Shown in pieces: positions 1-64,000 of a stretch of DNA of 64,000 bases. The DNA comes from Mesoterricola sediminis (GTDB lineage Bacteria > Acidobacteriota > Holophagae > Holophagales > Holophagaceae): contig NZ_AP027081.1 in NCBI RefSeq assembly GCF_030295425.1, positions 2,959,001 to 3,023,000 on the forward strand. Direction: 5' to 3'. The position numbers were made by a program, and so were the translations under genes. How positions within the stretch are numbered: position 1 is the stretch's first letter; each line of letters starts with the position of its first letter. Below the pieces are notes generated by a model. The model ran no database searches. It saw only the letters and a list, made by a program, of their open reading frames with translations, and was not told where the DNA came from.

Positions 1-1047
1 GAGGGCAGCCTGGAGGAGGTGCTCGCCCGGTACGGGAGCCTCCAGAGCCTCCTCGACGCCACCCAGAAGCGCTTCATCCCTGAGCGGTCGGACAAGGTCT
101 ACGACATCCACCTGGTCACCCTCGGGGCGGGCGGCGGCTCCCGGGACGGCTATCTCCTGATCCTCGAGGACGTCACGGCGCGCATCAACCAGCGCCTGGA
201 GCTGGAGCGGCGGGTGGAGGACCGCACCCGCAGCCTGGCCCGCTCGCAGAAGATGCTGGAGAGCGTCTTCCAGGGCGTGGGCAAGGGGATCCTCCTGGTG
301 GACGAGGACCGGGAGATCGTGGAATCCAACCAGAAGGCCTGCGAGATCTTCGGCCTCCAGCCGTCGAACATCCTGGGCATGCCCATCCGGGCGCTGTGCT
401 GCGCGCGGGGCGGGGATCGCCTGCACGACCTCTTCGGGACCCTCGTGGAAAACCAGGTGGTCAGCGAGGAGATCGACGCCGTCTACATCGACCGGCGGGT
501 CTTCCCCGCCGTCTTCACCATCAGCCTGATCGTGGTGGACGGGGCCCGGCTCTGGACCGTGATCGTGGACGACATCTCCGAGCAGAAGGGCATGAAGCTC
601 CAGCTCGAGCAGGAGAAGCACCTCACGGAAGAGGCGAACATCACCCTCCGCCACGTGCTCAAGAGCATCGAGGAGGAGCAGCAGGAGCTGGTGGCCCGCC
701 TCTCGCGGGTCATCGCCGAGGACATCCTGCCCACCCTGGAGAAGCTCAAGGCCTCGCTGGGGGACGAGGTCCAGGCGGGCTACGTGGATTTCATCGAGGA
801 GCTCCTGGTCTCCCTCACCCAGGGCTCGGAGGCGGAGCTGGACATCGGCCTGCTCCACCTCAGCAAGACCGAGGTCCGGATCTGCAAGCTGATCAAGGCC
901 GGGTTCAGCACCAAGGACATCTGCAACATGATGAATCTCGCCTTCGACACCATCCAGACCCACCGGAAGAACATCCGGAAGAAGCTCGGCCTCGCCGGTT
1001 CCGGCAGGACGAGCCTGTACGGTCATCTCGCGAGCAGGAAGATCTGA
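1..1047 (+). CDS. PAS-domain sensor regulator with C-terminal LuxR-type HTH (5' partial)
   Basis: The reading frame is open from base 1, so the true start lies upstream and 348 residues are visible. Visible order: the tail of a first PAS domain ending in a LLILEDVTAR-like segment, a charged coiled coil, a complete second PAS domain (about residues 85-200, ending in VIVDDISEQKG), a second coiled coil, and a GerE/LuxR helix-turn-helix at about 290-340 (LSKTEVRICKLIKAG, then STKDICNMMNL and TIQTHRKNIRKKL). It is probably a one-component cytoplasmic transcription factor that senses a small molecule or redox state through PAS. It lies 53 bp upstream of a flavoprotein reductase on the same strand, so control of that gene is a reasonable inference. 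Co-transcription is possible, since no terminator is visible between them. The ligand is unknown. Confidence 0.8.
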   Translation, partial: EGSLEEVLARYGSLQSLLDATQKRFIPERSDKVYDIHLVTLGAGGGSRDGYLLILEDVTARINQRLELERRVEDRTRSLARSQKMLESVFQGVGKGILLVDEDREIVESNQKACEIFGLQPSNILGMPIRALCCARGGDRLHDLFGTLVENQVVSEEIDAVYIDRRVFPAVFTISLIVVDGARLWTVIVDDISEQKGMKLQLEQEKHLTEEANITLRHVLKSIEEEQQELVARLSRVIAEDILPTLEKLKASLGDEVQAGYVDFIEELLVSLTQGSEAELDIGLLHLSKTEVRICKLIKAGFSTKDICNMMNLAFDTIQTHRKNIRKKLGLAGSGRTSLYGHLASRKI

Positions 1048-1100
1048 TGGAGCGCCCCGTGCAGTCCCCGAGCAGGAAGATCAGGAAGGAAGGAACCGTC

Positions 1101-2528
1101 ATGTTCGACGAGGCGTATGACGTCGTCGTCGTGGGCACGGGATTCGCCGGGCTCTCGGCGGCCATCGAGGCCCGGGAGGCCGGGTGCTCCGTGCTGGTGA
1201 TCGAGAAGATGCGGGTCCCCGGCGGCAATTCGGCCATCAGCGGCGGCATGTTCGCCGTGGTGGGCTCCCCCCTGCAGGCCGCGGCCGGCGTCCAGGATTC
1301 TCCCGACGTCCTCGCCGCGGACATGATGCGGGCCGGCAAGGGCCTCAACCATCCGGACCTGGTCCGGACGGTGGCGGACCATTCGCTGGAGGCCTTCCTC
1401 TGGACCCGGGACCACCTGGGGGTCGCCTACGACGACGACCTCATCCACGGCGGCGGCCATTCCATTCCCAGGACCTACATCACCCCCAATTGTTCGGGCG
1501 CCGCCATCGTCCAGGCGATGCTGGTCAAGTGCCGGGAGCTGGGCATCCCGGTCCGCATGCAGTGCGCCCTCAAGGACCTGGTCCGCGACCGCACGGGCCG
1601 GGTCGTGGGCCTCTCGGTCCAGGACGGCTACATCTTCCCCATGCCGGACAGCGGGCGGATCCTGGCGGTGGAGGCCCGGAGGGGCGTCGTCCTCGCCTCG
1701 GGCGGCTTCAGCCAGGATGTGGCCTTCCGGTCCGCCCTGAACCCGGCGCTCGACGCCGCCATGGACACGACGAACCATCCCGGGGCCACCGCCGAGGGCC
1801 TCGTGGCCGCGATGCGGGTGGGCGCCCTCCCCGTGCACCTGTCCTGGATCCAGCTGGGGCCCTGGACCTCCCGGGACGAGGCGGGCTGGGGCGTCGGCTC
1901 CATGTTCTCGGTGCTGGTGGGCTTCCCCTACGGGATCATGGTGGACGCCACCACCGGCAGGCGCTTCGTCAACGAGCTCACGGACCGCCTGTCCCGGGCC
2001 CGGCGCATCTGCCTCGCCGGCCGGGACCCCATGGTGATCGTGGGAGCGGCGGCGGCCACCCGGTACCCCAACCTGGCCCAGTGCCTGAAGCGGCAGGTGG
2101 TCCGGCGGTACGAGACCCTCGAGGACCTGGCCGCGGACCAATCCATCGACCTGAAGGCCCTCACCGCCACCCTGGCGGCCTACAACCAGGGGGTGGACCG
2201 GGGCGCCGATCCCGAATTCGGGAAACCGGTGAAGGCCGACGCCGCCCACCGGGTCGAGCCGCCCTACTACCTGGCGCGCCTCAAGCCGAAGGTCCACTAC
2301 TGCAACGGCGGGGTGCTCATCAACCCCCGGGCCCAGGTGCTGGACGCCCAGGGGCTGGCCCCCATCCCGGGCCTGTACGCCGCGGGCGAGGTGACGGGCG
2401 GCGTGAACGGCGCCTGCCGGATCCAGGGCGTGGCCATCTGCGAATGCATCGTCTTCGGCCGGATCGCCGGCCGGGGCGTGGCGGGGGTTGGGCCGTCCGC
2501 CATTGTCGACCGATCCGATCAGGATTAG
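1101..2528 (+). CDS. Fumarate-reductase-like FAD-dependent reductase (FAD_binding_2 family)
   Basis: 475 residues; ATG preceded by AGGAAGGAA. The N-terminal dinucleotide-binding motif VVVVGTGFAGLSAAIEA with EK at the end of strand two binds FAD. Other family motifs are GGNSAISGG, a late GLYAAGEVTGGVNGACR and RFVNELTDR. Size matches the flavin domain of soluble fumarate/urocanate/acrylate reductases. There is no signal peptide, heme-binding CxxCH or FMN-attachment site, so it is cytoplasmic and needs an external electron donor. By comparison with Shewanella flavocytochrome c, the acid-base arginine (in NELTDR) and the late substrate arginine (GACR) are present. The usual HHTMGG is VHYCNGG, so the second histidine is replaced. 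The substrate is therefore probably an enoate other than fumarate (inference). The ferredoxin-NADP reductase downstream could supply electrons. Confidence 0.82.
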   Translation: MFDEAYDVVVVGTGFAGLSAAIEAREAGCSVLVIEKMRVPGGNSAISGGMFAVVGSPLQAAAGVQDSPDVLAADMMRAGKGLNHPDLVRTVADHSLEAFLWTRDHLGVAYDDDLIHGGGHSIPRTYITPNCSGAAIVQAMLVKCRELGIPVRMQCALKDLVRDRTGRVVGLSVQDGYIFPMPDSGRILAVEARRGVVLASGGFSQDVAFRSALNPALDAAMDTTNHPGATAEGLVAAMRVGALPVHLSWIQLGPWTSRDEAGWGVGSMFSVLVGFPYGIMVDATTGRRFVNELTDRLSRARRICLAGRDPMVIVGAAAATRYPNLAQCLKRQVVRRYETLEDLAADQSIDLKALTATLAAYNQGVDRGADPEFGKPVKADAAHRVEPPYYLARLKPKVHYCNGGVLINPRAQVLDAQGLAPIPGLYAAGEVTGGVNGACRIQGVAICECIVFGRIAGRGVAGVGPSAIVDRSDQD

Positions 2529-2605
2529 GATGATGGGGCCGGCGGCGTCCGTACAATCCGGCAGCCGTCCCGTCCGACACTGGACAGATCGAAGCGGGGC
2601 CCCCC

Positions 2606-3409
2606 ATGCCTGAACTCAACGCCACCCTCATCCACCGCCACGTCGTGGCCGATGGCCTCGTCATCCTCCGGGTCGCCCCGGACGGCTGGGACTTGCCCGC
2701 CTTCAAGCCGGGCCAGTTCGCGGTCCTGGGCCTGCCCTCCGAGGCGCCCCGCACCCCCGGCTCGGACCCGGAGGAGGGCACCCCCGATCCCTTCCCCCGG
2801 CGGGCCTATTCCATCGCCAGTTCCTCCCTGGGCCGCGACTACCTGGAGTTCTACATCGTGGAGGTGAAGTCGGGCGCCCTCACGCCCCGCCTCCTGGCCC
2901 TGGAGGTGGGCGACCGGCTCTGGCTGGGGCCGAAGCTCACGGGCATGTTCACCCTGGACCAGATCGAGCCGGGGAGGAACCTGATCTTCATCGCCACGGG
3001 CACGGGCCTGGCGCCCTACATGTCCATGCTGCGCACCCATCTGGCGGCCGAACCCACCCGCCGGTTCGCGGTGATCCACGGCGCCCGCCTGCCCCGCGAC
3101 CTGGGCTACCGGGAGGAGCTGTTCCACCTGGAGCGGGACCACCCCCACTTCGCCTACTTCCCCGTGGTGAGCCGCCCCGGTGCGGACGGTCAGCCGTGGA
3201 GCGGCGCCACGGGCCGCCTCCAGGACTTCTGGCGCACCCGCCCCCTGGACGCGCTCTGGGGCGCCCCGCCCTCCCCCGCCGACACGGACCTCTTCCTCTG
3301 CGGCAACCCGGGGATGGTCGAGGCGATGATGGGCCTCCTGGAAGCCGAGGGCTTCCGGCAGCACACCCGGAAGACCCCCGGCCAGATCCACTTCGAGGCC
3401 TACTGGTAG
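2606..3409 (+). CDS. fpr: Ferredoxin/flavodoxin-NADP(+) reductase
   Basis: 267 residues, the usual size of bacterial Fpr-type enzymes. It transfers electrons between NADPH and ferredoxin or flavodoxin in the cytoplasm using FAD. Visible motifs: the FAD-binding RAYSIAS (about 66-72), the NADP-binding GTGLAPYMSM (132-141), CGNPGMVEAMM (232-242) and a C-terminal EAYW, typical of the subgroup whose C-terminal aromatic residue stacks on FAD. A region rich in Pro, Asp and Glu at 45-63 enlarges the loop before the FAD motif. It follows the flavoprotein reductase by 77 bp on the same strand, which suggests a common reductive function. The gene converges on the DUF1858 gene with only 9 bp between stops, so any terminator must lie within coding sequence. 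Confidence 0.9.
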   Translation: MPELNATLIHRHVVADGLVILRVAPDGWDLPAFKPGQFAVLGLPSEAPRTPGSDPEEGTPDPFPRRAYSIASSSLGRDYLEFYIVEVKSGALTPRLLALEVGDRLWLGPKLTGMFTLDQIEPGRNLIFIATGTGLAPYMSMLRTHLAAEPTRRFAVIHGARLPRDLGYREELFHLERDHPHFAYFPVVSRPGADGQPWSGATGRLQDFWRTRPLDALWGAPPSPADTDLFLCGNPGMVEAMMGLLEAEGFRQHTRKTPGQIHFEAYW

Positions 3410-3418
3410 GCGACGCCC

Positions 3419-3931
3419 TCAGGGACGGCGCAGGGCCGTGCCGTAGCGATCGCCCTTGCGGGCGCAGGCCGCCAGCCAGCCTCGCGCCTGGGCGCGGTCC
3501 AGCAGCGGGGCGGGGACGAAATCCGAGACCAGGATGACCGTGGCGCCCGGGGCGCTGGTGGTCAGGAAGGCCTGGATGGGCGCCCACGGGTGCTCGCCCT
3601 GGGCCAGGAGTTCGGTGGCGTCCAGGCAAAGCCCGGCCGTGTCCTCGCGCACCCAGTCGGGCCAGGCCTCGGCCACGTCCACCGGCCCGCCCGCAGCCGG
3701 GCAGGCCTCCGCGTCCAGGCCCAGGGCCCCGCGCAGGATGCCCATCAGCTCGGGCAGGGGCACACCCGACACCTGGGCGGCGTGGGCCAGGGTGGCAAAC
3801 CGGGCGACCGTGGCCCGCAGGACCGGGTTGCGCAGTTTGGCGAAGGCGGGGGCGGCGGCCACGAGGGTGTCCTCAAGGCCCGGGTGGGCGTCCAGCAGAT
3901 CGCCGATCCGCGTCTGGGGGGTGATCTCCAT
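3419..3931 (-). CDS. DUF1858 domain protein with C-terminal DUF2249-like half
   Basis: 170 residues. The N-terminal 65 residues (ITPQTRIGDLLDAHPGLEDTL...) match the DUF1858 pattern of a short helical module with a hydrophobic core, often found with hemerythrin and nitrosative-stress proteins. The C-terminal half (about 90-170) contains LCLDATELLAQGEHPWAPI and VILVSDFVPAPL, resembling the small ferredoxin-like fold of DUF2249/TusA proteins, though this part is a weaker match. No metal-binding cysteine cluster is visible. It starts one nucleotide after the stop of the DUF438 gene (TGACATG), so the two are surely co-transcribed and probably translationally coupled. Family context suggests a role in sensing or repair under NO or oxygen stress; the biochemical activity is unknown. 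Confidence 0.72.
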   Translation of the reverse strand: MEITPQTRIGDLLDAHPGLEDTLVAAAPAFAKLRNPVLRATVARFATLAHAAQVSGVPLPELMGILRGALGLDAEACPAAGGPVDVAEAWPDWVREDTAGLCLDATELLAQGEHPWAPIQAFLTTSAPGATVILVSDFVPAPLLDRAQARGWLAACARKGDRYGTALRRP

Positions 3932-3932
3932 G

Positions 3933-5174
3933 TCAGGCCTCCTCGTATTGGAGCAGCCGCCGGTCCCCTTCCAGGGCGCGGAGGCGGGTGAGGTCCTGGG
4001 TCACCTCCAGGGTGCCCAGGTAGGCCCCCCCGGCGTCCCGCAGGGCGAAGTAGCGGATGTGGATGAACTTCCCGCCCATCTGGATCCAGAACTCGGCCAC
4101 GCTCTGGCGCCCGGCCCGGAAATCCGCGAGGATCCGGTCGACGATGTGGACGCTCTTGGGGGGATGGCAGTTCTGCACGTGGCGGCCGATGATGGCGCGG
4201 CTGCGCTCGAAGACGCGGTCGGGGCCCTCGCTGAAGAAGGCGACCCGGTCCTGGGCGTCCACCAGGGTCAGGTCGACGGGCAGGGTGCTGAAGAGGGCCT
4301 GGAGCTGCTGGAAGGAGAGGGTGCCGCTGGCGAAGGCGACGGTCTGGGCGTCCGGGAGGCGGATCGCGCCCGTGTCCACCTGGGCTTCGGCGGGGCGGTA
4401 GGCGTCGCCCGGCGCCACGAGGCACCAGCCGTACTCGGGGCTCTGGCGCCAGATCTCGGCCCATTCCTCCTCGGTGAAGAGCCCCTGGCACATGGGCAGG
4501 AGGATGTGCTCCTCCTTGTAGACCATGCCCTCCAGGGCCGCCAGGGCGGGCTCGAGGACGGAGGCGGCCAGGATCTTCAGCTCCTCCCCGCAGAGGGTCT
4601 CCTCCCGGAGGGCCTGGGTCGTGGCCTTCAGCAGTTCGCGCACTTCGTCGTCCTTGCCCCACATGACCTTGCTGGGCCCGGTGTTGCCGTGGCGCTCCAG
4701 CACGCTGAAGACGAGGTTCTCCTTGCGGCGGTAGTGCTTCTCCACGTCCATCACGGGCTGGAGGGCCGCGAGCAGGGCGAGGCGGGCCTCCGTGGGCGTG
4801 GACCGGTCGGCGAGGTCCGCCAGGGCCCCGGCCGACTTCCGCACCTGGGCCACGGCCTCGAGGAGGGCCGCGTTCTCGGCCTTGAACTGGTGCACGGGGT
4901 GGCCGGCGGGCAGCGGCATGGAGGGGCAGGGCTTGGCGCTGACCTCCTTCAGGACCTCGGCGTGCATGTCGCACATGGCCCGCACCTCGTCCGAGCTCAT
5001 GCCGTCGGCCATGAGCTGCTGCTCCATGGCGGCGATCTCGGCCGGGTCCACCTCGGCGACCAGGCCCTTGAGGCGCTCCTTCACGGCTTCCGGCGCCTCG
5101 CCCCGGTGGAGGTGGAGGATCACCTCCTTCAGGGTCTGGATGCGCATCGATTGATTGTTGATCAGTTCACTCAC
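3933..5174 (-). CDS. DUF438 / hemerythrin-like / PAS domain protein
   Basis: 413 residues from a GTG preceded by GGAGG. A TTG at 5240 would add 22 residues but has no ribosome-binding site, so the shorter form is preferred. The N-terminal 80 residues are DUF438 (LKEVILHLHRG, followed by VKERLKGLVAEVDPAEIAAMEQQL). The middle part (about 95-250) is a hemerythrin-like four-helix bundle with histidine/glutamate motifs HPVHQFKAEN, EKHYRRKENLVF and YKEEHILLPM, expected to hold a di-iron centre. The C-terminal third is a PAS_10-like domain (FSEGPDRVFERSRAIIGRHV, then NCHPPKSVHIVDRIL) ending in a GTLEVTQDLTRLR segment. Proteins of this type are soluble and are thought to sense oxygen or NO. It is the second gene of a unit that follows the CHASE kinase by 62 bp and precedes the DUF1858 gene by one base. 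Confidence 0.85.
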   Translation of the reverse strand: MSELINNQSMRIQTLKEVILHLHRGEAPEAVKERLKGLVAEVDPAEIAAMEQQLMADGMSSDEVRAMCDMHAEVLKEVSAKPCPSMPLPAGHPVHQFKAENAALLEAVAQVRKSAGALADLADRSTPTEARLALLAALQPVMDVEKHYRRKENLVFSVLERHGNTGPSKVMWGKDDEVRELLKATTQALREETLCGEELKILAASVLEPALAALEGMVYKEEHILLPMCQGLFTEEEWAEIWRQSPEYGWCLVAPGDAYRPAEAQVDTGAIRLPDAQTVAFASGTLSFQQLQALFSTLPVDLTLVDAQDRVAFFSEGPDRVFERSRAIIGRHVQNCHPPKSVHIVDRILADFRAGRQSVAEFWIQMGGKFIHIRYFALRDAGGAYLGTLEVTQDLTRLRALEGDRRLLQYEEA

Positions 5175-5236
5175 GGGGCCCTCCGCCTGCGATGCCCCAG
5201 CATCCGGCGGGAAGGCCCGGCGTTCCTTGACGGGGG

Positions 5237-8149
5237 TCAAGCGGAGGGTGGATTTCCTTCCTCCAGGGCGGCGTCCAGGTCCGCGGGCGAGAACGGCTTG
5301 GCGAGGACCCGGACATCCGGGAAGCGGGCGAGGATGCGAGGCACCCGGTCATCCCCAGGGCCGGTGAACAGGACCAGCCGAAGCCCGGGCCGGATGCGCA
5401 GGAGCCGCTCGAGCAGCTGGACCCCGTCCAGGCCGGGCATGCTCAGGTCCACCACCGCCACGTCCAGGTCCCCCTCGCCCGCGGCGGAGCGCACGCCCTC
5501 CTCGCCGCTCCCGGCCGTGAACACCTGGTGGCCGCGGGGTTCCAGCATGGCGAGGGTGGCCATGCGCAGGGCGGGATCATCCTCCACGAGCAGGATGCGG
5601 CGGCGCGGCGACGGGGGCGGGTCGGCGGCCTCGGCGGGAGGGGCGGCGGCCGCCGCCACGGGGAAGCCCAGGGTAACCCGGGTGCCCTGGCCGGGGGTGC
5701 TCTGGATCTCGAAGGTGCCGCCATGGGCCTTCATTGTCCCGAAGACCTGAGACAGGCCCAGGCCGGTGCCCAGGCCCGGCGCCTTGGTCGTGAAGAACGG
5801 CTCGCTGGCCCGGGCCAGGACGTGGTCGGGCATGCCTTCCCCCGTGTCCTCCACCACCACCAGGAGGCGGCCGCCGCCGGCCGCGCGGGTGGAGAGGGTG
5901 ATGCGGCCCCCGCCGGGCATGGCGTCGCAGGCGTTCACGCAGAGGTTCATCAGGGCGGTGGAAATGGCGCTGGCCTCGCCGCGAATGGCCGGCAGGCCGG
6001 GCTGCAGGTCCAGGCGCACCTCCACCTGCTTGAGGGTGGTCCGCTCCAGGAGCTCCGCCTCCGCCCGGACCAGGTCGTTGAGATCCACGTCGGCCTCGCC
6101 CACCAGTTCCCGGCGGCTGAAGTCGCGCAGGGACCGCACCAGGTTCCGGCCACGGACGGAGGCCTGGACGATCAGGTCCGCCATGCGCCGCAGGTCGGCG
6201 TCGCCGCCGTACTTCTCCTGCAGCACGGATCCCAGGCTCAGGATGGCGCCCAGGACGTTGTTCATGTCGTGGGAGAGCCCGCTCACCAGCCGCCCGATGG
6301 CCTCCAGCCGCTGCAGGTGGTTGACCTCCGCCTCCAGGCGGCGGCGCTCACGGCCCGCCTCGGCCTCGGCGGTGACATCCCGGGTGAGGGAGAGGACACA
6401 GGGCGTCCCTTCCAGTTCGACGACCCGGGCGGACATCTGCCCCTGGATGACGCCCCCGTCCTTGTGCAGGAAGTCCGCTTCCAGGCCCAGGCAGACGCCG
6501 GTCGCCTCCAGGGCGGCCACGAGCCGCGCGCGGTCCTCGGCGTGGGCCCAGATGGTGCGCTCCGGGTCGAGGGAGGACCGGCCCAGCACCTCCTCGCGGG
6601 TCCACCCGAGGGTCCGGGTGAAGCCCTCGTTGACGTCCACATAGACGCCATCGGCCAGCCGGGTGATGTTGATGGCGTCGGGCGTCAACTGGAAGACCCG
6701 GGCGAAGTGGCGCTGGGACGCCTCCAGGGCCTGGCGCGTCTCCCGCGCCTCGGTGATGTCGGTGAGGGTGGCCGCGGCGGCCACGCTCCCGCCCCCGTTC
6801 CCCACGGGCACGGCGTTGAGCTGCAACCAGCGGGTCGTCCCCCCGGGACGGCGCAGGCCCAGGGTCCCCCGCCGGAGGGGTTCGCCGCCCTCGATCACGG
6901 CGCGGACGGGGTGGGCCTCCGCGGGGAACGGACCCCCGTCCTCCCCGAAGGCCTCCCAGCCCGCGGGGGGCTGGAGCCAGGGCCCCAGGAGGCCGGGCCG
7001 GAGGCCCAGGATGCGTCCGGCCTGGGGATTGGCGAACACCGCCCGCCCCTCCCGGTCGAACAGGATGAAACCTTCGTTCAGCGCCTCCAGGGCGGCCCGG
7101 AAATAGGAATCCCCTTCCTGGGCGGCGGTTTCCGCCCGCTGGCGCCGCGTCACCTGCAGGAGCACCACCGCCGTCAGGAGCAGGGTGCCCACCAGCCCTT
7201 CCCAGAGGAGGGCCCGGGAGGACCGGGTACCCACCGCCTGGCCGAACCCCGGCCGGGCCCGGACGACCAGGGTCCAGGTCCGGTGTCCGAAGGCGAACCG
7301 CGCCTGGGCGGCCAGGGCCCGCGGATCCGGGGTCGGCGGCGGCTCCGGGGGATAGAGGCGGGGGCCCCCGGCGGCCGTCCCGTCGAAGAGCTCGAGGGTG
7401 GTGTCCGCGTTCCAGTGGCCCTGGATGCCCGCGACCAGGTCCCGCACCCGCAGGGCGGCGTAGACCCAGCCGGCCGGTTCCGAGGCGGGGCGTCCCTCCC
7501 GGGCGACCGGCAGGTACATGAGCACCCCGGGTTCCCCGCCCTCCGGGGCGTCCTGGAGCAGGGTCACCTCGGGGCTGAGGGCGAGGTCGCCGTGGGCGGC
7601 GGCCAGGTCCAGGGCCTCCCGCCGGGCGGGGTCGGAGAGGGGGTCGAACCCCAGCACCAGCTGGTTGCGCGGCGTCCTCGGCTCGATGCGGATCACGGGC
7701 GCCAGCCAGGGCCGGGGCCCCGGGGGCCGCACCGCGAAGTCCGCTTCCCCCTCCCGCCGGAGGGTGGCCACCAGCGCGCCCACCTCCGCCTCGGAGACGC
7801 GCTGCTGGTAGCCGAAGGCCAGGATGCCCTTGAAGGCGCCCCCGAGGTCCAGGCTCTCCACGTAGCGGTGGAACCCCTCCCGCGAGGTGCCGGACGCGCG
7901 CACGTGGCCACCCAGGCCGCGGAGGATCTGCCCATGGGCCTCCAGCCGCTGTTCCAGGCGGCGCTGCACGTCCTGGACCCGGCCTTCGAACTTGGCGCGG
8001 ACCGCCTCGGCCTCATTGGCGGCGGCGATCCGCCACGTGAGGTAGGTCAACCCCAGCCCGCCGGCCAGAACCAGACCGCCAAAGACCAACCAGGGGGGAA
8101 CCCGGCGCGCAAGGCGGGAAAGGAACTGGCGGGTAGCCGCGTTGGCCAT
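5237..8149 (-). CDS. CHASE-domain hybrid sensor histidine kinase
   Basis: 970 residues. An N-terminal transmembrane helix (about 19-40) and a second (about 315-335) enclose a periplasmic CHASE domain (about 75-240; it contains the typical [11 protein letters not shown] segment and the [18 protein letters not shown] region). Two PAS domains follow (about 350-460 and 480-600), then a HisKA-type dimerisation helix with [12 protein letters not shown], an HATPase domain with N box [13 protein letters not shown] and the [17 protein letters not shown] lid, and a C-terminal receiver (LLVEDD, acceptor Asp in VVDLSMPG, late LAKPF). It probably detects a small extracellular ligand. No DNA-binding output is fused and no partner regulator is adjacent. 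A promoter with a 17-bp spacer is visible 31 bp upstream. The DUF438 and DUF1858 genes follow on the same strand. Confidence 0.9.
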
Positions 8150-8179
8150 CCAGGCGTCCTCGGGGGGGTGAGGATTTCA

Positions 8180-8208
8180 ACTATATGAAGAAGGCCTCCT
8201 CCTGTCGA
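8180..8208 (-). promoter_or_regulatory. Sigma-70-like promoter of the CHASE kinase gene
   Basis: Read on the minus strand, TCGACA (8208-8203) and TATAGT (8185-8180) are separated by exactly 17 bp, in a locally AT-rich patch in otherwise very GC-rich DNA. The predicted transcript would start about 25 bp before the kinase ATG. This is a pattern match only. Confidence 0.5.
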
Positions 8209-8231
8209 ATATTTAGATATTTTTTTCTAAT

Positions 8232-8260
8232 CCCGTCCCGGCGGGGCGCGCCGGGACGGG
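8232..8260. terminator. Perfect 12-bp hairpin after the small Cys-rich gene
   Basis: Bases 8232-8243 and 8249-8260 are perfect reverse complements with a 5-nt loop. The hairpin lies 11 bp past the stop of the 55-residue secreted protein gene. On the minus strand it is followed by an A-rich rather than T-rich run, so it is not a classical intrinsic terminator. It may end or protect the short transcript and insulate the kinase promoter next to it. Confidence 0.45.
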
Positions 8261-8271
8261 CGGCGGCCGGT

Positions 8272-8439
8272 TCAGGGCAGGCAGCGGATGCAGTCCCCGC
8301 AGGGACACGGCAGGGCCGGACAGCAGGTGAGGTCGCAGCCGAGGTCCCCGGCCGGGGCGGCGGGGGCGAAGGCCGGCCCGAAGGCGGCGAGGAGGAAGGC
8401 GAAACAGACGAATCGGCGCAGGCGGCGTGCAGGTTGCAT
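8272..8439 (-). CDS. Small secreted cysteine-rich protein, 55 residues
   Basis: The translation begins MQPARRLRRFVCFAFLLAAF and has a classic signal peptide: basic n-region, hydrophobic core and a probable cleavage after AFA or PAPA (about residues 25-30). The mature part, about 25 residues, contains seven cysteines in the pattern GCDLTCCPALPCPCGDCIRC. A Shine-Dalgarno sequence GGAG lies 6 bp before the ATG, and a 12-bp hairpin follows the stop. The Cys density suggests a disulfide-locked or metal-binding peptide in the periplasm or outside the cell. I do not recognise a family. The gene is easily missed because it is short and other frames are open across it. Coding status rests on the signal peptide, ribosome-binding site and Cys pattern together. 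Confidence 0.6.
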   Translation of the reverse strand: MQPARRLRRFVCFAFLLAAFGPAFAPAAPAGDLGCDLTCCPALPCPCGDCIRCLP

Positions 8440-8548
8440 GGCGGGTCTCCAAGGGCCTCGCGGGCCCGGACTTGGGATGCCCCGAGCCCGCGCCTGTGAC
8501 GGGCCGCCGCCGGACCGGAGGTATCATGCCAGGGAAGGAGCCCCGCCC

Positions 8549-9673
8549 GTGTCCGAAGCGCCCCAACCCGCCCATCCCTCCTGGATCGAGGTCGACCTCG
8601 GCCAGTTCCGGCGCAATGTCGGGCTCATCCGTTCCTTCATCGGCCCGACGCGCTTCTGCCTTCCCGTGAAGGCCAACGCCTACGGCCACGGCCTCCGGGC
8701 CATGGGCCTCGCCGCGGAGGCGGCGGGCCTGGACTACCTGGGGGTGGCCCACCTGCAGGAGGGGGTGCAGCTCCGGGAGGCGGGGGTCACCCTGCCCATC
8801 CTGGTGCTCGGCGCCATCCACGCGGACCAGATCCCGGACTTCATCCGCTACGACCTGGAAGTCAGTGTGAGTTCCCGCTTCAAGGCCGACCTGGTGGCCA
8901 GCGCGTGCGAGCGCCTCGGGCGGGTGTGCCGGGTCCACCTGGAGGTGGATACGGGCATGCAGCGGACCGGTGTCCGCCCCGGGACGGCGGTGGAGCTGTT
9001 CGCCCACCTCCGGGACCTGCCCTGTGTGGAGGTGGTGGGCATCTACTCCCATCTGGCCACGGCCGACCTTCCCGGCGACCCCTTCGCCCTGGCCCAGATC
9101 GCGGCCTTCGAGGCCCTCCTCCGGGACCCGGTCTTCGCGGGGGTCCCCCTGCTCCGCCACCTGTGCAACTCCGGAGGCACGGCCCACTTCCCCCAGGCCC
9201 ACTACGACATGGTCCGGCCCAGCATCATGGTGTTCGGCTACCCGCCCGAGCAGGCCCCCGGGGCCCTCCAGGGCCTGGCGCCCTGCTTCTCGCTGAAATC
9301 CAAGGTCTCGTACTTCAAGGTCGTGGAGGCCGGCCAGGGGATCAGCTACGGCCACACGTACGTCACGTCCCGGCGCACCCGCATCGTCACCGTGCCCGTG
9401 GGCTACGGGGACGGCTACCGCCGCGCCCTCTCCAACCGCGCGGAGGTCCTGATCCGGGGCCGGCGCTTCCCCATCGTGGGGACCATCTGCATGGACCAGC
9501 TCATGGTGGACGTGGGCGACGCCGAGGTGCGGGTGGGCGACGAGGTGGTCCTCATCGGCCGCCAGGGCGCGGAGGAGATCCCCCTGGTGGAGATCGCCCG
9601 CCTTTGCGGCACGATCCCCTACGAGATCCTCTGCCAGTTCAACGGCCGCATCCCCCGGGTCTACGTGGGGTGA
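8549..9673 (+). CDS. alr: Alanine racemase
   Basis: 374 residues from a GTG with GGAAGGAG upstream. It interconverts L- and D-alanine using PLP, supplying D-alanine for peptidoglycan. The N-terminal TIM-barrel domain carries the PLP lysine in PVKANAYGHG (Lys41), followed by LGVAHLQEGVQLREAG and the HLEVDTGMQRTG motif. The C-terminal beta domain starts near GISYGHTY, which contains the second catalytic tyrosine, and continues with VPVGYGDGYRR and the ICMDQLMVDV motif characteristic of Alr. Length fits the family. A longer frame upstream of this GTG lacks family similarity. The gene stands alone between the divergent small Cys-rich gene and the downstream esterase. Confidence 0.95.
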   Translation: MSEAPQPAHPSWIEVDLGQFRRNVGLIRSFIGPTRFCLPVKANAYGHGLRAMGLAAEAAGLDYLGVAHLQEGVQLREAGVTLPILVLGAIHADQIPDFIRYDLEVSVSSRFKADLVASACERLGRVCRVHLEVDTGMQRTGVRPGTAVELFAHLRDLPCVEVVGIYSHLATADLPGDPFALAQIAAFEALLRDPVFAGVPLLRHLCNSGGTAHFPQAHYDMVRPSIMVFGYPPEQAPGALQGLAPCFSLKSKVSYFKVVEAGQGISYGHTYVTSRRTRIVTVPVGYGDGYRRALSNRAEVLIRGRRFPIVGTICMDQLMVDVGDAEVRVGDEVVLIGRQGAEEIPLVEIARLCGTIPYEILCQFNGRIPRVYVG

Positions 9674-9754
9674 AGGCGGAGGGCCCCCCTTTCTGAGCCC
9701 GGGGCATCAACCGAAGGCGTCGCTCGTTCGTATCTTCGGTATCAAGGATCGATC

Positions 9755-11530
9755 ATGCGCCCCCTCGCCCTGCTCCTCCTGTGCGGTCTGGCCGCCTTCG
9801 GCCAGGCCCCCCTGGTCCTGCCCTGGTCGGGCACGCCGGCCAAGCCCCTGGTGCTCAAGGCGGAGGACGGGGGACCCGGCAAGGTCGAGCTGCGGGTGGA
9901 GGCTGAACCCGCCGGCCTGCGCCTCCGCCTCCGCAGCGACCAGCGGACCTTCCTGACGCGGGACCGGGGCTACCAGAACGGGGACGGCCTCATCGTGGTC
10001 CTCGCCCTGCCCGAGCGCGGCGCCCCGGCGCGCCGGTTCCGGGTCCTGGGCTTCTCCGGCGCCGCCTCCTGGCAGGGGGCCTTCACCTGGTACCGGGATG
10101 TGGCCCTGGACATGAGCCCCCTCCCGGGGGCCCGCATGTCCTGGACCGTGGACCGCGCCCTGTCCTGGGAGATCCGCGTGCCCTGGGCCGACCTCGCGCC
10201 GTACCACCCCCTGCTCACCCCCGAGATCGGCCTCAACGCGTGCTTCATGCGGGCGGAGGGAAAGGGCGCCCGGGCCTTCAGCCTTCTGGCCGATCCCCAC
10301 CTCCAATGGGAGCAGCACCCCCGGGCCTACGTGGGGGCCCGCTTCGCCCAACCCCCCGCCGTGCCGGGCGCCTGGTCCGCCCTGCCCGCCCAGGGGCGGC
10401 TGGAGGCCGGGGCGCCCCTGGTCCTCCAGACGGGCGCCGCCCTCCCGGTCCAGGCCCGCCTGCGGATGCCCGACCTCGCGGTGGACCTGCCCCTGTCCAT
10501 CCCCGCCGGCCGGGGTCCCCGGAAGGTGGCCCTGCCCCAGCCTCTGCCCGAGGGCACGCACCGCCTGGAGATCCAGGGCCCGGAGCGGACCCTGGCCTGG
10601 TCCGTCACCGTGCTTCCGGCCGGAGGTCCCGGGCCCCTCGCCCAGGCTCTGGAGGCGCTCGGCCCCCGCCTCGATCCAGGCACCCGGGCCACCCTCGCCT
10701 TCCGCCTCGCGGAGGCCCAGAAGACCGATGAGCGCCTGGCGCCCTGGGAGCCGGCGCCCGCCGTCCTGACGGCCCTGGCCACCACCCGCGAGGACCTGAA
10801 GGCCCTGGCGGCGGGTCGGGATCCGGTGGCGTCCCGCCCCGGCCTCCAGCGGCGGGCCTACCGCAGCGCCCTGGACGGCACCCTCCAGCCCTATTCCCTG
10901 CGGGTGCCCGAGCATCTCCAGCCCGGGGCCCGCTATCCCCTCCTGGTCTTCCTGCACGGCAGCGGCCAGGATGACCAGCGCGTCCTGGAGCGGCGCCGGG
11001 CCCCCCAGGGCTGGTTCGAGCTCGCCCCGGCGGGCCGGGGCACCTCCAACGCCTTCAGCGCCGACCATGCCCAGGACGACCTGCGGGAGGCCCTGGCCGA
11101 CGTGCTGGCCCGGTACCCGGTGGATCCCGCCCGCATCGTCCTGGCCGGCTTCAGCATGGGGGGCTACGGGGTCTACCGCACGGCCCTGGCGCGGCCCGGG
11201 GTCTTCCAGGGCCTCGCCGTGTTCAGCGGCTCGCCGGACCTGGGACCCCGCTGGCTGGGCCCGGGCCATCCGGATTTCCGGGATCCCGCCCTCCAGGCGC
11301 GTTTCCGGGGCATGCCCATCTTCATCTTCCACGGCACCGAGGACCGCAACTGCCCCTTCGAGGCCACCCGGGACCTGGCCAAGGGGCTGGAGCGGGCCGG
11401 GGCCCTCGTCACCTTCGTGACGGAGGCCGGCAAGGGTCACGAGAACCCGGCCCCGGACACCCTGGAGGGGTTCTTCGCGTGGCTCCATCGCCTGCCCCAT
11501 GAGCCCGGCGCCCACCCGCGCAGGATGTAG
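9755..11530 (+). CDS. Secreted alpha/beta-hydrolase esterase with N-terminal beta-sandwich
   Basis: 591 residues with a signal peptide ([18 protein letters not shown], cleavage about residue 17). Residues 20-200 form a beta-rich region resembling a DOMON/CBM9-like fold ([15 protein letters not shown], then [13 protein letters not shown]). A linker with proline-rich beta strands follows. The C-terminal part (about 385-590) is an alpha/beta hydrolase of the esterase/PHB-depolymerase type with oxyanion motif [11 protein letters not shown], nucleophile elbow GFSMGG (Ser about 467), acid [10 protein letters not shown] and histidine in GKGHENP. It is likely a periplasmic or extracellular esterase acting on a polymer or ester substrate; the exact substrate cannot be read. 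It stands alone, 81 bp after alr. Confidence 0.82.
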
Positions 11531-11612
11531 AGGAAATCAAAAACATCGGGAGCGAAAAGCGGTCGCAAGTCATCCAGACCCTGTTTTTCGCCTCGCTCGC
11601 AGGGGGCTTTCC

Positions 11613-11618
11613 TATAAT
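11613..11618 (+). promoter_or_regulatory. Consensus TATAAT -10 element before the chemotaxis receptor gene
   Basis: A perfect TATAAT lies 49 bp before the ATG of the methyl-accepting protein. No good -35 hexamer is seen at 16-18 bp; a T-rich stretch lies 23 bp upstream. The match is striking in this GC-rich context, but only the -10 is supported. Confidence 0.4.
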
Positions 11619-11666
11619 GGCCGTGCCCACTCCGGACGGACCGGGGGCGGCCCCTGGGAGTCTGCC

Positions 11667-13265
11667 ATGAGCCTCGTGACCAAACTCGATGACCTGCGCA
11701 TGCGCGGGAAGTTCTCACTTCTGCTCGTCATCCAGGCCATCGCCCTGGTGGTCATCGGCGTCGTCGGCTGGACCCTCGTGAGCGGCCTGGAGGCCTCCGG
11801 CGCCAACGCGGACGAGCAGCTCCTGGAGGTGACGGCCCTGTCCCGGACCCTCAACGACATGAACCTGGTCCGCACGGCCCACGTCAGCCTCATCGGCTGC
11901 GCCAACGAGCCCGACTACGTGGCCGCCCGCAGCGCCAAGCTCAAGGACTACGAGGACGCCGTGCAGAAGGACCTCAAGGCCCTCGCGGGCCTGGCCTGGG
12001 ACCCGGCGGAGCGGACCCTCCTGGAGGCCGCCGAGAAGGCCTACCAGAAGTACGTCGCCGGCTTCCCCGCGATCCTGGCCGAGTCCAAGGCCGACCACGC
12101 CGCCAAGAACGTGGCCCGCCTCATGGAGGCCAACATCGGCATCATCCGGGAGGCCCGGGAGACCATCCAGAAGATCCAGAAGGGCTCGGAGACCGACGCC
12201 GTGGCCGCCCTCAAGGAGGGGGCGCGCCAGTCCGCCCGCGGCAAGATCGCCATCCTGGCCGTGTCCGTGCTCGCCCTGGCCCTGAGCGGCCTCTTCAGCC
12301 GCGTCGTGGGCCGGCGCATCGCCTCCCGGGCGGAGGAGATCGAGGACGTCATGAAGGGCGTGGCCCGGGGGGACCTTTCCCGGGCGCCGAAGGCCACCGG
12401 TCTGGACGAGCTGAGCCAGGTGTCGATCCACCTGGCCGAGGTGGTGGAGAGCCTCCGGAAGGATATCCAGGCCATCAGCCAGGCCGCTGAAGGCACCGCC
12501 TCCAGCGCCACCCAGCTCTCGGCCACCTCCGAGCAGGTGAACCGCACCACCGAGGACCTCCGCCATAGCACCGAGCAGGAGCGGGTGGCCATGGAGCGCT
12601 CCTCCGCGGCCCTGGAGGAGATGAACGCCAATATCCAGCACGTGAAGACCAACGCCCAGCGGGCCCAGGACCTGGCCATCCGGTCCCAGGACGCGGGCCG
12701 GGAGGGCCTGGCCGCGGTGCGCGCCACGGGGACCGCCATGACGGCCATCGAGGAGAGCTCGGCGCGCGTCGGCCGCATCACCACCGTCATCACCGACATC
12801 GCGCGCCAGACCAACCTCCTGAGCCTGAACGCGGCCATCGAGGCGGCCAAGGCCGGGGCCCAGGGCAAGGGCTTCGCCGTGGTGGCCGAGGAAGTGCGCA
12901 AGCTGGCCGAGCGCAGTGGCCAGGCCGCCAAGGAGATCACGGCCCTGATCCAGGAAAGCGCCGAACGGGTCGCCCTGGGCACGGGCTCCGTGAAGGAGGC
13001 CACCACGAGCCTCGATCGCATCGAGGCCCACGTCCACGACAACGCCAGCCAGCTCAACGAGATCGCCGCGGCCATGGAGGAACAGGGCCGCGCCAGCGAG
13101 GACGTGGTCCAGGCCATGGGCTCCGTGGCCGCCATGGTGGAGCGCAACGCCTCCGCGGCCACCGAACTCTCCTCCACGGTCCAGGAGACGGTCCGAACCA
13201 CCGAGGAGCTGGCCGCCCTGGCCCAGCGCCTCCAGGACCTGACCCGGCGCTTCCGGCTGGCCTGA
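11667..13265 (+). CDS. Methyl-accepting chemotaxis protein with 4HB-type sensor
   Basis: 532 residues; ATG with GGGAG 6 bp upstream. A transmembrane helix at about 18-40 and a second at about 192-214 enclose a helical periplasmic domain of about 150 residues of four-helix-bundle type, without a recognisable ligand motif. A HAMP segment follows ([20 protein letters not shown] region), then a long coiled-coil signalling domain with the conserved hairpin tip [20 protein letters not shown] and [16 protein letters not shown]. It should form receptor arrays with CheA/CheW at the membrane. No che genes are nearby. The C-terminus ends shortly after the coiled coil, without an NWETF-type pentapeptide for CheR tethering. 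Confidence 0.92.
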
Positions 13266-13312
13266 CCGCGGGGCCCGGCTGACCCGGCGGGCATACGGGT
13301 TAATCTGATCCC

Positions 13313-14629
13313 ATGCTCGAGCTCCCGAAGACCGCCACGGCCCCCTTCTGCCCCTCGGAGGTGCGGGGGTCGGTGGCGTTCACGCCCGGGGCGGGCGGCT
13401 GGCGGAAGTTCCTCCAGTTCGCCGGGCCCGGCCTCCTGGTGTCCGTGGGCTACATGGATCCGGGCAACTGGGCCACGGACATCGAGGCCGGCTCGCGCTT
13501 CGGCTATGGGCTCCTGTCCGTGGTGGTGCTCTCGAGCCTCGCGGCGATGCTCCTGCAGACCCTCGCCCTCCGCCTCGGCCTGGCCACGGGCCGGGACCTG
13601 GCGCAGCTCTGCGGGGAGCGGTACCGCCCCGGCGCCGCGAAGACGCTGTGGATCCTGGCGGAGCTGGGCATCATCGCCACCGACCTGGCGGAAGTGCTGG
13701 GCTCGGCCGTGGCCTTCCACCTCCTCCTGGGCGTCCCGCTCGCGACGGGGGTCGCGCTGACCGCCCTGGACACGGCGATCATCCTCGCCCTCAAGGGGCA
13801 GAAATTCCGGGAGCTGGAAGCCATCATGCTCGGGCTGGTGGCCACCATCGGCCTCTGCTACCTGGCCCAGGTCGTCCTCGTGAAGCCGGCCTGGCCGGAG
13901 GTGGCCCGGGGCCTCGTGCCCTCCCTGGGCACCCTCGCCCACCGGGAGCCCCTCTACCTGGCGGTGGGCATTCTGGGCGCCACCGTCATGCCCCACAACC
14001 TCTACCTGCACTCCTCCATCGTCCTGACCCGGCAGGTCGACCCGGACCCGGCCTCCCGGGCCGAGGCCATCCGCTGGGCCCGGCTCGACAACATCCTCTC
14101 CCTCTCCCTGGCCATGGTGGTGAACGTCCTCATCCTCGTCCTGGCCTCGGCGGTCTTCCACGCCCACGGCCGCCACGAGGTGGCCAGCATCCTCGACGCC
14201 CACCGTCTCCTGGCGCCCATCCTGGGGACGTCCGCGGCGGGGGTGCTCTTCGCGGTGAGCCTCCTCGCGGCGGGCCAGAGTTCCACGTTCACGGGCACCG
14301 TCACCGGCCAGGTGATCCTGGAGGGCTTCGTGAACCTCAAGATCCCCTGCTGGCAGCGCCGCCTGGCCACGCGCGCCCTGGCCCTCCTGCCGGCCCTCGC
14401 GGGCATCGCCTGGCTCGGGGAGGGCGGGGCCGGCAAGCTCCTCGTCCTCAGCCAGGTGGCCCTGAGCCTCCAGCTGCCCTTCGCCCTGTGGCCCCTGATC
14501 CGGTTCACGGGCGATCCCGGCCTCATGGGCCCCTTCGTGAACAGGCCGTGGGTCTCGGCCCTGGCCTGGACCATCTTCGCCGTCGTCACGGCGGCCAACC
14601 TCTGGCTCGTGGCCATGGTGCTGGGATAG
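13313..14629 (+). CDS. mntH: Nramp-family divalent metal transporter
   Basis: 438 residues with about 11 transmembrane segments. It imports Mn(2+) or Fe(2+) with protons across the inner membrane. The diagnostic metal-binding motifs are both present: DPGN in GYMDPGNW (residues 49-52) on TM1 and MPHNLYLHS on TM6. The transport signature around TM8-9 (AAGQSSTFTGTVTGQVILEGF) is also clear. The N-terminus is slightly long, with a hydrophilic stretch of about 30 residues. No MntR box, riboswitch or other control element could be recognised in the 47-bp gap before it, so regulation is unknown. Confidence 0.93.
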   Translation: MLELPKTATAPFCPSEVRGSVAFTPGAGGWRKFLQFAGPGLLVSVGYMDPGNWATDIEAGSRFGYGLLSVVVLSSLAAMLLQTLALRLGLATGRDLAQLCGERYRPGAAKTLWILAELGIIATDLAEVLGSAVAFHLLLGVPLATGVALTALDTAIILALKGQKFRELEAIMLGLVATIGLCYLAQVVLVKPAWPEVARGLVPSLGTLAHREPLYLAVGILGATVMPHNLYLHSSIVLTRQVDPDPASRAEAIRWARLDNILSLSLAMVVNVLILVLASAVFHAHGRHEVASILDAHRLLAPILGTSAAGVLFAVSLLAAGQSSTFTGTVTGQVILEGFVNLKIPCWQRRLATRALALLPALAGIAWLGEGGAGKLLVLSQVALSLQLPFALWPLIRFTGDPGLMGPFVNRPWVSALAWTIFAVVTAANLWLVAMVLG

Positions 14630-14681
14630 TTGCCCCTCCGGGGGGCCGCATGATATCCAGGAGGCACCGGGAGGTCCCGCA

Positions 14682-15635
14682 GTGACATTCTTTCCGCCCC
14701 GCCCCGAGGGGCACGACGACCCCCCCTGGGTGACCGGGTTCATGCAGGCCAGCCCCTACCTGCGCCTTTCCGGGATGCGGGCCGACGCGGTGGGCCGGGG
14801 CACGATCCGCCTGGTCCTGCCGGCCCGACCCGAATGGCGGGGCAGCGTGGCCCGCAACCGTGTGCACACCGGCAGCCTGTGCGTGCTGGCCGACACCGCC
14901 TGCGGGTTCTCGGTGGCCACCCTCCAGGACAGCCCCAGCCCCGTGGTGACCCTGGACCTGCGCATGGACTACCTGCGCTCGGCGGACGCGGACCTGGACC
15001 TGGTCTGCGAAGCGACCTGCCACCGGCTCTCCCGGAGCGTCGCCTTCGTCCGGGCGGAGGTCACCCAGCCGGGAAACCCCGACCTGGTGGCCTACGCGAG
15101 CGCCACCTTCATGCGCCCCGCGGCCGGGGCCAAGCGTACTGGCGAGCGCCCAGGGCCCTCCCCCGCCCTGCATCCCCTCCCGCCCGAGGTCCTGGCCGCC
15201 GCGGCCCGGGCCGACCAGCCCGCCCTGCCCCGGGGCCGCTCCCCCTATGTGGACTTCCTGGGCGTGGTCCAGCACGCGGTGCCCGGCGCCGCCCCCATCT
15301 TCCGCCTGCCCTACCGGGAGGACCTCATCGGCAATCCCCTCCTGGCCGCCGTGCATGGCGGGGTCCTGGGGGGGTTCGCCGAGACGGCCATGATCCTCCA
15401 TATGGCCTCCTCCGACCGCCTTCCCCAGGGCGGCGTGCCCAAGGCCGTGGATTTCTCCATGGACTACCTGCGCCAGGCCCGGGCCCAGGACACCTTCGCC
15501 CAGGCCGTGGCGGTGCGCCAGGGGAACCGGGTCTCCCTGGTGCAGGCCGTGCTGTGGCAGGACGATCCCCAGCGGCCCGTGGCCGTGGCCCGGGGCCACT
15601 GCCTCATGCCCCAGCCCGGGACCCGCCCGTCCTGA
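14682..15635 (+). CDS. Double-hotdog acyl-CoA thioesterase-like protein
   Basis: 317 residues from a GTG with GGGAGG 7 bp upstream. It contains two consecutive hotdog domains of the PaaI/4HBT type: residues about 20-145 (HTGSLCVLADTACGFSVATL) and about 185-310 (VHGGVLGGFAETAMILHM). Each shows the helix-plus-central-strand signature that binds and hydrolyses acyl-CoA thioesters. The second repeat retains the HGG motif typical of PaaI-like proteins, whereas the first has HTG. Double hotdog proteins act as single-chain equivalents of hotdog dimers. A role in aromatic or fatty acyl-CoA turnover is plausible but no pathway genes are adjacent. It follows mntH by 52 bp; a GC-rich 7-bp hairpin without a T run sits just after the stop. 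Confidence 0.8.
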   Translation: MTFFPPRPEGHDDPPWVTGFMQASPYLRLSGMRADAVGRGTIRLVLPARPEWRGSVARNRVHTGSLCVLADTACGFSVATLQDSPSPVVTLDLRMDYLRSADADLDLVCEATCHRLSRSVAFVRAEVTQPGNPDLVAYASATFMRPAAGAKRTGERPGPSPALHPLPPEVLAAAARADQPALPRGRSPYVDFLGVVQHAVPGAAPIFRLPYREDLIGNPLLAAVHGGVLGGFAETAMILHMASSDRLPQGGVPKAVDFSMDYLRQARAQDTFAQAVAVRQGNRVSLVQAVLWQDDPQRPVAVARGHCLMPQPGTRPS

Positions 15636-15770
15636 GCGCGGGCGCGGAGCGCCCGGTCCGGGCGCCGATTTCGTGTTCAGACACCTACTAAGCAATTCAA
15701 CGGATTGTTTGGCCAGGTCCTGCGACCGAGTCTGGGTCAGGCGCCCCGTTTGGGCTCCTGGACGCCAACC

Positions 15771-16931
15771 ATGCCTGAACCCCCCAGCCAGTTCATCCGC
15801 GGTCTCAAGGTGCTCTACGTGGAGGACGACCCCGCCGCGCGGGCCGCCTTCGGCGCCTTCCTCAAGCGCCGCTTCGGGAAGGTCATCCTGGCCCGGGACG
15901 GGGCCGAGGGGCTGGAGGCCTTCCGGTCGGCCCCGGTGGACCTGGTGATCACCGACGTCCAGATGCCCCGCATGGGCGGCCTGGCCCTGGTGGAGGAGAT
16001 CCGCGCCCTGGCCCCGGGGGTGCAGGTGGCCCTGACGACGGCCTTCGAGGAGGTGGACGTCCTGGTGCGGGCCATCGAGCTCGGGGTGGACCATTTCCTC
16101 CTCAAACCCTTGAAGCAGGAGGCCGTCGAGGCGGTGCTCCTCAAGGCCGCCAAGCGCATCTGGGCCGACAGCCTCGCCCGCCAGCGGGCCGAGGCGGAGC
16201 GGGACGCCGCCGCCCTGCGGCGCACCGCCGTCCTGGGCACCCTCTTCCAGGGGGTGGCCCACGACTTCAACAACCTGCTCCAGGCGATCCTCAGCGCCGT
16301 GGACCTGGCCCTGCTCCACCTGGAGCCGGACAGCGAGGTCCGGGCCATCCTCGAGCGCAGCCTCGACCACACGGAGCAGGCGCGGGCCCTGGGCCGCCGC
16401 TTCGTCCTCCTCGCCAACCCCGCCGGGCGCAGGGTTCCGCTCCCGGACCTGGACGCCGTGATCCAGGAGGGCGTCCGCAAGGGCCTGGGCGCGCGCCCGG
16501 TCGAAGCCGCCTGGGGCCTGCCGGCGCGCATGCCCCCCGTCCAGGCCGACCGGGCGCAGCTGGTGCGGGTCTTCCAGAACCTGGCGGAGAACGCCGGCGA
16601 GGCCATGCCCGGGGGCGGGCGCCTCGCGGTGGCCGCCGACCTGTGGGATCCCCCCGCCAGCGAGGCCCCCGCGGGCCAGACCGGCCCCTTCGTGCGGATC
16701 CGCTTCCGGGACAGCGGGCCGGGGGTCCGCCCCGAGCACCTCCCCTTCCTCTTCACCCCCTACTTCACCACCAAGCCCCGGGGGAAGCGCCGGGGCACGG
16801 GCCTGGGCCTGACCGTGGCGGAGTCCATCGTCCGCAGCCACGGCGGCCAGATCCGGGCCTGCCCCTCGGACGCCGGGGCCTGCTTCGAGGTGCTGCTGCC
16901 CGCCGGGCCCCTGCCCCCCGCCCACGCCTGA
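15771..16931 (+). CDS. Receiver-first histidine kinase (REC-HisKA-HATPase)
   Basis: 386 residues from the ATG; a TTG 66 bp upstream lacks a ribosome-binding site. The domain order is inverted relative to the other kinases here: an N-terminal receiver (VLYVEDD at 14-20, acceptor Asp in VITDVQMPRMGG at about 62, late FLLKPL), a coiled linker, a dimerisation helix with GVAHDFNNLLQAIL (His about 164) and an HATPase domain with NLAENAGEAMPGGG and PYFTTKPRGKRRGTGLGL. It is soluble and lacks PAS or membrane parts, so it probably receives phosphate from another kinase or works as a relay whose kinase activity is set by its receiver. It ends 18 bp from the convergent three-PAS kinase, a candidate partner. 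Confidence 0.87.
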   Translation: MPEPPSQFIRGLKVLYVEDDPAARAAFGAFLKRRFGKVILARDGAEGLEAFRSAPVDLVITDVQMPRMGGLALVEEIRALAPGVQVALTTAFEEVDVLVRAIELGVDHFLLKPLKQEAVEAVLLKAAKRIWADSLARQRAEAERDAAALRRTAVLGTLFQGVAHDFNNLLQAILSAVDLALLHLEPDSEVRAILERSLDHTEQARALGRRFVLLANPAGRRVPLPDLDAVIQEGVRKGLGARPVEAAWGLPARMPPVQADRAQLVRVFQNLAENAGEAMPGGGRLAVAADLWDPPASEAPAGQTGPFVRIRFRDSGPGVRPEHLPFLFTPYFTTKPRGKRRGTGLGLTVAESIVRSHGGQIRACPSDAGACFEVLLPAGPLPPAHA

Positions 16932-16949
16932 TCGAGCGGGGGTCCGGCC

Positions 16950-19781
16950 TCAGGCGTAGCCCTCGATGGCCTGGCCCAGCTCCTGGAGGTTGAAGGGCTT
17001 GGGCAGCAGGGTGACGTAGGGGTGGGCCGCCACCAGGTCCAGGGCGGTCTGGTCGGCGCGTCCCGTCGCCAGGAGCACCGGGAGGGTGGGATGGTCCCGG
17101 CGGATGCGCGCCAGGGTGGCGCCCCCGTCCAGGTCCGGCATGTTCATGTCCAGGATCACCAGGTCGGGCACGGGCCCCCGGGCCAGGCGCGCGAGGCCCT
17201 CCGCGCCGCTGGAGGCCGTCTCCACCCGGTGGCCGAGGCTCTCCACCAGGGCCGGGATGGAGCTGAGGATCAGCTCGTCGTCGTCCACGAGGAGGATGGA
17301 CCGGGCCCGGGCCGGCCCCCCGGCCTCCGCCGCCCGGGGGCCCGGCGCGGGCGCCGCCGTTCCGGCCAGGGGCAGGCGGATCCGCACCCGGGTGCCCTCG
17401 CCAGGCGCGCTCGCGAGCTCCAGGTCCCCCCGGTGGTTCTTCACGGTGCCGTAGACGATGGCGAGGCCGAGCCCGGTGCCCTTGCCCTGGGGCTTGGTCG
17501 TGTAGAAGGGGTCCAGCGCCTTCTCGAGCACCTCGGGCGGCATCCCGGTGCCCGTGTCGGCCACCTCCAGCCGGACCCGCTCCCCCTCGCGCCGCGTGGA
17601 CAGGGCGAGGGTCCCGCCCCCGGGCATGGCGTCCACGGCGTTCACGCACAGGTTCATGAGGCAGTGGGCCAGGGCGCCGGGGTCGCCGTTCACCACGAGG
17701 GGCTCCGGCGCCAGGTCCAGCACCAGGCGCACCCGGCCGAGGGTGGTGCGCTCCAGGAGCGCGGCCTCCTCCCGCACGAGGCCGTTCAGGTCCAGGAGGC
17801 GGTTCTCGGCGAGGTTCTGCCGCGCGAATCCCAGCAGGCCCTTGACGAGGTTTCCGCCCCGCTGGCAGGCGCGGATGACGGTCTCCATGTCCCGGCGGAC
17901 CCGGGAGCCCTCGGGGGCCTGCAGCTGGTGCACCATGGCCAGGGCCTGGACGGCCCCGAGCACGTTGTTGATGTCGTGGGCCACCCCCCCGGCCAGGCTG
18001 CCGAGGCTGTCCATCTTCTGGGCCTGCGCCACCTGACTTGCCAGCCTCACCCGCTCCGCGTCCGCGGCCAGGTGATCCAGGCCGAAGGAGAGGGTGGCGC
18101 CCACCTCCTCCAGCAGGCCCACCTCCTCGGGATGGAAATCCTTGGGCTCCCCCCCGAAGAGCAGGAGGGCCCCGGCCTCGCCGCTCCCCTCGCGGAGGGG
18201 CACCACCGCGAAGCTCCGCAGGCCGAGGCTCCGGGCCGGTTCCCGCCAGGGCCCCGTGCGCGGATCCTCGTGGAAATCCCTGCAGACCTCCACGCGCCCG
18301 TTCCGGATCGCGGTGGCCGTGGGTCCCAGGGCCCCGCTGGCGTCCGGGCCCAGGCGCACGGTCACCTCCCGGATGGCGGCCACGGCCTCGCCGTACCCCG
18401 CAAGGGGTTCCAGGAACACGCCCGCGGCGTCCTGCCAGAGCACCCAGGCCACGCGGTAGCCCCCGGATTCGACCAGGATCCGGCAGGCGTCCTGGAAGAG
18501 CTCCTCCCGGGTGGCGACCCGGACGAGGCAGCGCCCCAGGTGGCTGAGCACGCCGTAGAGGGCGTTGAGGCGCGCCAGGTCCCGCTCCCGGGCGAGGCGT
18601 TCGGTGATGTCCTCGAACACCGTGGCGAACTGGCCCGGCTTGGGACTGACGGCGGTGACGCGGAAGTCCTTGGCCATGGGCTCGAAGCGCACCTCGAAGG
18701 AGGCGGGGACCCCGCCGTCGGCGACGCGCGCGTAGGTCTCCAGGAAGGGTGCGACGGGGCCTCCATAGACGTCGCTGGCCAGGCGGCCCCGCACGGCCTG
18801 CCGCGCCAGGCCCGTGTGACGCTCGAAGGCGGGGTTCACGTCCAGGATCCGGTAGTCCACCGACCGCCCACCGGCGTCCCGCGCCAGCTCATGGAGGGCC
18901 ACGCCCTCCGTCAGGCTTTCGAAGAGGGCCCGGAAGCGCGATTCGCTCTCGCGCAGCGCCTTCTCCGCGGTGCGGCGGGCGGTGATGTCGCGCATGAGGG
19001 ACAGGGCGCCCACGATGGCGCCCGACCCGTCCCGCAGGGCCACGCTGCGGTCCACCGCCCACCCCGAGGTCCCGGAGGCGTCCACGTGCCAGGGGAATTC
19101 CAGCGGCGCGACGGCCTCGCCCCCCAGCACCCGCCGGATGCGGTCCCGGAACCCCACGTCCTCGAGGCGCGGCAGGGCGTCCAGGAGGGGGCGGCCCAGG
19201 ATGCAGGCTTCCGGCAGGCCCGTCATGGCGGCCATGTAGGCGTTCCACACCCGGACCCGGAGGCCGGGGTCCGTCACGACGATGCCTTCCTCCGCGGAGC
19301 GGATGATCGACTCATTCAGTTCCTGGACGTCCCGCAGCTCGGCCTCGAGGCGAAGCCGCTCGGTCACATCCTCGAAGATGCCCAGGATCCCCGCCGGGCG
19401 CCCCTCGGCGCCCGCCAGGGGCACCTTGGTCGTCTCCACCCAGCGGGTGGACCCATCGACCCGGCGGACGGGTTCGACGCGGCGGCGCCAGGGCACCCGG
19501 CCCTCCAGGACCTCGCGGTCGTCGGCCATGTAGGCCTCCGCGTGCTCCGGGGGCCAGGGCAGCTCCCGGTCCGTCCGGCCCACCAGGGCCGCCTCGTCCA
19601 GCCCCACGTACGAGGCGAACACCCGGTTGCACCCCTGGTAGCGCCCCTCCGGGTCCTTCCAGAACACCGCCTGGGGGATCGTGTCCAGGATGGGGCCCAG
19701 GGCCTGGCCGCCTTCCGGGCGCCGGGCCGGGGGCGCCGGCTCCGGCGCGGGGTCAGCGGACTGGGGCGGGTCTGGGGTCAT
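16950..19781 (-). CDS. Cytoplasmic PAS-PAS-PAS-GAF hybrid sensor histidine kinase
   Basis: 943 residues; ATG start chosen because a TACAAT -10-like hexamer lies just upstream and longer in-frame starts would precede it. No membrane segments are seen. Order: three PAS domains (about 30-145, 155-270 and 285-400), a GAF domain (about 415-570), HisKA with GGVAHDINNVLGAVQ, HATPase with LCVNAVDAMPGGG and PFYTTKPQGKGTGLGLA, and a C-terminal receiver (LLVDDDELI, acceptor in VILDMNMPDLDGG, late LLPKPFN). The multi-PAS/GAF layout points to sensing of an intracellular ligand or redox state. The receiver is very similar to that of the PhnD-like kinase further right. No output domain. It is divergent from the tricorn gene across 131 bp. 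Confidence 0.9.
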   Translation of the reverse strand: MTPDPPQSADPAPEPAPPARRPEGGQALGPILDTIPQAVFWKDPEGRYQGCNRVFASYVGLDEAALVGRTDRELPWPPEHAEAYMADDREVLEGRVPWRRRVEPVRRVDGSTRWVETTKVPLAGAEGRPAGILGIFEDVTERLRLEAELRDVQELNESIIRSAEEGIVVTDPGLRVRVWNAYMAAMTGLPEACILGRPLLDALPRLEDVGFRDRIRRVLGGEAVAPLEFPWHVDASGTSGWAVDRSVALRDGSGAIVGALSLMRDITARRTAEKALRESESRFRALFESLTEGVALHELARDAGGRSVDYRILDVNPAFERHTGLARQAVRGRLASDVYGGPVAPFLETYARVADGGVPASFEVRFEPMAKDFRVTAVSPKPGQFATVFEDITERLARERDLARLNALYGVLSHLGRCLVRVATREELFQDACRILVESGGYRVAWVLWQDAAGVFLEPLAGYGEAVAAIREVTVRLGPDASGALGPTATAIRNGRVEVCRDFHEDPRTGPWREPARSLGLRSFAVVPLREGSGEAGALLLFGGEPKDFHPEEVGLLEEVGATLSFGLDHLAADAERVRLASQVAQAQKMDSLGSLAGGVAHDINNVLGAVQALAMVHQLQAPEGSRVRRDMETVIRACQRGGNLVKGLLGFARQNLAENRLLDLNGLVREEAALLERTTLGRVRLVLDLAPEPLVVNGDPGALAHCLMNLCVNAVDAMPGGGTLALSTRREGERVRLEVADTGTGMPPEVLEKALDPFYTTKPQGKGTGLGLAIVYGTVKNHRGDLELASAPGEGTRVRIRLPLAGTAAPAPGPRAAEAGGPARARSILLVDDDELILSSIPALVESLGHRVETASSGAEGLARLARGPVPDLVILDMNMPDLDGGATLARIRRDHPTLPVLLATGRADQTALDLVAAHPYVTLLPKPFNLQELGQAIEGYA

Positions 19782-19912
19782 GGGCCACCGCTGGGGGGAG
19801 GAGACGCCCGATTGTATCCCCATCGGGCCCGCCGCACGCCCTGGCCAATGATCGTTCGTCCCTTCCGGCCCCCGGTGTAGACTCGGTACCAACCAGCCCT
19901 TTGAGGTGAACC

Positions 19913-22900
19913 ATGAAGTGGGCCGCCCTCCTGCTCGCACTCCTCGCGCCCCTGGCGCTTGCCGGCGGGACGCCGCCCCGGCAGTACCAGGATCCGACCC
20001 TGTCCCGGGACCGGATCGCCTTCGCCTACGCGGGCATGATCTGGACGGTGCCCCGGGCGGGGGGCGCGGCCCAGCGCCTGGTCCAGGCCCAGGGCCGGTG
20101 CAGCCATCCGGCCTTCTCTCCGGACGGCGCTTGGCTGGCCTTCACCAGCGTGGTGGACGGCAATGCGGACGTGTACGTGGTGCCGGCCGCCGGCGGCGAG
20201 CCCCGCCGCCTCACCTACCACCCGGGCCCGGATCTCGTGGCGGGCTGGACCCCCGACAGCCGGAAGGTCCTGTTCCATTCCCTGCGGGCCACCCCCCGGG
20301 ACCTGGAGCGGCTCTTCACGATCCCCGTGACGGGTGGCCACCCGGAGGCCCTGCCCCTGCCCTCCGGTTCGGAGGGGAGCTACCAGGCCGATGGGTCCCA
20401 CCTGGCCTACGTGCCCCATTCCCAGTGGCAGCCCGCCTGGAAGCGCTACCGGGGCGGCCAGACCACGCCCATCTGGATCGCCGACCTGGCGGATTCGTCC
20501 ATCACGCGGGTGCCGCGCACCAACAGCAACGACCGCAACCCCATGTGGATCGGGGGGAAGGTCTACTTCCTCTCCGACCGGGAGGGGGCCGTCACCCTCT
20601 TCGCCTACGACCCCCAGGCCGGCACCGTGGCCCGGGTCCTGGACAACCCCGGCGGCTTCGACATCGTCTCCGCCTCGGCCGGTCCGGGCGCCATCGTCTA
20701 CCACCAGTTCGGCGCCCTGAAGCTCCTGGATCTGGCCACGGGCCAGGCCCGCACCGTGCCCGTGGAGATCTCGGCCGACCTGCCCGAGACCCGCCCGCGC
20801 CTCGCGCGCATCGAGCCCGGCCAGATCCTCCATGCCTTCCCCTCCCCCAGCGGCAAGCGGGTGCTCGTGGAGGCCCGGGGCGAGATCCTTAGCGTCCCCG
20901 CCGAAAAGGGCGATGTGCGCAACCTGACGTCCAGCCCGGGCGTGGCCGACCGGGATCCGGCCTGGTCCCCCGACGGCAAGTGGGTGGCCTGGTTCTCGGA
21001 CGAGGGCGGGGAATACGCCCTCCGCCTGCGGGCCCCCGACGGCCTCGGGCCGGTGCGCACCGTCAAGCTGGGTCAGCCCGCCTCCTTCTTCTACGGGCCC
21101 CGCTGGTCTCCCGACAGCCGCAAGCTCGCCTACACCGACAAGCGCATGAACCTCTGGGTGCTGGACCTGGAGAAGACCGAACCCGTCAAGGTGGACGCGG
21201 ACCTCTTCGACGCCCCCGGCTGCCACCTGGACCCGGCCTGGTCCCCCGATAGCCGCTGGCTCGCCTACACCCGCCAGCTGCCCAACCACCTGCACGCCAT
21301 CTTCGTGTACGGGCTGGAGGACCGGAAGCCCGTCCAGATCACCGACGGACGCAGCGACGCCTTCTCCCCCCGCTTCGACCGCAACGGCAAGCACCTCCAC
21401 TTCCTGGCGGGCACGGGCACCGGCCTTGGCGCCGGCTGGCTCGACATGACCTCCATGGGCCGGGCCATCACCTCCAGCGCCTACGTGGCCGTGCTGCGCA
21501 AAGACCTGCCCTCCCCCCTGGCCCCCGAGAGCGACGAGGAGGGGGCCGCCAAGGAGGAGAAGCCCGAGGCCAAGGACAAGAAGGCCGCGGGCCCCGAGCC
21601 CGTGCGCATCGATTTCGACGGCCTGGACCAGCGCATCCTGGCCCTGCCCGTGCCCCGGGCCAACTACGTGGCCCTGGAGACGGGCGCCGAGGGCGTGGTG
21701 TTCCTCCTGGAGGCCAAGGTCGCCCTGGCCGACGAGGACTACGTGGAGGCCGAGCGCGGCTTCCCCGTCTCCGTCCACCGCTTCGACTTCAAGACCCGCA
21801 AGGCCGAGCCGTTCCTGCCCGCCGTGGACGCCCCGGAGACCACCAACGGCGGCACCCTCACCTTCATCCCCACCGCCGACGGTTCCAAGGTCCTCTACGC
21901 CAGCCAGTCCAAGTGGTTCCTCGTGGGCGCCGACAAGGCCCCCAAGCCCGGGGAGGGCGCCCTTCGGACCGACCTCCAGGTGTTCGTCGATCCCCCCAGG
22001 GAATGGCGGCAGATGTTCGACGAGGTCTGGCGCATCGAGCGCGACTTCCTCTACGATCCCGCCTTCCACGGCGTGGACCTCGCCCGGGCCAAGGCCCTGT
22101 ACGAGCCCTTCCTGGAAGGCCTCGGGAGCCGGGAGGAGCTCAACGGCCTCTTCCGCGAGATGACCGGCCACCTCTGCCTGGGCCACACCTTCGTGAACGG
22201 CGGCGCCCTGCCCCGCCAGGACCGCGCCCCCGTGGGCCTCCTGGGCGCGGACTACGAGGTGGACGGCAACCGCTACCGCTTCAAGCGCATCCTCCAGGGC
22301 GAGAACTGGAACCCCCGGCTCCAGTCCCCCCTCACCCAGCCCGGCGTCAACGTCCGCGAGGGCGAGTACCTCCTGGCCGTGAACGGCCGCGATGTCACCG
22401 CGGCCCAGGAGGTCCACCAGGCCTTCCTGGGCGCCGCGGGCCGCCAGACCGTGCTCACCGTGGGCCCCAAGGCCGACGGCACCGGCGCGCGCCAGGTCAC
22501 CGTGGTGCCCGTGGACTCGGAGGGCGCCCTGCGCCTGCGCACCTGGATGGAGGACAACCGCCGCCTCGTGGACCGCCTCACGGGCGGGCGCGTGGCCTAC
22601 GTGTTCATCCCCGATACCTTCGCCGGCGGCTTCGCCAACTTCAACCGCTACTACTTCTCACAGGTGGACAAGCAGGCCGCGATCCTGGACGAGCGGTTCA
22701 ACCACGGCGGCAGCATCGCCGACTTCATCGTCGACCAGCTCAAGAAGACCCCCGCCATGGTGAACGTCTCCCGCGAAGGCCGCGACGTGGTCGAGCCGGC
22801 CCAGGCCCTCTTCGGGCCCAAGGTCATGCTCATCAACCAGATGTCCGGTTCCGGCGGCGACGCCCTGCCCTGGCTCTTCCGCCGCGCCGGCGTGGGCCCC

Positions 22901-23206
22901 CTGGTGGGCACCCGCACCTGGGGCGGCCTGGTGGGCATCGGCGGCTATCCGTCCCTCCTGGACGGCGGCAGCGTCACCGCCCCCCGCTGGGGCCTCTTCG
23001 GCGTCGGCACCGGCTGGGACGTGGAGAACATCGGCGTCGCCCCCGACGTCGAGGTGGAGATGGACCCCGCCCTGGTCCGCCAGGGCCGCGAGCCCCAGCT
23101 GGAGCGGGCCGTGAAGCTCGTCCTCGAGATGCTGGAGAAGCAGCCCCCCCAGACCTTCCCCCACCCCCCCATCCCGGCCCACGCGGACACCCTGCCGAAG
23201 CCGTGA
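19913..23206 (+). CDS. Secreted tricorn-type protease (peptidase family S41)
   Basis: 1097 residues with a signal peptide (MKWAALLLALLAPLALAGG). The N-terminal 500 residues contain repeated beta-propeller blades with WSPDGKW-like and WSPDSR motifs, the substrate-gating propellers of tricorn. A charged Glu/Lys-rich insertion follows at about 535-560. The C-terminal part has the C1 helical region, a PDZ domain (about 820-870) and the S41 serine protease core. The nucleophile is in MSGSGGDALP (Ser about 980), the histidine in CLGHTFVNGG, and the late glutamate region in ENIGVAPDVEVEMDP. It should degrade peptides in the periplasm. The residue before the histidine is Gly, where archaeal tricorn has Ser. 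It stands alone, divergent from a hybrid kinase. Confidence 0.93.
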   Translation: MKWAALLLALLAPLALAGGTPPRQYQDPTLSRDRIAFAYAGMIWTVPRAGGAAQRLVQAQGRCSHPAFSPDGAWLAFTSVVDGNADVYVVPAAGGEPRRLTYHPGPDLVAGWTPDSRKVLFHSLRATPRDLERLFTIPVTGGHPEALPLPSGSEGSYQADGSHLAYVPHSQWQPAWKRYRGGQTTPIWIADLADSSITRVPRTNSNDRNPMWIGGKVYFLSDREGAVTLFAYDPQAGTVARVLDNPGGFDIVSASAGPGAIVYHQFGALKLLDLATGQARTVPVEISADLPETRPRLARIEPGQILHAFPSPSGKRVLVEARGEILSVPAEKGDVRNLTSSPGVADRDPAWSPDGKWVAWFSDEGGEYALRLRAPDGLGPVRTVKLGQPASFFYGPRWSPDSRKLAYTDKRMNLWVLDLEKTEPVKVDADLFDAPGCHLDPAWSPDSRWLAYTRQLPNHLHAIFVYGLEDRKPVQITDGRSDAFSPRFDRNGKHLHFLAGTGTGLGAGWLDMTSMGRAITSSAYVAVLRKDLPSPLAPESDEEGAAKEEKPEAKDKKAAGPEPVRIDFDGLDQRILALPVPRANYVALETGAEGVVFLLEAKVALADEDYVEAERGFPVSVHRFDFKTRKAEPFLPAVDAPETTNGGTLTFIPTADGSKVLYASQSKWFLVGADKAPKPGEGALRTDLQVFVDPPREWRQMFDEVWRIERDFLYDPAFHGVDLARAKALYEPFLEGLGSREELNGLFREMTGHLCLGHTFVNGGALPRQDRAPVGLLGADYEVDGNRYRFKRILQGENWNPRLQSPLTQPGVNVREGEYLLAVNGRDVTAAQEVHQAFLGAAGRQTVLTVGPKADGTGARQVTVVPVDSEGALRLRTWMEDNRRLVDRLTGGRVAYVFIPDTFAGGFANFNRYYFSQVDKQAAILDERFNHGGSIADFIVDQLKKTPAMVNVSREGRDVVEPAQALFGPKVMLINQMSGSGGDALPWLFRRAGVGPLVGTRTWGGLVGIGGYPSLLDGGSVTAPRWGLFGVGTGWDVENIGVAPDVEVEMDPALVRQGREPQLERAVKLVLEMLEKQPPQTFPHPPIPAHADTLPKP

Positions 23207-23400
23207 GGCCCGGCATCTCCTTGATGCGCAGGGTCTGGAGCGCACCGCCGTGGTGGACCTCGACGGTGCTGTCGGGACTCGTGTCATCCTTGGCGAATGC
23301 CTCGGGGCTGGGGAGAGGTTCACCCGATGGAGGCCGAGGGGCTCCAGGGAATGCAGCAGATCCGGGATCACCTGGCCAGCTGGGCAGAAGGCCATTGAGA
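23207..23400. other. Non-coding gap between tricorn and hipA genes
   Basis: About 195 bp lie between the convergent stops of the tricorn and hipA genes. On the minus strand one frame is open and reads plausibly like protein (around the segment TVEVHHGGALQTLRIKEMPG), but it has no start with a ribosome-binding site and I recognise no family. It may be the remnant of a gene displaced when hipBA arrived. Confidence 0.3.
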
Positions 23401-24678
23401 TCAGAGAGATTGAAGGCTCTTCTCCACCTCGGCCACTCGGTTTCCGGATAACCCTGCCTTCCGTGCGAAATCACCGAAAGCTTCAACCGACGCTGCCACG
23501 TCCCCAAGGATGCCCCTGGGGTTCCGCACTCCGAACCGTTCGGCGTCCAGCAGCAGGTCGTCCCGGGTGATGTCCTGGAACTTCCCGTTCACGGCCATCT
23601 GGTGCTGACAGGTCCAGTCCCCTTTGGGGTTATAGGCGTAGGTCAGATCATAGGCGGGGGCGAGTTCCCAGGCTCCTCCCCGACGCAGAAGGAAGGCCAG
23701 GTTCTTCGTGTGGTCATCGCAGTTCATGGCCATCACGTTGAAGGCCATCCGGCGGAACAACTCGTCGATGGCGTCCGAGTCCATCCCGAGCGCGGCCATG
23801 GCCATGAAGGCCTGAGCGTAGGTGTGGACGGCAACCTGCTTGAAGTCCATGTGCTCCATGGCGCACAAGGTCTGCACGTGGTGCTTCTCATCCCCGTCCC
23901 GGTCGAACCGACGTGTCATGAAATGGGCCCGCCCCCCCTCTTCAAGGAGCCTGCAATCCGCCATCCGGATGCCAGCGGCCCGGGCCATCAGATGGTAGGC
24001 GTATTCCAGCCTCCCGAAGCCCTTGCCTCCGCCGAGCGTCCGATCCGCGGCGACACCGTCGAATTTCAGGAGCCAATGCTCGAACCCCGGGTCCGCAGCG
24101 AATTGGCCACTGCGCATTTCACCTGTCACGGGGTTCCAGGCGACCACGGCCTTCGCGCGGGCGCCGCCCGCAGAGGTGCCCACGCTGATGATCCGATCCA
24201 GGGCGGCCTTCGCCGCTCCTTCCGTCGCGAGGGTGCCATGGACTGCCTTCCTTGCCGCTTCCACCAGGCCTTTCAGGTCCAAGGCTTCTTTGCTGTCCGT
24301 CCGGGTGCCCAAGGTCGGGCGAAATTCCAGGGCTCCCATGCCCCGCTTGGCCATGTAGGCCAGCCGGTCCAAAGGCGTCACGGATGCCACGGTGTGGCCC
24401 CGGCTCGTCATGTAGGCGTTGATGAGGGCGTTGCCGAAGTCGTCAGGCAGGGCGTCCGAGAGCAGGGCTGGAAGACGCTGGTAGGTCGCCTCCGGGAGGT
24501 TCGGGAAGATGTAGGGTCCCCTGTGGTTGCCAACCGGCATGGTCCGGGGGGCCAGTTCGACCCCTGTCCGTAGCCACTCGGGCGTGTAGGCGAATACGTA
24601 AAACCCCTGCTTGGGATCCAGGGCCACCGCTCCCACCATCTGGCCCCAAGCCCGGACCGCGATCGCCCGACTAGACAT
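23401..24678 (-). CDS. hipA: HipA-family serine/threonine kinase toxin
   Basis: 425 residues from an ATG that overlaps the hipB stop (ATGTCTAG). HipA toxins phosphorylate translation factors, in E. coli glutamyl-tRNA synthetase, and induce growth arrest or persistence. The N-terminal HipA_N1-like part covers about residues 10-110. The kinase part shows the glycine-rich SVGTSAGGARAKA loop, FMTRRFDRDGDEKHH, the catalytic MNCDDHTKNLAFLL and metal-binding LAPAYDLTY, so all core catalytic motifs are present and the toxin looks intact. Base composition of hipBA is visibly lower in GC than the neighbours, and an IS and GxxExxY gene lie beside it, consistent with horizontal acquisition. It is controlled with hipB from the upstream promoter. 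Confidence 0.93.
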   Translation of the reverse strand: MSSRAIAVRAWGQMVGAVALDPKQGFYVFAYTPEWLRTGVELAPRTMPVGNHRGPYIFPNLPEATYQRLPALLSDALPDDFGNALINAYMTSRGHTVASVTPLDRLAYMAKRGMGALEFRPTLGTRTDSKEALDLKGLVEAARKAVHGTLATEGAAKAALDRIISVGTSAGGARAKAVVAWNPVTGEMRSGQFAADPGFEHWLLKFDGVAADRTLGGGKGFGRLEYAYHLMARAAGIRMADCRLLEEGGRAHFMTRRFDRDGDEKHHVQTLCAMEHMDFKQVAVHTYAQAFMAMAALGMDSDAIDELFRRMAFNVMAMNCDDHTKNLAFLLRRGGAWELAPAYDLTYAYNPKGDWTCQHQMAVNGKFQDITRDDLLLDAERFGVRNPRGILGDVAASVEAFGDFARKAGLSGNRVAEVEKSLQSL

Positions 24679-24970
24679 TCGGCTTCCTTCGCTTGTAAAC
24701 CCTGCGGGGCATATCCTTGCGCTTGAGCAAGATGAGGGGGTCCACCGATGGCTCGGGCGGGACCATCGCGTCCAAACCCTCAAGGATGCCCAAGGCCTTC
24801 ATGACCCGGAGCAAAGAATCGAGGCTGGATCCCGTGCCCTTCTCCAGGGCGCGTACGGTGCGATCAGATATCCCTGCCCGTTCGGCCAATTCCGTCTGCT
24901 CCAAGCGGCGACGCAGACGACAATTCTTGAGCCTTTCCCCCATTTCCCGGGCGAGCTCTGGAACGGACAT
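24671..24970 (-). CDS. hipB: HipB-like antitoxin, XRE-family repressor
   Basis: 99 residues from ATG; an in-frame GTG 18 bp upstream is an alternative and neither has a strong ribosome-binding site. The XRE helix-turn-helix spans about residues 10-70 (LKNCRLRRRLEQTELAERAG, then ISDRTVRALEKGTGSSLDSLLRVMKALG). A C-terminal tail rich in Lys/Arg follows (PRRVYKRRKPNV). HipB proteins neutralise HipA and repress their own operon. The stop overlaps the hipA start by 8 nt. Upstream are a TTGACA-type promoter and three copies of a 16-bp dyad, the expected arrangement for autoregulation. It is orphan-sized and clearly paired with hipA. Confidence 0.88.
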   Translation of the reverse strand: MSVPELAREMGERLKNCRLRRRLEQTELAERAGISDRTVRALEKGTGSSLDSLLRVMKALGILEGLDAMVPPEPSVDPLILLKRKDMPRRVYKRRKPNV

Positions 24971-24996
24971 AAAATCAAAATTCACAACCAGCGCCT

Positions 24997-25140
24997 TTCT
25001 TCCGGTTGAAACGCATCTTGGGGAAATAGCAGAAGAATATTTCCGACATTGAAAGTCTAGTCTGTTTAGCTTCATTGTCAATACCGGATATATTCTTCCG
25101 TTTGTTAATAAATTTAAAGGTAACCGGAGGAATGCTTCCG
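24997..25140 (-). promoter_or_regulatory. hipBA promoter with three operator-like dyads
   Basis: On the minus strand TTGACA (25081-25076) and TAGACT (25059-25054) are 16 bp apart. Three related 16-bp sites flank the promoter. Site 1 is at 25085-25100 (CGGATATATTCTTCCG), just upstream of the -35. Site 2 is at 25030-25045 (minus strand CGGAAATATTCTTCTG), just downstream of the -10. Site 3 is at 25125-25140 (CGGAGGAATGCTTCCG), further upstream. A half site TTCTTCCGG lies at 24997-25005. The shared pattern is CGGA-N3-AT-K-CTTC-Y-G. These are probably HipB operators: binding at sites 1 and 2 would bracket RNA polymerase. HipB recognition is inferred, not shown. Confidence 0.65.
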
Positions 25141-25628
25141 AAGGCGTGACGTCGAATTCAACGACCTGGCAAGCCTGGTTCTTGGGGGCCCTCAAGCTGC
25201 TAACGACAGCACCTTCCATCCCGTCGGCAATGGCGCTACCAGCCAAATCGTTTTGGGAAACGGCGAGCGGATGCTCTTCGACGGCCGTCACTGAGCGGCC
25301 GGCGGTGTGTGGGGAGCAGAACGGACGGCAGCAACTCGACGGTTGACATGGGAAATTCGCTCACGGGCTGCCCCCCTTCATGACGGCTCTGGGCCGGTTG
25401 GTTGTGAGCCTGTCGGGCGGAGGCTAGGGCCATCGCAGGGATGCGACCCGAGCGCCGACCCGGGCCCGGAAACCGGGGGGCCGGAGGAATCCGGCCCGTT
25501 GGCCTCTTTGATCAGATCACCCAGGCTCTGGGCTTCATGCGATCAATCCCAGGGGCCCGGGGGCAGCGCCCCCGGATGCCTGGGGGACCCGCGCGCTGGT
25601 TCCGTGACAGGCCAATACAGGATGGCTA
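25141..25628. other. Gene-free stretch between the hipBA promoter and the insertion sequence
   Basis: About 490 bp without a supported gene. Short open frames exist on both strands but none has a ribosome-binding site plus recognisable protein features. The right part contains a GC-rich perfect hairpin (25557-25575: 8-bp arms, 3-nt loop) embedded in a C/G-rich stretch. The stretch separates the acquired hipBA pair from the IS inserted at the end of the recombination operon. Confidence 0.4.
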
Positions 25629-25717
25629 GGCTGTGTTCGGAATCTATAGATTAGATAAATAGTTAACTTGTACTCATACGTAAAGGCTCGTACACCACGA
25701 ATTTTCCTGGGGTAACG

Positions 25718-26372
25718 ATGCCGAGAAGTTTCCTGACCGATGCCATGTGGGCAAAGCTTGAACCGCTCCTTCCGCCAGAGCGTGGAGGGATGGGGCGATC
25801 CCGTCACCCCAACCGTCCCATGGTGGAGGCGATCCTGTGGAGGCACAGGACTGGGGCGCCGTGGAGGGACCTGCCGGAGGAATTTGGACCTTGGACAAGC
25901 GTGTACACGCGATTTGAGGCCTGGACCAAGCGCGGCGTGTGGCAAAGGATCCTGGAGTTCCTGCGCAAGGAAGCCGACCTGGAGTGGGTCATGCTGGATG
26001 GCACCATCCTTCGCGCTCATCAACATTCAGCAGGCAAAAGGGGGGGCTCTGGAAGCCCATGAAAGCCGGTCTGCTGAAGGATTGCTGTGCGGTTGGCAGG
26101 CAGAGTACGGGTTCGGAGATCGGGCCTACGATGGGAACCCGGTATGGAAGGCGATCGAGGCCATGGGTGCGACAGCCGTCATCCCACCTCATCCCCGGCG
26201 CAAGAATCCGGCGGCCTGGGACTCACACCTATACAAGGCCCGCCATGCCATCGAGCATGGGTTCGCCAGGCTCAAACAGTTCAGGGCGCTGGCCACCAGG
26301 TTCGACAAAACGGCGCGAAGTTTCTCAGCCCAGGTGGCTTTGGCCTGCATCGTGATCTGGCTGAGGCTATGA
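25718..26372 (+). pseudogene. IS5-family (IS427 group) DDE transposase, frameshifted with internal deletion
   Basis: The first part (25718-26062) starts MPRSFLTDAMWAKLEPLLPP and runs through WRDLPEEFG and VMLDGTILRAHQHSAGKRGG, containing the first catalytic Asp. The second part, in the +1 frame to 26372, has YGFGDRAYDGNPVW (second Asp), AVIPPHPRRKNP, HAIEHGFARLKQFRALATRFDK (catalytic Glu region) and a normal C-terminus. Between them about 40-45 residues found in relatives (the GRSRGG...DALGNP region) are missing. Relatives often join two overlapping frames by programmed frameshifting at an A-rich run, and AAAAGGGGGGG is present near 26036-26046. The missing segment nevertheless argues for an inactive gene. 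Confidence 0.78.
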
Positions 26373-26405
26373 GCGGAGGGTGACAAGCGTTCCGGATCCT
26401 CATTG

Positions 26406-26457
26406 ATCCTATGAAACGCGGAGGCGCGGAGGATCTCGCAGAGGGTCGCGGAGGAAA
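26406..26457 (+). repeat. Left arm of a ~50-bp inverted repeat flanking the GxxExxY gene
   Basis: The arm contains a 25-bp core (26415-26439) that is identical, in reverse complement, to 26949-26973. Similarity continues outward (ATCCTAT) and inward (GAGG-TCGCGGAG-AAAG) with scattered mismatches. The motif is a degenerate repetition of GCGGAGGCGCGGAG. It lies 34 bp after the transposase stop and 51 bp before the GxxExxY gene. Confidence 0.8.
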
Positions 26458-26508
26458 GCGCTCCTGGAACCTGCCACCTCCCAATGACACGTCCCAACGG
26501 GAGGCGTG

Positions 26509-26928
26509 ATGGGAAGGCATTGGGGAGAGGTCGACGGGGAGGATCATCCGCACAAGGAGATCACCCAGGCCATCATCGGTAAGGCCATCGAGATCCAGAA
26601 GGCTCTGGGGCACGGACTCCTGGAAGATCCCTACAAGGTCTGTCTGGCGCACTCCCTGAGACTGGCCGGCCATAAGGTGAAGCGGGAGGTTTTCCTGGAT
26701 ATCGAGTGGAGGGGGCTTGTGGTTGAGCGGGCCTACCGGCTGGATTTGCTGGTTGACGACCTCGTGGTCGTGGAGGCTAAGGCGGTCGAGAAACTGATGG
26801 ATGCCCACTTCGCGCAACTGAACACCCAGCTGCGTTTCAGCGGAATGGAGGTCGGCCTGCTCCTCAATTTCCGTCAGTGGCCTTTCAAAGACGGTGGAAT
26901 CAAGCGGGTGATACATCCAAGGGCTTGA
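26509..26928 (+). CDS. GxxExxY protein (PDDEXK_3 nuclease-like superfamily)
   Basis: 139 residues from an ATG with GGGAGG just upstream. The name-giving motif GLLEDPY (G-x-x-E-x-x-Y) lies in the first third, in GHGLLEDPYKVCLAHSL. A PD-(D/E)xK-like core follows: a Asp in YRLDLLVDD, then VVVEAKAVEKL supplying the E-x-K pair, and the C-terminal NFRQWPFKDGGIKRVI typical of the family. The fold suggests nucleic-acid cleavage, but no activity is established for the family as far as I know. It is the passenger gene of the IS and is bracketed by long inverted repeats, which suggests that it belongs to its own mobile unit that landed in the IS. All key residues are intact although the neighbouring transposase is broken. 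Confidence 0.88.
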   Translation: MGRHWGEVDGEDHPHKEITQAIIGKAIEIQKALGHGLLEDPYKVCLAHSLRLAGHKVKREVFLDIEWRGLVVERAYRLDLLVDDLVVVEAKAVEKLMDAHFAQLNTQLRFSGMEVGLLLNFRQWPFKDGGIKRVIHPRA

Positions 26929-26932
26929 TCCT

Positions 26933-26984
26933 TTCTCCGCGAGCCTCAGCGAGATCCTCCGCGCCTCCGCGTTCCAATAGGATG
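26933..26984 (-). repeat. Right arm of the ~50-bp inverted repeat flanking the GxxExxY gene
   Basis: This is the reverse complement of the left arm at 26406-26457, with a perfect 25-bp core at 26949-26973 and partial matches on both sides. It begins within 5 bp of the GxxExxY stop codon. Transcripts through both arms could fold into a large stem around the gene. Confidence 0.8.
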
Positions 26985-27096
26985 CTGCGAATGCGCGGCG
27001 CCATCAGGCACTGCAGCACAGACTCACTATTCCAGCTCCTCCATGCTCCGGCACGGATGGGTATTAGCCATTACTATCCTAGATTACGAACACAGC

Positions 27097-30000
27097 CTAG
27101 ACGGCGGCGCCGTCCACGAAGCGGTCCACGGCGGCCCACGCGGGGTCCCCGGCCGGGAGGAGATCCTGGCACCGGCCCCGCAGCTCCACGCGGATCTCGT
27201 CCCGGGTCAGGCCGTGGGGGTTCCAGACCCCCTCGGCCTCGGCCCAGGCGCCGAGGGCGTCCAGGTGCTCCTGCTTGAGCCCGGCGGGGACGCCCTGGGC
27301 GAGGAGCCGCCCGATGTCGCCCTCCGCGGCCGCGAGGGCGGGGAGGAACTTCTCCTTGGTGGCGCGGCGGTAGGTCCCCAGGGGGGCCTCCAGCAGCTCC
27401 CGGGGCGCGAGGCGTCGCCCCAGGTTGGCGGCCAGGAGCCGCTGGGCGGTCTCCAGGACCTGCAGGGTGGCCAGGACGCGGGGATAGGGCGCCCCCTCCA
27501 TCTGGCGCGCGTGGCGCCGGAGGAGGCCCAGGGTGTCGATGGGGATGGCCAGCCACTGGGCCAGCAGGTCCTCCTCGCCCGGCACGAGCACGAGCCAGGG
27601 GTGCTGCCGCGACAGGTCCACGTGCACCGCCGGGCCCGGCAGGCCCAGGTCCCGGGCGTAGGCCTCCAGCCCGCGGCCCGCCGGGGCCGGCACCTCGGGG
27701 CGGGGCCGCACCTCGACGGGGCGCCGCGCCGCGGCGGACTTCCGGCGGACGGCGGCGAGGTCCACCACGCGGACCTGGTCGCCGGCGATCTCCCGCCACC
27801 GGTTCACCTCGTCCATCTGGGCGGTGAAGTAGAAGACCTGCCGGCCCGTGGCGGCCAGGGCCAGGACGGCCCGGACGATGTCGCCGCTGCGGGCGTCGTC
27901 GCTGTTCCCCAGGATCTCGTCCAGGAAGAGGGGGAGCCGCAGGGTCTCCTCCTTCTCCACGAAGGCGAGGCGCACGGCGAGGAGGAGCTGGACCCGGGTG
28001 CCCTCGGAGAGCTGGTCCAGCTCCAGCCGCGTGGCGCCCTCCCGCGCCAGGAAGCGGCCCTCGGTGAAGGTCAGCTCGTACCGGCCCGTGAAGGCCAGGA
28101 AATGGTCCGAGGCCCGCTGCAGGACCGGGGGCCGGTCCAGGGTGTCCGCGAGGCGGGCCTGGCGGTCCAGGACGAGGGCCAGCGCACGCCGGGACAGCAG
28201 CCCCAGCCGCTGGTCCTCCAGGGCCCGCAGGGTCTCCTCATGCCGGGCCGCGGCCGAGGCCAGCTCGGCCTGGGTGGCGTAGGCCTTCAGGGCCACCTTC
28301 GCCTTCAGGAGCTCCTCCCGCCGGGCCTCCAGGGCCCCGAGCTCTTCCTGGAGGCGGCCCAGGTCGGCGGCGAGGGCGTCCCGGCGCGCGTCCAGGGCCG
28401 CGAGGCGGTCCGCGGGAGGCTCGGCGGGATCCAGGAAGGGCGCGGCCTCCGCGGGGAGCCCGGCCCCCGCCCGCAGGTGGGCCAGGAGGGTGGCGTCCGC
28501 CGCCTCGAAGGCGTCCTGGAGGGGCCGCCAGTCGGCCCAGGCCCGCACCAGGGCCTCCAGGCCGGCCGCATCGGGGGCGCCGTAGTCGGCCAGGAGCTCC
28601 GCCAGGGCCGCCCCGGCCCGGACCTCCGCCGCGCCGGCGGCGTCCAGGTCGCGATCCAGGTCCAGCCGTTCCCGCTGGAGGTCCAGGGCCCGGCGCAGGG
28701 GCGCCAGGGCCGCTTCCAGGGCCGCCCGGGGCTCCGGGTCCGCCGGCAGGGCGAAGCCGCCCAGGAAGGTCCGGACCTCGGCCTCCAGGGCCGTCCAGGC
28801 CGTCTGGCGGGCCTGTGCGGCCGCACGGGCGGTATCCTGCCGGACGCGCAGCCCCTGCAGGGTGCGCACCTCCTCCACGACGAGCCGGAGGTAGCCTTCC
28901 ACGTCCAGGAGGGCCGGCCCCTCCCCCAGGCCGGGCACGGCACGGCCCTGGTCGGCGAGGAGCCGTCGCCGGCTTTGGCGGGCGGCATCGGCGGCGTCGT
29001 CAGCCGTCCGCAGGAGCTGGTCCAGGCGCTGGCGGTCGAGCCAGGCGGCCTCCTGGGCCAGGAGGTCCTCCAGGCGCAGGCGCACCGCCGGGGCCTCCCA
29101 GGCCAGGTCCCCCACGCCCGCGCCCGCCAGGTCCGCCTGGAGGGCCAGGCAGGCCCGCTCCTCCTCCGCCAGGGAGAGGAAGGTCGAGGGGTCCTGCCGA
29201 ACGAGGGCCTGAAGGGCGTACCCCAGGGCCGCGAGGCCGGCGAGGGCCAGGAGGCCGCCCGCGGCCACCTGCCCCTTGGCGAGGGTGAAGGCCGCGGCCG
29301 AAAGGGCCACCAGCGCGGCCGCCGAGGCGCCGGCGATGGCCGGGGTGATCCGGCGCAGGGGCAGGTCGCGGCCCAGGGCCTCGCGGCGCGCCTGGCGCCG
29401 GGCATCGGCCGCCAGCCAGGCTTCCAGGAGGCGGAGGACCCGGGCCCGGGAGGCGGCGGGGGCCTCGGGCAGCCGCCGGCGCAGGTCCGTGGCCAGGGCG
29501 GTCCAGGCCGCCTGTTCGGCCCGGGCGTCCTCCAGCGCGTGGGCCAGCGTGGCCGCTTCGGCCAGCATCCGGTCCGTGATCGGCGGGAGGGTCTCGCCCA
29601 CCGCCCCGAGCCAGGGGGCCGATTCGGCCCAGGCCCGGAGGGCCTCGCCGGCCGCGCGGGCCTCCTCTCCGGCCGCGGCCAGGGCCTCGCCCTGGAGGAG
29701 CAGGTCGTCCAGGAGCTTCTGGGCCCGGGCCAGGTCCCCGGGGCTCGGATCCCGGGCCAGGGCCAGGGCGGCGCGCTCGGCCATCCGGCCTTCCCGCCTC
29801 GCCTCCAGGGCGCGGGCCGCGTCCCCGGCCTCCGCCAGGGCCTGCCGGCGGGCCTTCAGGTCCCCGGCGGTGCGGGGATGGATCGTCCGGAGGCGCGGCG
29901 CCGCCTCCCCGAAGGGCAGCAGGGGGGCCTCGCAGCGGATCCGGGCGGCGGCGGCCTCCAGGGCGCGGTCCAGGGCCGCGATGCGGGCGCAGGCCTCGCG

Positions 30001-30624
30001 GAGGCCGGTCTCCCGGTCCAGGCTGGCCTGGAGGGCCTCGATGCGCGCCTCCAGGTCCCGGTCCTCGCTCTGGGCGCGGCGCTTCTCCTCCAGGGCGGCC
30101 CAGGCCGACCGCTGCGCGTCCAGGGCGGCGTTGCGGCCCCGCACCAGCACGTCGGCGGCGGGGTTCACGGCCCGGCGCAGGGCCTCCAGATCCACCCCGT
30201 GCACCTCCCGGGCCAGGGCCTGGCTGAACTCGCCCTTCCCGTCCTGCTCCCCGGCCTCCCGCTGGAGCAGGTCCTGGAGGGCCACCTGGTAGCGGCTCCG
30301 GAGGGCCGCGCCCTTCCCGGGCCGGGGCGGCAGGGACGCGCCCGCGGGGTCCTGGGCCTCCAGTTCCTCCAGGTGGCGGGACCGGGACTCGGGGGCGCCG
30401 CCCACCTCCACCCGCGCCTCCAGGTGGACGCCGGGGCCCGCGGCCAGGTCGGCCCACAGGAGGAGCTGCATGGCGCGGCCGAGGGTGGACTTGCCGATCT
30501 CGTTGGGACCGTGGATCACGTTCACGCCCGGACCCAGGCCCTCCACGGAGAACCCTTCCGCGTAGGGGAATCCCGGCATGGCGCGGACGTGGACGTCGGT
30601 GAAGCGGAAGGCGGGTTCAGGCAT
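27097..30624 (-). CDS. SbcC/YhaN-like AAA ATPase of DNA-end processing
   Basis: 1175 residues; ATG overlaps the stop of the preceding nuclease gene by 8 nt. The N-terminus carries a Walker A motif in VIHGPNEIGKSTLGRAMQ (residue about 40), typical of SMC/Rad50-like proteins. Long Ala/Arg/Glu/Leu-rich coiled coils make up the middle, with two short hydrophobic stretches (ALVALSAAAFTL, then GGLLALAGLAALGYAL, about 440-480) as in YhaN-type proteins. The C-terminal half contains the signature and Walker B-like region LSEGTRVQLLLAVRLAF and LPLFLDEILGNSDDARS. After about residue 1000 there is an unusual extra domain of about 170 residues. With the preceding metallophosphoesterase it should act like SbcCD/Mre11-Rad50. 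The stop codon is formed with the TA duplicated by the IS. Confidence 0.82.
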   Translation of the reverse strand: MPEPAFRFTDVHVRAMPGFPYAEGFSVEGLGPGVNVIHGPNEIGKSTLGRAMQLLLWADLAAGPGVHLEARVEVGGAPESRSRHLEELEAQDPAGASLPPRPGKGAALRSRYQVALQDLLQREAGEQDGKGEFSQALAREVHGVDLEALRRAVNPAADVLVRGRNAALDAQRSAWAALEEKRRAQSEDRDLEARIEALQASLDRETGLREACARIAALDRALEAAAARIRCEAPLLPFGEAAPRLRTIHPRTAGDLKARRQALAEAGDAARALEARREGRMAERAALALARDPSPGDLARAQKLLDDLLLQGEALAAAGEEARAAGEALRAWAESAPWLGAVGETLPPITDRMLAEAATLAHALEDARAEQAAWTALATDLRRRLPEAPAASRARVLRLLEAWLAADARRQARREALGRDLPLRRITPAIAGASAAALVALSAAAFTLAKGQVAAGGLLALAGLAALGYALQALVRQDPSTFLSLAEEERACLALQADLAGAGVGDLAWEAPAVRLRLEDLLAQEAAWLDRQRLDQLLRTADDAADAARQSRRRLLADQGRAVPGLGEGPALLDVEGYLRLVVEEVRTLQGLRVRQDTARAAAQARQTAWTALEAEVRTFLGGFALPADPEPRAALEAALAPLRRALDLQRERLDLDRDLDAAGAAEVRAGAALAELLADYGAPDAAGLEALVRAWADWRPLQDAFEAADATLLAHLRAGAGLPAEAAPFLDPAEPPADRLAALDARRDALAADLGRLQEELGALEARREELLKAKVALKAYATQAELASAAARHEETLRALEDQRLGLLSRRALALVLDRQARLADTLDRPPVLQRASDHFLAFTGRYELTFTEGRFLAREGATRLELDQLSEGTRVQLLLAVRLAFVEKEETLRLPLFLDEILGNSDDARSGDIVRAVLALAATGRQVFYFTAQMDEVNRWREIAGDQVRVVDLAAVRRKSAAARRPVEVRPRPEVPAPAGRGLEAYARDLGLPGPAVHVDLSRQHPWLVLVPGEEDLLAQWLAIPIDTLGLLRRHARQMEGAPYPRVLATLQVLETAQRLLAANLGRRLAPRELLEAPLGTYRRATKEKFLPALAAAEGDIGRLLAQGVPAGLKQEHLDALGAWAEAEGVWNPHGLTRDEIRVELRGRCQDLLPAGDPAWAAVDRFVDGAAV

Positions 30625-31930
30625 GATCGCCCTCCAGGCGGCGGATCTCGCCGAGGATCCGGAGGGCGGCCGCGAGGACCTGCTCCCGGGCCCAGTCCCC
30701 CGTGCCGGTGGCTGGATCGCGCAGCACGTCGCGGATCCCGGCGTAGGCCGGCAGGCTCCGGCTGCGCCGCTCCTCCCGCAGGATCTCCCCGGCCAGCTCC
30801 CGGGCCTCCGCGTCCTCCTCGCCGCGCCGCAGGGCCAGCACCATGCGCGCCAGCCGCCCGCAGGCGTCCTTCCGCACGGACCACGCCTCCAGGGGCAGTT
30901 CGGGATCGGTGGCGTCCTCCACGGCCAGGACGCGCACATCCACCTCCTCCAGGCGCCGCCAGGCCTCCAGGTCCTCCCGGATCGCGGCCAGGGCCGCGCC
31001 GGCGTCGCAGCGCCCCGCGAGGCGCACCTGGGCGTAGAGGACCTCCAGGCGCGGGTTCCCCCCCAGCACCGCCCGGAGGTGGCCGAGAAGGGCCCCGTGG
31101 ATGCGGGCCGCGAGGGTGGCGGGGGTGCCTTCGCCCGCCTCCAGGGGCACCTCCACCCGGTCCACGCGGACGGGGGCCGGCGCGAGGACGGGCCCCAGGA
31201 CGGCCCCGTCCCGGGCCTCCAGCAGCCAGCACCCGTGGGCGCCGCGCTCCGTGGCGCGGAGCGGCACCGGGGAGCCGCAGTAGAAGTGCCGGGCGCCGTC
31301 CCCGCCCGTGGGGGCGTGGATGTGGCCCAGGACCCACCGGTCCACGGGCGCGGCCTCCAGCTCCGCCGAACGGAGGGGGCCGTAGATGCTGCCCGGGACG
31401 TCCACGTCCCCGTGGAGGAGGCCCAGGAGGGGCCGCTGGGCGCGCACGGGACGGAAGTCGGCCAGGGGGCTCGAGGCGCAGCGCGGGGCCGAGAAGGACC
31501 ACCCCGCGAGCCACACGGTCTCCCCGTCCCGGGTGAAGGGCTCCTCCGTCCAGCGGGAGGCGATGCGGGCCCCGTCGAGCTCGCAGCCCAGGAGGCGGAA
31601 GGCGGCGCCGCCATGAGCCGCGGGCTCCCCGCCCAGGGCCTGGTGCAGGCGCGGGAAGACCTCGGAATCGTGGTTGCCGGCCACGGCCGTCACGGCGATG
31701 CCGGCCTCCAGGAGCCGGGCCACCCCGTCCCGCAGCGGCTGCCAGGTCTCCAGGAACTGGTTGTCGCTGTCGATCACGTCCCCGGCCAGGAGGACCAGGG
31801 CCGGGCGCTCCCGCAGGGCCGTCGCCACGACGAAGTCCCAGGCGGTGCGGTGCGTGAAGGCGCCTCCGGGCGGGGCCGGCAGGGCCGGGATGCGGCCCAG
31901 GTGGATGTCGGAGGCGCAAAGGATCTTCAT
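30617..31930 (-). CDS. SbcD/YhaO-like metallophosphoesterase nuclease
   Basis: 437 residues; ATG overlaps the recD stop (ATGA). The N-terminal calcineurin-like phosphoesterase domain shows all metal-binding motifs: SDIHLG (7-12), LAGDVIDSDN, AGNHDSE, LLHGDVDV and LGHIHAP. These coordinate two Mn ions in Mre11/SbcD nucleases. The C-terminal 200 residues, with short helices and a DNA-binding-like cap, match the size of YhaO (about 400 residues) better than SbcD. It overlaps the ATPase gene by 8 nt (ATGCCTGA), so equimolar production of the two subunits is likely. It should process DNA ends or hairpins together with the following ATPase. Confidence 0.85.
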   Translation of the reverse strand: MKILCASDIHLGRIPALPAPPGGAFTHRTAWDFVVATALRERPALVLLAGDVIDSDNQFLETWQPLRDGVARLLEAGIAVTAVAGNHDSEVFPRLHQALGGEPAAHGGAAFRLLGCELDGARIASRWTEEPFTRDGETVWLAGWSFSAPRCASSPLADFRPVRAQRPLLGLLHGDVDVPGSIYGPLRSAELEAAPVDRWVLGHIHAPTGGDGARHFYCGSPVPLRATERGAHGCWLLEARDGAVLGPVLAPAPVRVDRVEVPLEAGEGTPATLAARIHGALLGHLRAVLGGNPRLEVLYAQVRLAGRCDAGAALAAIREDLEAWRRLEEVDVRVLAVEDATDPELPLEAWSVRKDACGRLARMVLALRRGEEDAEARELAGEILREERRSRSLPAYAGIRDVLRDPATGTGDWAREQVLAAALRILGEIRRLEGDHA

Positions 31931-33804
31931 AGGCGAGCCTGGAGGCCGGTGTCGCGGCGCGTGGGATGGTTGGCGGCCCAGACGACCTGGGCCTCCCCGC
32001 CCACCAGCGTAACGCCGGCCTTGGCCCGGGTGACGGCGGTGTAGAGGAGTTCCCGGGTGAGGGCCGGATGGTCCCCGGCGGGGAGGACGATGGCGATGCG
32101 CTGGTACTCCGAGCCCTGGGCCCGGTGCACGGTCATGGCGTAGCTCAGCTCGATCCGCCCCCGCAGGGCCTCCACGGGCCAGGCCCGCCAGCCTTCCGGC
32201 CCCTCGAAGACGGCCGCCTGGCGCAGCTCCTCCCCGAAGCGCACGCGCAGCACCAGCCCCTGGTCGCCGTTGAAGAGCCCCCGCCGGTAGTCGTTGGCGG
32301 TCATCAGGACCGGCTCCCCGGGCAGGAAGGGGGTCTCCGCCCGCAGGCCCCCGCCGGTGACGGGGTGCATCCACCCGTGGAGGAGGGCATTGACGGGCTC
32401 CATGCCCCGCAGGTCCGCCGCCTCCCGCAGGGCGCAGAGGATCCGGAAGGCGCGGTGGTGCTCGAAGAGACGGGCGATGGCGTCGGCGTCGCCCTCCCGC
32501 CACCCCTCGGGCCCCAGGGCGTAGGCGCGGTTCGCCAGCTCCCGGAAGCCGTCCAGGGCGAGGACAACCTCGTCGAACCAGCGGCGCAGGAAGGGCCGGA
32601 GCCCCTCTGGGCCCGGGTGGAGCCGCTCCACCCCCTGCCCCGTCCAGGCCGCCAGGTCCGGCAGGACGCGGATGCCGGCGGGCTCCTGCGCGAGGGCCTC
32701 CCCCTGGAGGCCGGCGGCCACCTCGAGGATGAGGCCGCCCTGGGCGTCGCCCCGGCGCATGCGGTAGTTCTCGTGCAGCCAGCTGGTGCGGTCCGGCAGG
32801 GCCGCCACCAGGTCCCCGAAGGCGGCGCCGCTCTCCACGCTCGGCAACTGGCGGGCGTCGCCCAGGAGGACGATGCGGGTCCCGGGGGCCAGGGCCTGGA
32901 AGAGCCGGTCCATGAGCTCCTGCCCGATCATGGAGGCCTCGTCCACGATCACGGCCCGGAAGGGCAGCGGGGCCTCCGCGTTCCGCCGGAAGGTCCCGGG
33001 GCCGGGGTGCCACTCCAGGAGGCGGTGGAGGGTGCGCGGCTCCGGGAAGCGGGCCAGGATCTCCCGTTCCGGCGCCTCCTGGGCCCGCACGCGGGAGAGG
33101 CCGTCCAGGAGGGCCTCGCCCATGCGCTGCGCGGCCTTGCCGGTGGGCGCCGCGAAGGCGATGTCGGGGAGGCCGAGCCCCTGGCGCACCAGGGCCCGCA
33201 GGAGGGCCACGAGGATCGTCGTCTTGCCCGTGCCCGGTCCGCCCGTGACCAGGGCCAGGGGCCGTCCCAGGGCGCCCTCCACGGCCCGGCGCTGGGCCCC
33301 GTCCAGGGGCACGGGGTCCGTGAAGAGCGCGTCCGGCACGGGCAGCGGCGGCGGGAGGGGCGTGGCGTCCACCGCCCGCAGCCGGTCCCGGAAGCGCACC
33401 TCCGCCGCCCGCAGGCGGTGGGTGTACAGGTGGCCGTCCTCCGCCACCAGGGGGCGGGCCTCGCCGGGACCGCCGGCCACCCGGGCCAAGCGGGGATCGG
33501 CCAGGAAGGCCGCCACGTCCAGGCCGGGGAAGCCGCAGGCGCGGAGCAGGTCCGCCGCCGCGCTGCCCTCGGCGGGCCGGAGCGGCAGACGGGTGTGGCC
33601 CTGGGCCTGGGCCGCCAGGAGGGCGAGGGCCACCGCGGCGAGGGCCCGGCGGCCCTCCGCGTCCAGGTCCGGGGGGACCAGGGCCAGCTCCAGCGCATGG
33701 ACGGCGTGGGCCTCCTCCAGGCCCTGGGCCCGGAGGATCCGGAGCAGCGCCGGGGGCAGCAGGGCCCGCGCCGGGTGCCGGTCGAGGATGCCGGTCTCAG
33801 CCAT
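31927..33804 (-). CDS. recD: Exodeoxyribonuclease V alpha subunit (RecD)
   Basis: 625 residues, the usual RecD size. It is a 5'-3' SF1 helicase of the RecBCD complex. Visible motifs: Walker A GGPGTGKTTILVALL (about 190), FAAPTGKAAQRMGEAL, motif II VIVDEASMIGQELMDRL, motif III LLGDARQLPSVESGAAFGDL, and the late YAMTVHRAQGSEYQRI with LYTAVTRAK. The N-terminal region (1-180) is the family-typical RecB-binding domain. It overlaps recB upstream by 8 nt (ATGGCTGA) and the phosphoesterase gene downstream by 4 nt. Confidence 0.94.
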   Translation of the reverse strand: MAETGILDRHPARALLPPALLRILRAQGLEEAHAVHALELALVPPDLDAEGRRALAAVALALLAAQAQGHTRLPLRPAEGSAAADLLRACGFPGLDVAAFLADPRLARVAGGPGEARPLVAEDGHLYTHRLRAAEVRFRDRLRAVDATPLPPPLPVPDALFTDPVPLDGAQRRAVEGALGRPLALVTGGPGTGKTTILVALLRALVRQGLGLPDIAFAAPTGKAAQRMGEALLDGLSRVRAQEAPEREILARFPEPRTLHRLLEWHPGPGTFRRNAEAPLPFRAVIVDEASMIGQELMDRLFQALAPGTRIVLLGDARQLPSVESGAAFGDLVAALPDRTSWLHENYRMRRGDAQGGLILEVAAGLQGEALAQEPAGIRVLPDLAAWTGQGVERLHPGPEGLRPFLRRWFDEVVLALDGFRELANRAYALGPEGWREGDADAIARLFEHHRAFRILCALREAADLRGMEPVNALLHGWMHPVTGGGLRAETPFLPGEPVLMTANDYRRGLFNGDQGLVLRVRFGEELRQAAVFEGPEGWRAWPVEALRGRIELSYAMTVHRAQGSEYQRIAIVLPAGDHPALTRELLYTAVTRAKAGVTLVGGEAQVVWAANHPTRRDTGLQARL

Positions 33805-36800
33805 GGCGGCCTCCCCCCGCGCTCGCGGGCACCAGGGTCTCCACGGGCAGGGCCGCGAGCTCCGCCTCCCAGGCCAGGAGGTCCTTCCAGGCGGGCCGGA
33901 CCGACCACACCCCCTCCCCGGGCAGGCCCCGCAGGAAGACGAAGAGGAAGCCCCCGAACCCCGCCTCCCAGGCCTCGGGCCCGTCCAGGCCCAGGAAGGC
34001 CCGGGCCGTCAGGGTGTAGGCCTTGAGCTGCAGCAGGTAGAGCTCCCGCACCTTGGCGTCCAGGGCCTCCGGCCCGTAGGCCGCGAGGCGGTTGGTCTTC
34101 CAGTCGGCGAGGTAGGCCCGCCCCTCCCATTCGAAGAGGACGTCCATGGAGCCCGTGAGCAGGTCCCCGCCCCGGGGATAGGGCGCGAGGAAGTCCAGTT
34201 CCCGCAGGACGCGGGGCGCCTCCGCGAGGACGGCGGCGCCGCCCCCCGGCAGGGGCAGCTCCCCGGCCAGGGCCGCGTGGGCCCAGGCGGCGACGGCCTC
34301 CCGGTCCTCCCGGGCGAAGGGCTCCAGCAGGGCCTTCAGGGCCGGCTCGTCCCGCCAGGCCTCGGGCCCCCGGCCCCGGAGCAGGTCCAGGGGCGCAGCC
34401 TCCAGGAGGGCGTGCACCTGGGTGCCCAGGCGCGCGCCGCCGGCCGGGCCTTCCCCGGCCACGTAGGCGGCCTCGGTGCGCTCCGCGGCGTCCTCCGGGG
34501 GGCGCAGGCCCCGCAGGCCGTGCTCCAGGGAGGTGTAGGAGAAGGACCAGAGGGGTCGGCCCCGCCTGGCCAGGGCGGCGAAGTCGGGCAGCGTGGGCCG
34601 CGGCCCCGGCGCGGGCTCCCAGGTCGCGAGGCGCTCCCGGGCCGGGGGCGGCGGCGGCTCGGGGGCCGGGGCCGCGGCGGCGCGGAACCGGCCGGTGTCC
34701 CCGCCCTCCCCCAGCAGGTCCCGCAGCCGCCGGTTCACGCAGCCGTAGGGGCCCTTCGGATCGCCGTCCTGGCCGATGGAGGCGGCGGCGGTGACCTTGC
34801 CCGGCGGGGGCAGGAACCGGGGCAGGATGAGCTGCGCCTTGGCGCGGGTGAGGGCGACGTAGAGGAGGCGCTCCCATTCCTCGGCGGCCTCGGAGCGCAC
34901 CGCCTCCTGGATCGCCTCCGGGGCGAGGCCCAGCTTGCCCACCCAGGCCCGGCGCGCCTGGCCGGCGTCGTGGTAGCGGTGGATCAGGGCCTTCGAGCCG
35001 CCGGGGCTGATGCCGCCGTAAACCGCCACCACGGGCGCCTCCAGCCCCTTGGACTTGTGCATGGTGAGGATCTGGACGGCCCCGGAGGCGCGCTCCAGGC
35101 GCTGGACGTCCCCGTCCTCCACCGCGGGCCGGTCGATGCCGTCGATCCAGCGCTGGAGGGCCGTGGCCAGGTCCAGCAGGGTCGCGTGGCGGCGCAGGGC
35201 CTCGGCCAGGAGCAGCTCCAGCAGGTGGTGGACGTTGGTGAGGGCGCGTTCCCCCTCCTCCAGGAACAGGAGGCGGCGGGTGACGCCGCTCTCGGAGACG
35301 ACTCGCCCGAACAGCTCGCCGTACCGCCGCGCCCGGGCCAGGTCCTGCCAGGCGTAGAGACGCCGGAGGATGGGGTGGGATTCGGGCAGCTCCCGGCAGG
35401 CCTCGGCCTCCGCAAGCGTGAGCCCGAAGAACGGCCCCAGCAGCGCCTTGGCCCGGGGCCCCTCGGCGTGGGGCGCCTCCACGGCCAGCAGCAGGTCCCG
35501 CACGGCGGCGGCCTCCGGCGTGCCGAACAGCCCCTCCTGCTTGAAGAAGGCGAAGGGGACCCCCGCGGCCCGCAGGGCGGCGGCGGCCTCCTGGCCCTCG
35601 GAGGCGGTGCGGGTGAGCACCATGATGTCCTCCGGCCGCAGGGGCGCGGCCTTCTCGCCGGTCCCGAAGCGGGGCCGCGGCTCCTTCAGGAGGTCCTTGA
35701 CGGCCTGGGCCAGCGCCGGCGCAAGGGCGGACCGGGCCGCCTCCGCCGCCCCCGCCCGCACCTCCAGGACGCGCACCGCGGGCAGGCCCGCCCCGCCGTC
35801 CCCGGTGAAGGCCAGGCCCGGCTTGCCGCAGGCCACGCGCCCGTCCCCGAGCCGCCCGTTGCTGCCGGTGAAGAAGGCCGTGCCCCCGGGCCGGAAGATG
35901 GCGCAGTAGGCCTCGATCACCTCCGGCGTGGAGCGGAAGTTGGTGTCCAGGACCAGGGGATCCCGGCCCGTGCGGGCCCGCACCTCGTCCACGGCGCGGA
36001 GGTAGGTGGGCAGGTCGCCGCTGCGGAACCCGTAGATGGCCTGCTTGGGATCGCCCACCAGGATGAGCCGGTGGTCCGGGGAATCGAGGAAGAGGGTCCG
36101 GAAGATGTCCCACTGGCGGTGGTCCGTGTCCTGGAACTCGTCGATGAGGGCCACCTGGTACCGCTCCCGGAGGCGCGCGACCGTGGGCGCCCCCGCCGGC
36201 GAAGTGACGGCCTCGTGCACCAGGGCGATCATGTCGCCGAAGTCGAACCAGCCCTTGTCCCGCTTGAGGGCGGCGAGCTCCTCGGCGAGGACCGGCAGGT
36301 ACTTAGCGGCCACCACGGCCTTGAAATCGAAGGCCAGCGGCTCCAGGGCCTCCGCCAGGGCCCCGAGCCCGGCCTCCCGCAGCGGCAGGCCCCGGACGTA
36401 GACGGCCTTCTCCGCGGCGAACTCGGCCCAGAGGCAGGCGGGGCTCTCCCGCACCCGCTCCGCGTCCAGGGCGGCCTCCAGGGCCAGGAGACGGTCCCGC
36501 AGGGCATTGATGCTGGCGGCCTTCAGGCCCGCCTCCCGGAGGGCCTCCAGCAGGGGGCCGCCGGTCCGTTTCTTCCCGGTGTCGGCCTGGTACGCGGCGA
36601 TGTCCGCCAGGAGCTCCCGCACCGTATCCCGGGGGATGGCCGCGACGGCGGCCGCCGGGTCCTCCAGGGCGCCCAGGTCCAGGGCCTCCCGCTCCTCCAG
36701 GGCCTTGCGCAGGAAGTCGCCCAGTTCCCCGGCGTCCCCGAAGGCGTCCAGGGCCGCTTCGAGGAAGCGCGGGTCCGCGGTGGCGAACCGGGTGCGGAGG

Positions 36801-37252
36801 AGGCCCTTGAAGGCCGCGTCGAAGGCGGCCTCGGCGGAGACCTGCTCCTGGGTGAAGAGCCGCCCGCCCTCGAAGGCCCCGTCCTGGAGGGCCTGCTGGC
36901 AGAAGCCGTGGATGGTGGAGACGGAGGCCCGGTCGAAGGCGTGGACCGCCGCGGCGAGCGCTTCCCGCTCGGCGGGGCCCAGGGTCCAGAAGGATCCCTC
37001 CGGGCCGGGATCGTCCGTCTCCAGGCGGGCCAGTTCCTGGAGCTTGGCCCGGAGCCGGTGCTTCAGCTCGAGGGTGGCCTTGACGGTGAAGGTGACGACC
37101 AGGATGCGCTCCAGGGGGATCCCCTTCAGGACCAGGTCCACCACCAGGTGCTCGATGGTGAAGGTCTTGCCGGTGCCGGCGCTGGCCTCGATGACGCAGT
37201 GGCTGTCCCCCAGGCCCTGGAGGACCGCGGGGCGCGGATGGCGGAGGTTCAT
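33797..37252 (-). CDS. recB: Exodeoxyribonuclease V beta subunit (RecB)
   Basis: 1151 residues; ATG overlaps the recC stop (ATGA). It is a UvrD-like 3'-5' helicase with a C-terminal nuclease. Motifs: Walker A IEASAGTGKTFTIEHL near residue 20, VTFTVKATLELKHRLR, motif II ALIDEFQDTDHRQWDIF, LILVGDPKQAIYGFRSGDL, ILTMHKSKGLEAPVV and LYVALTRAKAQLILP. The nuclease domain at the C-terminus has SMDVLFEWEGRAYLADWKTN and YLLQLKAY, the complete D-DxK-Y set, so both DNA unwinding and cutting should work. It is somewhat shorter than E. coli RecB (1180). Confidence 0.95.
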   Translation of the reverse strand: MNLRHPRPAVLQGLGDSHCVIEASAGTGKTFTIEHLVVDLVLKGIPLERILVVTFTVKATLELKHRLRAKLQELARLETDDPGPEGSFWTLGPAEREALAAAVHAFDRASVSTIHGFCQQALQDGAFEGGRLFTQEQVSAEAAFDAAFKGLLRTRFATADPRFLEAALDAFGDAGELGDFLRKALEEREALDLGALEDPAAAVAAIPRDTVRELLADIAAYQADTGKKRTGGPLLEALREAGLKAASINALRDRLLALEAALDAERVRESPACLWAEFAAEKAVYVRGLPLREAGLGALAEALEPLAFDFKAVVAAKYLPVLAEELAALKRDKGWFDFGDMIALVHEAVTSPAGAPTVARLRERYQVALIDEFQDTDHRQWDIFRTLFLDSPDHRLILVGDPKQAIYGFRSGDLPTYLRAVDEVRARTGRDPLVLDTNFRSTPEVIEAYCAIFRPGGTAFFTGSNGRLGDGRVACGKPGLAFTGDGGAGLPAVRVLEVRAGAAEAARSALAPALAQAVKDLLKEPRPRFGTGEKAAPLRPEDIMVLTRTASEGQEAAAALRAAGVPFAFFKQEGLFGTPEAAAVRDLLLAVEAPHAEGPRAKALLGPFFGLTLAEAEACRELPESHPILRRLYAWQDLARARRYGELFGRVVSESGVTRRLLFLEEGERALTNVHHLLELLLAEALRRHATLLDLATALQRWIDGIDRPAVEDGDVQRLERASGAVQILTMHKSKGLEAPVVAVYGGISPGGSKALIHRYHDAGQARRAWVGKLGLAPEAIQEAVRSEAAEEWERLLYVALTRAKAQLILPRFLPPPGKVTAAASIGQDGDPKGPYGCVNRRLRDLLGEGGDTGRFRAAAAPAPEPPPPPARERLATWEPAPGPRPTLPDFAALARRGRPLWSFSYTSLEHGLRGLRPPEDAAERTEAAYVAGEGPAGGARLGTQVHALLEAAPLDLLRGRGPEAWRDEPALKALLEPFAREDREAVAAWAHAALAGELPLPGGGAAVLAEAPRVLRELDFLAPYPRGGDLLTGSMDVLFEWEGRAYLADWKTNRLAAYGPEALDAKVRELYLLQLKAYTLTARAFLGLDGPEAWEAGFGGFLFVFLRGLPGEGVWSVRPAWKDLLAWEAELAALPVETLVPASAGGGRHG

Positions 37253-40200
37253 GGGCCCCCCCAGGGGACGAGGGCCGCGGTCTGGGCCAGGTAGTCCCCG
37301 AGCCGGGCCGTCACGAGGGCGAGGGGGTCGGCGGGGGGATCGTAGCGCCACGGGGCGGGCACCGGGCCGCGCAGGGTGGAGATGGCGCCGCCCTGCGCCT
37401 CATCCTTGTCCAGACGCTGCAGCACGTAGGCGCGGATGGAGGCCGGAGTCAGGTCCTCCCGCTTCAGGCCGTCCAGGACGGCCTCGATGGGGAGCAGCAC
37501 GGCGTGGTCCCCCGTCAGCAGGTCCTGGACCCACGACCGGAGGCGTTCACGGGCCGCCTCGGGGTCGAGGGGGGCCAGGGGGAAATGGACGATGCCGCCG
37601 CCGTCGCCCCGCAGGAAGAGGGCGCGGTGGGGGGACGCCGTCCCCTGGGCGCAGGTGCGCAGGACATGGTCCAGGTAGGCCCGGAGGGCCTTGCGGCGCG
37701 CGGACTCCAGGGCGGGCGCGCCCCCGGACTCGAAGGCCAGGGAGCCGCCCAGGGCCTGGGGCTGCAGGTCGCCGACCACCTCCACCTCGACCCGCCCCCC
37801 GTCCAGCTCGACGGGAACGCGCACGGGAGGGAATTCCCGGTCCACCGCCCCGCCCAGGCCGGCCCCCACCCGCCAGCGCTCGGGGACCTCCCCGGCCAGG
37901 AGGGCGATCCAGGCCCGGATCTGGGCGAGGTCGGCGTCGCGCTCGCGCGCGCCGAAGAGGCCGAAGGGGGCCTCGGCCCGGGCCTGGAGGCGGCGCACCG
38001 CCCGATCGTACGGGGCCTCCGGGTCCGAACCCGCCCGGGCGGCCTCCAGGGCCACCTCCCGCAGCAGCCCGTAGCGGTCCAGGAACCCCGTGGCGAACGG
38101 CTCGTCCTCCACCGCGGCCCGGTCCTCGACCCCGCCCTGCCCCAGGCCCAGGCGCACCCGGGCGGCGCCGCTGAGGGGGCACTCCAGCCAGGCCCGCAGG
38201 TCGGAGAGGGTGAGGCGCCGGGGCGGCCTGGGGGCGGAAGCGCCCCGGCCGGGGTGGGCCAGCCACGTATCGAGCCGGGCCTGGAGCGCCGCGGGCGCCC
38301 CCAGGTCCCCCAGGGCGGCGGGCATGGCCACGGGTCCGGCCTGGCGCAGGTCCCGGCCCAGGGCCAGGGCGAAGGCCTCGTGCTCCGCCACTTCGGCGTA
38401 GCAGGCGAGGCCGCCCGGACCACCGAGCAGCCCTGGGAAGTAGGCGGGATCGTAGCGGCGGAGGGGGTGGGTCACCGTGAGGCGGTCCCGGGCCCCGGGC
38501 GCCACGTAGCGGCCCGCCAGCTCCCGGAATTCCTTGAAGAGGCTCGAGGGCTCCAGGTCCTCGCCGCTCAGCTCGTCCTTGGCCACGTAGCTGCACACCA
38601 GGTGCTCCCGGGCGCAGAGGAGGGTCTCCAGGAAGAGGTACTTGTCCTTCTCGGTCTGGCTCACGTCCCCGCGCCGCCGGCCCTTGGCGCGCAGGTCCAG
38701 GGGGCGGCGCACGTCCCGCCCCGGGAAGACCCCCTCCCCCAGGCCCATGAGGAACACGGCCCGGCAGGGGATGGCCCGCATGGGCGCGTAGCTGGAGACC
38801 ACGACCCCCCGGAGCAGGACGGAGGGGTGCTCGGCCTTGAGCCGCCCGAGGGCCTCGCCCGCGAGGTGCCGCGCGGCCTCGAAGCCCAGCCCGGGCAGGT
38901 CCAGGCCTTCGGGGGCCAGCTCCCCAAGGCGGCGCAGGAAGGTCCGCACCCGTTCCACGGCCTTCAGGACGAGCTCGTCGTCCCCCTGGAGCCAGCCGGC
39001 GAGGTACGCGTCGAGGCGCTCCAGCCAGGTCCCCAGCGGGGCCCGCAGGTCCCGCAGCGCCCGGGCCTCGGCCACCAGGCCCCGGGCCTGGGCGAGGAAG
39101 GCGCCCGCCTCGGGCAGGTCCGCGCCGGAGAAGACGGCGTAGGCGTCCCCGTCCGCCTCCAGCTCGGCGCCTTCGGCCATGAAGGCCCCCAGGGCCATGC
39201 GCCGGAGGCCCTGGTCCCAGTTGAGGGCGTCGGTGTCCAGGTAGGTGTCCCGCCAGTCCTCGCGGTCCACGCCGCGGACGATGCCCAGGGCCTCGCACCA
39301 GCGGGCCCAGGCGCCCGGCGTGGCCTCCCCGGCCCGCAGGGCGGGGTGGGAGAGGACGCGGAGCACGGCGGCGCGGGTGAAGCCCGAGCCCGGCAGGTCC
39401 AGGAGGAGTTCGGCGGCCTCGACGGTTCGGGCCAGGACGCTGCTGGCGCCGTCGCCGCGGGTCCAGGGGATGCGGCGGGTCTCCAGGAAGGCGGCCTGCA
39501 GGTGGGCCAGGTAGGCCTCCTCCTGGGCGGGCGGCACGAGCACGGCGATGTCGGAGAAACCCAGGGGCCGCTCCGGAGGGGCCGATTCCATCAGGCGCCA
39601 GATGGCCGTGGCCACCGCTTCGGCCTCGCGCCGGGGGCTGGGGCAGGCCAGGAAGGCCACGCTGCCGTCCGCGGGCCCATCGGGATCCGGGGCCGGCTCC
39701 TCGAAGCGGAGGATGTCCCCCTGGATCCGGGCCAGCACCGTGGCCGAGCCGGGGTCCTCGAAGCGGGGATCGAAGTCGCAGTCGCTGACGTCGTTGAGCA
39801 GGCGGATGTTCTCGCGCCCGGGACGGCCCCACCGGCGCAGGGCCTCGGGCCCCTCGGAGGCCAGGGCGTACACGTCGTCGTCCTCGCCCTCGGGCTCCCC
39901 TTCGAGGCGGCCCCGGCGGGCCTCGCCCCGGCGGGGGCGCGAGGCCCGCCACAGGCCCTCGCCCGCGGAGGTCATGTCCTCCCAGAACTCGCCGCAGGGG
40001 TTGAGGGCGTAGAGGTGGAGCTCGGTCAGCGCCCCCAGGCGCGTGTAGGCCTCGTGGTAGACCTGGGCCACGTGGGTCAGCCCGAAGAGGTGCAGCGAGG
40101 GCGGCAGGGTCCCGGACCCGAAGGCCTCGTGGCGCAGCGCCTCCGCCAGCGTCAGGTGGGGCGGCCCCGTGCGGTCCAGGCGGTCCAGGGCCTCGCGCCA

Positions 40201-40698
40201 CAGCAGGCGCTGCCACGTCTCCGCCTCCGCGTCGGGCCCCGCGGCGCGGTCCTCCCGCCAGGCCGGGATCCAGTCCGGGCGGCTGCGCGCGTATTCCTGC
40301 ATGAGGTGGGCCAGCTCCCCCGAGAGCTGCAGGGCCTTCAGCCCCGCCCCGTCCCCCTCCAGGTACCGGCGGGCCCGCGCCAGGCGCGGATCGGCCATGA
40401 AGGCGGCGTCGTGGAGGGCGGAGAGGAGTCCCCCCTGGAGGCGCTCCGCGGTGAGGAGCTGGAAGGCCCCCTCGGGCATGAGGCCCCGCCAGGCCCCCTC
40501 CAGGAAGGTGAAGCGCAGGTTCGCGGCGACCCCCAGCCGCCGGGCCAGCTGGATGCGGATGTACTCCTTGAGGTGGGGGTTGGGCGCCACGATGTGCACC
40601 GGCGCCCAGGGGGAGTCCGCGCGCCGCGCCTCGGCCACGGCCTCCGCCAGGCGGTCCAGGAGCGCCTCGGTGCGGTTGGCGTACGTGAGGAGGATCAT
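37249..40698 (-). CDS. recC: Exodeoxyribonuclease V gamma subunit (RecC)
   Basis: 1149 residues from ATG. The N-terminus ILLTYANRTEALLDRLAEAV followed by VHIVAPNPHLKEYIRIQLAR is the typical RecC opening. IPCRAVFLMGLGEGVFPGRD and the RRGDVSQTEKDKYLFLETLL segment match RecC's inactive helicase-like domains. In RecBCD this subunit recognises Chi and splits the strands. No intact Walker A is visible, as expected for RecC. It is the first gene of a five-gene leftward operon. The promoter must lie in the 242-bp gap shared with the divergent phosphatase-like gene, but I could not identify clear hexamers for it. Confidence 0.93.
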   Translation of the reverse strand: MILLTYANRTEALLDRLAEAVAEARRADSPWAPVHIVAPNPHLKEYIRIQLARRLGVAANLRFTFLEGAWRGLMPEGAFQLLTAERLQGGLLSALHDAAFMADPRLARARRYLEGDGAGLKALQLSGELAHLMQEYARSRPDWIPAWREDRAAGPDAEAETWQRLLWREALDRLDRTGPPHLTLAEALRHEAFGSGTLPPSLHLFGLTHVAQVYHEAYTRLGALTELHLYALNPCGEFWEDMTSAGEGLWRASRPRRGEARRGRLEGEPEGEDDDVYALASEGPEALRRWGRPGRENIRLLNDVSDCDFDPRFEDPGSATVLARIQGDILRFEEPAPDPDGPADGSVAFLACPSPRREAEAVATAIWRLMESAPPERPLGFSDIAVLVPPAQEEAYLAHLQAAFLETRRIPWTRGDGASSVLARTVEAAELLLDLPGSGFTRAAVLRVLSHPALRAGEATPGAWARWCEALGIVRGVDREDWRDTYLDTDALNWDQGLRRMALGAFMAEGAELEADGDAYAVFSGADLPEAGAFLAQARGLVAEARALRDLRAPLGTWLERLDAYLAGWLQGDDELVLKAVERVRTFLRRLGELAPEGLDLPGLGFEAARHLAGEALGRLKAEHPSVLLRGVVVSSYAPMRAIPCRAVFLMGLGEGVFPGRDVRRPLDLRAKGRRRGDVSQTEKDKYLFLETLLCAREHLVCSYVAKDELSGEDLEPSSLFKEFRELAGRYVAPGARDRLTVTHPLRRYDPAYFPGLLGGPGGLACYAEVAEHEAFALALGRDLRQAGPVAMPAALGDLGAPAALQARLDTWLAHPGRGASAPRPPRRLTLSDLRAWLECPLSGAARVRLGLGQGGVEDRAAVEDEPFATGFLDRYGLLREVALEAARAGSDPEAPYDRAVRRLQARAEAPFGLFGARERDADLAQIRAWIALLAGEVPERWRVGAGLGGAVDREFPPVRVPVELDGGRVEVEVVGDLQPQALGGSLAFESGGAPALESARRKALRAYLDHVLRTCAQGTASPHRALFLRGDGGGIVHFPLAPLDPEAARERLRSWVQDLLTGDHAVLLPIEAVLDGLKREDLTPASIRAYVLQRLDKDEAQGGAISTLRGPVPAPWRYDPPADPLALVTARLGDYLAQTAALVPWGGP

Positions 40699-40907
40699 GG
40701 GGTTCCAGGGGCGGACATCCGTCCGGCGTGGGGATCCGGCGCGGGCCGGTGCACTTGCATAAAACAGTTGGCTTCCAGGATATCCCGAGGGGGGAGGGGC
40801 CACCCAGGGCATTTTCCATCCCCGGGCGCGTCAGCGCCTGTGCACTCCGCCCGGGTATCGGAGGCCCGGAGGCCCCGGCGGGGAAAGCCTTGTATCCTGA
40901 TGAAACC

Positions 40908-40923
40908 CGCATTGAAAAATGCG
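40908..40923 (+). other. Small GAAA-loop hairpin in the leader of the phosphatase-like gene
   Basis: CGCATT and AATGCG form a perfect 6-bp stem closed by a GAAA tetraloop, 17 bp before the ATG. It may influence translation initiation or simply be chance; no regulator is known. Confidence 0.3.
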
Positions 40924-40940
40924 CCCTCCCCGACCCGCCC

Positions 40941-41417
40941 ATGCCCCTCGTCATCACCTCCCGCCAGGAAGCCCCCGCGCACCACGCGTGGGCCGATTGC
41001 ATCGTGTCCATCGACGACCCGGGCGCGACGCTCCGGATCACGGGCCCGCACCATGGGCTGTTCCTGTTCGAGGACACGGACACGCCGGAGGCCGGGGGCC
41101 CCACCCTGGCCGTGGCCGAGGCCATCCTGGCCCACGTGGACGCCTGCGGCGCCACGGCCCGCTCCAACCTGCTGGTCCACTGCTTCTACGGCGTGAGCCG
41201 CAGCCCCGCGGCGGCCCTGGGCATCCTGGCCCATTTCGGCATGCCGGTGGCCCTGGCCTGGTCCCGGGTCCGCCGGGCCCGCCCCCAGGCGGTGCCCAAT
41301 GTCCAGCTGGCGCGGCGCTTCGACGAGGCCGTGGGCTGCCGGGGGGAGCTGGCGGACCTGGCGGAGACCATCGTCCGCCACTACCGCACCGGGCGGCCCT
41401 GGCCCACGGACGACTGA
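40941..41417 (+). CDS. Small tyrosine/dual-specificity phosphatase-like protein
   Basis: 158 residues from an ATG. The signature LVHCFYGVSRSPAAAL contains the Cys-x5-Arg loop (HCFYGVSR) of cysteine-dependent phosphatases. A candidate general acid Asp lies earlier in LFEDTDTPE. The compact size is close to a minimal dual-specificity or PTP-like fold, and there is no signal peptide, so it is cytoplasmic. The N-terminal portion (VITSRQEAPAHHAWADCIVSIDDPG) resembles the strand-turn that opens PTP-like proteins. Proteins of this type are annotated as protein tyrosine phosphatases in many alpha- and acidobacteria, but substrate is unknown. It is divergent from recC and 70 bp upstream of the GH31 gene. 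Confidence 0.78.
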   Translation: MPLVITSRQEAPAHHAWADCIVSIDDPGATLRITGPHHGLFLFEDTDTPEAGGPTLAVAEAILAHVDACGATARSNLLVHCFYGVSRSPAAALGILAHFGMPVALAWSRVRRARPQAVPNVQLARRFDEAVGCRGELADLAETIVRHYRTGRPWPTDD

Positions 41418-41487
41418 CCCGGCCCGTCCGCGTTTCCTGGTGTAATGGCCTCCGGACCCGGGGTGCCGGCGTCCCCCGAGGTCGACC

Positions 41488-43599
41488 ATGCCCTTCCTTC
41501 GCGCCCTGTTCCTGGTCCTGGCCGTGCTGCCCCTGGCGGCCCGGCCCCGCCCCCTCCCCCTGAAGGCGGCGGGCCTGGCCGCGCCGGGGGTGGCCCTGTT
41601 CGTGCCCCAGGGACTGGATCCCGCGGCCCTCCCCCCCTCGCCCGCGCTGGTCGCCCAGCCCGCCTTCCAGGCCCCCCTGCCCCACGCCTGGCGGCTGCGT
41701 CCGGCCTTCTCCCAGGATGGCGACCGGACCACGGCCCGCTTCCGCCTGCCCGCGGACGTGGACCTCTACGGCACCGGCGAGGTCACCGGCCCCCTCCGGC
41801 GCAACGGCACCCGCATCGAGCTCTGGAACACCGACAACTACGGCTACGGCAAGGCCGGGGGCCGGCGCCTCTACCAGAGCCACCCCTGGGTCCTCGGCCT
41901 GCGGCGGGACGGCACGGCCTTCGGGCTCCTCTTCGATTCCAGCTGGAAGGCCGACCTGGACTGCCGGGACGGCGTGGCCTTCACCTGCCGGGGCCCCGCC
42001 TTCCCGGTGCTCGTCATCGAGCGCGCGTCGCCCGCGGCGGTGCTGCGGACGCTGGGGGACCTGACGGGGCGCATGGACCTGCCGCCGCGCTGGGCCCTGG
42101 GCTACCAGCAGAGCCGCTACTCCTACGCGCCCGGCGCGCGGGTCCGGGAGATCGCGGCGGCCTTCCGCGCGCGCCGCATCCCCTGCGACGTGCTCTGGCT
42201 GGACATCGACTACATGGACGGCTACCGCATCTTCACCTTCGACCCCAAGGGGTTCCCCGACCCCGCGGGCCTCAACGCCGAACTCCACGCCCAGGGCTTC
42301 CGCACCGTGTGGATGATCGACCCGGGCGTGAAGGCCGAGGCCGGCTTCGCGGTCCGGCGGAGCGGGGACGCCCTGGACGCCTGGGTGAAGGACGCCTCCG
42401 GCGCCCCCTGCGTGGGCGAGGTGTGGCCGGGCGACTGCGTCTTCCCCGACTTCACGCGCCCCGAGGTGCGGGCCTGGTGGGCGGGCCTCTACGGCCCCTT
42501 CCTCGCCCAGGGCGCGGACGGGATCTGGAACGACATGAACGAGCCCGCGGTCTTCGGGACCCCCGACGGCACCCTGCCGGAGGACAGCCGCCACGGCGGC
42601 GGCGGCGGGCTCCCCCCGGGCCCGCACCTGCGCTACCACAACCTCTACGGCACGCTCATGGCGCGGGCCACCCGGGAGGGCATGCTCGCCGCCCGCCCGG
42701 GGCTTCGCCCCTTCCTCCTCACCCGGGCCGGGTTCCTGGGCTCCCAGCGCTACGCCGCCACGTGGACCGGGGACAACACCTCCACCGAGCGGGACCTGCG
42801 CCAGGCCATCCCCATGACCCTCAACCTCGGCCTCTCGGGCCAGCCTTTCAACGGCCCCGACCTGGGCGGCTACGCCGGCGACGCCACCGGCGAGCTCTGG
42901 GCCCGCTGGTGCGCCTTCGGGGCCTTCTTCCCCTTCGCCCGGGGCCACGCCGCCAAGAATGCCAACGCCAAGGAACCCTGGGCCTTCGGGCCGGAGGTGG
43001 AGCGCACCTGCCGCATCGCCCTCCAGCGCCGCTACCGCCTCCTGCCCTACCTGTACACCTGTTTCCGGGAGGCGGCGGAAACGGGCCTCCCCGTGCTGCG
43101 GCCCCTGTTCCTGGCCGACCCCGCGGATCCGGCCCTGCGCCAGGAGGCGCGGGCCTTCCTGCTGGGCCCCGATCTGCTGGTGGTTCCCGCCTGGGCCGCC
43201 GACGCGCCGCGGCCCCGCGGCAGGTGGCTGCCCCTCTCCCTCGTGGAGGGCGACCTGGACGACCCCCTCCAGGCCCGCCTCTACCTGCGGGAGGGCGCCA
43301 TCCTGCCCCTCGGCCCCGTTGTGGAGACCACCGCCCAGGCCCCCGAGGGGGCCACCACCCTGGCCGTGGCGCCGGACGCCGCCGGCCACGCCGAAGGCCG
43401 GCTCTACCACGATGCCGGGGAGGGGTTCGCCTACCGCGCCGGGGACTACCGCCTGGTGACCTACCGGGCCAGCCGCGTGGACGGCACCCTCCAGGTGCGG
43501 GAGGCCCGGGTGGAAGGGCGCCGCCCCGCGCCCCCCCAGCCCTGGACCCTGCTGGAGCTGCGGGCCGGGGCCGACCTCAGATCCGCACCCCCACGCTGA
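41488..43599 (+). CDS. Secreted glycoside hydrolase family 31 alpha-glucosidase-like enzyme
   Basis: 703 residues with a signal peptide (MPFLRALFLVLAVLPLAA). An N-terminal beta-sandwich (about 30-190, with DLYGTGEVTGPLRRNG and WNTDNYGYG) precedes the TIM barrel. The catalytic nucleophile lies in DGIWNDMNEPAVFG (Asp about 349), and WTGDNTSTERDL contains the general acid. LWLDIDYMDGYRIFTFD and QSRYSYAPGARVREIA complete the GH31 set. A C-terminal beta-sandwich follows (YLREGAILPLGPVVE). It should hydrolyse alpha-glucosides in the periplasm or outside. Its 3' end overlaps the convergent outer-membrane-like gene by 23 bp. Confidence 0.93.
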   Translation: MPFLRALFLVLAVLPLAARPRPLPLKAAGLAAPGVALFVPQGLDPAALPPSPALVAQPAFQAPLPHAWRLRPAFSQDGDRTTARFRLPADVDLYGTGEVTGPLRRNGTRIELWNTDNYGYGKAGGRRLYQSHPWVLGLRRDGTAFGLLFDSSWKADLDCRDGVAFTCRGPAFPVLVIERASPAAVLRTLGDLTGRMDLPPRWALGYQQSRYSYAPGARVREIAAAFRARRIPCDVLWLDIDYMDGYRIFTFDPKGFPDPAGLNAELHAQGFRTVWMIDPGVKAEAGFAVRRSGDALDAWVKDASGAPCVGEVWPGDCVFPDFTRPEVRAWWAGLYGPFLAQGADGIWNDMNEPAVFGTPDGTLPEDSRHGGGGGLPPGPHLRYHNLYGTLMARATREGMLAARPGLRPFLLTRAGFLGSQRYAATWTGDNTSTERDLRQAIPMTLNLGLSGQPFNGPDLGGYAGDATGELWARWCAFGAFFPFARGHAAKNANAKEPWAFGPEVERTCRIALQRRYRLLPYLYTCFREAAETGLPVLRPLFLADPADPALRQEARAFLLGPDLLVVPAWAADAPRPRGRWLPLSLVEGDLDDPLQARLYLREGAILPLGPVVETTAQAPEGATTLAVAPDAAGHAEGRLYHDAGEGFAYRAGDYRLVTYRASRVDGTLQVREARVEGRRPAPPQPWTLLELRAGADLRSAPPR

Positions 43600-44326
43600 A
43601 GGTCAGGGCCGTCAGGGTCCGGCCGAAGGCGGACAGGGCCTCCAGGCGCACCCCGAGTTCCACCGGGGCGAGGACGACGCCCGCCCCGACGTGGGCGCAG
43701 GGCCGGAACCGGGAATCGGCCAGGGCCTGGGTCTCCCGGTGGCCGCACAGGCCCCTCCGGGGGACGGCGGGGGCCGGCAGCCAGGCATTGGGGGCGGCCC
43801 GATGGACGGGCCGGAGGTGGGGGGGCTGCCGGGAGACGACGGCCGGTGCGGGGGCCCCCGCCCGCCCATGCTGGTGGCCGTCCCGGTGGCAGTCCGCCAC
43901 GGACCGGGGGACGAACCGCTCGTGGTGGCTGGCCAGCCGCGCGACGCCCACCCCCACGGACAGGAAGGGGCCCGTCCCCACCCCCGCGGGGTAGTGCCGG
44001 AAGGCCACCCCCGCCCCGTAGCGCCGGAGCGTCACCGCCCCGTCCCGGTCCCCGGCCAGGTGCGCCTCGCCCAGGGCGTGGGGCCGCCAGGCGCGTCCAT
44101 CCGATCCCATCGCCAGGCCGACTTCCAGGCGCAGCTCCTGGCGCGCCCCCAGCGGCTGGGCGAGGGCGAGGCCCAGGTCCCAGCCGGAGCGGCCGCAGGA
44201 AAAGCGCTCCCGGACCCCACCCGACGGCTGGTAGAGCCCCACCTGGAAGCCGAAGCCGGCCTCTCCCGCCTGGAGCCCCGCGGCGAGCAGGGCTCCGCCC
44301 AGAAGGGTGATCATGCGATGGGTCAC
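43577..44326 (-). CDS. Putative outer-membrane beta-barrel-like protein with a His-rich loop
   Basis: 249 residues from a GTG whose GTGA overlaps the stop of the upstream protease gene; an internal ATG four codons later lacks a ribosome-binding site. After a short signal peptide (MITLLGGALLAAGLQAGEA) the chain alternates polar and hydrophobic residues in strands such as FGFQVGLYQPSGG, GWDLGLALAQPLG, GTGPFLSVGVGVARLA and LTALTFSVGVRI, the last resembling a terminal barrel strand. A His/Cys-rich segment in the middle (SVADCHRDGHQHG) is likely a surface loop and could bind metal. I recognise no family. It is co-translated with the retropepsin/PDZ protein. Confidence 0.6.
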   Translation of the reverse strand: MTHRMITLLGGALLAAGLQAGEAGFGFQVGLYQPSGGVRERFSCGRSGWDLGLALAQPLGARQELRLEVGLAMGSDGRAWRPHALGEAHLAGDRDGAVTLRRYGAGVAFRHYPAGVGTGPFLSVGVGVARLASHHERFVPRSVADCHRDGHQHGRAGAPAPAVVSRQPPHLRPVHRAAPNAWLPAPAVPRRGLCGHRETQALADSRFRPCAHVGAGVVLAPVELGVRLEALSAFGRTLTALTFSVGVRI

Positions 44327-45492
44327 GGTCCATGTCCTTTCCGCTCGCCACCCTCGCCCGGATAGGCGAGGCGGGCCAGCACGCCCTCCCGCCGGATGAT
44401 CCAGGCGTGGGGCGCCCCCCGGCGAACCCAGCCAAGGATGCCGCGCCGGGTCAACCGGTTCCCGGCCAAGGGCCCCACCCGCACGAGCACATCCCCGACG
44501 CGGCAGCCCGCCCGATCCATCCCGCTGCCGGGCCGGACGGCGATGACCCGCAGGACCGCGGGCGACACGCCGCGATTCCAGGCCACCGGCAGCGTCCGCG
44601 ACGCGGGGCGCCGGAGGGGCATGTCCAGGGCCCGGTCGGCCGGAACCTCCAGGCAGGGGACGGCAAAGTCGAAGCCCACGGCGCACCCGGACCAAAGATC
44701 CAGGCCCAGGAGCCCGCGACCGTCCGGGGCGCAGCAGTCCACGGGCACCTCCCGCCACCGGAGTGCGCCCGCGCGGACCTCCTCCAGCCACCCCACGCGG
44801 CTGCGGGTCCGGGTCCTGGACAGGCCCGCCCCCTCCACCCACGCGCGGCCCGGAGCGGGGCAGCGGTCCGGCGGGACCTGGACGCCCCCCATGCTCCCCG
44901 TGTCCACGTCCGCCAGCAGCGTCCCGCCGCCGGCGCGCAGCTCAACCTGCGGTGGCGCCCCGGGCACCCGGCGCAGGGGCACGGACCGGGTCCGGCCCGG
45001 AAGCCGCCGCCCCGGCCACCACCGCCGCCGGGGCAGGTCCAGGACGAAAGGGAATTGCTCCAGAAGATCCATGCCCAGGACCCCATCAATGGGGGCATCC
45101 TCCAGAGGACCGAAGGACCCGCGCAGATCGACCCGCACCACGGGCACGTTCGTCCGCACGAAGCCCGGGAAGGCCAGGCCGTGGAGACGCGCCCGGGCAC
45201 CCTCCACCCGGACCCCCGTGATATCCCAGACCGGAACGCTCCGGCCCTCGTCGCGCACGAACCGGGCCGGCATCGCCGCGTCCACCAGGGTGGCGCTGGC
45301 GCCCGTATCCAGGAGGAACCGGAAGGTCCGGTCCCCCTCCCCGGCCCGGCTCGAAGCCAGCCGCACGGCCACGATGCAGAACCCATCCTCGTTGACCTCC
45401 AGCGGCACGCCCGCAGGGCCGACTGAGGCGGGCAAGGACCCGGCAAGGCCGATCGCCGGAACCGCGGCCAAAGCTATCACCCATCTATTCAC
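44323..45492 (-). CDS. Retropepsin-like aspartyl protease with C-terminal PDZ domain
   Basis: 389 residues from a GTG with GGGAG 6 bp upstream; a GTG four codons earlier has no ribosome-binding site. An N-terminal hydrophobic stretch (VIALAAVPAIGLAGSLPA) is a signal peptide or anchor. The first aspartyl-protease half has FRFLLDTGASATLVDAA, and GVLGMDLLEQFPFVLDL is the conserved strand after it. The second half has LLADVDTGSMGGVQV and GLLGLDLWSGCAVGFDF, so two DTG motifs are fused in one chain. A PDZ-like domain ends the protein (VLRVIAVRPGSGMDRAGCRVGDVLVRV). It should cleave or bind peptides outside the cytoplasm. Its stop overlaps the barrel-like gene, and it is divergent from the double-glycine peptide gene across 183 bp. 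Confidence 0.8.
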   Translation of the reverse strand: MNRWVIALAAVPAIGLAGSLPASVGPAGVPLEVNEDGFCIVAVRLASSRAGEGDRTFRFLLDTGASATLVDAAMPARFVRDEGRSVPVWDITGVRVEGARARLHGLAFPGFVRTNVPVVRVDLRGSFGPLEDAPIDGVLGMDLLEQFPFVLDLPRRRWWPGRRLPGRTRSVPLRRVPGAPPQVELRAGGGTLLADVDTGSMGGVQVPPDRCPAPGRAWVEGAGLSRTRTRSRVGWLEEVRAGALRWREVPVDCCAPDGRGLLGLDLWSGCAVGFDFAVPCLEVPADRALDMPLRRPASRTLPVAWNRGVSPAVLRVIAVRPGSGMDRAGCRVGDVLVRVGPLAGNRLTRRGILGWVRRGAPHAWIIRREGVLARLAYPGEGGERKGHGP

Positions 45493-45675
45493 GGCTTCTC
45501 CCACCCGTCATTAAAGAAACCTAAAAAGGTCTGAACAGCCCATGAAATAGGGACCTTCAGCCCACGCTATGACTTACGACAAACCTCCAAAAGGTTCCTT
45601 GACGGGGATCCCCCCGCGCCGACGTTGATCCCAGCCCGGGCCCTTCCAGAACCCCTTTTTCCCACGGAGGAAACC

Positions 45676-46011
45676 ATGACCTTCAAGCACGCAGCCCCCC
45701 TGTGCCCCCACGCCCCCAGGACGCTTGATCCTGACGCCCTGGCCGGCGTCCGGGGCGGCCAGGGCCCCGCCCATGAAATCACCACCACGATCAACCAGGG
45801 CCCCGGCAGGGCGGTCTTCGGATCGATCGACTACACGCACCGGTTCCCCAACGGCATCTCCCTGGGTGGAAGCGTCAGCCGCCAGGGAGGCCGCACCGCC
45901 GGCGGAATCCAGGTGGGTGGCGCCTGGGGCGACCACGGCACCTGGAGCGCGGGCGCCACCCGCCAAAGGGGGGAGACCGGCGTGGTCTTCCGGGGCGGCT
46001 TCCGCTGGTAG
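45676..46011 (+). CDS. Double-glycine-leader peptide precursor with glycine-rich repeated core
   Basis: 111 residues; ATG preceded by GGAGG at ideal spacing. Residues 1-28 look like a secretion leader of the double-glycine type: TLDPDALAGVRGG fits L(-12), L(-7), V(-4), G(-2), G(-1). The predicted core (29-111) is about 24% Gly, has no Cys, is net basic and ends in FRW. It contains two similar units, around SVSRQGGRTAGG-x-VGGAW and GATRQRGETG-x-FRGGFRW, sharing RQxGxT and a GG-aromatic end, suggesting duplicated beta-hairpins of bacteriocin or attacin-like character. No C39 peptidase, ABC exporter or immunity gene is in the window. It is divergent from the retropepsin/PDZ gene and followed by a strong palindrome. 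The function is inferred from pattern only. Confidence 0.65.
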   Translation: MTFKHAAPLCPHAPRTLDPDALAGVRGGQGPAHEITTTINQGPGRAVFGSIDYTHRFPNGISLGGSVSRQGGRTAGGIQVGGAWGDHGTWSAGATRQRGETGVVFRGGFRW

Positions 46012-46019
46012 ACCCATCC

Positions 46020-46051
46020 CCCCCGCGCCGGGCCGCGGCCCGGCGCGGGGG
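46020..46051 (+). terminator. Strong GC palindrome after the peptide gene
   Basis: 15-bp arms (46020-46034 and 46037-46051) are perfect reverse complements with only two bases between, so the RNA hairpin has about 14 pairs. It begins 9 bp after the stop. There is no T run, only CCCCTTTG, so it may be a weak or factor-assisted terminator, or a stabiliser of the short transcript. Confidence 0.5.
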
Positions 46052-46077
46052 CGTCCCCTTTGAGGACCGGCCGGTTG

Positions 46078-47946
46078 ATGCCATCCTCGGAGCATCGCCC
46101 CGAGGTCGCCGTGCCCGTGCTCCACCCCGATCCTGCCCGCATTCCGCCCACCCAGGGCGCGGAGCAGGAGGTGCTGGCCGCCCTGCGCACCCTGCCGCCG
46201 GAGGCCCACGTGTTCGTGCGGCTCCAGATCCTGGATCCGGAGACGAACCGCGACCGGGAACTGGATTTCCTGGTGATCCACCCGACCCTGGGCCTCGTGA
46301 TCGTGGAGGTGAAGGGCCAAGGCGTGCGGCCGGAGGGGGAGACCTGGGTCCGGCGGAACCGGCAGGGGGTGGACGAGGTGATGGACGAGCCGCCCGGCGT
46401 CCAGCTCATGGCCCAGCAGGCGCTGCTGCTCCAGCACCTGAAGCGCGCGGGCCTGGGCTTCGTGCCCCGGATCACGCGGGTCCTGGCCCTGCCGGCCCTC
46501 CAGCTCCCGGCCGGCGCCGATCTGGGACCGGACCTGCCCGCCTGCCGCATCCTCACCCGGGAGCGCCTGCGGAACCCCTACCTGGCCTTGCGGGCGGCCG
46601 TCACCGGGGGCGCCGACTGGGAGGCCTGGTCCCGGGGGGAGCAGGCCCGCCTGTGCGGAGTCCGCCCGGACGTGCTCCGCAGCCTCCTGGAAGCGCTGCT
46701 GCCCCGCCTGGCGCCGCCGCCCCCCCTGGCGGACCTGCTGGCGGCGGAGGGCCGCCTCCAGGACGAGACGGCCCAGCGACTCCTGGATCACCTGGCCCAC
46801 AATTTCGCGCGTGGCCGCTATCACCTGACGGGGGGCCCCGGCTCCGGCAAGAGCCTCCTGGCCCGCGACGCCGCCCGCATCTGGGTCGCGGAGGGGCGCA
46901 GGGTCCTCGTCGTCGCCTTCAACAAGGCCCTCACCTACGCCACCCAGTGCGCCCTGGAGGACCTCTGCGCGGCCGGCAAGGTGGACGTGAGCACCTACCA
47001 CGACCTGGCCTGGAACATCCTGGACGCGGCCCACCGCCTCCCGGCGCCCTGCGAGCCCACCGCCTGGTACAACGAGGTGCTGCCCGGCGGCGTCGCCGAG
47101 GTCCTGGTCCCCGGCGCGGTCCTGCCCGGCCTGCGCTACGGCGCCCTCGTGGTGGACGAGGCCCAGGACCTGGAACCCCACTGGATCGCCCCCCTCCTGA
47201 ACCTGCTCGAGGACCCCGCCCGGGATCCGGTGCTGCTCCTGGAAGACCCGGCCCAGAGCCTGTTCCGGGCCGGCCGCCACACCCTGGGCCAGCCCTGGCG
47301 CCTCGACCTGAGCCTGCGCCAGCATCCGGCCATCCGCCGTGCCGCCTGCCTCGCCTATCCCGCCTGCGGCTGGGAGGCGCCGGCCCTGCTCCCCGAGGAG
47401 CAGGCCGTGTTCCTGGAACCGAGCGGCCCCGGCCGGTGGCGGGCGGATGTGGCGCGCTGGCTCCACCGGCTGGACGAGGAAGGGGTGCGGCCCGACGACG
47501 TGCTCATCCTCAGCCCCCACCGGCCCGAGACCCTGGGCATCGCCGACGGGGACCGCCTGGGGCCCTGGGCCGTGAACCCGGAAGCGGACTGGTGGCAGGG
47601 GGAGAAGGCCGGCCGGGTCCGCATGGGCAGCGTCTTCCTGTTCAAGGGCCTGGAGGCGGACGTGGTGATCTACCTCCAGCCCCGGTACGCGCGGCCGGAC
47701 GCGGGCCGCCTGGCCTACACCGCCTATTCCCGGGCCCGCCACCGGCTCGTGGTGCTGGAGAAGGCCCTGCCGGAGCCCGCCCGCCCCAAGGCCCCGGCCG
47801 CGCCGCCCCCCCCGCCTCCCCCGCCCGTCGTGCCTTCGGTGCCCCGCCTTCCCTACCGGTTCAAGCCCGAGGAACGGGCCCGGCTCGCGGGCGCCCTCAC
47901 CGCCGCCCGCACCTGGGGCACCACCGTCGACGCCGATCCCGCCTGA
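46078..47946 (+). CDS. NERD-domain SF1 (UvrD-like) helicase
   Basis: 622 residues from ATG; the ribosome-binding site is weak (GAGG 14 bp upstream). Residues about 30-140 are a nuclease-related NERD domain (RELDFLVIHPTLGLVIVEVKGQG, containing the D-E-x-K set). The helicase part has Walker A LTGGPGSGKSLLARDAAR (about 257), LVVAFNKALT, VVDEAQDLEPHWI (motif II), LLEDPAQSLFR and SVFLFKGLEADVVIYLQP, with SRARHRLVVLE at the end. A run of eight prolines precedes the last 45 residues. NERD-helicases are DNA-processing proteins of uncertain role, sometimes associated with mobile DNA or defence. Neighbours here give no further clue. Confidence 0.87.
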   Translation: MPSSEHRPEVAVPVLHPDPARIPPTQGAEQEVLAALRTLPPEAHVFVRLQILDPETNRDRELDFLVIHPTLGLVIVEVKGQGVRPEGETWVRRNRQGVDEVMDEPPGVQLMAQQALLLQHLKRAGLGFVPRITRVLALPALQLPAGADLGPDLPACRILTRERLRNPYLALRAAVTGGADWEAWSRGEQARLCGVRPDVLRSLLEALLPRLAPPPPLADLLAAEGRLQDETAQRLLDHLAHNFARGRYHLTGGPGSGKSLLARDAARIWVAEGRRVLVVAFNKALTYATQCALEDLCAAGKVDVSTYHDLAWNILDAAHRLPAPCEPTAWYNEVLPGGVAEVLVPGAVLPGLRYGALVVDEAQDLEPHWIAPLLNLLEDPARDPVLLLEDPAQSLFRAGRHTLGQPWRLDLSLRQHPAIRRAACLAYPACGWEAPALLPEEQAVFLEPSGPGRWRADVARWLHRLDEEGVRPDDVLILSPHRPETLGIADGDRLGPWAVNPEADWWQGEKAGRVRMGSVFLFKGLEADVVIYLQPRYARPDAGRLAYTAYSRARHRLVVLEKALPEPARPKAPAAPPPPPPPPVVPSVPRLPYRFKPEERARLAGALTAARTWGTTVDADPA

Positions 47947-47953
47947 GCCGCCC

Positions 47954-48877
47954 ATGCCGCCCCTGCCCCACCCCTCCCTGGCCCTGGTCCTCCTCGCGGG
48001 CGCCGCCCTGGCCGCGGGCGCGGTGCTGGGCACCCGCCATGCCCCGGGCCCGGACGACCCCGTCTGGCGGCTGCGCTGGGGCGCCTGGCGCGTCCTCGCC
48101 CGCCTCGGCCGGAACCCGGGCGCGACATGGCACCGCCGGGGCCTGGCCCAGGGGGACCCCGAGCGGGGCGTGCCCTGCCTGGAGGAGGCCGCCCGGTACG
48201 ATCATCCGGAGGCCCACTTCGAACTGGGCCTCTGGTACGAGGAGGGCGGGCACGGCCCGGGAAGCCGCGACCGCGCCGCCCGCCACTACCGCGCGGCCGC
48301 GGAGGCCGGCCACGCCGAGGCCTGCTTCCGGCTGGCCGAACTGCTGGGCTGGGGCATCGGGCCCGCCCGGGACCCCGGGGTGGCCCTCCGGTGGTACCAG
48401 CGGAGCGCCCAGGGCGGCTTCCGGCCCGCGATGGAGGCCCTGGCGCGGATCTACGAAACGGCCGACGGGGTGCCCGAGGACCTGGAGAAGTCCGTGGCCT
48501 GGACCCTCCAGGCCCGGGAGGCCGAACCCGCTCCCCTGCGCTGCAGCCGCTTCGCCCGGCCCAGCCCCGCCCGGGCCCCCGCGCCGGAACCGGGCCCGGA
48601 GGCCGGCCCCAACGCCGAAGCCGACGCCCGCTTCCGCCTGGGCATGGGCCTGCTCAGCGAGGGCCGGGACCCGGCCGCGGCCCTGGGCTGGCTCCGCCGC
48701 GCCGCGGAAGGCGGCCACCTGGAGGCCATGGGGGAGCTGGGGCGGCTCCTGGCCGAGACCGGCGACCCGGAGGGCGAGGTGTGGCTGCGCCGCGCCGCGG
48801 CCCTCGGCCACCCCGGCGCCCAGGTGCGCCTGGGGCACCTCCGGGGACGCACCGCCGCGGGGCCCGGACGGGGCTGA
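47954..48877 (+). CDS. Sel1-repeat protein with N-terminal membrane anchor
   Basis: 307 residues. A hydrophobic N-terminus (LALVLLAGAALAAGAVLG) is a likely anchor or signal sequence. About five or six Sel1-like repeats follow, for example HPEAHFELGLWYEEGG with ARHYRAAAEAGHAEACF, GVALRWYQRSAQGGF, and later AALGWLRRAAEGGHLEAMGELG. A proline-rich linker at about 200-215 splits the repeats into two blocks. Sel1 repeats form helical solenoids that scaffold protein complexes. It begins 7 bp after the NERD-helicase stop, so the two are probably co-transcribed; a functional link is inference only. Confidence 0.82.
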   Translation: MPPLPHPSLALVLLAGAALAAGAVLGTRHAPGPDDPVWRLRWGAWRVLARLGRNPGATWHRRGLAQGDPERGVPCLEEAARYDHPEAHFELGLWYEEGGHGPGSRDRAARHYRAAAEAGHAEACFRLAELLGWGIGPARDPGVALRWYQRSAQGGFRPAMEALARIYETADGVPEDLEKSVAWTLQAREAEPAPLRCSRFARPSPARAPAPEPGPEAGPNAEADARFRLGMGLLSEGRDPAAALGWLRRAAEGGHLEAMGELGRLLAETGDPEGEVWLRRAAALGHPGAQVRLGHLRGRTAAGPGRG

Positions 48878-48890
48878 TCCCGCCCGGGGG

Positions 48891-49274
48891 CTATTCCTGC
48901 TTCTTGAGCTTCAGCGTGCCGGTGGCCATGGGGGAGGTCCAGGTGCCGGAGAGGCCGTCCTCGGAGAACGTCACTTCGAAGTCCATGGTGGCCTCGGTGA
49001 CCCGGATGACGCCCTTGCTCACCTTGGCGCGCTGGACCTCGTCGCCGAAGTCGCCCACGGCGGTGGCGAACCACATCGTCTTGCCCTTCACCTTGGTCCC
49101 GTCCACGGTGAAGGTGGCGGTGAGCTTGCCCTTCACATTGGCGTCGAAGGCCCATTCGCCCACCCAGTTCCCGGCGAGCCGGGCGAGAAGGGCCGCGTCG
49201 TCCTCGGCGCGGGCGGTGGCGGGGGCCACGGCCAGGGCCGCGGCGAGGAGGGGCAGACGGAATCCCTTCAGCAT
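48891..49274 (-). CDS. Small secreted beta-rich protein of unknown function
   Basis: 127 residues; ATG with AAGGAG 6 bp upstream. A signal peptide (LKGFRLPLLAAALAVAPATARA) is followed by a lipocalin-like run of short strands: WVGEWAFDANVKGKLTATF, VKGKTMWFATAVGDFGDEVQ, MDFEVTFSEDGLSGTWTSP, ATGTLKLKK. The repeated G-x-W/F and LxGTW patterns resemble small periplasmic proteins that bind hydrophobic ligands. I do not recognise the family. It is convergent with the Sel1 gene and lies 46 bp beyond the stop of the kinase on its own strand. Confidence 0.72.
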   Translation of the reverse strand: MLKGFRLPLLAAALAVAPATARAEDDAALLARLAGNWVGEWAFDANVKGKLTATFTVDGTKVKGKTMWFATAVGDFGDEVQRAKVSKGVIRVTEATMDFEVTFSEDGLSGTWTSPMATGTLKLKKQE

Positions 49275-49320
49275 GGGCTTCTCCTTGAAAAAGGCTGTTA
49301 CCGACCAATTGTCCGGTATC

Positions 49321-51429
49321 TTAGCACGGGCGGCCGGAGGCCGCCGCCCGGATCTCGCCGATTTTCCGCCGGATGTCCGCCAGGGTGAACGGCTTCTCCT
49401 GGAGCCACACGAAGGGATCCTCCCCCGCGGCCACCTCCAGGGCCGGTTCCACATACCCGGTGGCCATCAGCACCGGCAGGACGGGATGCCGGCTGCGGAT
49501 GGCGGCCAGGGTCTCGACGCCGCCCATGCCCGGCATGTTGTTGTCGAGGATCACCAGGTCGGGTACCAGGCCGGCGTCCAGCTTGGCCAGGGCCTCGGGA
49601 CCCCCGTTCACCCAGGCGCAATCGTGGCCGATCTGCGCGAGCATGGCCGGCAGGGTATCGAGGATGATGGGATCGTCGTCCACCAGCAGCACCCGAAGGC
49701 CGGCGCCGCCGTCGGCCGCCGGGGATTCGGCCCGGGGCCCCTCGGAAGCCTCCCGGGGACCCGCGGCCGGGAACCGGAGGGTGACCCGGGTCCCCTCCCC
49801 TTCCCGGCTCTCCAGGTCCACGGTGCCCCCGTGGGCCTTCATGGTGCCGTAGACGCCCGCGAGCCCGAGCCCGGTGCCCTTGCCGGCGGGCTTGGTCGTG
49901 AAGAACGGTTCCATGGCCCGGCGCAGGACCTCCGGCCGCATCCCGCTCCCGGTGTCGGCCACGGCGAGGAAGGCGCCGCCCCCGGCGCCCTTCCCCGTGG
50001 ACAGGGTCAGCGTCCCGCCGGCGGGCATGGCGTCCAGGGCGTTGACGCACAGGTTCATGAGGGCGTTGGCCAGGGAATCCGGCTCCCCCGCCACCGGCTG
50101 CAGGTCCGCGTCCAGGGCCTCCACCACGGCGACCCGGGCGAAGGAAGTGCCCCGGAGGATCTCGGCCTGGGTCCGCACGAGGGCGTTCAGGTCCACGGGC
50201 CGCGCGTCGCCGAGGCCCTTCCGGCTGAAGTCGGTCAGGGTCCGCACGAGCTTCCGGCCCCGCTCCGCGGCCGAGAGCAGCAGGTCCAGGGGCCGCGTGA
50301 TGGCCGCGTCCCCCTCCCGCACCTCCCGGAGGGTGGAGGCCACCGCGACCACGGACGCCAGGATGTTGTTCATGTCGTGGGCGACGCCCCCCGCGAGGCT
50401 GCCGAGGCTCTCCAGCTTCTGGGCGTGGAGCAGCTCGGCCTGGAGCCGCTCCCGTTCCCGCTCCGCCTCGAGCCCTGCCGTGAGGTCCTGGCAGAGCACC
50501 AGGAGGCAGGGGCCGCCATCCAGGTCCACGGCGCGGGCGGTGAGCATCGCGGTCGCCAGCGTCCCGTCCTTGCGCACCAGCTCCAGCCGCCGCGGCGCGA
50601 GCCCGCCCGTGGCCTCCACCTCCGCGCGCAGGGAGGCCCGGTCCGCCCCGGCGGGCCAGAGGCCGAGCTCCTCCGTGGTGCGCCCCAGGGCCTCCTCCCG
50701 GCTCCAGCCGAAGGTGCGGGTCCAGGCCGGATTGAGATCCAGGAACCGGTCGTCGGCGAGGCGGCTGAAGGCGATGGCTTCCGGGGACAGCTGGAAGACC
50801 CGCGCGAACCGCTCCTCGCGCCGCAGCAGCCCCTTGAGGAGGTAGCTGGCGGACATGGACAGCAGGGCGGCGAGGAACAGGCCGTTGACCCCGATGATGA
50901 GCCAGGCCACGCCCGAGGCGGGCGCCGCGGGCGACGGGAGGAGGCCGTGGGCCGCGGCCACCCCCGCGGCGGCGTAGGTGGCCGCGGCCAGGATCCCGCA
51001 CGCCACCGAGGCCCGGAGCCCCCAGAGGAGGGCGGCCAGGACGGGGACCACGCCCAGCCACAGGGGGCCCGTGGCGAAGGTGCCGAGTTCCACCAGGAGC
51101 AGCGCCGCCACGCCGTAGACCATGGCCAGCAGGCCCCCCGCCTTGGCGCGGTACGACCAGCCTGGATGGAAGGCCGCCGCGGTGATCCAGGCCAGGGCCA
51201 GGGTATCCCCCGCGGCGACGGCGGCGTGGCCGTACCGCACGGCGTAGTACAGGCAGGGCAGGTACGTGGCGAGGCCCAGGACCGCCCCCGCCTTGAGGAG
51301 GCGGTCGACGAGCTGGCCGCGCCAGGCCGCCAGGGCCTCGGCCCCCAGTTGGCCGGACGGATCTTCCCCCGCGGGAGTCGGCAAGCGAGGACCTGGACGG
51401 GCTGGAAGGACCGGGGGGGGCGGCGTCAT
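49321..51429 (-). CDS. MASE-like membrane hybrid sensor histidine kinase
   Basis: 702 residues from ATG; no good ribosome-binding site is seen. An N-terminal integral membrane domain of about six helices (about 35-185: LATYLPCLYYAVRYG, LLAMVYGVAALLLVELG, VAWLIIGVNGLFLAALLSM) acts as sensor. One PAS domain (about 195-310), HisKA with GGVAHDMNNILASV, HATPase with LCVNALDAMPAGG and PFFTTKPAGKGTGLGLA, and a receiver (LLVDDDPII, acceptor in VILDNNMPGMGG, late LQEKPFT) follow. Close to its own start it is divergent from two tandem kinases, across 207 bp, suggesting a shared regulatory region. No output domain. Confidence 0.88.
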   Translation of the reverse strand: MTPPPPVLPARPGPRLPTPAGEDPSGQLGAEALAAWRGQLVDRLLKAGAVLGLATYLPCLYYAVRYGHAAVAAGDTLALAWITAAAFHPGWSYRAKAGGLLAMVYGVAALLLVELGTFATGPLWLGVVPVLAALLWGLRASVACGILAAATYAAAGVAAAHGLLPSPAAPASGVAWLIIGVNGLFLAALLSMSASYLLKGLLRREERFARVFQLSPEAIAFSRLADDRFLDLNPAWTRTFGWSREEALGRTTEELGLWPAGADRASLRAEVEATGGLAPRRLELVRKDGTLATAMLTARAVDLDGGPCLLVLCQDLTAGLEAERERERLQAELLHAQKLESLGSLAGGVAHDMNNILASVVAVASTLREVREGDAAITRPLDLLLSAAERGRKLVRTLTDFSRKGLGDARPVDLNALVRTQAEILRGTSFARVAVVEALDADLQPVAGEPDSLANALMNLCVNALDAMPAGGTLTLSTGKGAGGGAFLAVADTGSGMRPEVLRRAMEPFFTTKPAGKGTGLGLAGVYGTMKAHGGTVDLESREGEGTRVTLRFPAAGPREASEGPRAESPAADGGAGLRVLLVDDDPIILDTLPAMLAQIGHDCAWVNGGPEALAKLDAGLVPDLVILDNNMPGMGGVETLAAIRSRHPVLPVLMATGYVEPALEVAAGEDPFVWLQEKPFTLADIRRKIGEIRAAASGRPC

Positions 51430-51636
51430 AAGGGATCGTTGGGGCCGATCATGCCACAGATGGGGGCCGACCGGAGGGAGAGATGGCCTAAAAATGCCCT
51501 TGTTTTCCAAGCAATCCAGGCCGCCGGGCGGAGCCCGGACCGGTAAAAACCGCGATCGCCAGGCCGTGATCCAAATCGCCTGTTTCAACTGATATCCTGG
51601 GGGGCTTCCCGCTCCGGGCGGCCCCCCAGGATCCCC

Positions 51637-54126
51637 TTGAAGTTCCTCCCCTGCCTGTTTCTGGTCTCCACCTGCCTGGCGGCGCCCGCCGCTCCTCCGG
51701 TCCGGATCGGCATCCTCGCCTTCCGCCCCAAGCCCCAGGCCCAGGCCCAATGGGCCCCCCTGGCCGGCGTGCTGGGCCGGGCCCTCCCGGGCCGGGAGAT
51801 CCAGGTGGAGACCCTCACCTACCCGGAGCTGGACGCCGCGATCGCCGGCCGCCGGGTGGACTTCGTGCTCACCAACCCCGCGCACTACATCCTCCTCCGG
51901 AGCCACCATCACCTGACGTCCCCCCTGGCCACCCTGGCCACCACGGAGAGCGGCCAGCGGGTCAGCGCCTTCGGCGGCGTCATCCTCACCCGTGCAGGCG
52001 ATCCGGCCCACACCCGCCTCGAGGACCTGCGGAAGGCCTCCATCGCCATTCCCGACCTGGCCTCCCTGGGCGGGTACCAGATGCAGGCCTACGAGCTGCG
52101 CCAGGCCGGCCTGCCGCTGCCCGACCGGGACCGGCTCGTGGTGACCGGAATGCCCCACGACAACGTGGTCCGGGCCGTGCTGGAGGGCCGGGCCGACGCG
52201 GGTTTCGTCCGCACCGGCACCCTGGAGGCCATGGCCCGGGAGGGCCGGCTGGATCCCGCCCGGATCCGGGTCCTCCAGACCCTGCCGACGCCGTATCCGG
52301 TCGCCCTCAGCACCCGGCTCTACCCCGAATGGCCCTTCGCGGCCCTGCCCCACGCCGACGAGCAGGTCGCGCGCCGGGTGGCCGGCGCCCTCCTCCTCCT
52401 GGGCGAGGACGACCCCGCCGCCCACGCCATGGGCATCCAGGGCTTCGCCGTGCCCGCGGACTACGAGCCCGTCGCGCGCATCCTCCGGGAGCTCCGGCTG
52501 CCGCCCTACGAGGCCCCGCCCCCCTTCACCTTCGCGGACGTGTGGGCGCGGTACCGCTGGCCTTTCCTGGCGGTGGCGGTCTCCCTCCTGGCGGCCGCGG
52601 TCCTGGGCATCCGCCTGCTCCTGGCCCACCGGCGCCTCCGGTCCAGCCGCGAGCTCTTCGCCCTCGCCTTCCAGATGAGTCCGGACCCCATCAGCATCCA
52701 CCGCCTCGACGACGGGACCTGCGTGGCCGTGAACCAGGGCTACCTGCGCGCCACCGGCCACGCCCGGGAGGACCTGGTGGGGCGCCGGGGCTTCGGCAAG
52801 GACTATCAGACCTGGGCGGACGCCACCCAGTTGCTGGCCTTCATGGAGCGGCTCCGGCGCGACGGGGCCGTGGACGCCCAGGAGGCCACCTTCCTCGCCA
52901 AGGACGGCCAGCCCCTCACGGGGGTGGTGTCCGCGCGCATCCTGGACCTGGACGGGGTGCCCCACGTCCTGGCCATCGCCCGGGACGTGACCGGCCTGCG
53001 CAAGGCCGAAGGGGAGCGGCGCGCCCTGGAGGCCCAGCTGCACCAGGCCCAGAAGATGGAGAGCCTGGGCGTCCTGGCCGGCGGCGTCGCCCATGACATG
53101 AACAATGTCCTCGCGGCCATCATGGGCCTCGCCTCCGCCCATGTGGAGACGACTCCCGAGGGCACGCCCACCCGCAAGGCCTTCGAGACCATCCTCAAGG
53201 CCGCGGAGCGCGGCGGCAAGCTGGTCAAGGGCCTGCTCCGCTTCGCCCGGCAGAACCCCGCCGAGGAGCGCGTGCTGGACCTGAACGCCCTCATCCAGGA
53301 GGAGGCCAGCCTCCTGGAGCGCACCACCCTCGCCCGGGTGCGGCTCCGCATGGAGCTGGACCCCGGGCTGCGCCCCATCCGGGGCGAGGCCGGGGCCCTC
53401 GCCAACGCGCTCATGAACCTGTGCGTCAACGCCGTGGAGGCCCTGCCCGCGGACGGGACCCTCACCCTGCGCACCCGGAACGCCGGCCCCTCCACCGTGG
53501 AGGCCGAGGTGGAGGACGACGGCGCCGGCATGGGCCCCGAGATCCTGGAACGGGCCCTCGATCCCTTCTTCACCACGAAGGAGCCTGGCAAGGGAACCGG
53601 CCTCGGCCTGTCCATGGTCTACAGCACCGTCAAGGCGCACCGGGGCACCCTCGACATCCGGAGCGAGCCGGGGCGCGGGACCCGGGTCGTCCTGCGCTTC
53701 CCCGCCGTCGTCGGCATCCCGGCCGCCCCCGCGGGCGACACCGCCAAGGCAAGCGGGCCGGCCCGTCCCTTGTCCGTGCTCGTGGTCGACGACGATGAGC
53801 TGGCCCTGGCTTCCACCCAGGCCCTGGTGGCCGCGCTCGGGCACACCTGCACCTCCGCGGCCCGGGGCGAGGAGGCCCTGGCCCTGGCGGGGGCCGACAC
53901 CGATCTGGTGATCATGGACCTGAACATGCCGGGCCTGGGCGGGGCGCGGACCCTGCCCCTCCTCCGCGCCCGGTGGCCCAAGCTGCCCGTCCTGCTGGCG
54001 ACGGGGAAGGCGGACCAGACCGCCCTGGACCTGGTGCGGGGCTGCGCCCACGTCACCCTCCTGGAGAAGCCCTTCACCCTGGCCGACCTCCGCACCGCCC
54101 TGCTCGCCCTGGAGCCCGCGCCGTGA
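51637..54126 (+). CDS. PhnD-like solute-binding hybrid sensor histidine kinase
   Basis: 829 residues from a TTG with AGGA 6 bp upstream. A signal peptide (MKFLPCLFLVSTCLAAPAA) leads into a periplasmic phosphonate/sulfonate-binding-type domain (about 22-280: VRIGILAFRPKPQAQAQW, VDFVLTNPAHYILLR, IAIPDLASLGGYQMQAY, ADAGFVRTGTLEAM). A transmembrane helix (about 303-330), PAS (about 340-450), HisKA with GGVAHDMNNVLAAIMG, HATPase with LCVNAVEALPADG and PFFTTKEPGKGTGLGLS, and a receiver (VVDDDELALA, acceptor VIMDLNMPGLGG, late LLEKPFT) follow. It should sense a small anionic ligand. Its stop overlaps the next kinase start (GTGA). Confidence 0.92.
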   Translation: MKFLPCLFLVSTCLAAPAAPPVRIGILAFRPKPQAQAQWAPLAGVLGRALPGREIQVETLTYPELDAAIAGRRVDFVLTNPAHYILLRSHHHLTSPLATLATTESGQRVSAFGGVILTRAGDPAHTRLEDLRKASIAIPDLASLGGYQMQAYELRQAGLPLPDRDRLVVTGMPHDNVVRAVLEGRADAGFVRTGTLEAMAREGRLDPARIRVLQTLPTPYPVALSTRLYPEWPFAALPHADEQVARRVAGALLLLGEDDPAAHAMGIQGFAVPADYEPVARILRELRLPPYEAPPPFTFADVWARYRWPFLAVAVSLLAAAVLGIRLLLAHRRLRSSRELFALAFQMSPDPISIHRLDDGTCVAVNQGYLRATGHAREDLVGRRGFGKDYQTWADATQLLAFMERLRRDGAVDAQEATFLAKDGQPLTGVVSARILDLDGVPHVLAIARDVTGLRKAEGERRALEAQLHQAQKMESLGVLAGGVAHDMNNVLAAIMGLASAHVETTPEGTPTRKAFETILKAAERGGKLVKGLLRFARQNPAEERVLDLNALIQEEASLLERTTLARVRLRMELDPGLRPIRGEAGALANALMNLCVNAVEALPADGTLTLRTRNAGPSTVEAEVEDDGAGMGPEILERALDPFFTTKEPGKGTGLGLSMVYSTVKAHRGTLDIRSEPGRGTRVVLRFPAVVGIPAAPAGDTAKASGPARPLSVLVVDDDELALASTQALVAALGHTCTSAARGEEALALAGADTDLVIMDLNMPGLGGARTLPLLRARWPKLPVLLATGKADQTALDLVRGCAHVTLLEKPFTLADLRTALLALEPAP

Positions 54127-56726
54127 CCGGGGGGTTCCCCTCCCGCCTCCGCGCCCTCCTCCTGGCGGCGGCGGCCCTCGCGGCCAGCGCCGCGGGGCGC
54201 CCCGTGAAGGTGGCCGTCTTCACCCACGTCCCGGCCATCTACCAGGATCCCGTCGATCGCGCCGCCAAGGGGTTCTTCGTGGACATGCTGGCCGAGGTGG
54301 CCGCCCGCGAGGGCTGGGAGCTCGAGTACGTGCCCGGGACCTGGGCCCAGGGCCTGGACCGCGTGCGGAAGGGGGAGGTCGACCTGATCACCAGCGCGGC
54401 CCGGACCCCGGAGCGGGAGCGCTACCTCGCCTTCGGCCAGGAGGCCTCGTTCACGGTCTGGAGCCTCGTGTACGCCAATCCGGGCGTCCACATCGGGACC
54501 ATCCTCGACCTGGCCGGGAAGCGCGTGGGGATCACCCCCGGCGACGTCAACGGCGCCCACGTGCGCGAGCTCTGCGACGGGTTCAAGATCTCCTGCACCT
54601 TCGTGCCCGAGGACTCCTTCGAGGAGATCCTCCAGGGCGTGGCCGCGGGCCGCCTCGACGCGGGGGTCACCCCGTCCACGTTCGGGTACGCCCGGGAGGG
54701 CGGCTACAAGGTCATCCGCACCCCCGTCGTGGTCTCCCCCTTCGACCTCTATTTCGCCACCGCCCTCGGGCGGAACGCCGACCTCCTCGCCGCCCTGGAC
54801 CGCTACCTGAAGGCGGGCAAGGCGGACCGGGGCTCCACGTACCACGCCGCCGTGGACCGCTGGATGTTCGCCCACACCAGCCGCGCCGTGCTCCCGTCCT
54901 GGGTGCCCACCGCCCTCCTGGCCGCCGGCGGCCTCCTGGTCACCGCCCTGGCCGCGGTCCAGGTCTTCCGGCGCAGGGTCCAGGCCGCCACCCGCCGCAT
55001 CGTCGCCCTGAACCGCGGCCTGGAGCATGAGCTGGCCGAGCGGCGCCGCACCGAGAGCATCATCTTCAACGTCGCCAGCGGGGTCTCCAGCTCCACCGGG
55101 GAGACCTTCTTCCAGAACCTGGTCACCTACCTGGCCCGGGCCACCGGCGCCGACTTCACCTACGTCTCGGAGACCTTCACCCGGGACGGGGCCACCTGGC
55201 TCCGGATCCTGGCCCGCCACGGCGAGGGCGGGGCGCCGGGCACCGAGTATCCCCTGGCGGGAACCCCCTGCGAACGCCTCGCCCCCGGCGGCCTGTGCAC
55301 GTACCCCGCCGGCGTCGCCTCCCGCTTCCCCGGCAGCGCCCCGCTCCAGGACATGGGGGCCGAAGGCTTCGTGGGCGCGCCCCTGGAGGATGCCGAAGGC
55401 CGGCTGAAGGGCGTCCTGGCCGTGGCCACCCGGCGCCCCATCCAGGATCCCGCCGAGCTGGAATCCCTCCTGAAGATCTTCTCCTCCCGAGCCTCCGCGG
55501 AACTCCAGCGCCGGCTGGTGGAGGACGAGCGCCTCGCCATGGAGCGGCGCATCCAGCACTCCCAGAAGCTGGAGAGCCTGGGCGTGCTCGCGGGGGGCAT
55601 CGCCCATGACTTCAACAACCTCCTCACCGCCGTCCTCGGCCACCTCAGCCTCGCCCAGGTGAAGCTCGACGCGGCCTCCCCGGCCCAGGTCCACCTGGAC
55701 GCCATGGAGCGCATCGTCCACCGCGCCTCCGACCTGACCCGGCAGATGCTGGCCTATTCCGGCAAGGGCCGGTTCGTGGTCAAGAGCCACGACGTGAACC
55801 AGGTGATCCGGGAGATGACCCACCTGCTGGAGGTCTCCATCTCCAAGAAGGCCTCCCTCCGCCTGGACCTGGCCCCCGGCCTCCCCCCCATCGAGGCGGA
55901 CGCGGCCCAGATCCAGCAGGTGGTCCTCAACCTCGTCACCAACGCCTCCGACGCCATCGGGGACGCGGAGGGCATCATCCGCGTCACCACCGCCTTCCAG
56001 ACGCTCGACACCGCCTACCTCGACCAGGTCCTCCAGGGGCAGGCGATGACCCCGGGCCCCTTCGTCATCCTCGAGGTGGGGGACACGGGCTGCGGCATGA
56101 CGGCCGAGGTGATGGCCCGGATCTTCGACCCCTTCTTCACCACCAAGCCCAATGGGCACGGCCTGGGCCTGTCCGCCATCCAGGGCATCCTCCGGGGGCA
56201 CAGGGCCGGCATGCGGATCTACAGCGAGCCCGGCCGCGGAACCACCTTCAAGGTCTTCTTCCCGGCCACCCCCCAGGGGGTCGTCGCCGGCTCCAGCGAG
56301 GCGGCGGCCCCGGCCGAGGCGCCCCTGTCCGGCACCGTCCTCCTGGTGGACGACGAGGAGATCATCACCCTGGCCGTCACCGGCATGCTCGACGCCCTGG
56401 GCCTCCAGACCCGGGTGGCCCACAACGGCCGCGAAGCCCTGGAGCTCTTCCGGCGGGAGCGGGACCACCTCGACCTGGTGCTCATGGACCTGACCATGCC
56501 CCAGATGGACGGGCGGGAGGCCTTCCGGGCGATCCACGCCGAGGCCCCGGACCTGCCCGTGGTGCTCAGCTCGGGCTACAACGAGCAGGAGTCCATCCAG
56601 GAATTCATCGGCCGCGGGGTGGCCGGCTTCCTTCAGAAGCCCTACACCCTCCAGGCCCTCGCCCAAGCCATCCGGCCGCCTCTCATGCGCCGGGCCGCCC
56701 AACGCCGCACCCAGGAAGCCCGCTGA
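54123..56726 (+). CDS. SBP_bac_3-type solute-binding hybrid sensor histidine kinase
   Basis: 867 residues from a GTG overlapping the previous stop (GTGA). A signal peptide is followed by an amino-acid-binding-type domain (about 25-255: VKVAVFTHVPAIYQDP, GFFVDMLAEVAAREG, ITSAARTPERERYLAFGQ, GKRVGITPGDVNGAHV, GRLDAGVTPSTFGYAREGG). One transmembrane helix (about 258-282) precedes a GAF-like domain (about 305-455), HisKA with GGIAHDFNNLLTAVLGHL, HATPase with LVTNASDAIGDA and PFFTTKPNGHGLGLSAIQG, and a receiver (LLVDDEEII, acceptor VLMDLTMPQMDG, late LQKPYT). Its stop overlaps the next start (TGATG). Ligand likely an amino acid or similar small polar molecule. Confidence 0.92.
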   Translation: MTGGFPSRLRALLLAAAALAASAAGRPVKVAVFTHVPAIYQDPVDRAAKGFFVDMLAEVAAREGWELEYVPGTWAQGLDRVRKGEVDLITSAARTPERERYLAFGQEASFTVWSLVYANPGVHIGTILDLAGKRVGITPGDVNGAHVRELCDGFKISCTFVPEDSFEEILQGVAAGRLDAGVTPSTFGYAREGGYKVIRTPVVVSPFDLYFATALGRNADLLAALDRYLKAGKADRGSTYHAAVDRWMFAHTSRAVLPSWVPTALLAAGGLLVTALAAVQVFRRRVQAATRRIVALNRGLEHELAERRRTESIIFNVASGVSSSTGETFFQNLVTYLARATGADFTYVSETFTRDGATWLRILARHGEGGAPGTEYPLAGTPCERLAPGGLCTYPAGVASRFPGSAPLQDMGAEGFVGAPLEDAEGRLKGVLAVATRRPIQDPAELESLLKIFSSRASAELQRRLVEDERLAMERRIQHSQKLESLGVLAGGIAHDFNNLLTAVLGHLSLAQVKLDAASPAQVHLDAMERIVHRASDLTRQMLAYSGKGRFVVKSHDVNQVIREMTHLLEVSISKKASLRLDLAPGLPPIEADAAQIQQVVLNLVTNASDAIGDAEGIIRVTTAFQTLDTAYLDQVLQGQAMTPGPFVILEVGDTGCGMTAEVMARIFDPFFTTKPNGHGLGLSAIQGILRGHRAGMRIYSEPGRGTTFKVFFPATPQGVVAGSSEAAAPAEAPLSGTVLLVDDEEIITLAVTGMLDALGLQTRVAHNGREALELFRRERDHLDLVLMDLTMPQMDGREAFRAIHAEAPDLPVVLSSGYNEQESIQEFIGRGVAGFLQKPYTLQALAQAIRPPLMRRAAQRRTQEAR

Positions 56727-57280
56727 TGTCCTGCCACGAGCCCTCCCAGACCTCCTCCTGCTCCGGCGGCTGCGGCTGCTCGGCCTCCGGCGGCACGCCC
56801 TGGCTCGCGGCGCTGCTGGACGCCGGCCTCCGGGGCCGGATGCTGCGCCGCTTCGGGCCCGCCCTCGCCGCGGGCGCCCTGGCGGGGCTGGCCCTCGGCG
56901 CCGCCGCCCTCCTCCTGTCGGAGCCCCTCGGCCCCCTGGGCCCGGCCCTGGGCGGTCCCTGGCTGCGCCTCCGCGCCGCCGCGACCCTCCCCGCCGGCGC
57001 CGCGGCCGGGGTCGCCGTGGCCCTGCGCGCCGGCAAGCCGCACGCCGCCACCCTCGTCCTCGCCGGGATCGGCCTCGCCCTGGGCGGGGCCCTCAATGCC
57101 GGCCTGGAAAGCGGCGGAACCCTCGCCGCCGTGGCCGCCTTCCTCCTCCTGGGCCTGCCCCTGGCGGCCGCGGGCAGCCTCCTCTGCGCCCGGTTGGGAT
57201 CCAGGGCCACGGTGGCCCCGGCGGGCACCGCCCCCACGTCGCCGTCTTCGCCCAACCTTCCGACCCACCCGGTCTCATAA
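56726..57280 (+). CDS. Membrane protein with Cys-rich N-terminus, unknown function
   Basis: 184 residues; ATG overlaps the kinase stop (TGATG), so expression is coupled to the two kinases. The N-terminal 20 residues hold four cysteines (SSCSGGCGCSASGG plus Cys3), a possible metal or redox site. Four hydrophobic helices follow (GPALAAGALAGLALGAAALLL, LRAAATLPAGAAAGVAVAL, ATLVLAGIGLALGGAL, TLAAVAAFLLLGLPLAAAGSL), then a Pro/Thr/Ser tail. I recognise no family. As the third cistron after two solute-binding kinases it could act as transducer, accessory or target of the signalling system; this is inference from position. Confidence 0.6.
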   Translation: MSCHEPSQTSSCSGGCGCSASGGTPWLAALLDAGLRGRMLRRFGPALAAGALAGLALGAAALLLSEPLGPLGPALGGPWLRLRAAATLPAGAAAGVAVALRAGKPHAATLVLAGIGLALGGALNAGLESGGTLAAVAAFLLLGLPLAAAGSLLCARLGSRATVAPAGTAPTSPSSPNLPTHPVS

Positions 57281-57412
57281 ATCCGTAAGTCGAGTAACTC
57301 GGATTTTGGGACCGGGTAAGTCGGGTCGATGTGGCCCCGAAATCCGAAAAGTCGAAAAGTCGTCATGCCGGCTGGATGGGCGGCATAAGGGTTTGAGGCC
57401 TGCGTTGGGTCC
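57281..57412. repeat. Short AT-richer repeat region left of the transposase remnant
   Basis: The region contains AAATCCG (57279-57285) and its reverse complement (57300-57306) around the palindrome CGAGTAACTCG, and several AAGTCG copies (near 57287, 57317, 57350 and 57358). It could be the eroded end of the IS whose transposase start follows. No gene seen. Confidence 0.4.
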
Positions 57413-57590
57413 ATGTTCATTCGTTCTGTGCAGACCTCCCAGGGCAAGGTCGGCACATCATTCAACAATCATCAGCTGGTTGAAAGCGACCGGGCGGAAG
57501 CGGGACCCTGGCAGCGCCTGATCACGAACCTTGGAAGCCTCGACCTGCCCAGGGAGCGGTGGAAGGACCTGGCCGCGGCCCTGGACTTAT
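57413..57590 (+). pseudogene. N-terminal fragment of an IS1634/IS4-like transposase
   Basis: The 58 residues read MFIRSVQTSQGKVGTSFNNH, QLVESDR, then PWQRLITNLGSLDLPRERWKDLAAALD. The pattern of QLVES, QR-x-I-x-NLG-x-LDLP and W-x-LAxxL corresponds to the beginning of IS1634-type transposases, which normally exceed 400 residues. Everything after residue about 60 is missing and replaced by a large palindrome, so this is a relic. It indicates earlier transposon activity between the kinase cluster and DUF2164. Confidence 0.55.
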
Positions 57591-57599
57591 CCCAAGCCT

Positions 57600-57725
57600 C
57601 CCCGTGCATCCCCTTTATCCCCGTTGAAAATACAGCCGGGATGGGGCGGCGCATCCGTTACCCGATTGCGCCGTCCCATCCCTGCGATTTCATTCGCCGG
57701 GGATGCACGGAGATGGACGGGGATG
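57600..57725. repeat. Large imperfect palindrome, about 120 bp
   Basis: Inner arms 57638-57655 and 57664-57682 match at nearly all of 18-19 positions around an 8-bp loop. Outer arms (CCGTGCATCCCC at about 57600-57613 and GGGGATGCACGG at 57699-57710) continue the symmetry. The whole could fold into one long hairpin. It begins just where the transposase fragment ends. It resembles dispersed palindromic elements that are repeated in many genomes, but no second copy is inside this window. Confidence 0.6.
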
Positions 57726-57759
57726 CCTGGGATGCTGCCTCTGCTCCCTCGCCCTGACC

Positions 57760-58040
57760 CTCGCCTCGATACTCCCAAATGGCCGGCGTCGTGCTGGCTG
57801 TGGAGCTATTCGCTGTAATCGGTAGTGATCTTTCGAGTGGGTCGGAAAATCGGGTGAGGCGGACGCGGCCTTGGGCCCGCAGGCCGGGGCGAGGGCCAGG
57901 ATCCAAGGCGGCGCGAGGGCAAGGCCGAAGGTGAGGCCGGGACGCAGGGGGGCTCCCGGGGCATCCGGTGCGGGGATCCCCTCGATGGATCGCCGGTTCC
58001 CACTCCCGCCGGAGGGCGTCCAGCGGGGCCCAGGCGCGGA
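57760..58040. other. Gene-free stretch before DUF2164
   Basis: About 280 bp with no supported gene. Open frames exist on the minus strand but they show no start signal or recognisable motif. It may hold the eroded right part of the transposon locus. Confidence 0.35.
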
Positions 58041-58322
58041 TCAGCCCCGGCCGGGCCGCCGCGTCACGCCCCGGCCCTGGGCCCACCAGCTCCGCTCCTC
58101 GGCGAAGCAGACGTTCTCCAGGTCCGCCACCTGCGCCTCCAGGTGGTCGCGGGCGTCCGCGATGGCCCGGTTGTACACGTGCGGCCCCACCTCGTGGAGC
58201 ACGAAGCGCAGGAACCCCTCGGCCTTCAGGTCCCCCACCTCCTCCCCGAAGGCCTCCTCCAGGTAGCGCCGGATGGAGCCGGTGAGTTCGCGCTCCTGGT
58301 CCTTGCCGAGGGTGATGTCCAT
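58041..58322 (-). CDS. DUF2164 family protein
   Basis: 93 residues; ATG with GGAGG 7 bp upstream. The core LTGSIRRYLEEAFGEEVGDLK, AEGFLRFVLHEVGPHVYNRA and IADARDHLEAQVADLE matches DUF2164, a family of about 80-residue cytoplasmic helical proteins of unknown function. The C-terminal ENVCFAEERSWWAQGRGVTRR is somewhat longer than usual. It starts 30 bp after a clear terminator, so it is transcribed on its own. Nothing in its surroundings indicates a role. Confidence 0.8.
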   Translation of the reverse strand: MDITLGKDQERELTGSIRRYLEEAFGEEVGDLKAEGFLRFVLHEVGPHVYNRAIADARDHLEAQVADLENVCFAEERSWWAQGRGVTRRPGRG

Positions 58323-58351
58323 GGTCGACCTCCGCTCCCCAGCATAGGACG

Positions 58352-58382
58352 AAAAAAAGCACCCCCCTTGCGGGGGGTGCTT
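58352..58382 (-). terminator. Intrinsic terminator of the Ig-repeat nuclease gene
   Basis: Read leftward: an 11-bp perfect stem (58382-58372 with 58367-58357) around a four-base loop is followed by a run of seven T. This is the clearest intrinsic terminator in the window. It lies 20 bp after the stop of the Ig-repeat lipoprotein. Confidence 0.9.
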
Positions 58383-58401
58383 CCATGCAGCGGGCCGGGG
58401 C

Positions 58402-61400
58402 TCAGTAGCCGTTGATCCGGAAGTCGTCGATGTTCACGCGCTCGTCCTTGTTGGCGTCCATCTTGCGGATCTCGAAGCGGATGGGCTGGTTCACGTTGAT
58501 GGTGAACGTGGACGGGACCAGGGTGGTGGAGGCGGGGGCCACGATGGAACCGGCCTGGGTCCAGGTGGCGCCGGCATCCGTGGAGTAGAAGAGGGCCCAG
58601 GTCCCCAGGGTGTTGGAGCCGTAGCGGGCGCTCATCACGGTCACCGTCTGGGCGCCGTAGGCGTAGTCGGCCTTCATGGTGAGCTTGCCGGAAGGCGCGG
58701 TGGTGGCGTTGCGGATCCGCACGGACTGGAGGCCGATCATGGGGTCCGAGGCCGAGGTGCCGATGAGGGCGTCGGTCATGGTCCAGTCGCCGGCGCTGCA
58801 GGTCACGGTGCCGGCCGTGTAGCTGGCCTTGGTGCCCGTCTCGAACGTCTCGTAGAAGACGTGCGCGCCGGAAGGCAGGACCGTCACGGTGAAGGTCGTG
58901 CTGGTGGCCTTCCCGCCGGCGTCGGTGCCGGTGACCGTGATGGTGGCCGTGCCGGACTGGCCGCCGACGAGGTTGACGGTCAGGACCCACTTGGTGAGGG
59001 TCGTGTTCCAGGTCTTGGAGATGCCGGCGTCGGTCACCAGGGCCTGGTTGTCGGAGGTGGCGCTGACCGTGATGAGGTTGGCGGCCGTGGCGTCATCGGT
59101 GAAGGTGAAGGTCTGCTTGGCGGTCGTCGTCCCGTAGGGCACCGTGATGTTGTAGAGGGTGGTCGGGTTGAAGGCCGGGGGATAGTTCACGGGGTCCTTG
59201 ATGGTCACGACCCGGGTGATGGTGCTGGTGTGACCCGCGTTGTCCGTGGCGGTGAAGGAGACCTTGTAGTCGCCGGCCGCCGCGAAGGCGTGGGTGGCGT
59301 TGGCCGTGGAAGCCTTCGTCCCGTCATTGAAGTCCCACTCGACGGAAGCGATGGGATCCGGATCGGGGGCGGCCAGGGCCTTGAACGTGACCGTGGCGCC
59401 CGTCAGGGCCGTGGTGGTGTCGATGGTCGTCCAGGTGTTGTTGGAGTTGTGCTGGTGCCGGTACTCCGTGTCCCAGCTGGGCTGGATCATGTGGACGTTG
59501 GGCTTGTTGGGACCCTGCCGGAAATAGGAACCCCAGTTGGTCACGTCCACCGTGGAGGTGAACCCGGCGGGCAGCGCCGTCGCCGGCGCGGGGAAGAAGG
59601 TCAGGCCCGTCAGCTCCTGGACGCGGTCCACCGTGGTGGTGAACTTCCAGAAATCCTTGTCGGTCATGTCCGCGTAGGGCTTGTCGATGGTGCTGCTGTT
59701 GGGCAGGATCGTGGCCAGGACCACGGGCACGCCCGGAGCCGTCTCACGCACCATGATCTTGTAGAAGGCGTTGGGAACGGGGATGTTCTTGGTGCCGATC
59801 GGGGGAACGATCTGCTCCCCGAAGATGGGCCCGGTGTAGACCCAGACGCGGCCGTAGGCGGCGGGGAGGGCCGTGGTGACCAGGTCCTCGAAGGTCTGCC
59901 AGGGGCCGCCGTTGAAGGGCTGGTCCTGGGGACACATGTTGGTCATGTACATCGAGGACTGGCCGGCCTCCGTGCCGTAGTGGTCGCGCAGGTCCGCGAA
60001 GCCCGTCTGGTGGCCGCGGCTCCAGCCGGTGTTGGAGTAGTCGCTGGAGGTGAGGCTGCCGGGGACGCGGGTGTCATCGGGGTAGGTCCCGGGCCGGGAG
60101 GCGTTGGAGACCTGGACGGAGGGGAAGAAGCACGCGGCGGAGAAGAGCGGGTTCAGCTTCGCGGTGTCGTAGCCGAAGCGGAACGATCCGAGGGTCGTGT
60201 CGGCGGGGGCGGTGGTGTAGAAGGAGGACCACACCGTGTAGGTGCCCGGCGTCGCGGAGGTGGGATCGCCCGCGTAGACCGGCTTGGGCGGCGCGACCGC
60301 CAGCGTGGCGGTGTTGCTGTCCACGTGGCCCGCGGCATTGCTGACCTTGACGAAGTACTGGTCGGCGGTGGCGGACAGGTCGGTCGCGGTCACCGTGTAG
60401 GTGGCGCTGGTGGCGCCCGTGATCACGGCGCTGTTCTTGTACCACTGGTAGCTGAGCCCGTTGCCGGTGGCCGTCACCGAGAAGGTGGCGCCGTCGGGGG
60501 CCGTGACCACCGTGTTGGCGGCCGGCTGGACCGTGATGACGGGGGTCGGCACGGCGTTGACCGTGAGGATCGCGGCACTGCTGGTGACCGTCTGGCCGGC
60601 ACCATTGGTGACGACGACGGTGAGGCTGCCGGCGTCCGCAACGGCGGGCGTGGCGAGGGTGTAGGTGGCGGAGGTGGCGCCGGTGATGGCGGTGGCGCCG
60701 TTGTACCACTGGTAGGACAGGGGCGCGGTGCCCGTGGCGGTCACGGTGAAGGACACGGACGTGCCCTCGTCCACGGTCTGGGAGACGGGCTGGGTGCCGA
60801 TGGCCGGCGCAATGGGGACGACCACGAGGGTCGCCGCGGCGCTGGTCACCGTCCGGGTCAGGGCGTCGCCCACCACGCAGGTGAACTGGGCGCCGTTGTC
60901 AGTGGCCCAGACGGTCGCGGCCGTGGTGTAGGAGGCCGCGTTGGCGCCGGCGAGGATCGTGCCGTTCTGGTACCACTGGTAGGTGAGGGGCGCGACGCCC
61001 GTGGCCGTCACGGAGAAGGTGGCGGTGGCGCCGTCGGTCACGCTCTGGCTGGCCGGGGCGGACACGGTGAGGGCCGGGTTGACCGTCAGGACGGCGGCGG
61101 CGCTGGTGACGGTCGTCGCGGGGTTGGTCGCCTTGACGGTGTACGTGCCCGCGTGGGCCACGGCGGCGCTGGCGATCGTGTAGGTGGGGGAGGTGGCGCC
61201 GGCGACGGCGTTGCCGCCCAGGAACCACTGGTAGGTGATGGGCGCGGTGCCGGTGGCGGCGGCCGTCAGGGTCACCTGCTGGCCGACGGAAACCGTCGTG
61301 GTGGCCGGCTGGGTGGTGAACACCGGGGCGACGGGGACCACGGTCAGGGTCGCCGCGTTCGTGGTGACGGTGCGGTTGAGGGCGTCGGTCACCGTGCAGG

Positions 61401-62253
61401 AGAACTGGGCGCCGTTATCCGTGCCGTAGACGGTGGCCGGGATCGCATAGGTGGCCGCGGTGGCGCCGGTGAGGGCGGTGGTGCCCCGGAACCACTGGTA
61501 GGCGTAGGGGGCCTTGCCGCCGGCGGCCACGACCGTGAAGGAGGCCGGGGCGCCGTCGGTGACGCTCTGGTTGGCGAGGGCGGCCGCGCCGAGGGCGGGC
61601 AGCACCTGGACGACGGCAGCCTGGCTCGTCGTCGAGCCCAGCAGGTTGGAGACCGTCACCGTGTAGCTGCCGGCGTCGGAGACGGCGGCGGCGGCGAGGG
61701 TGAAGGTGGCCGAGGTGGCGCCGGCGACGGCGGTCCCGTCCTTGGCCCACTGGTAGGTGAGGGGGGTGGTGCCGCTGGCGGCGACCGTCAGGGAAACCGG
61801 CTGGCCGGCTTCCACCGTCGTGCCGGTGGGCTGGGTGGTGATGGCCGGGCCGTCGATGACGGTGACCTTGGCGGCATCACTGGTGACCGACCCGGCACTG
61901 TTGGACACCTGGACCGCGTACGAACCGGCGTCCGAAGCGGCGGCGGCGGCCACGGTGTACGTGGCCTGGGTCGCCCCGGCGAGGGCGGCGCCGTCCTTGG
62001 TCCACTGGAAGGCCACGGCCGGCTTGCCCGTGGCCGAGACCGACAGGGCGAAGCCCTTGCCCTTCTGGACGGAAATGCTCGCCGGCTGGGCGAGGATGGC
62101 GGGTTTCACACTGGCGCCCGTGGACGCCTCGTTGGAACTCGAACTGCAGGCCACCGTCACCACCGAGAGGGCGGAGACGGTTGCGAGGGCGAGCGCGCTC
62201 AACGCGTGATGCAACAGGCGGGCTGGGCGCGCTGGCGCCCTGCGGATGTTCAT
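58402..62253 (-). CDS. Ig-repeat lipoprotein with DNA/RNA non-specific endonuclease and PKD domains
   Basis: 1283 residues; ATG with GAGGAG 6 bp upstream. A signal peptide ends in a lipobox-like VVTVAC followed by a Ser-rich tether (SSSSNEAS). Seven immunoglobulin-like repeats of about 85-90 residues follow to about 665 (each with YQWxKDG/YQWYxNG and DAGSYTVxVSN signatures). Residues about 680-925 are a NUC1-type endonuclease: GWSRGHQTGFADLR (His about 748), MYMTNMCPQDQPFNGGPW. A PKD domain (VEWDFNDGTKAST, about 940-1010), a cadherin-like domain and a C-terminal jelly roll end the chain. The usual DRGH is SRGH here. It should be displayed on the cell surface and degrade extracellular DNA or RNA. 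A terminator follows. Confidence 0.9.
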   Translation of the reverse strand: MNIRRAPARPARLLHHALSALALATVSALSVVTVACSSSSNEASTGASVKPAILAQPASISVQKGKGFALSVSATGKPAVAFQWTKDGAALAGATQATYTVAAAAASDAGSYAVQVSNSAGSVTSDAAKVTVIDGPAITTQPTGTTVEAGQPVSLTVAASGTTPLTYQWAKDGTAVAGATSATFTLAAAAVSDAGSYTVTVSNLLGSTTSQAAVVQVLPALGAAALANQSVTDGAPASFTVVAAGGKAPYAYQWFRGTTALTGATAATYAIPATVYGTDNGAQFSCTVTDALNRTVTTNAATLTVVPVAPVFTTQPATTTVSVGQQVTLTAAATGTAPITYQWFLGGNAVAGATSPTYTIASAAVAHAGTYTVKATNPATTVTSAAAVLTVNPALTVSAPASQSVTDGATATFSVTATGVAPLTYQWYQNGTILAGANAASYTTAATVWATDNGAQFTCVVGDALTRTVTSAAATLVVVPIAPAIGTQPVSQTVDEGTSVSFTVTATGTAPLSYQWYNGATAITGATSATYTLATPAVADAGSLTVVVTNGAGQTVTSSAAILTVNAVPTPVITVQPAANTVVTAPDGATFSVTATGNGLSYQWYKNSAVITGATSATYTVTATDLSATADQYFVKVSNAAGHVDSNTATLAVAPPKPVYAGDPTSATPGTYTVWSSFYTTAPADTTLGSFRFGYDTAKLNPLFSAACFFPSVQVSNASRPGTYPDDTRVPGSLTSSDYSNTGWSRGHQTGFADLRDHYGTEAGQSSMYMTNMCPQDQPFNGGPWQTFEDLVTTALPAAYGRVWVYTGPIFGEQIVPPIGTKNIPVPNAFYKIMVRETAPGVPVVLATILPNSSTIDKPYADMTDKDFWKFTTTVDRVQELTGLTFFPAPATALPAGFTSTVDVTNWGSYFRQGPNKPNVHMIQPSWDTEYRHQHNSNNTWTTIDTTTALTGATVTFKALAAPDPDPIASVEWDFNDGTKASTANATHAFAAAGDYKVSFTATDNAGHTSTITRVVTIKDPVNYPPAFNPTTLYNITVPYGTTTAKQTFTFTDDATAANLITVSATSDNQALVTDAGISKTWNTTLTKWVLTVNLVGGQSGTATITVTGTDAGGKATSTTFTVTVLPSGAHVFYETFETGTKASYTAGTVTCSAGDWTMTDALIGTSASDPMIGLQSVRIRNATTAPSGKLTMKADYAYGAQTVTVMSARYGSNTLGTWALFYSTDAGATWTQAGSIVAPASTTLVPSTFTINVNQPIRFEIRKMDANKDERVNIDDFRINGY

Positions 62254-62422
62254 GGCAGCTCCTCGACCCCAGGTGGGTCAGTTTTGCGGTGATCCGGATA
62301 GATAAAAAATTAACAAACACCGGACAAGCTGCCTAGCAATTTCCCGTAAAGGCCTGCGACAAACCTGTAACTTGATTGAACTTCTCAGATCCGTTCAATC
62401 GTCGGCTTGGCCTTTCCCTTAC

Positions 62423-63655
62423 CTATGAGCGTTTTTTCCACATCTCGGCGGCCCGCCGCTGCGCTTCCGCCACCGCCGGACCGGGCAGTTCTTTTTCCAT
62501 GCGCTCCACCGCCTGGGCGGAGGCCGCGTCGCCCCCCGCCTTGGCCAGAAGGAACCACATGTAGGCCTCCTGCGGGTTCCGGGGGACCCCCTCCCCGGCG
62601 AGACAGGCGGCGCCCAGGAGGGCCTGGGCCTGGGCGTAGCCCTGGTCCGCGGCCTTGCGCAGCCAGGCGGCTCCCTCCGCCGCGTCCTTCTTGCCGGCGG
62701 CGCCCTTGGCCAGCATGGCCCCCAGGTGGCACTGGGCGTCCGCCAGGCCTTGCTCCGCCGCCTTCCGGGTCCATTTGAGGGCCTCCGCCCCATCCCGGGC
62801 GACCCCCTCCCCCCGGTCCAGCAGCCAACCCAGGGCAGCCTGGGCGGCGACATTGCCGTGCTCGGCCGCGAGGCGGAACCAGGTGGCCGCCTTGGCGGGA
62901 TCCTTGGGCACGCCCGTGCCCGCGGCGCAGAGCACCCCCATCTGCCCCTCGGCCAGGGGATCCCCCTTCTCCGCGGCCTTCTGGTACCAGGTGGCCGCCT
63001 TGGCCGGGTCCGCGGCCACGCCGTCCCCCGTCTCGTACATCCACCCCAGGAGCGCCTGGGCGCCCGCGACCCCCTGGCCCGCCGCCTTCGTCAGCAGGCC
63101 CACCGCCTGGGCCGGGTCCTTGGGCCCGCCTTCTCCCCGCGCGTAAAACCAGCCGGCCAGGTACTGGGCGTTGGGGTCGCCCTGGTCCGCGGCGAGCTTG
63201 TAGTACTTCAGGGCCTCCGCGGGCTGGCGGGGGACACCCTCCCCCTTGTCCAGCATCACCGCCAGATTGTATTGCGCCAGCAGGTTCCCCTGATCGGCAG
63301 CCATGCGCCAGTACCGGGCGGCCGCCGCCGGGTCCTTGGCCACCGCCTCGCCCTGGGTGTGCATCCAGGCCATCTGGAGCTGGGCCTTGGCGACCCCCTG
63401 CTCCGCCGCCTTCCGATACCAGGCCGCCGCCTCCGCCATGTTGCGCGGCACCCCGTCGCCCCGGGCGTACATCTCCGCCAGGGCCACCTGGGCCTGGGCC
63501 TGGCCCTGCTCGGCCAGCGGGCGCCAGATGGCCAGGGCCGCCGCATAATCCTGGCGCTTGAAGGCCTCGAGGCCCAGGTCCGCTTTCTGGCTCCTCCGGT
63601 CGCAGGCAAGGCATAGCAGCAGGACCGCCGAAAGGGCGAAGCGGGGGGAAGGCAT
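62423..63655 (-). CDS. Sel1-repeat lipoprotein
   Basis: 410 residues; ATG with GGAG 7 bp upstream. The signal peptide ends in the lipobox LLCLAC (Cys about 18), so it should be a lipoprotein. About ten Sel1 repeats of 36 residues fill 35-390, each with the pattern A-x-x-x-LG-x-M/L-Y-x-x-G-x-G-V-x-x-D-x-x-KA-x-x-W-x-x-KAA-x-x-G (AQVALAEMYARGDGVPRNM, AQYNLAVMLDKGEGVPRQP, AEGQMGVLCAAGTGVPKDP). Sel1 solenoids bind proteins and act in secretion or envelope signalling. It is transcribed before the Ig-repeat lipoprotein on the same strand with a 169-bp gap that contains AT-rich DNA and a small GATTGAAC/GTTCAATC stem (62374-62400). Confidence 0.9.
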   Translation of the reverse strand: MPSPRFALSAVLLLCLACDRRSQKADLGLEAFKRQDYAAALAIWRPLAEQGQAQAQVALAEMYARGDGVPRNMAEAAAWYRKAAEQGVAKAQLQMAWMHTQGEAVAKDPAAAARYWRMAADQGNLLAQYNLAVMLDKGEGVPRQPAEALKYYKLAADQGDPNAQYLAGWFYARGEGGPKDPAQAVGLLTKAAGQGVAGAQALLGWMYETGDGVAADPAKAATWYQKAAEKGDPLAEGQMGVLCAAGTGVPKDPAKAATWFRLAAEHGNVAAQAALGWLLDRGEGVARDGAEALKWTRKAAEQGLADAQCHLGAMLAKGAAGKKDAAEGAAWLRKAADQGYAQAQALLGAACLAGEGVPRNPQEAYMWFLLAKAGGDAASAQAVERMEKELPGPAVAEAQRRAAEMWKKRS

Positions 63656-63778
63656 GGACGCTCCAGGGTGACTCCCCCCCATGCTGACACCTCCCGGCGG
63701 AAATTTCAGCGGTCCGCCCGGAGACACGCGGGCGGGGCCCACGGCATCCAACCTCCCGTTGGCGCAGGAGGGTCCGTC

Positions 63779-64000
63779 ATGACGTTCATCGAGCGGCGCA
63801 ATCTCAACCCCCGCACGCGGGTGGAGCGGCGTGCCGAACCGCCCGCCTACCGGCACCAGGTGACCCCGGCCGTGGATCCGGCCACCTTCGAGCAGATCGG
63901 CGCCGTCCCCCAGACCCCCGAGGGGCTCGTCCCCCAGTTCGTGGAGCGGGCCCGCGCGGCGGCCGACGCCTGGGCCCAGGCCAGCTGGGACGAGCGGACG
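63779..64000 (+). CDS. Aldehyde dehydrogenase family protein (3' partial)
   Basis: 74 codons are visible from an ATG with AGGAGG 8 bp upstream; the gene runs off the window. The sequence FEQIGAVPQTPEGLVPQFVE, RARAAADAWAQASWDERT matches the N-terminal oligomerisation/NAD-binding lead-in of aldehyde dehydrogenases, where a G-x-VP-x-A/T-PE segment is followed by helix VERARAAFxxWAxxxxxER. The catalytic part is beyond the edge, so subfamily and substrate cannot be decided. It is divergent from the Sel1 lipoprotein. Confidence 0.6.
   Translation, partial: MTFIERRNLNPRTRVERRAEPPAYRHQVTPAVDPATFEQIGAVPQTPEGLVPQFVERARAAADAWAQASWDERT

Follow-up and report, generated by a model that had tools for sequence, protein, structure and literature searches.

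A candidate orphan double-glycine precursor with a glycine-rich, basic core in Mesoterricola sediminis

A small gene of Mesoterricola sediminis may encode an orphan double-glycine precursor that is exported by a stand-alone C39-peptidase ABC transporter encoded elsewhere in the genome and that acts as an antimicrobial. We assign this reading, taken as a whole, a probability of about 0.4. The open reading frame (ORF) was found in the window, by which we mean the whole stretch of 64,000 nucleotides that was analysed, and its translation (45676-46011, forward strand) yields 111 amino acids followed by a stop codon. The initial annotation had described it as a candidate secreted peptide with a double-glycine leader; the observation was confirmed, and the interpretation is partly supported. 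The features of the locus are as follows:

45505-45675, no strand: divergent intergenic region between the aspartyl protease gene (reverse strand) and the ORF (forward strand), presumed promoter region
45518-45530, no strand: palindrome 1, AACCT-AAAA-AGGT, possible operator (sequence)
45582-45596, no strand: palindrome 2, AACCT-CCAAA-AGGTT, possible operator (sequence)
45666-45670, forward strand: Shine-Dalgarno sequence GGAGG, 5 bases 5' of the ATG (sequence, pattern match)
45676-45759, forward strand: 28-residue double-glycine leader, MTFKHAAPLCPHAPRTLDPDALAGVRGG (sequence, leader patterns)
45760-46008, forward strand: 83-residue core (residues 29-111), Cys-free, Gly-rich, basic
45871-45927, forward strand: core unit 1 (S66-W84), SVSRQGGRTAGGIQVGGAW (sequence)
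45952-46008, forward strand: core unit 2 (G93-W111), GATRQRGETGVVFRGGFRW (sequence)
46020-46051, forward strand: 14-bp GC stem with a 4-nt loop, 3' of the stop codon, terminator-like, without a T run

The ORF is very probably a real gene, because it combines a Shine-Dalgarno sequence, codon bias, a gene call, an AT-richer upstream region and a 3' stem. With the codon usage of the neighbouring genes as reference, the codon log-likelihood was 0.16 bits per codon in the ORF frame and -0.22 to -1.12 in the other five frames. This is lower than in the neighbouring genes (0.29-0.61 bits per codon), yet positive. A simple gene caller picks the ORF, with the divergent aspartyl protease gene on one side of it and a NERD-helicase gene on the other, and gene calling found no better candidate overlapping it at this locus. 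The intergenic region upstream has a GC content of 55%, compared with 73% for the window, and a consensus scan of 45505-45675 found no sigma-70-type site. The two palindromes in this region, AACCT-N4/5-AGGT(T), are spaced 64 bases apart, and for the second one 0.27 chance occurrences are expected in the window at one mismatch or fewer. The first was not seen upstream of the other precursors of the genus described below, and there were no further copies of either in the examined stretches of the same genome. Downstream, the 65 nt from 46006 to 46070 have a folding energy of -42.4 kcal/mol (z = -2.8); the stem at 46020-46051 is not called by the terminator consensus scan.

The leader carries hydrophobic residues at -12, -7 and -4 and glycines at -2/-1, as double-glycine/C39 peptides do. 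These are L17 (-12), L22 (-7), V25 (-4) and G27-G28 (-2/-1), located in the segment LDPDALAGV followed by R-GG, and the initial annotation had placed all of them, including the end of the GG at residue 28, correctly. Among called proteins, which total 111,664 residues, the L-12/-7/-4/GG motif was counted 29 times (2.6e-4 per residue); control motifs in which the spacing was shifted gave 16-23 occurrences. For the leader zone of the approximately 11 small genes of the window, about 0.08 occurrences are expected by chance. Alone, the motif is suggestive: moderate evidence, not proof. Three leader DNA patterns run against the whole genome recovered, apart from the ORF, no plausible small gene that has an SD in front of its ATG; precursors that use a different start codon or whose leaders diverge may escape these patterns. 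In a profile made from nine leaders of the genus, which overfits, the ORF leader scored 6.7, while left-out true leaders scored -0.6 to 36.7. The ORF matched neither the NCBIfam bacteriocin leader model TIGR01847 up to an E-value of 10 nor Pfam Bacteriocin_IIc up to an E-value of 1.

A genome-wide search for a C39 peptidase/ABC exporter, proposed initially as a check, gave matches to Pfam Peptidase_C39 at two loci, one at 4031769 (E 1e-35) and one at 2812842/2808824. The first (L034, 4.03 Mb, spanning about 4.028-4.033 Mb) is an intact stand-alone operon for an HlyD adaptor, a C39-ABC protein and a second ABC protein. The best NCBIfam model for the C39-ABC protein is TIGR03796 (NHLP exporter), with 623 bits vs. 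a cut-off of 853, and its sequence contains Q, Cys, His and Asp residues that we take, from what is known of C39 peptidases, to be catalytic. The same genome hence holds a C39-ABC exporter with catalytic residues, a feature demanded of double-glycine/C39 peptides. The ORF lies 1.03 Mb from this operon and about 0.19 Mb from the second locus, and no precursor gene was found beside the operon. A gene for an Rce1/CPBP-type membrane protease (L034 5285-6022, reverse strand) lies downstream of it in the same orientation, at a distance of 68 bases. Proteases of this kind go with some bacteriocin loci, and the gene is a candidate immunity gene; it was not seen after the orthologous exporters. At the second locus (L035, 2.81 Mb), LanB, HlyD, C39-ABC and ABC genes form a lanthipeptide-type cluster. 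Between 7798 and 13849 of L035 (approximately 2.809-2.815 Mb), the C39 gene of this cluster is split by an insert of about 4 kb, which carries a Mu-transposase-like (IS21-type) transposase/ATPase pair and further genes. Because the C39-ABC gene is split in this way, the cluster is probably inactive.

A search for homologues with variable cores and a conserved leader had also been proposed. Related bacteria have double-glycine precursors with other cores, but none of our searches found a homologue of the ORF itself. With a pattern combining SD and leader, eight clear precursors were detected in genomes of the same genus, among them MSLNNRRPTVLSEIELDQIRGG, MNVIQRPANILSEDSLDQICGG and MDTLNRLISLSEKELSHVNGG. 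The cores of the genus precursors comprise 76-105 aa with 8-22% Gly and a net charge of +1 to +5; the core of the ORF has 83 aa, 24% Gly and a charge of +4. Five genus precursors, from G001, G003, G004 and G005, align as a Gly/Ala-rich family (alignment A2), which is scattered over four genomes at the following positions:

L116 1047; L119 2884; L121 4928 (reverse strand); L122 4418; L117 4905 (reverse strand): members of the Gly/Ala-rich family

This family is absent from the genome of the ORF, and it gave no family match above cut-off. Its members come near bacteriocin models (TIGR01847, 15.0 bits vs. 15.7; Bacteriocin_IIc, E 0.001), and two genus precursors match such models weakly. They share with the ORF the leader logic, a similar core length and charge, and a scattered position relative to a stand-alone orthologous exporter. 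Their cores, however, are hydrophobic and look unrelated, whereas the core of the ORF is devoid of hydrophobic Gly/Ala stretches. A second precursor family (L115 4009-4329 and L118 4777-5067) has the core YLMPGGIRD...PDPNYSV...RLASGYGKPH and no Pfam match. In G001 (L134 7021-7709, reverse strand), two small genes in tandem, whose products look like nitrile-hydratase-type leader peptides, lie beside an NHLP-like exporter.

Exporters similar to the operon at 4.03 Mb are encoded in G001, G003 and G004, with C39-ABC proteins that are 58-59% identical. G004 has a single C39 exporter, orthologous to the L034 trio (58% for C39-ABC, 57% for HlyD). Its C39 gene is located at 4.41 Mb of a 5.25-Mb contig and the three precursors at 0.04, 0.45 and 0.92 Mb, which corresponds to distances of 0.9-1.8 Mb on the circle. 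Export in trans, with scattered precursors and one exporter, looks normal in the genus, and given the layout in G004 the 1.03 Mb between the ORF and its putative exporter are no objection to export. Directly observed are the gene signals, the leader positions, exporter genes that encode the catalytic residues, and a relative with one stand-alone exporter and scattered precursors. The leader interpretation is plausible and is strengthened by this genomic context, and we consider it probable that the product of the ORF is exported.

Unlikely, though by no means negligible, is that the N-terminus resembles a leader by chance and the ORF encodes an ordinary small protein of the cytoplasm or envelope, or is a young lineage-specific gene. 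In favour of this stand the orphan status of the gene, its position outside any cluster, the lack of a match to bacteriocin leader models and the 0.08 chance motifs calculated for the small genes of the window; the correct spacing of hydrophobics and GG, the Gly-rich basic core that follows directly, and the use of the double-glycine/C39 route in the genus argue against it.

The 83-residue core was initially described as Cys-free, net basic and about 24% Gly, and we found just this: no Cys, 20 Gly (24%, compared with 21% in the whole 111-aa protein), eight R+K vs. four D+E, and a pI of 11.5. The duplication claimed for it was somewhat overstated. Both units contain R-Q-x-G-x-T, but the best self-alignment of the core (score 40 vs. 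a shuffle mean of 27) was reached by 2.25% of shuffles and lies in another register than S66-W84/G93-W111. The internal repeat is weak. An amphipathic strand periodicity was considered and rejected, as hydrophobic alternation did not exceed that of shuffles. Single-sequence structure models, with a mean pLDDT of 40 and 50, consist mostly of strands at low confidence, and the Foldseek matches of these models were meaningless.

Six-frame searches against 60 near genomes, and against 396 from the phylum, turned up no homologue of the core or the ORF and gave chance matches only, mostly in long or wrong frames. Two scans covering 84,980 species genomes, IMG/VR, phages and plasmids likewise found no homologue of the core; on the species collection and viral contigs these scans detect close relatives only, and distant ones could exist. 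The initial annotation recognised no family for the core, and the core had no family match above cut-off in any search made. A match to DUF5639 (PF18690; 17.2-17.8 bits, E 0.004-0.006, gathering cut-off 25 bits) was given by none of eight controls, which were the reversed core and seven shuffled versions of it, and equally weak sub-threshold scores are spread across the relatives. It was dropped because it is below the cut-off and relatives show comparable weak scores.

For the exported antimicrobial that we propose, we infer recognition, cleavage, export and function as follows. The 28-residue leader would be bound by a C39-peptidase ABC transporter, for which the stand-alone trio near 4.03 Mb is the likeliest candidate, and the C39 domain would cleave after G28. 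The 83-residue peptide, Gly-rich, Arg-rich and strand-prone, would then exit through the type I channel and most likely act as an unmodified bacteriocin/microcin-like antimicrobial against the envelopes of competing bacteria. Antimicrobial action is our first choice because it is the commonest known role of double-glycine exported peptides, and, given export, we regard it as somewhat favoured. The absence of a homologue of the core or ORF in our searches, the low leader-profile score of 6.7 and the unmatched bacteriocin models speak against an exported antimicrobial, as do the chance expectation of about 0.08 leader motifs, the neighbourhood of the ORF, the length of the leader and the missing hydrophobic Gly/Ala stretches.

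Class II microcins have leaders of 15-18 aa and 12-26% Gly and are encoded near a peptidase-containing exporter; the core of the ORF, with 24% Gly, falls inside this range, and its size is below 150 aa, as in class II microcins (PMC11494933). Shared with class II microcins and colicin V-type peptides are the hydrophobic residues at -4, -7 and -12 of a double-glycine leader, and the presence of a C39-ABC plus HlyD exporter in the same genome. In contrast to class II microcins, the leader comprises 28 aa when counted from the SD-preceded ATG, the exporters lie at distances of about 0.19 and 1.0 Mb, and an adjacent small membrane immunity protein is missing among the called neighbours. Moreover, the core is basic and strand-prone (in a low-confidence model), lacks the hydrophobic Gly/Ala segments of class II microcins and matches no family. 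We file the ORF as a candidate double-glycine/C39-exported peptide and not as a class II microcin. Insect attacin, diptericin and gloverin have a basic Gly-rich core and an aromatic C-terminus like the core of the ORF, which may serve as a lead; the ORF has no Pfam match and a different secretion route, and we claim no relationship.

The best alternative to an antimicrobial role is a structural or matrix role, in which the Gly-rich, strand-forming core would assemble extracellularly into a component of biofilms or surface fibres. It takes this place because EbfG1-4 of Synechococcus elongatus are also homologue-less double-glycine peptides with C39-aided export, and three of them form amyloid. 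EbfG1-4 are small proteins whose export is aided by the C39 transporter PteB and whose mature parts have no homologues elsewhere (PMC4997328), and EbfG1-3 are the amyloid formers (PMC4997328, PMC9981879). The likeness to the ORF, judged from published descriptions, lies in the double-glycine motif, the C39 transporter and the homologue-less mature part; the EbfG genes, unlike the ORF, are linked in one operon. The high Gly content, the weak internal repeat and the strands modelled at low confidence would suit a fibre. With just two weak repeat units, a strongly basic core, hydrophobic alternation not above shuffles and a gene that is not beside the exporter, we nevertheless judge such a role quite unlikely. 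For a pilus-like peptide, also suggested initially, no evidence was found.

The called neighbours of the ORF are the aspartyl protease gene (44323-45504, reverse strand), a gene for a 249-aa protein (43577-44326) and the NERD-helicase gene; among them there is neither an exporter nor a modification enzyme, nor any immunity gene that could be recognised. The 249-aa protein was rejected as a relative, having no similarity to the ORF on comparison. The helicase neighbour has relatives, with nothing useful seen upstream of them; this covers the relatives read in the right orientation, not the reverse-strand loci L061 and L063. It seems improbable to us that the ORF is a component of a RiPP system or a peptide signal tied to the divergent protease gene. 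The protease homologue in G003 adjoins an ATP-grasp peptide maturase-like gene and a C39 exporter, but the homologues in G001 and G010 and the second copy in the present genome have no double-glycine peptide or exporter among their called neighbours, no maturase lies next to the ORF, and a signal of 83 aa would be long. In G003 (L133 79-2616), the protease homologue with the maturase-like gene (TIGR04187, below cut-off) and the stand-alone C39 exporter beside it is a possible graspetide locus. Least probable is a chance open frame: GC-rich DNA yields many long frames and the ORF has no homologue, but the SD, codon bias in this frame only, the AT-rich upstream region, the hairpin after the stop and the lack of a better overlapping candidate speak against it.

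By itself, a single orphan gene whose leader is plausible is modest news. If the product is exported, its core would be unlike any described double-glycine peptide. That it represents the first of a new type, basic, Gly-rich and strand-forming, and released via a stand-alone exporter serving scattered, fast-changing precursors, is an idea we put forward with considerable doubt. Export of the peptide would also indicate that this bacterial group has a layer of unlinked precursors and stand-alone exporters, and such a layer would escape searches demanding a precursor beside its exporter.
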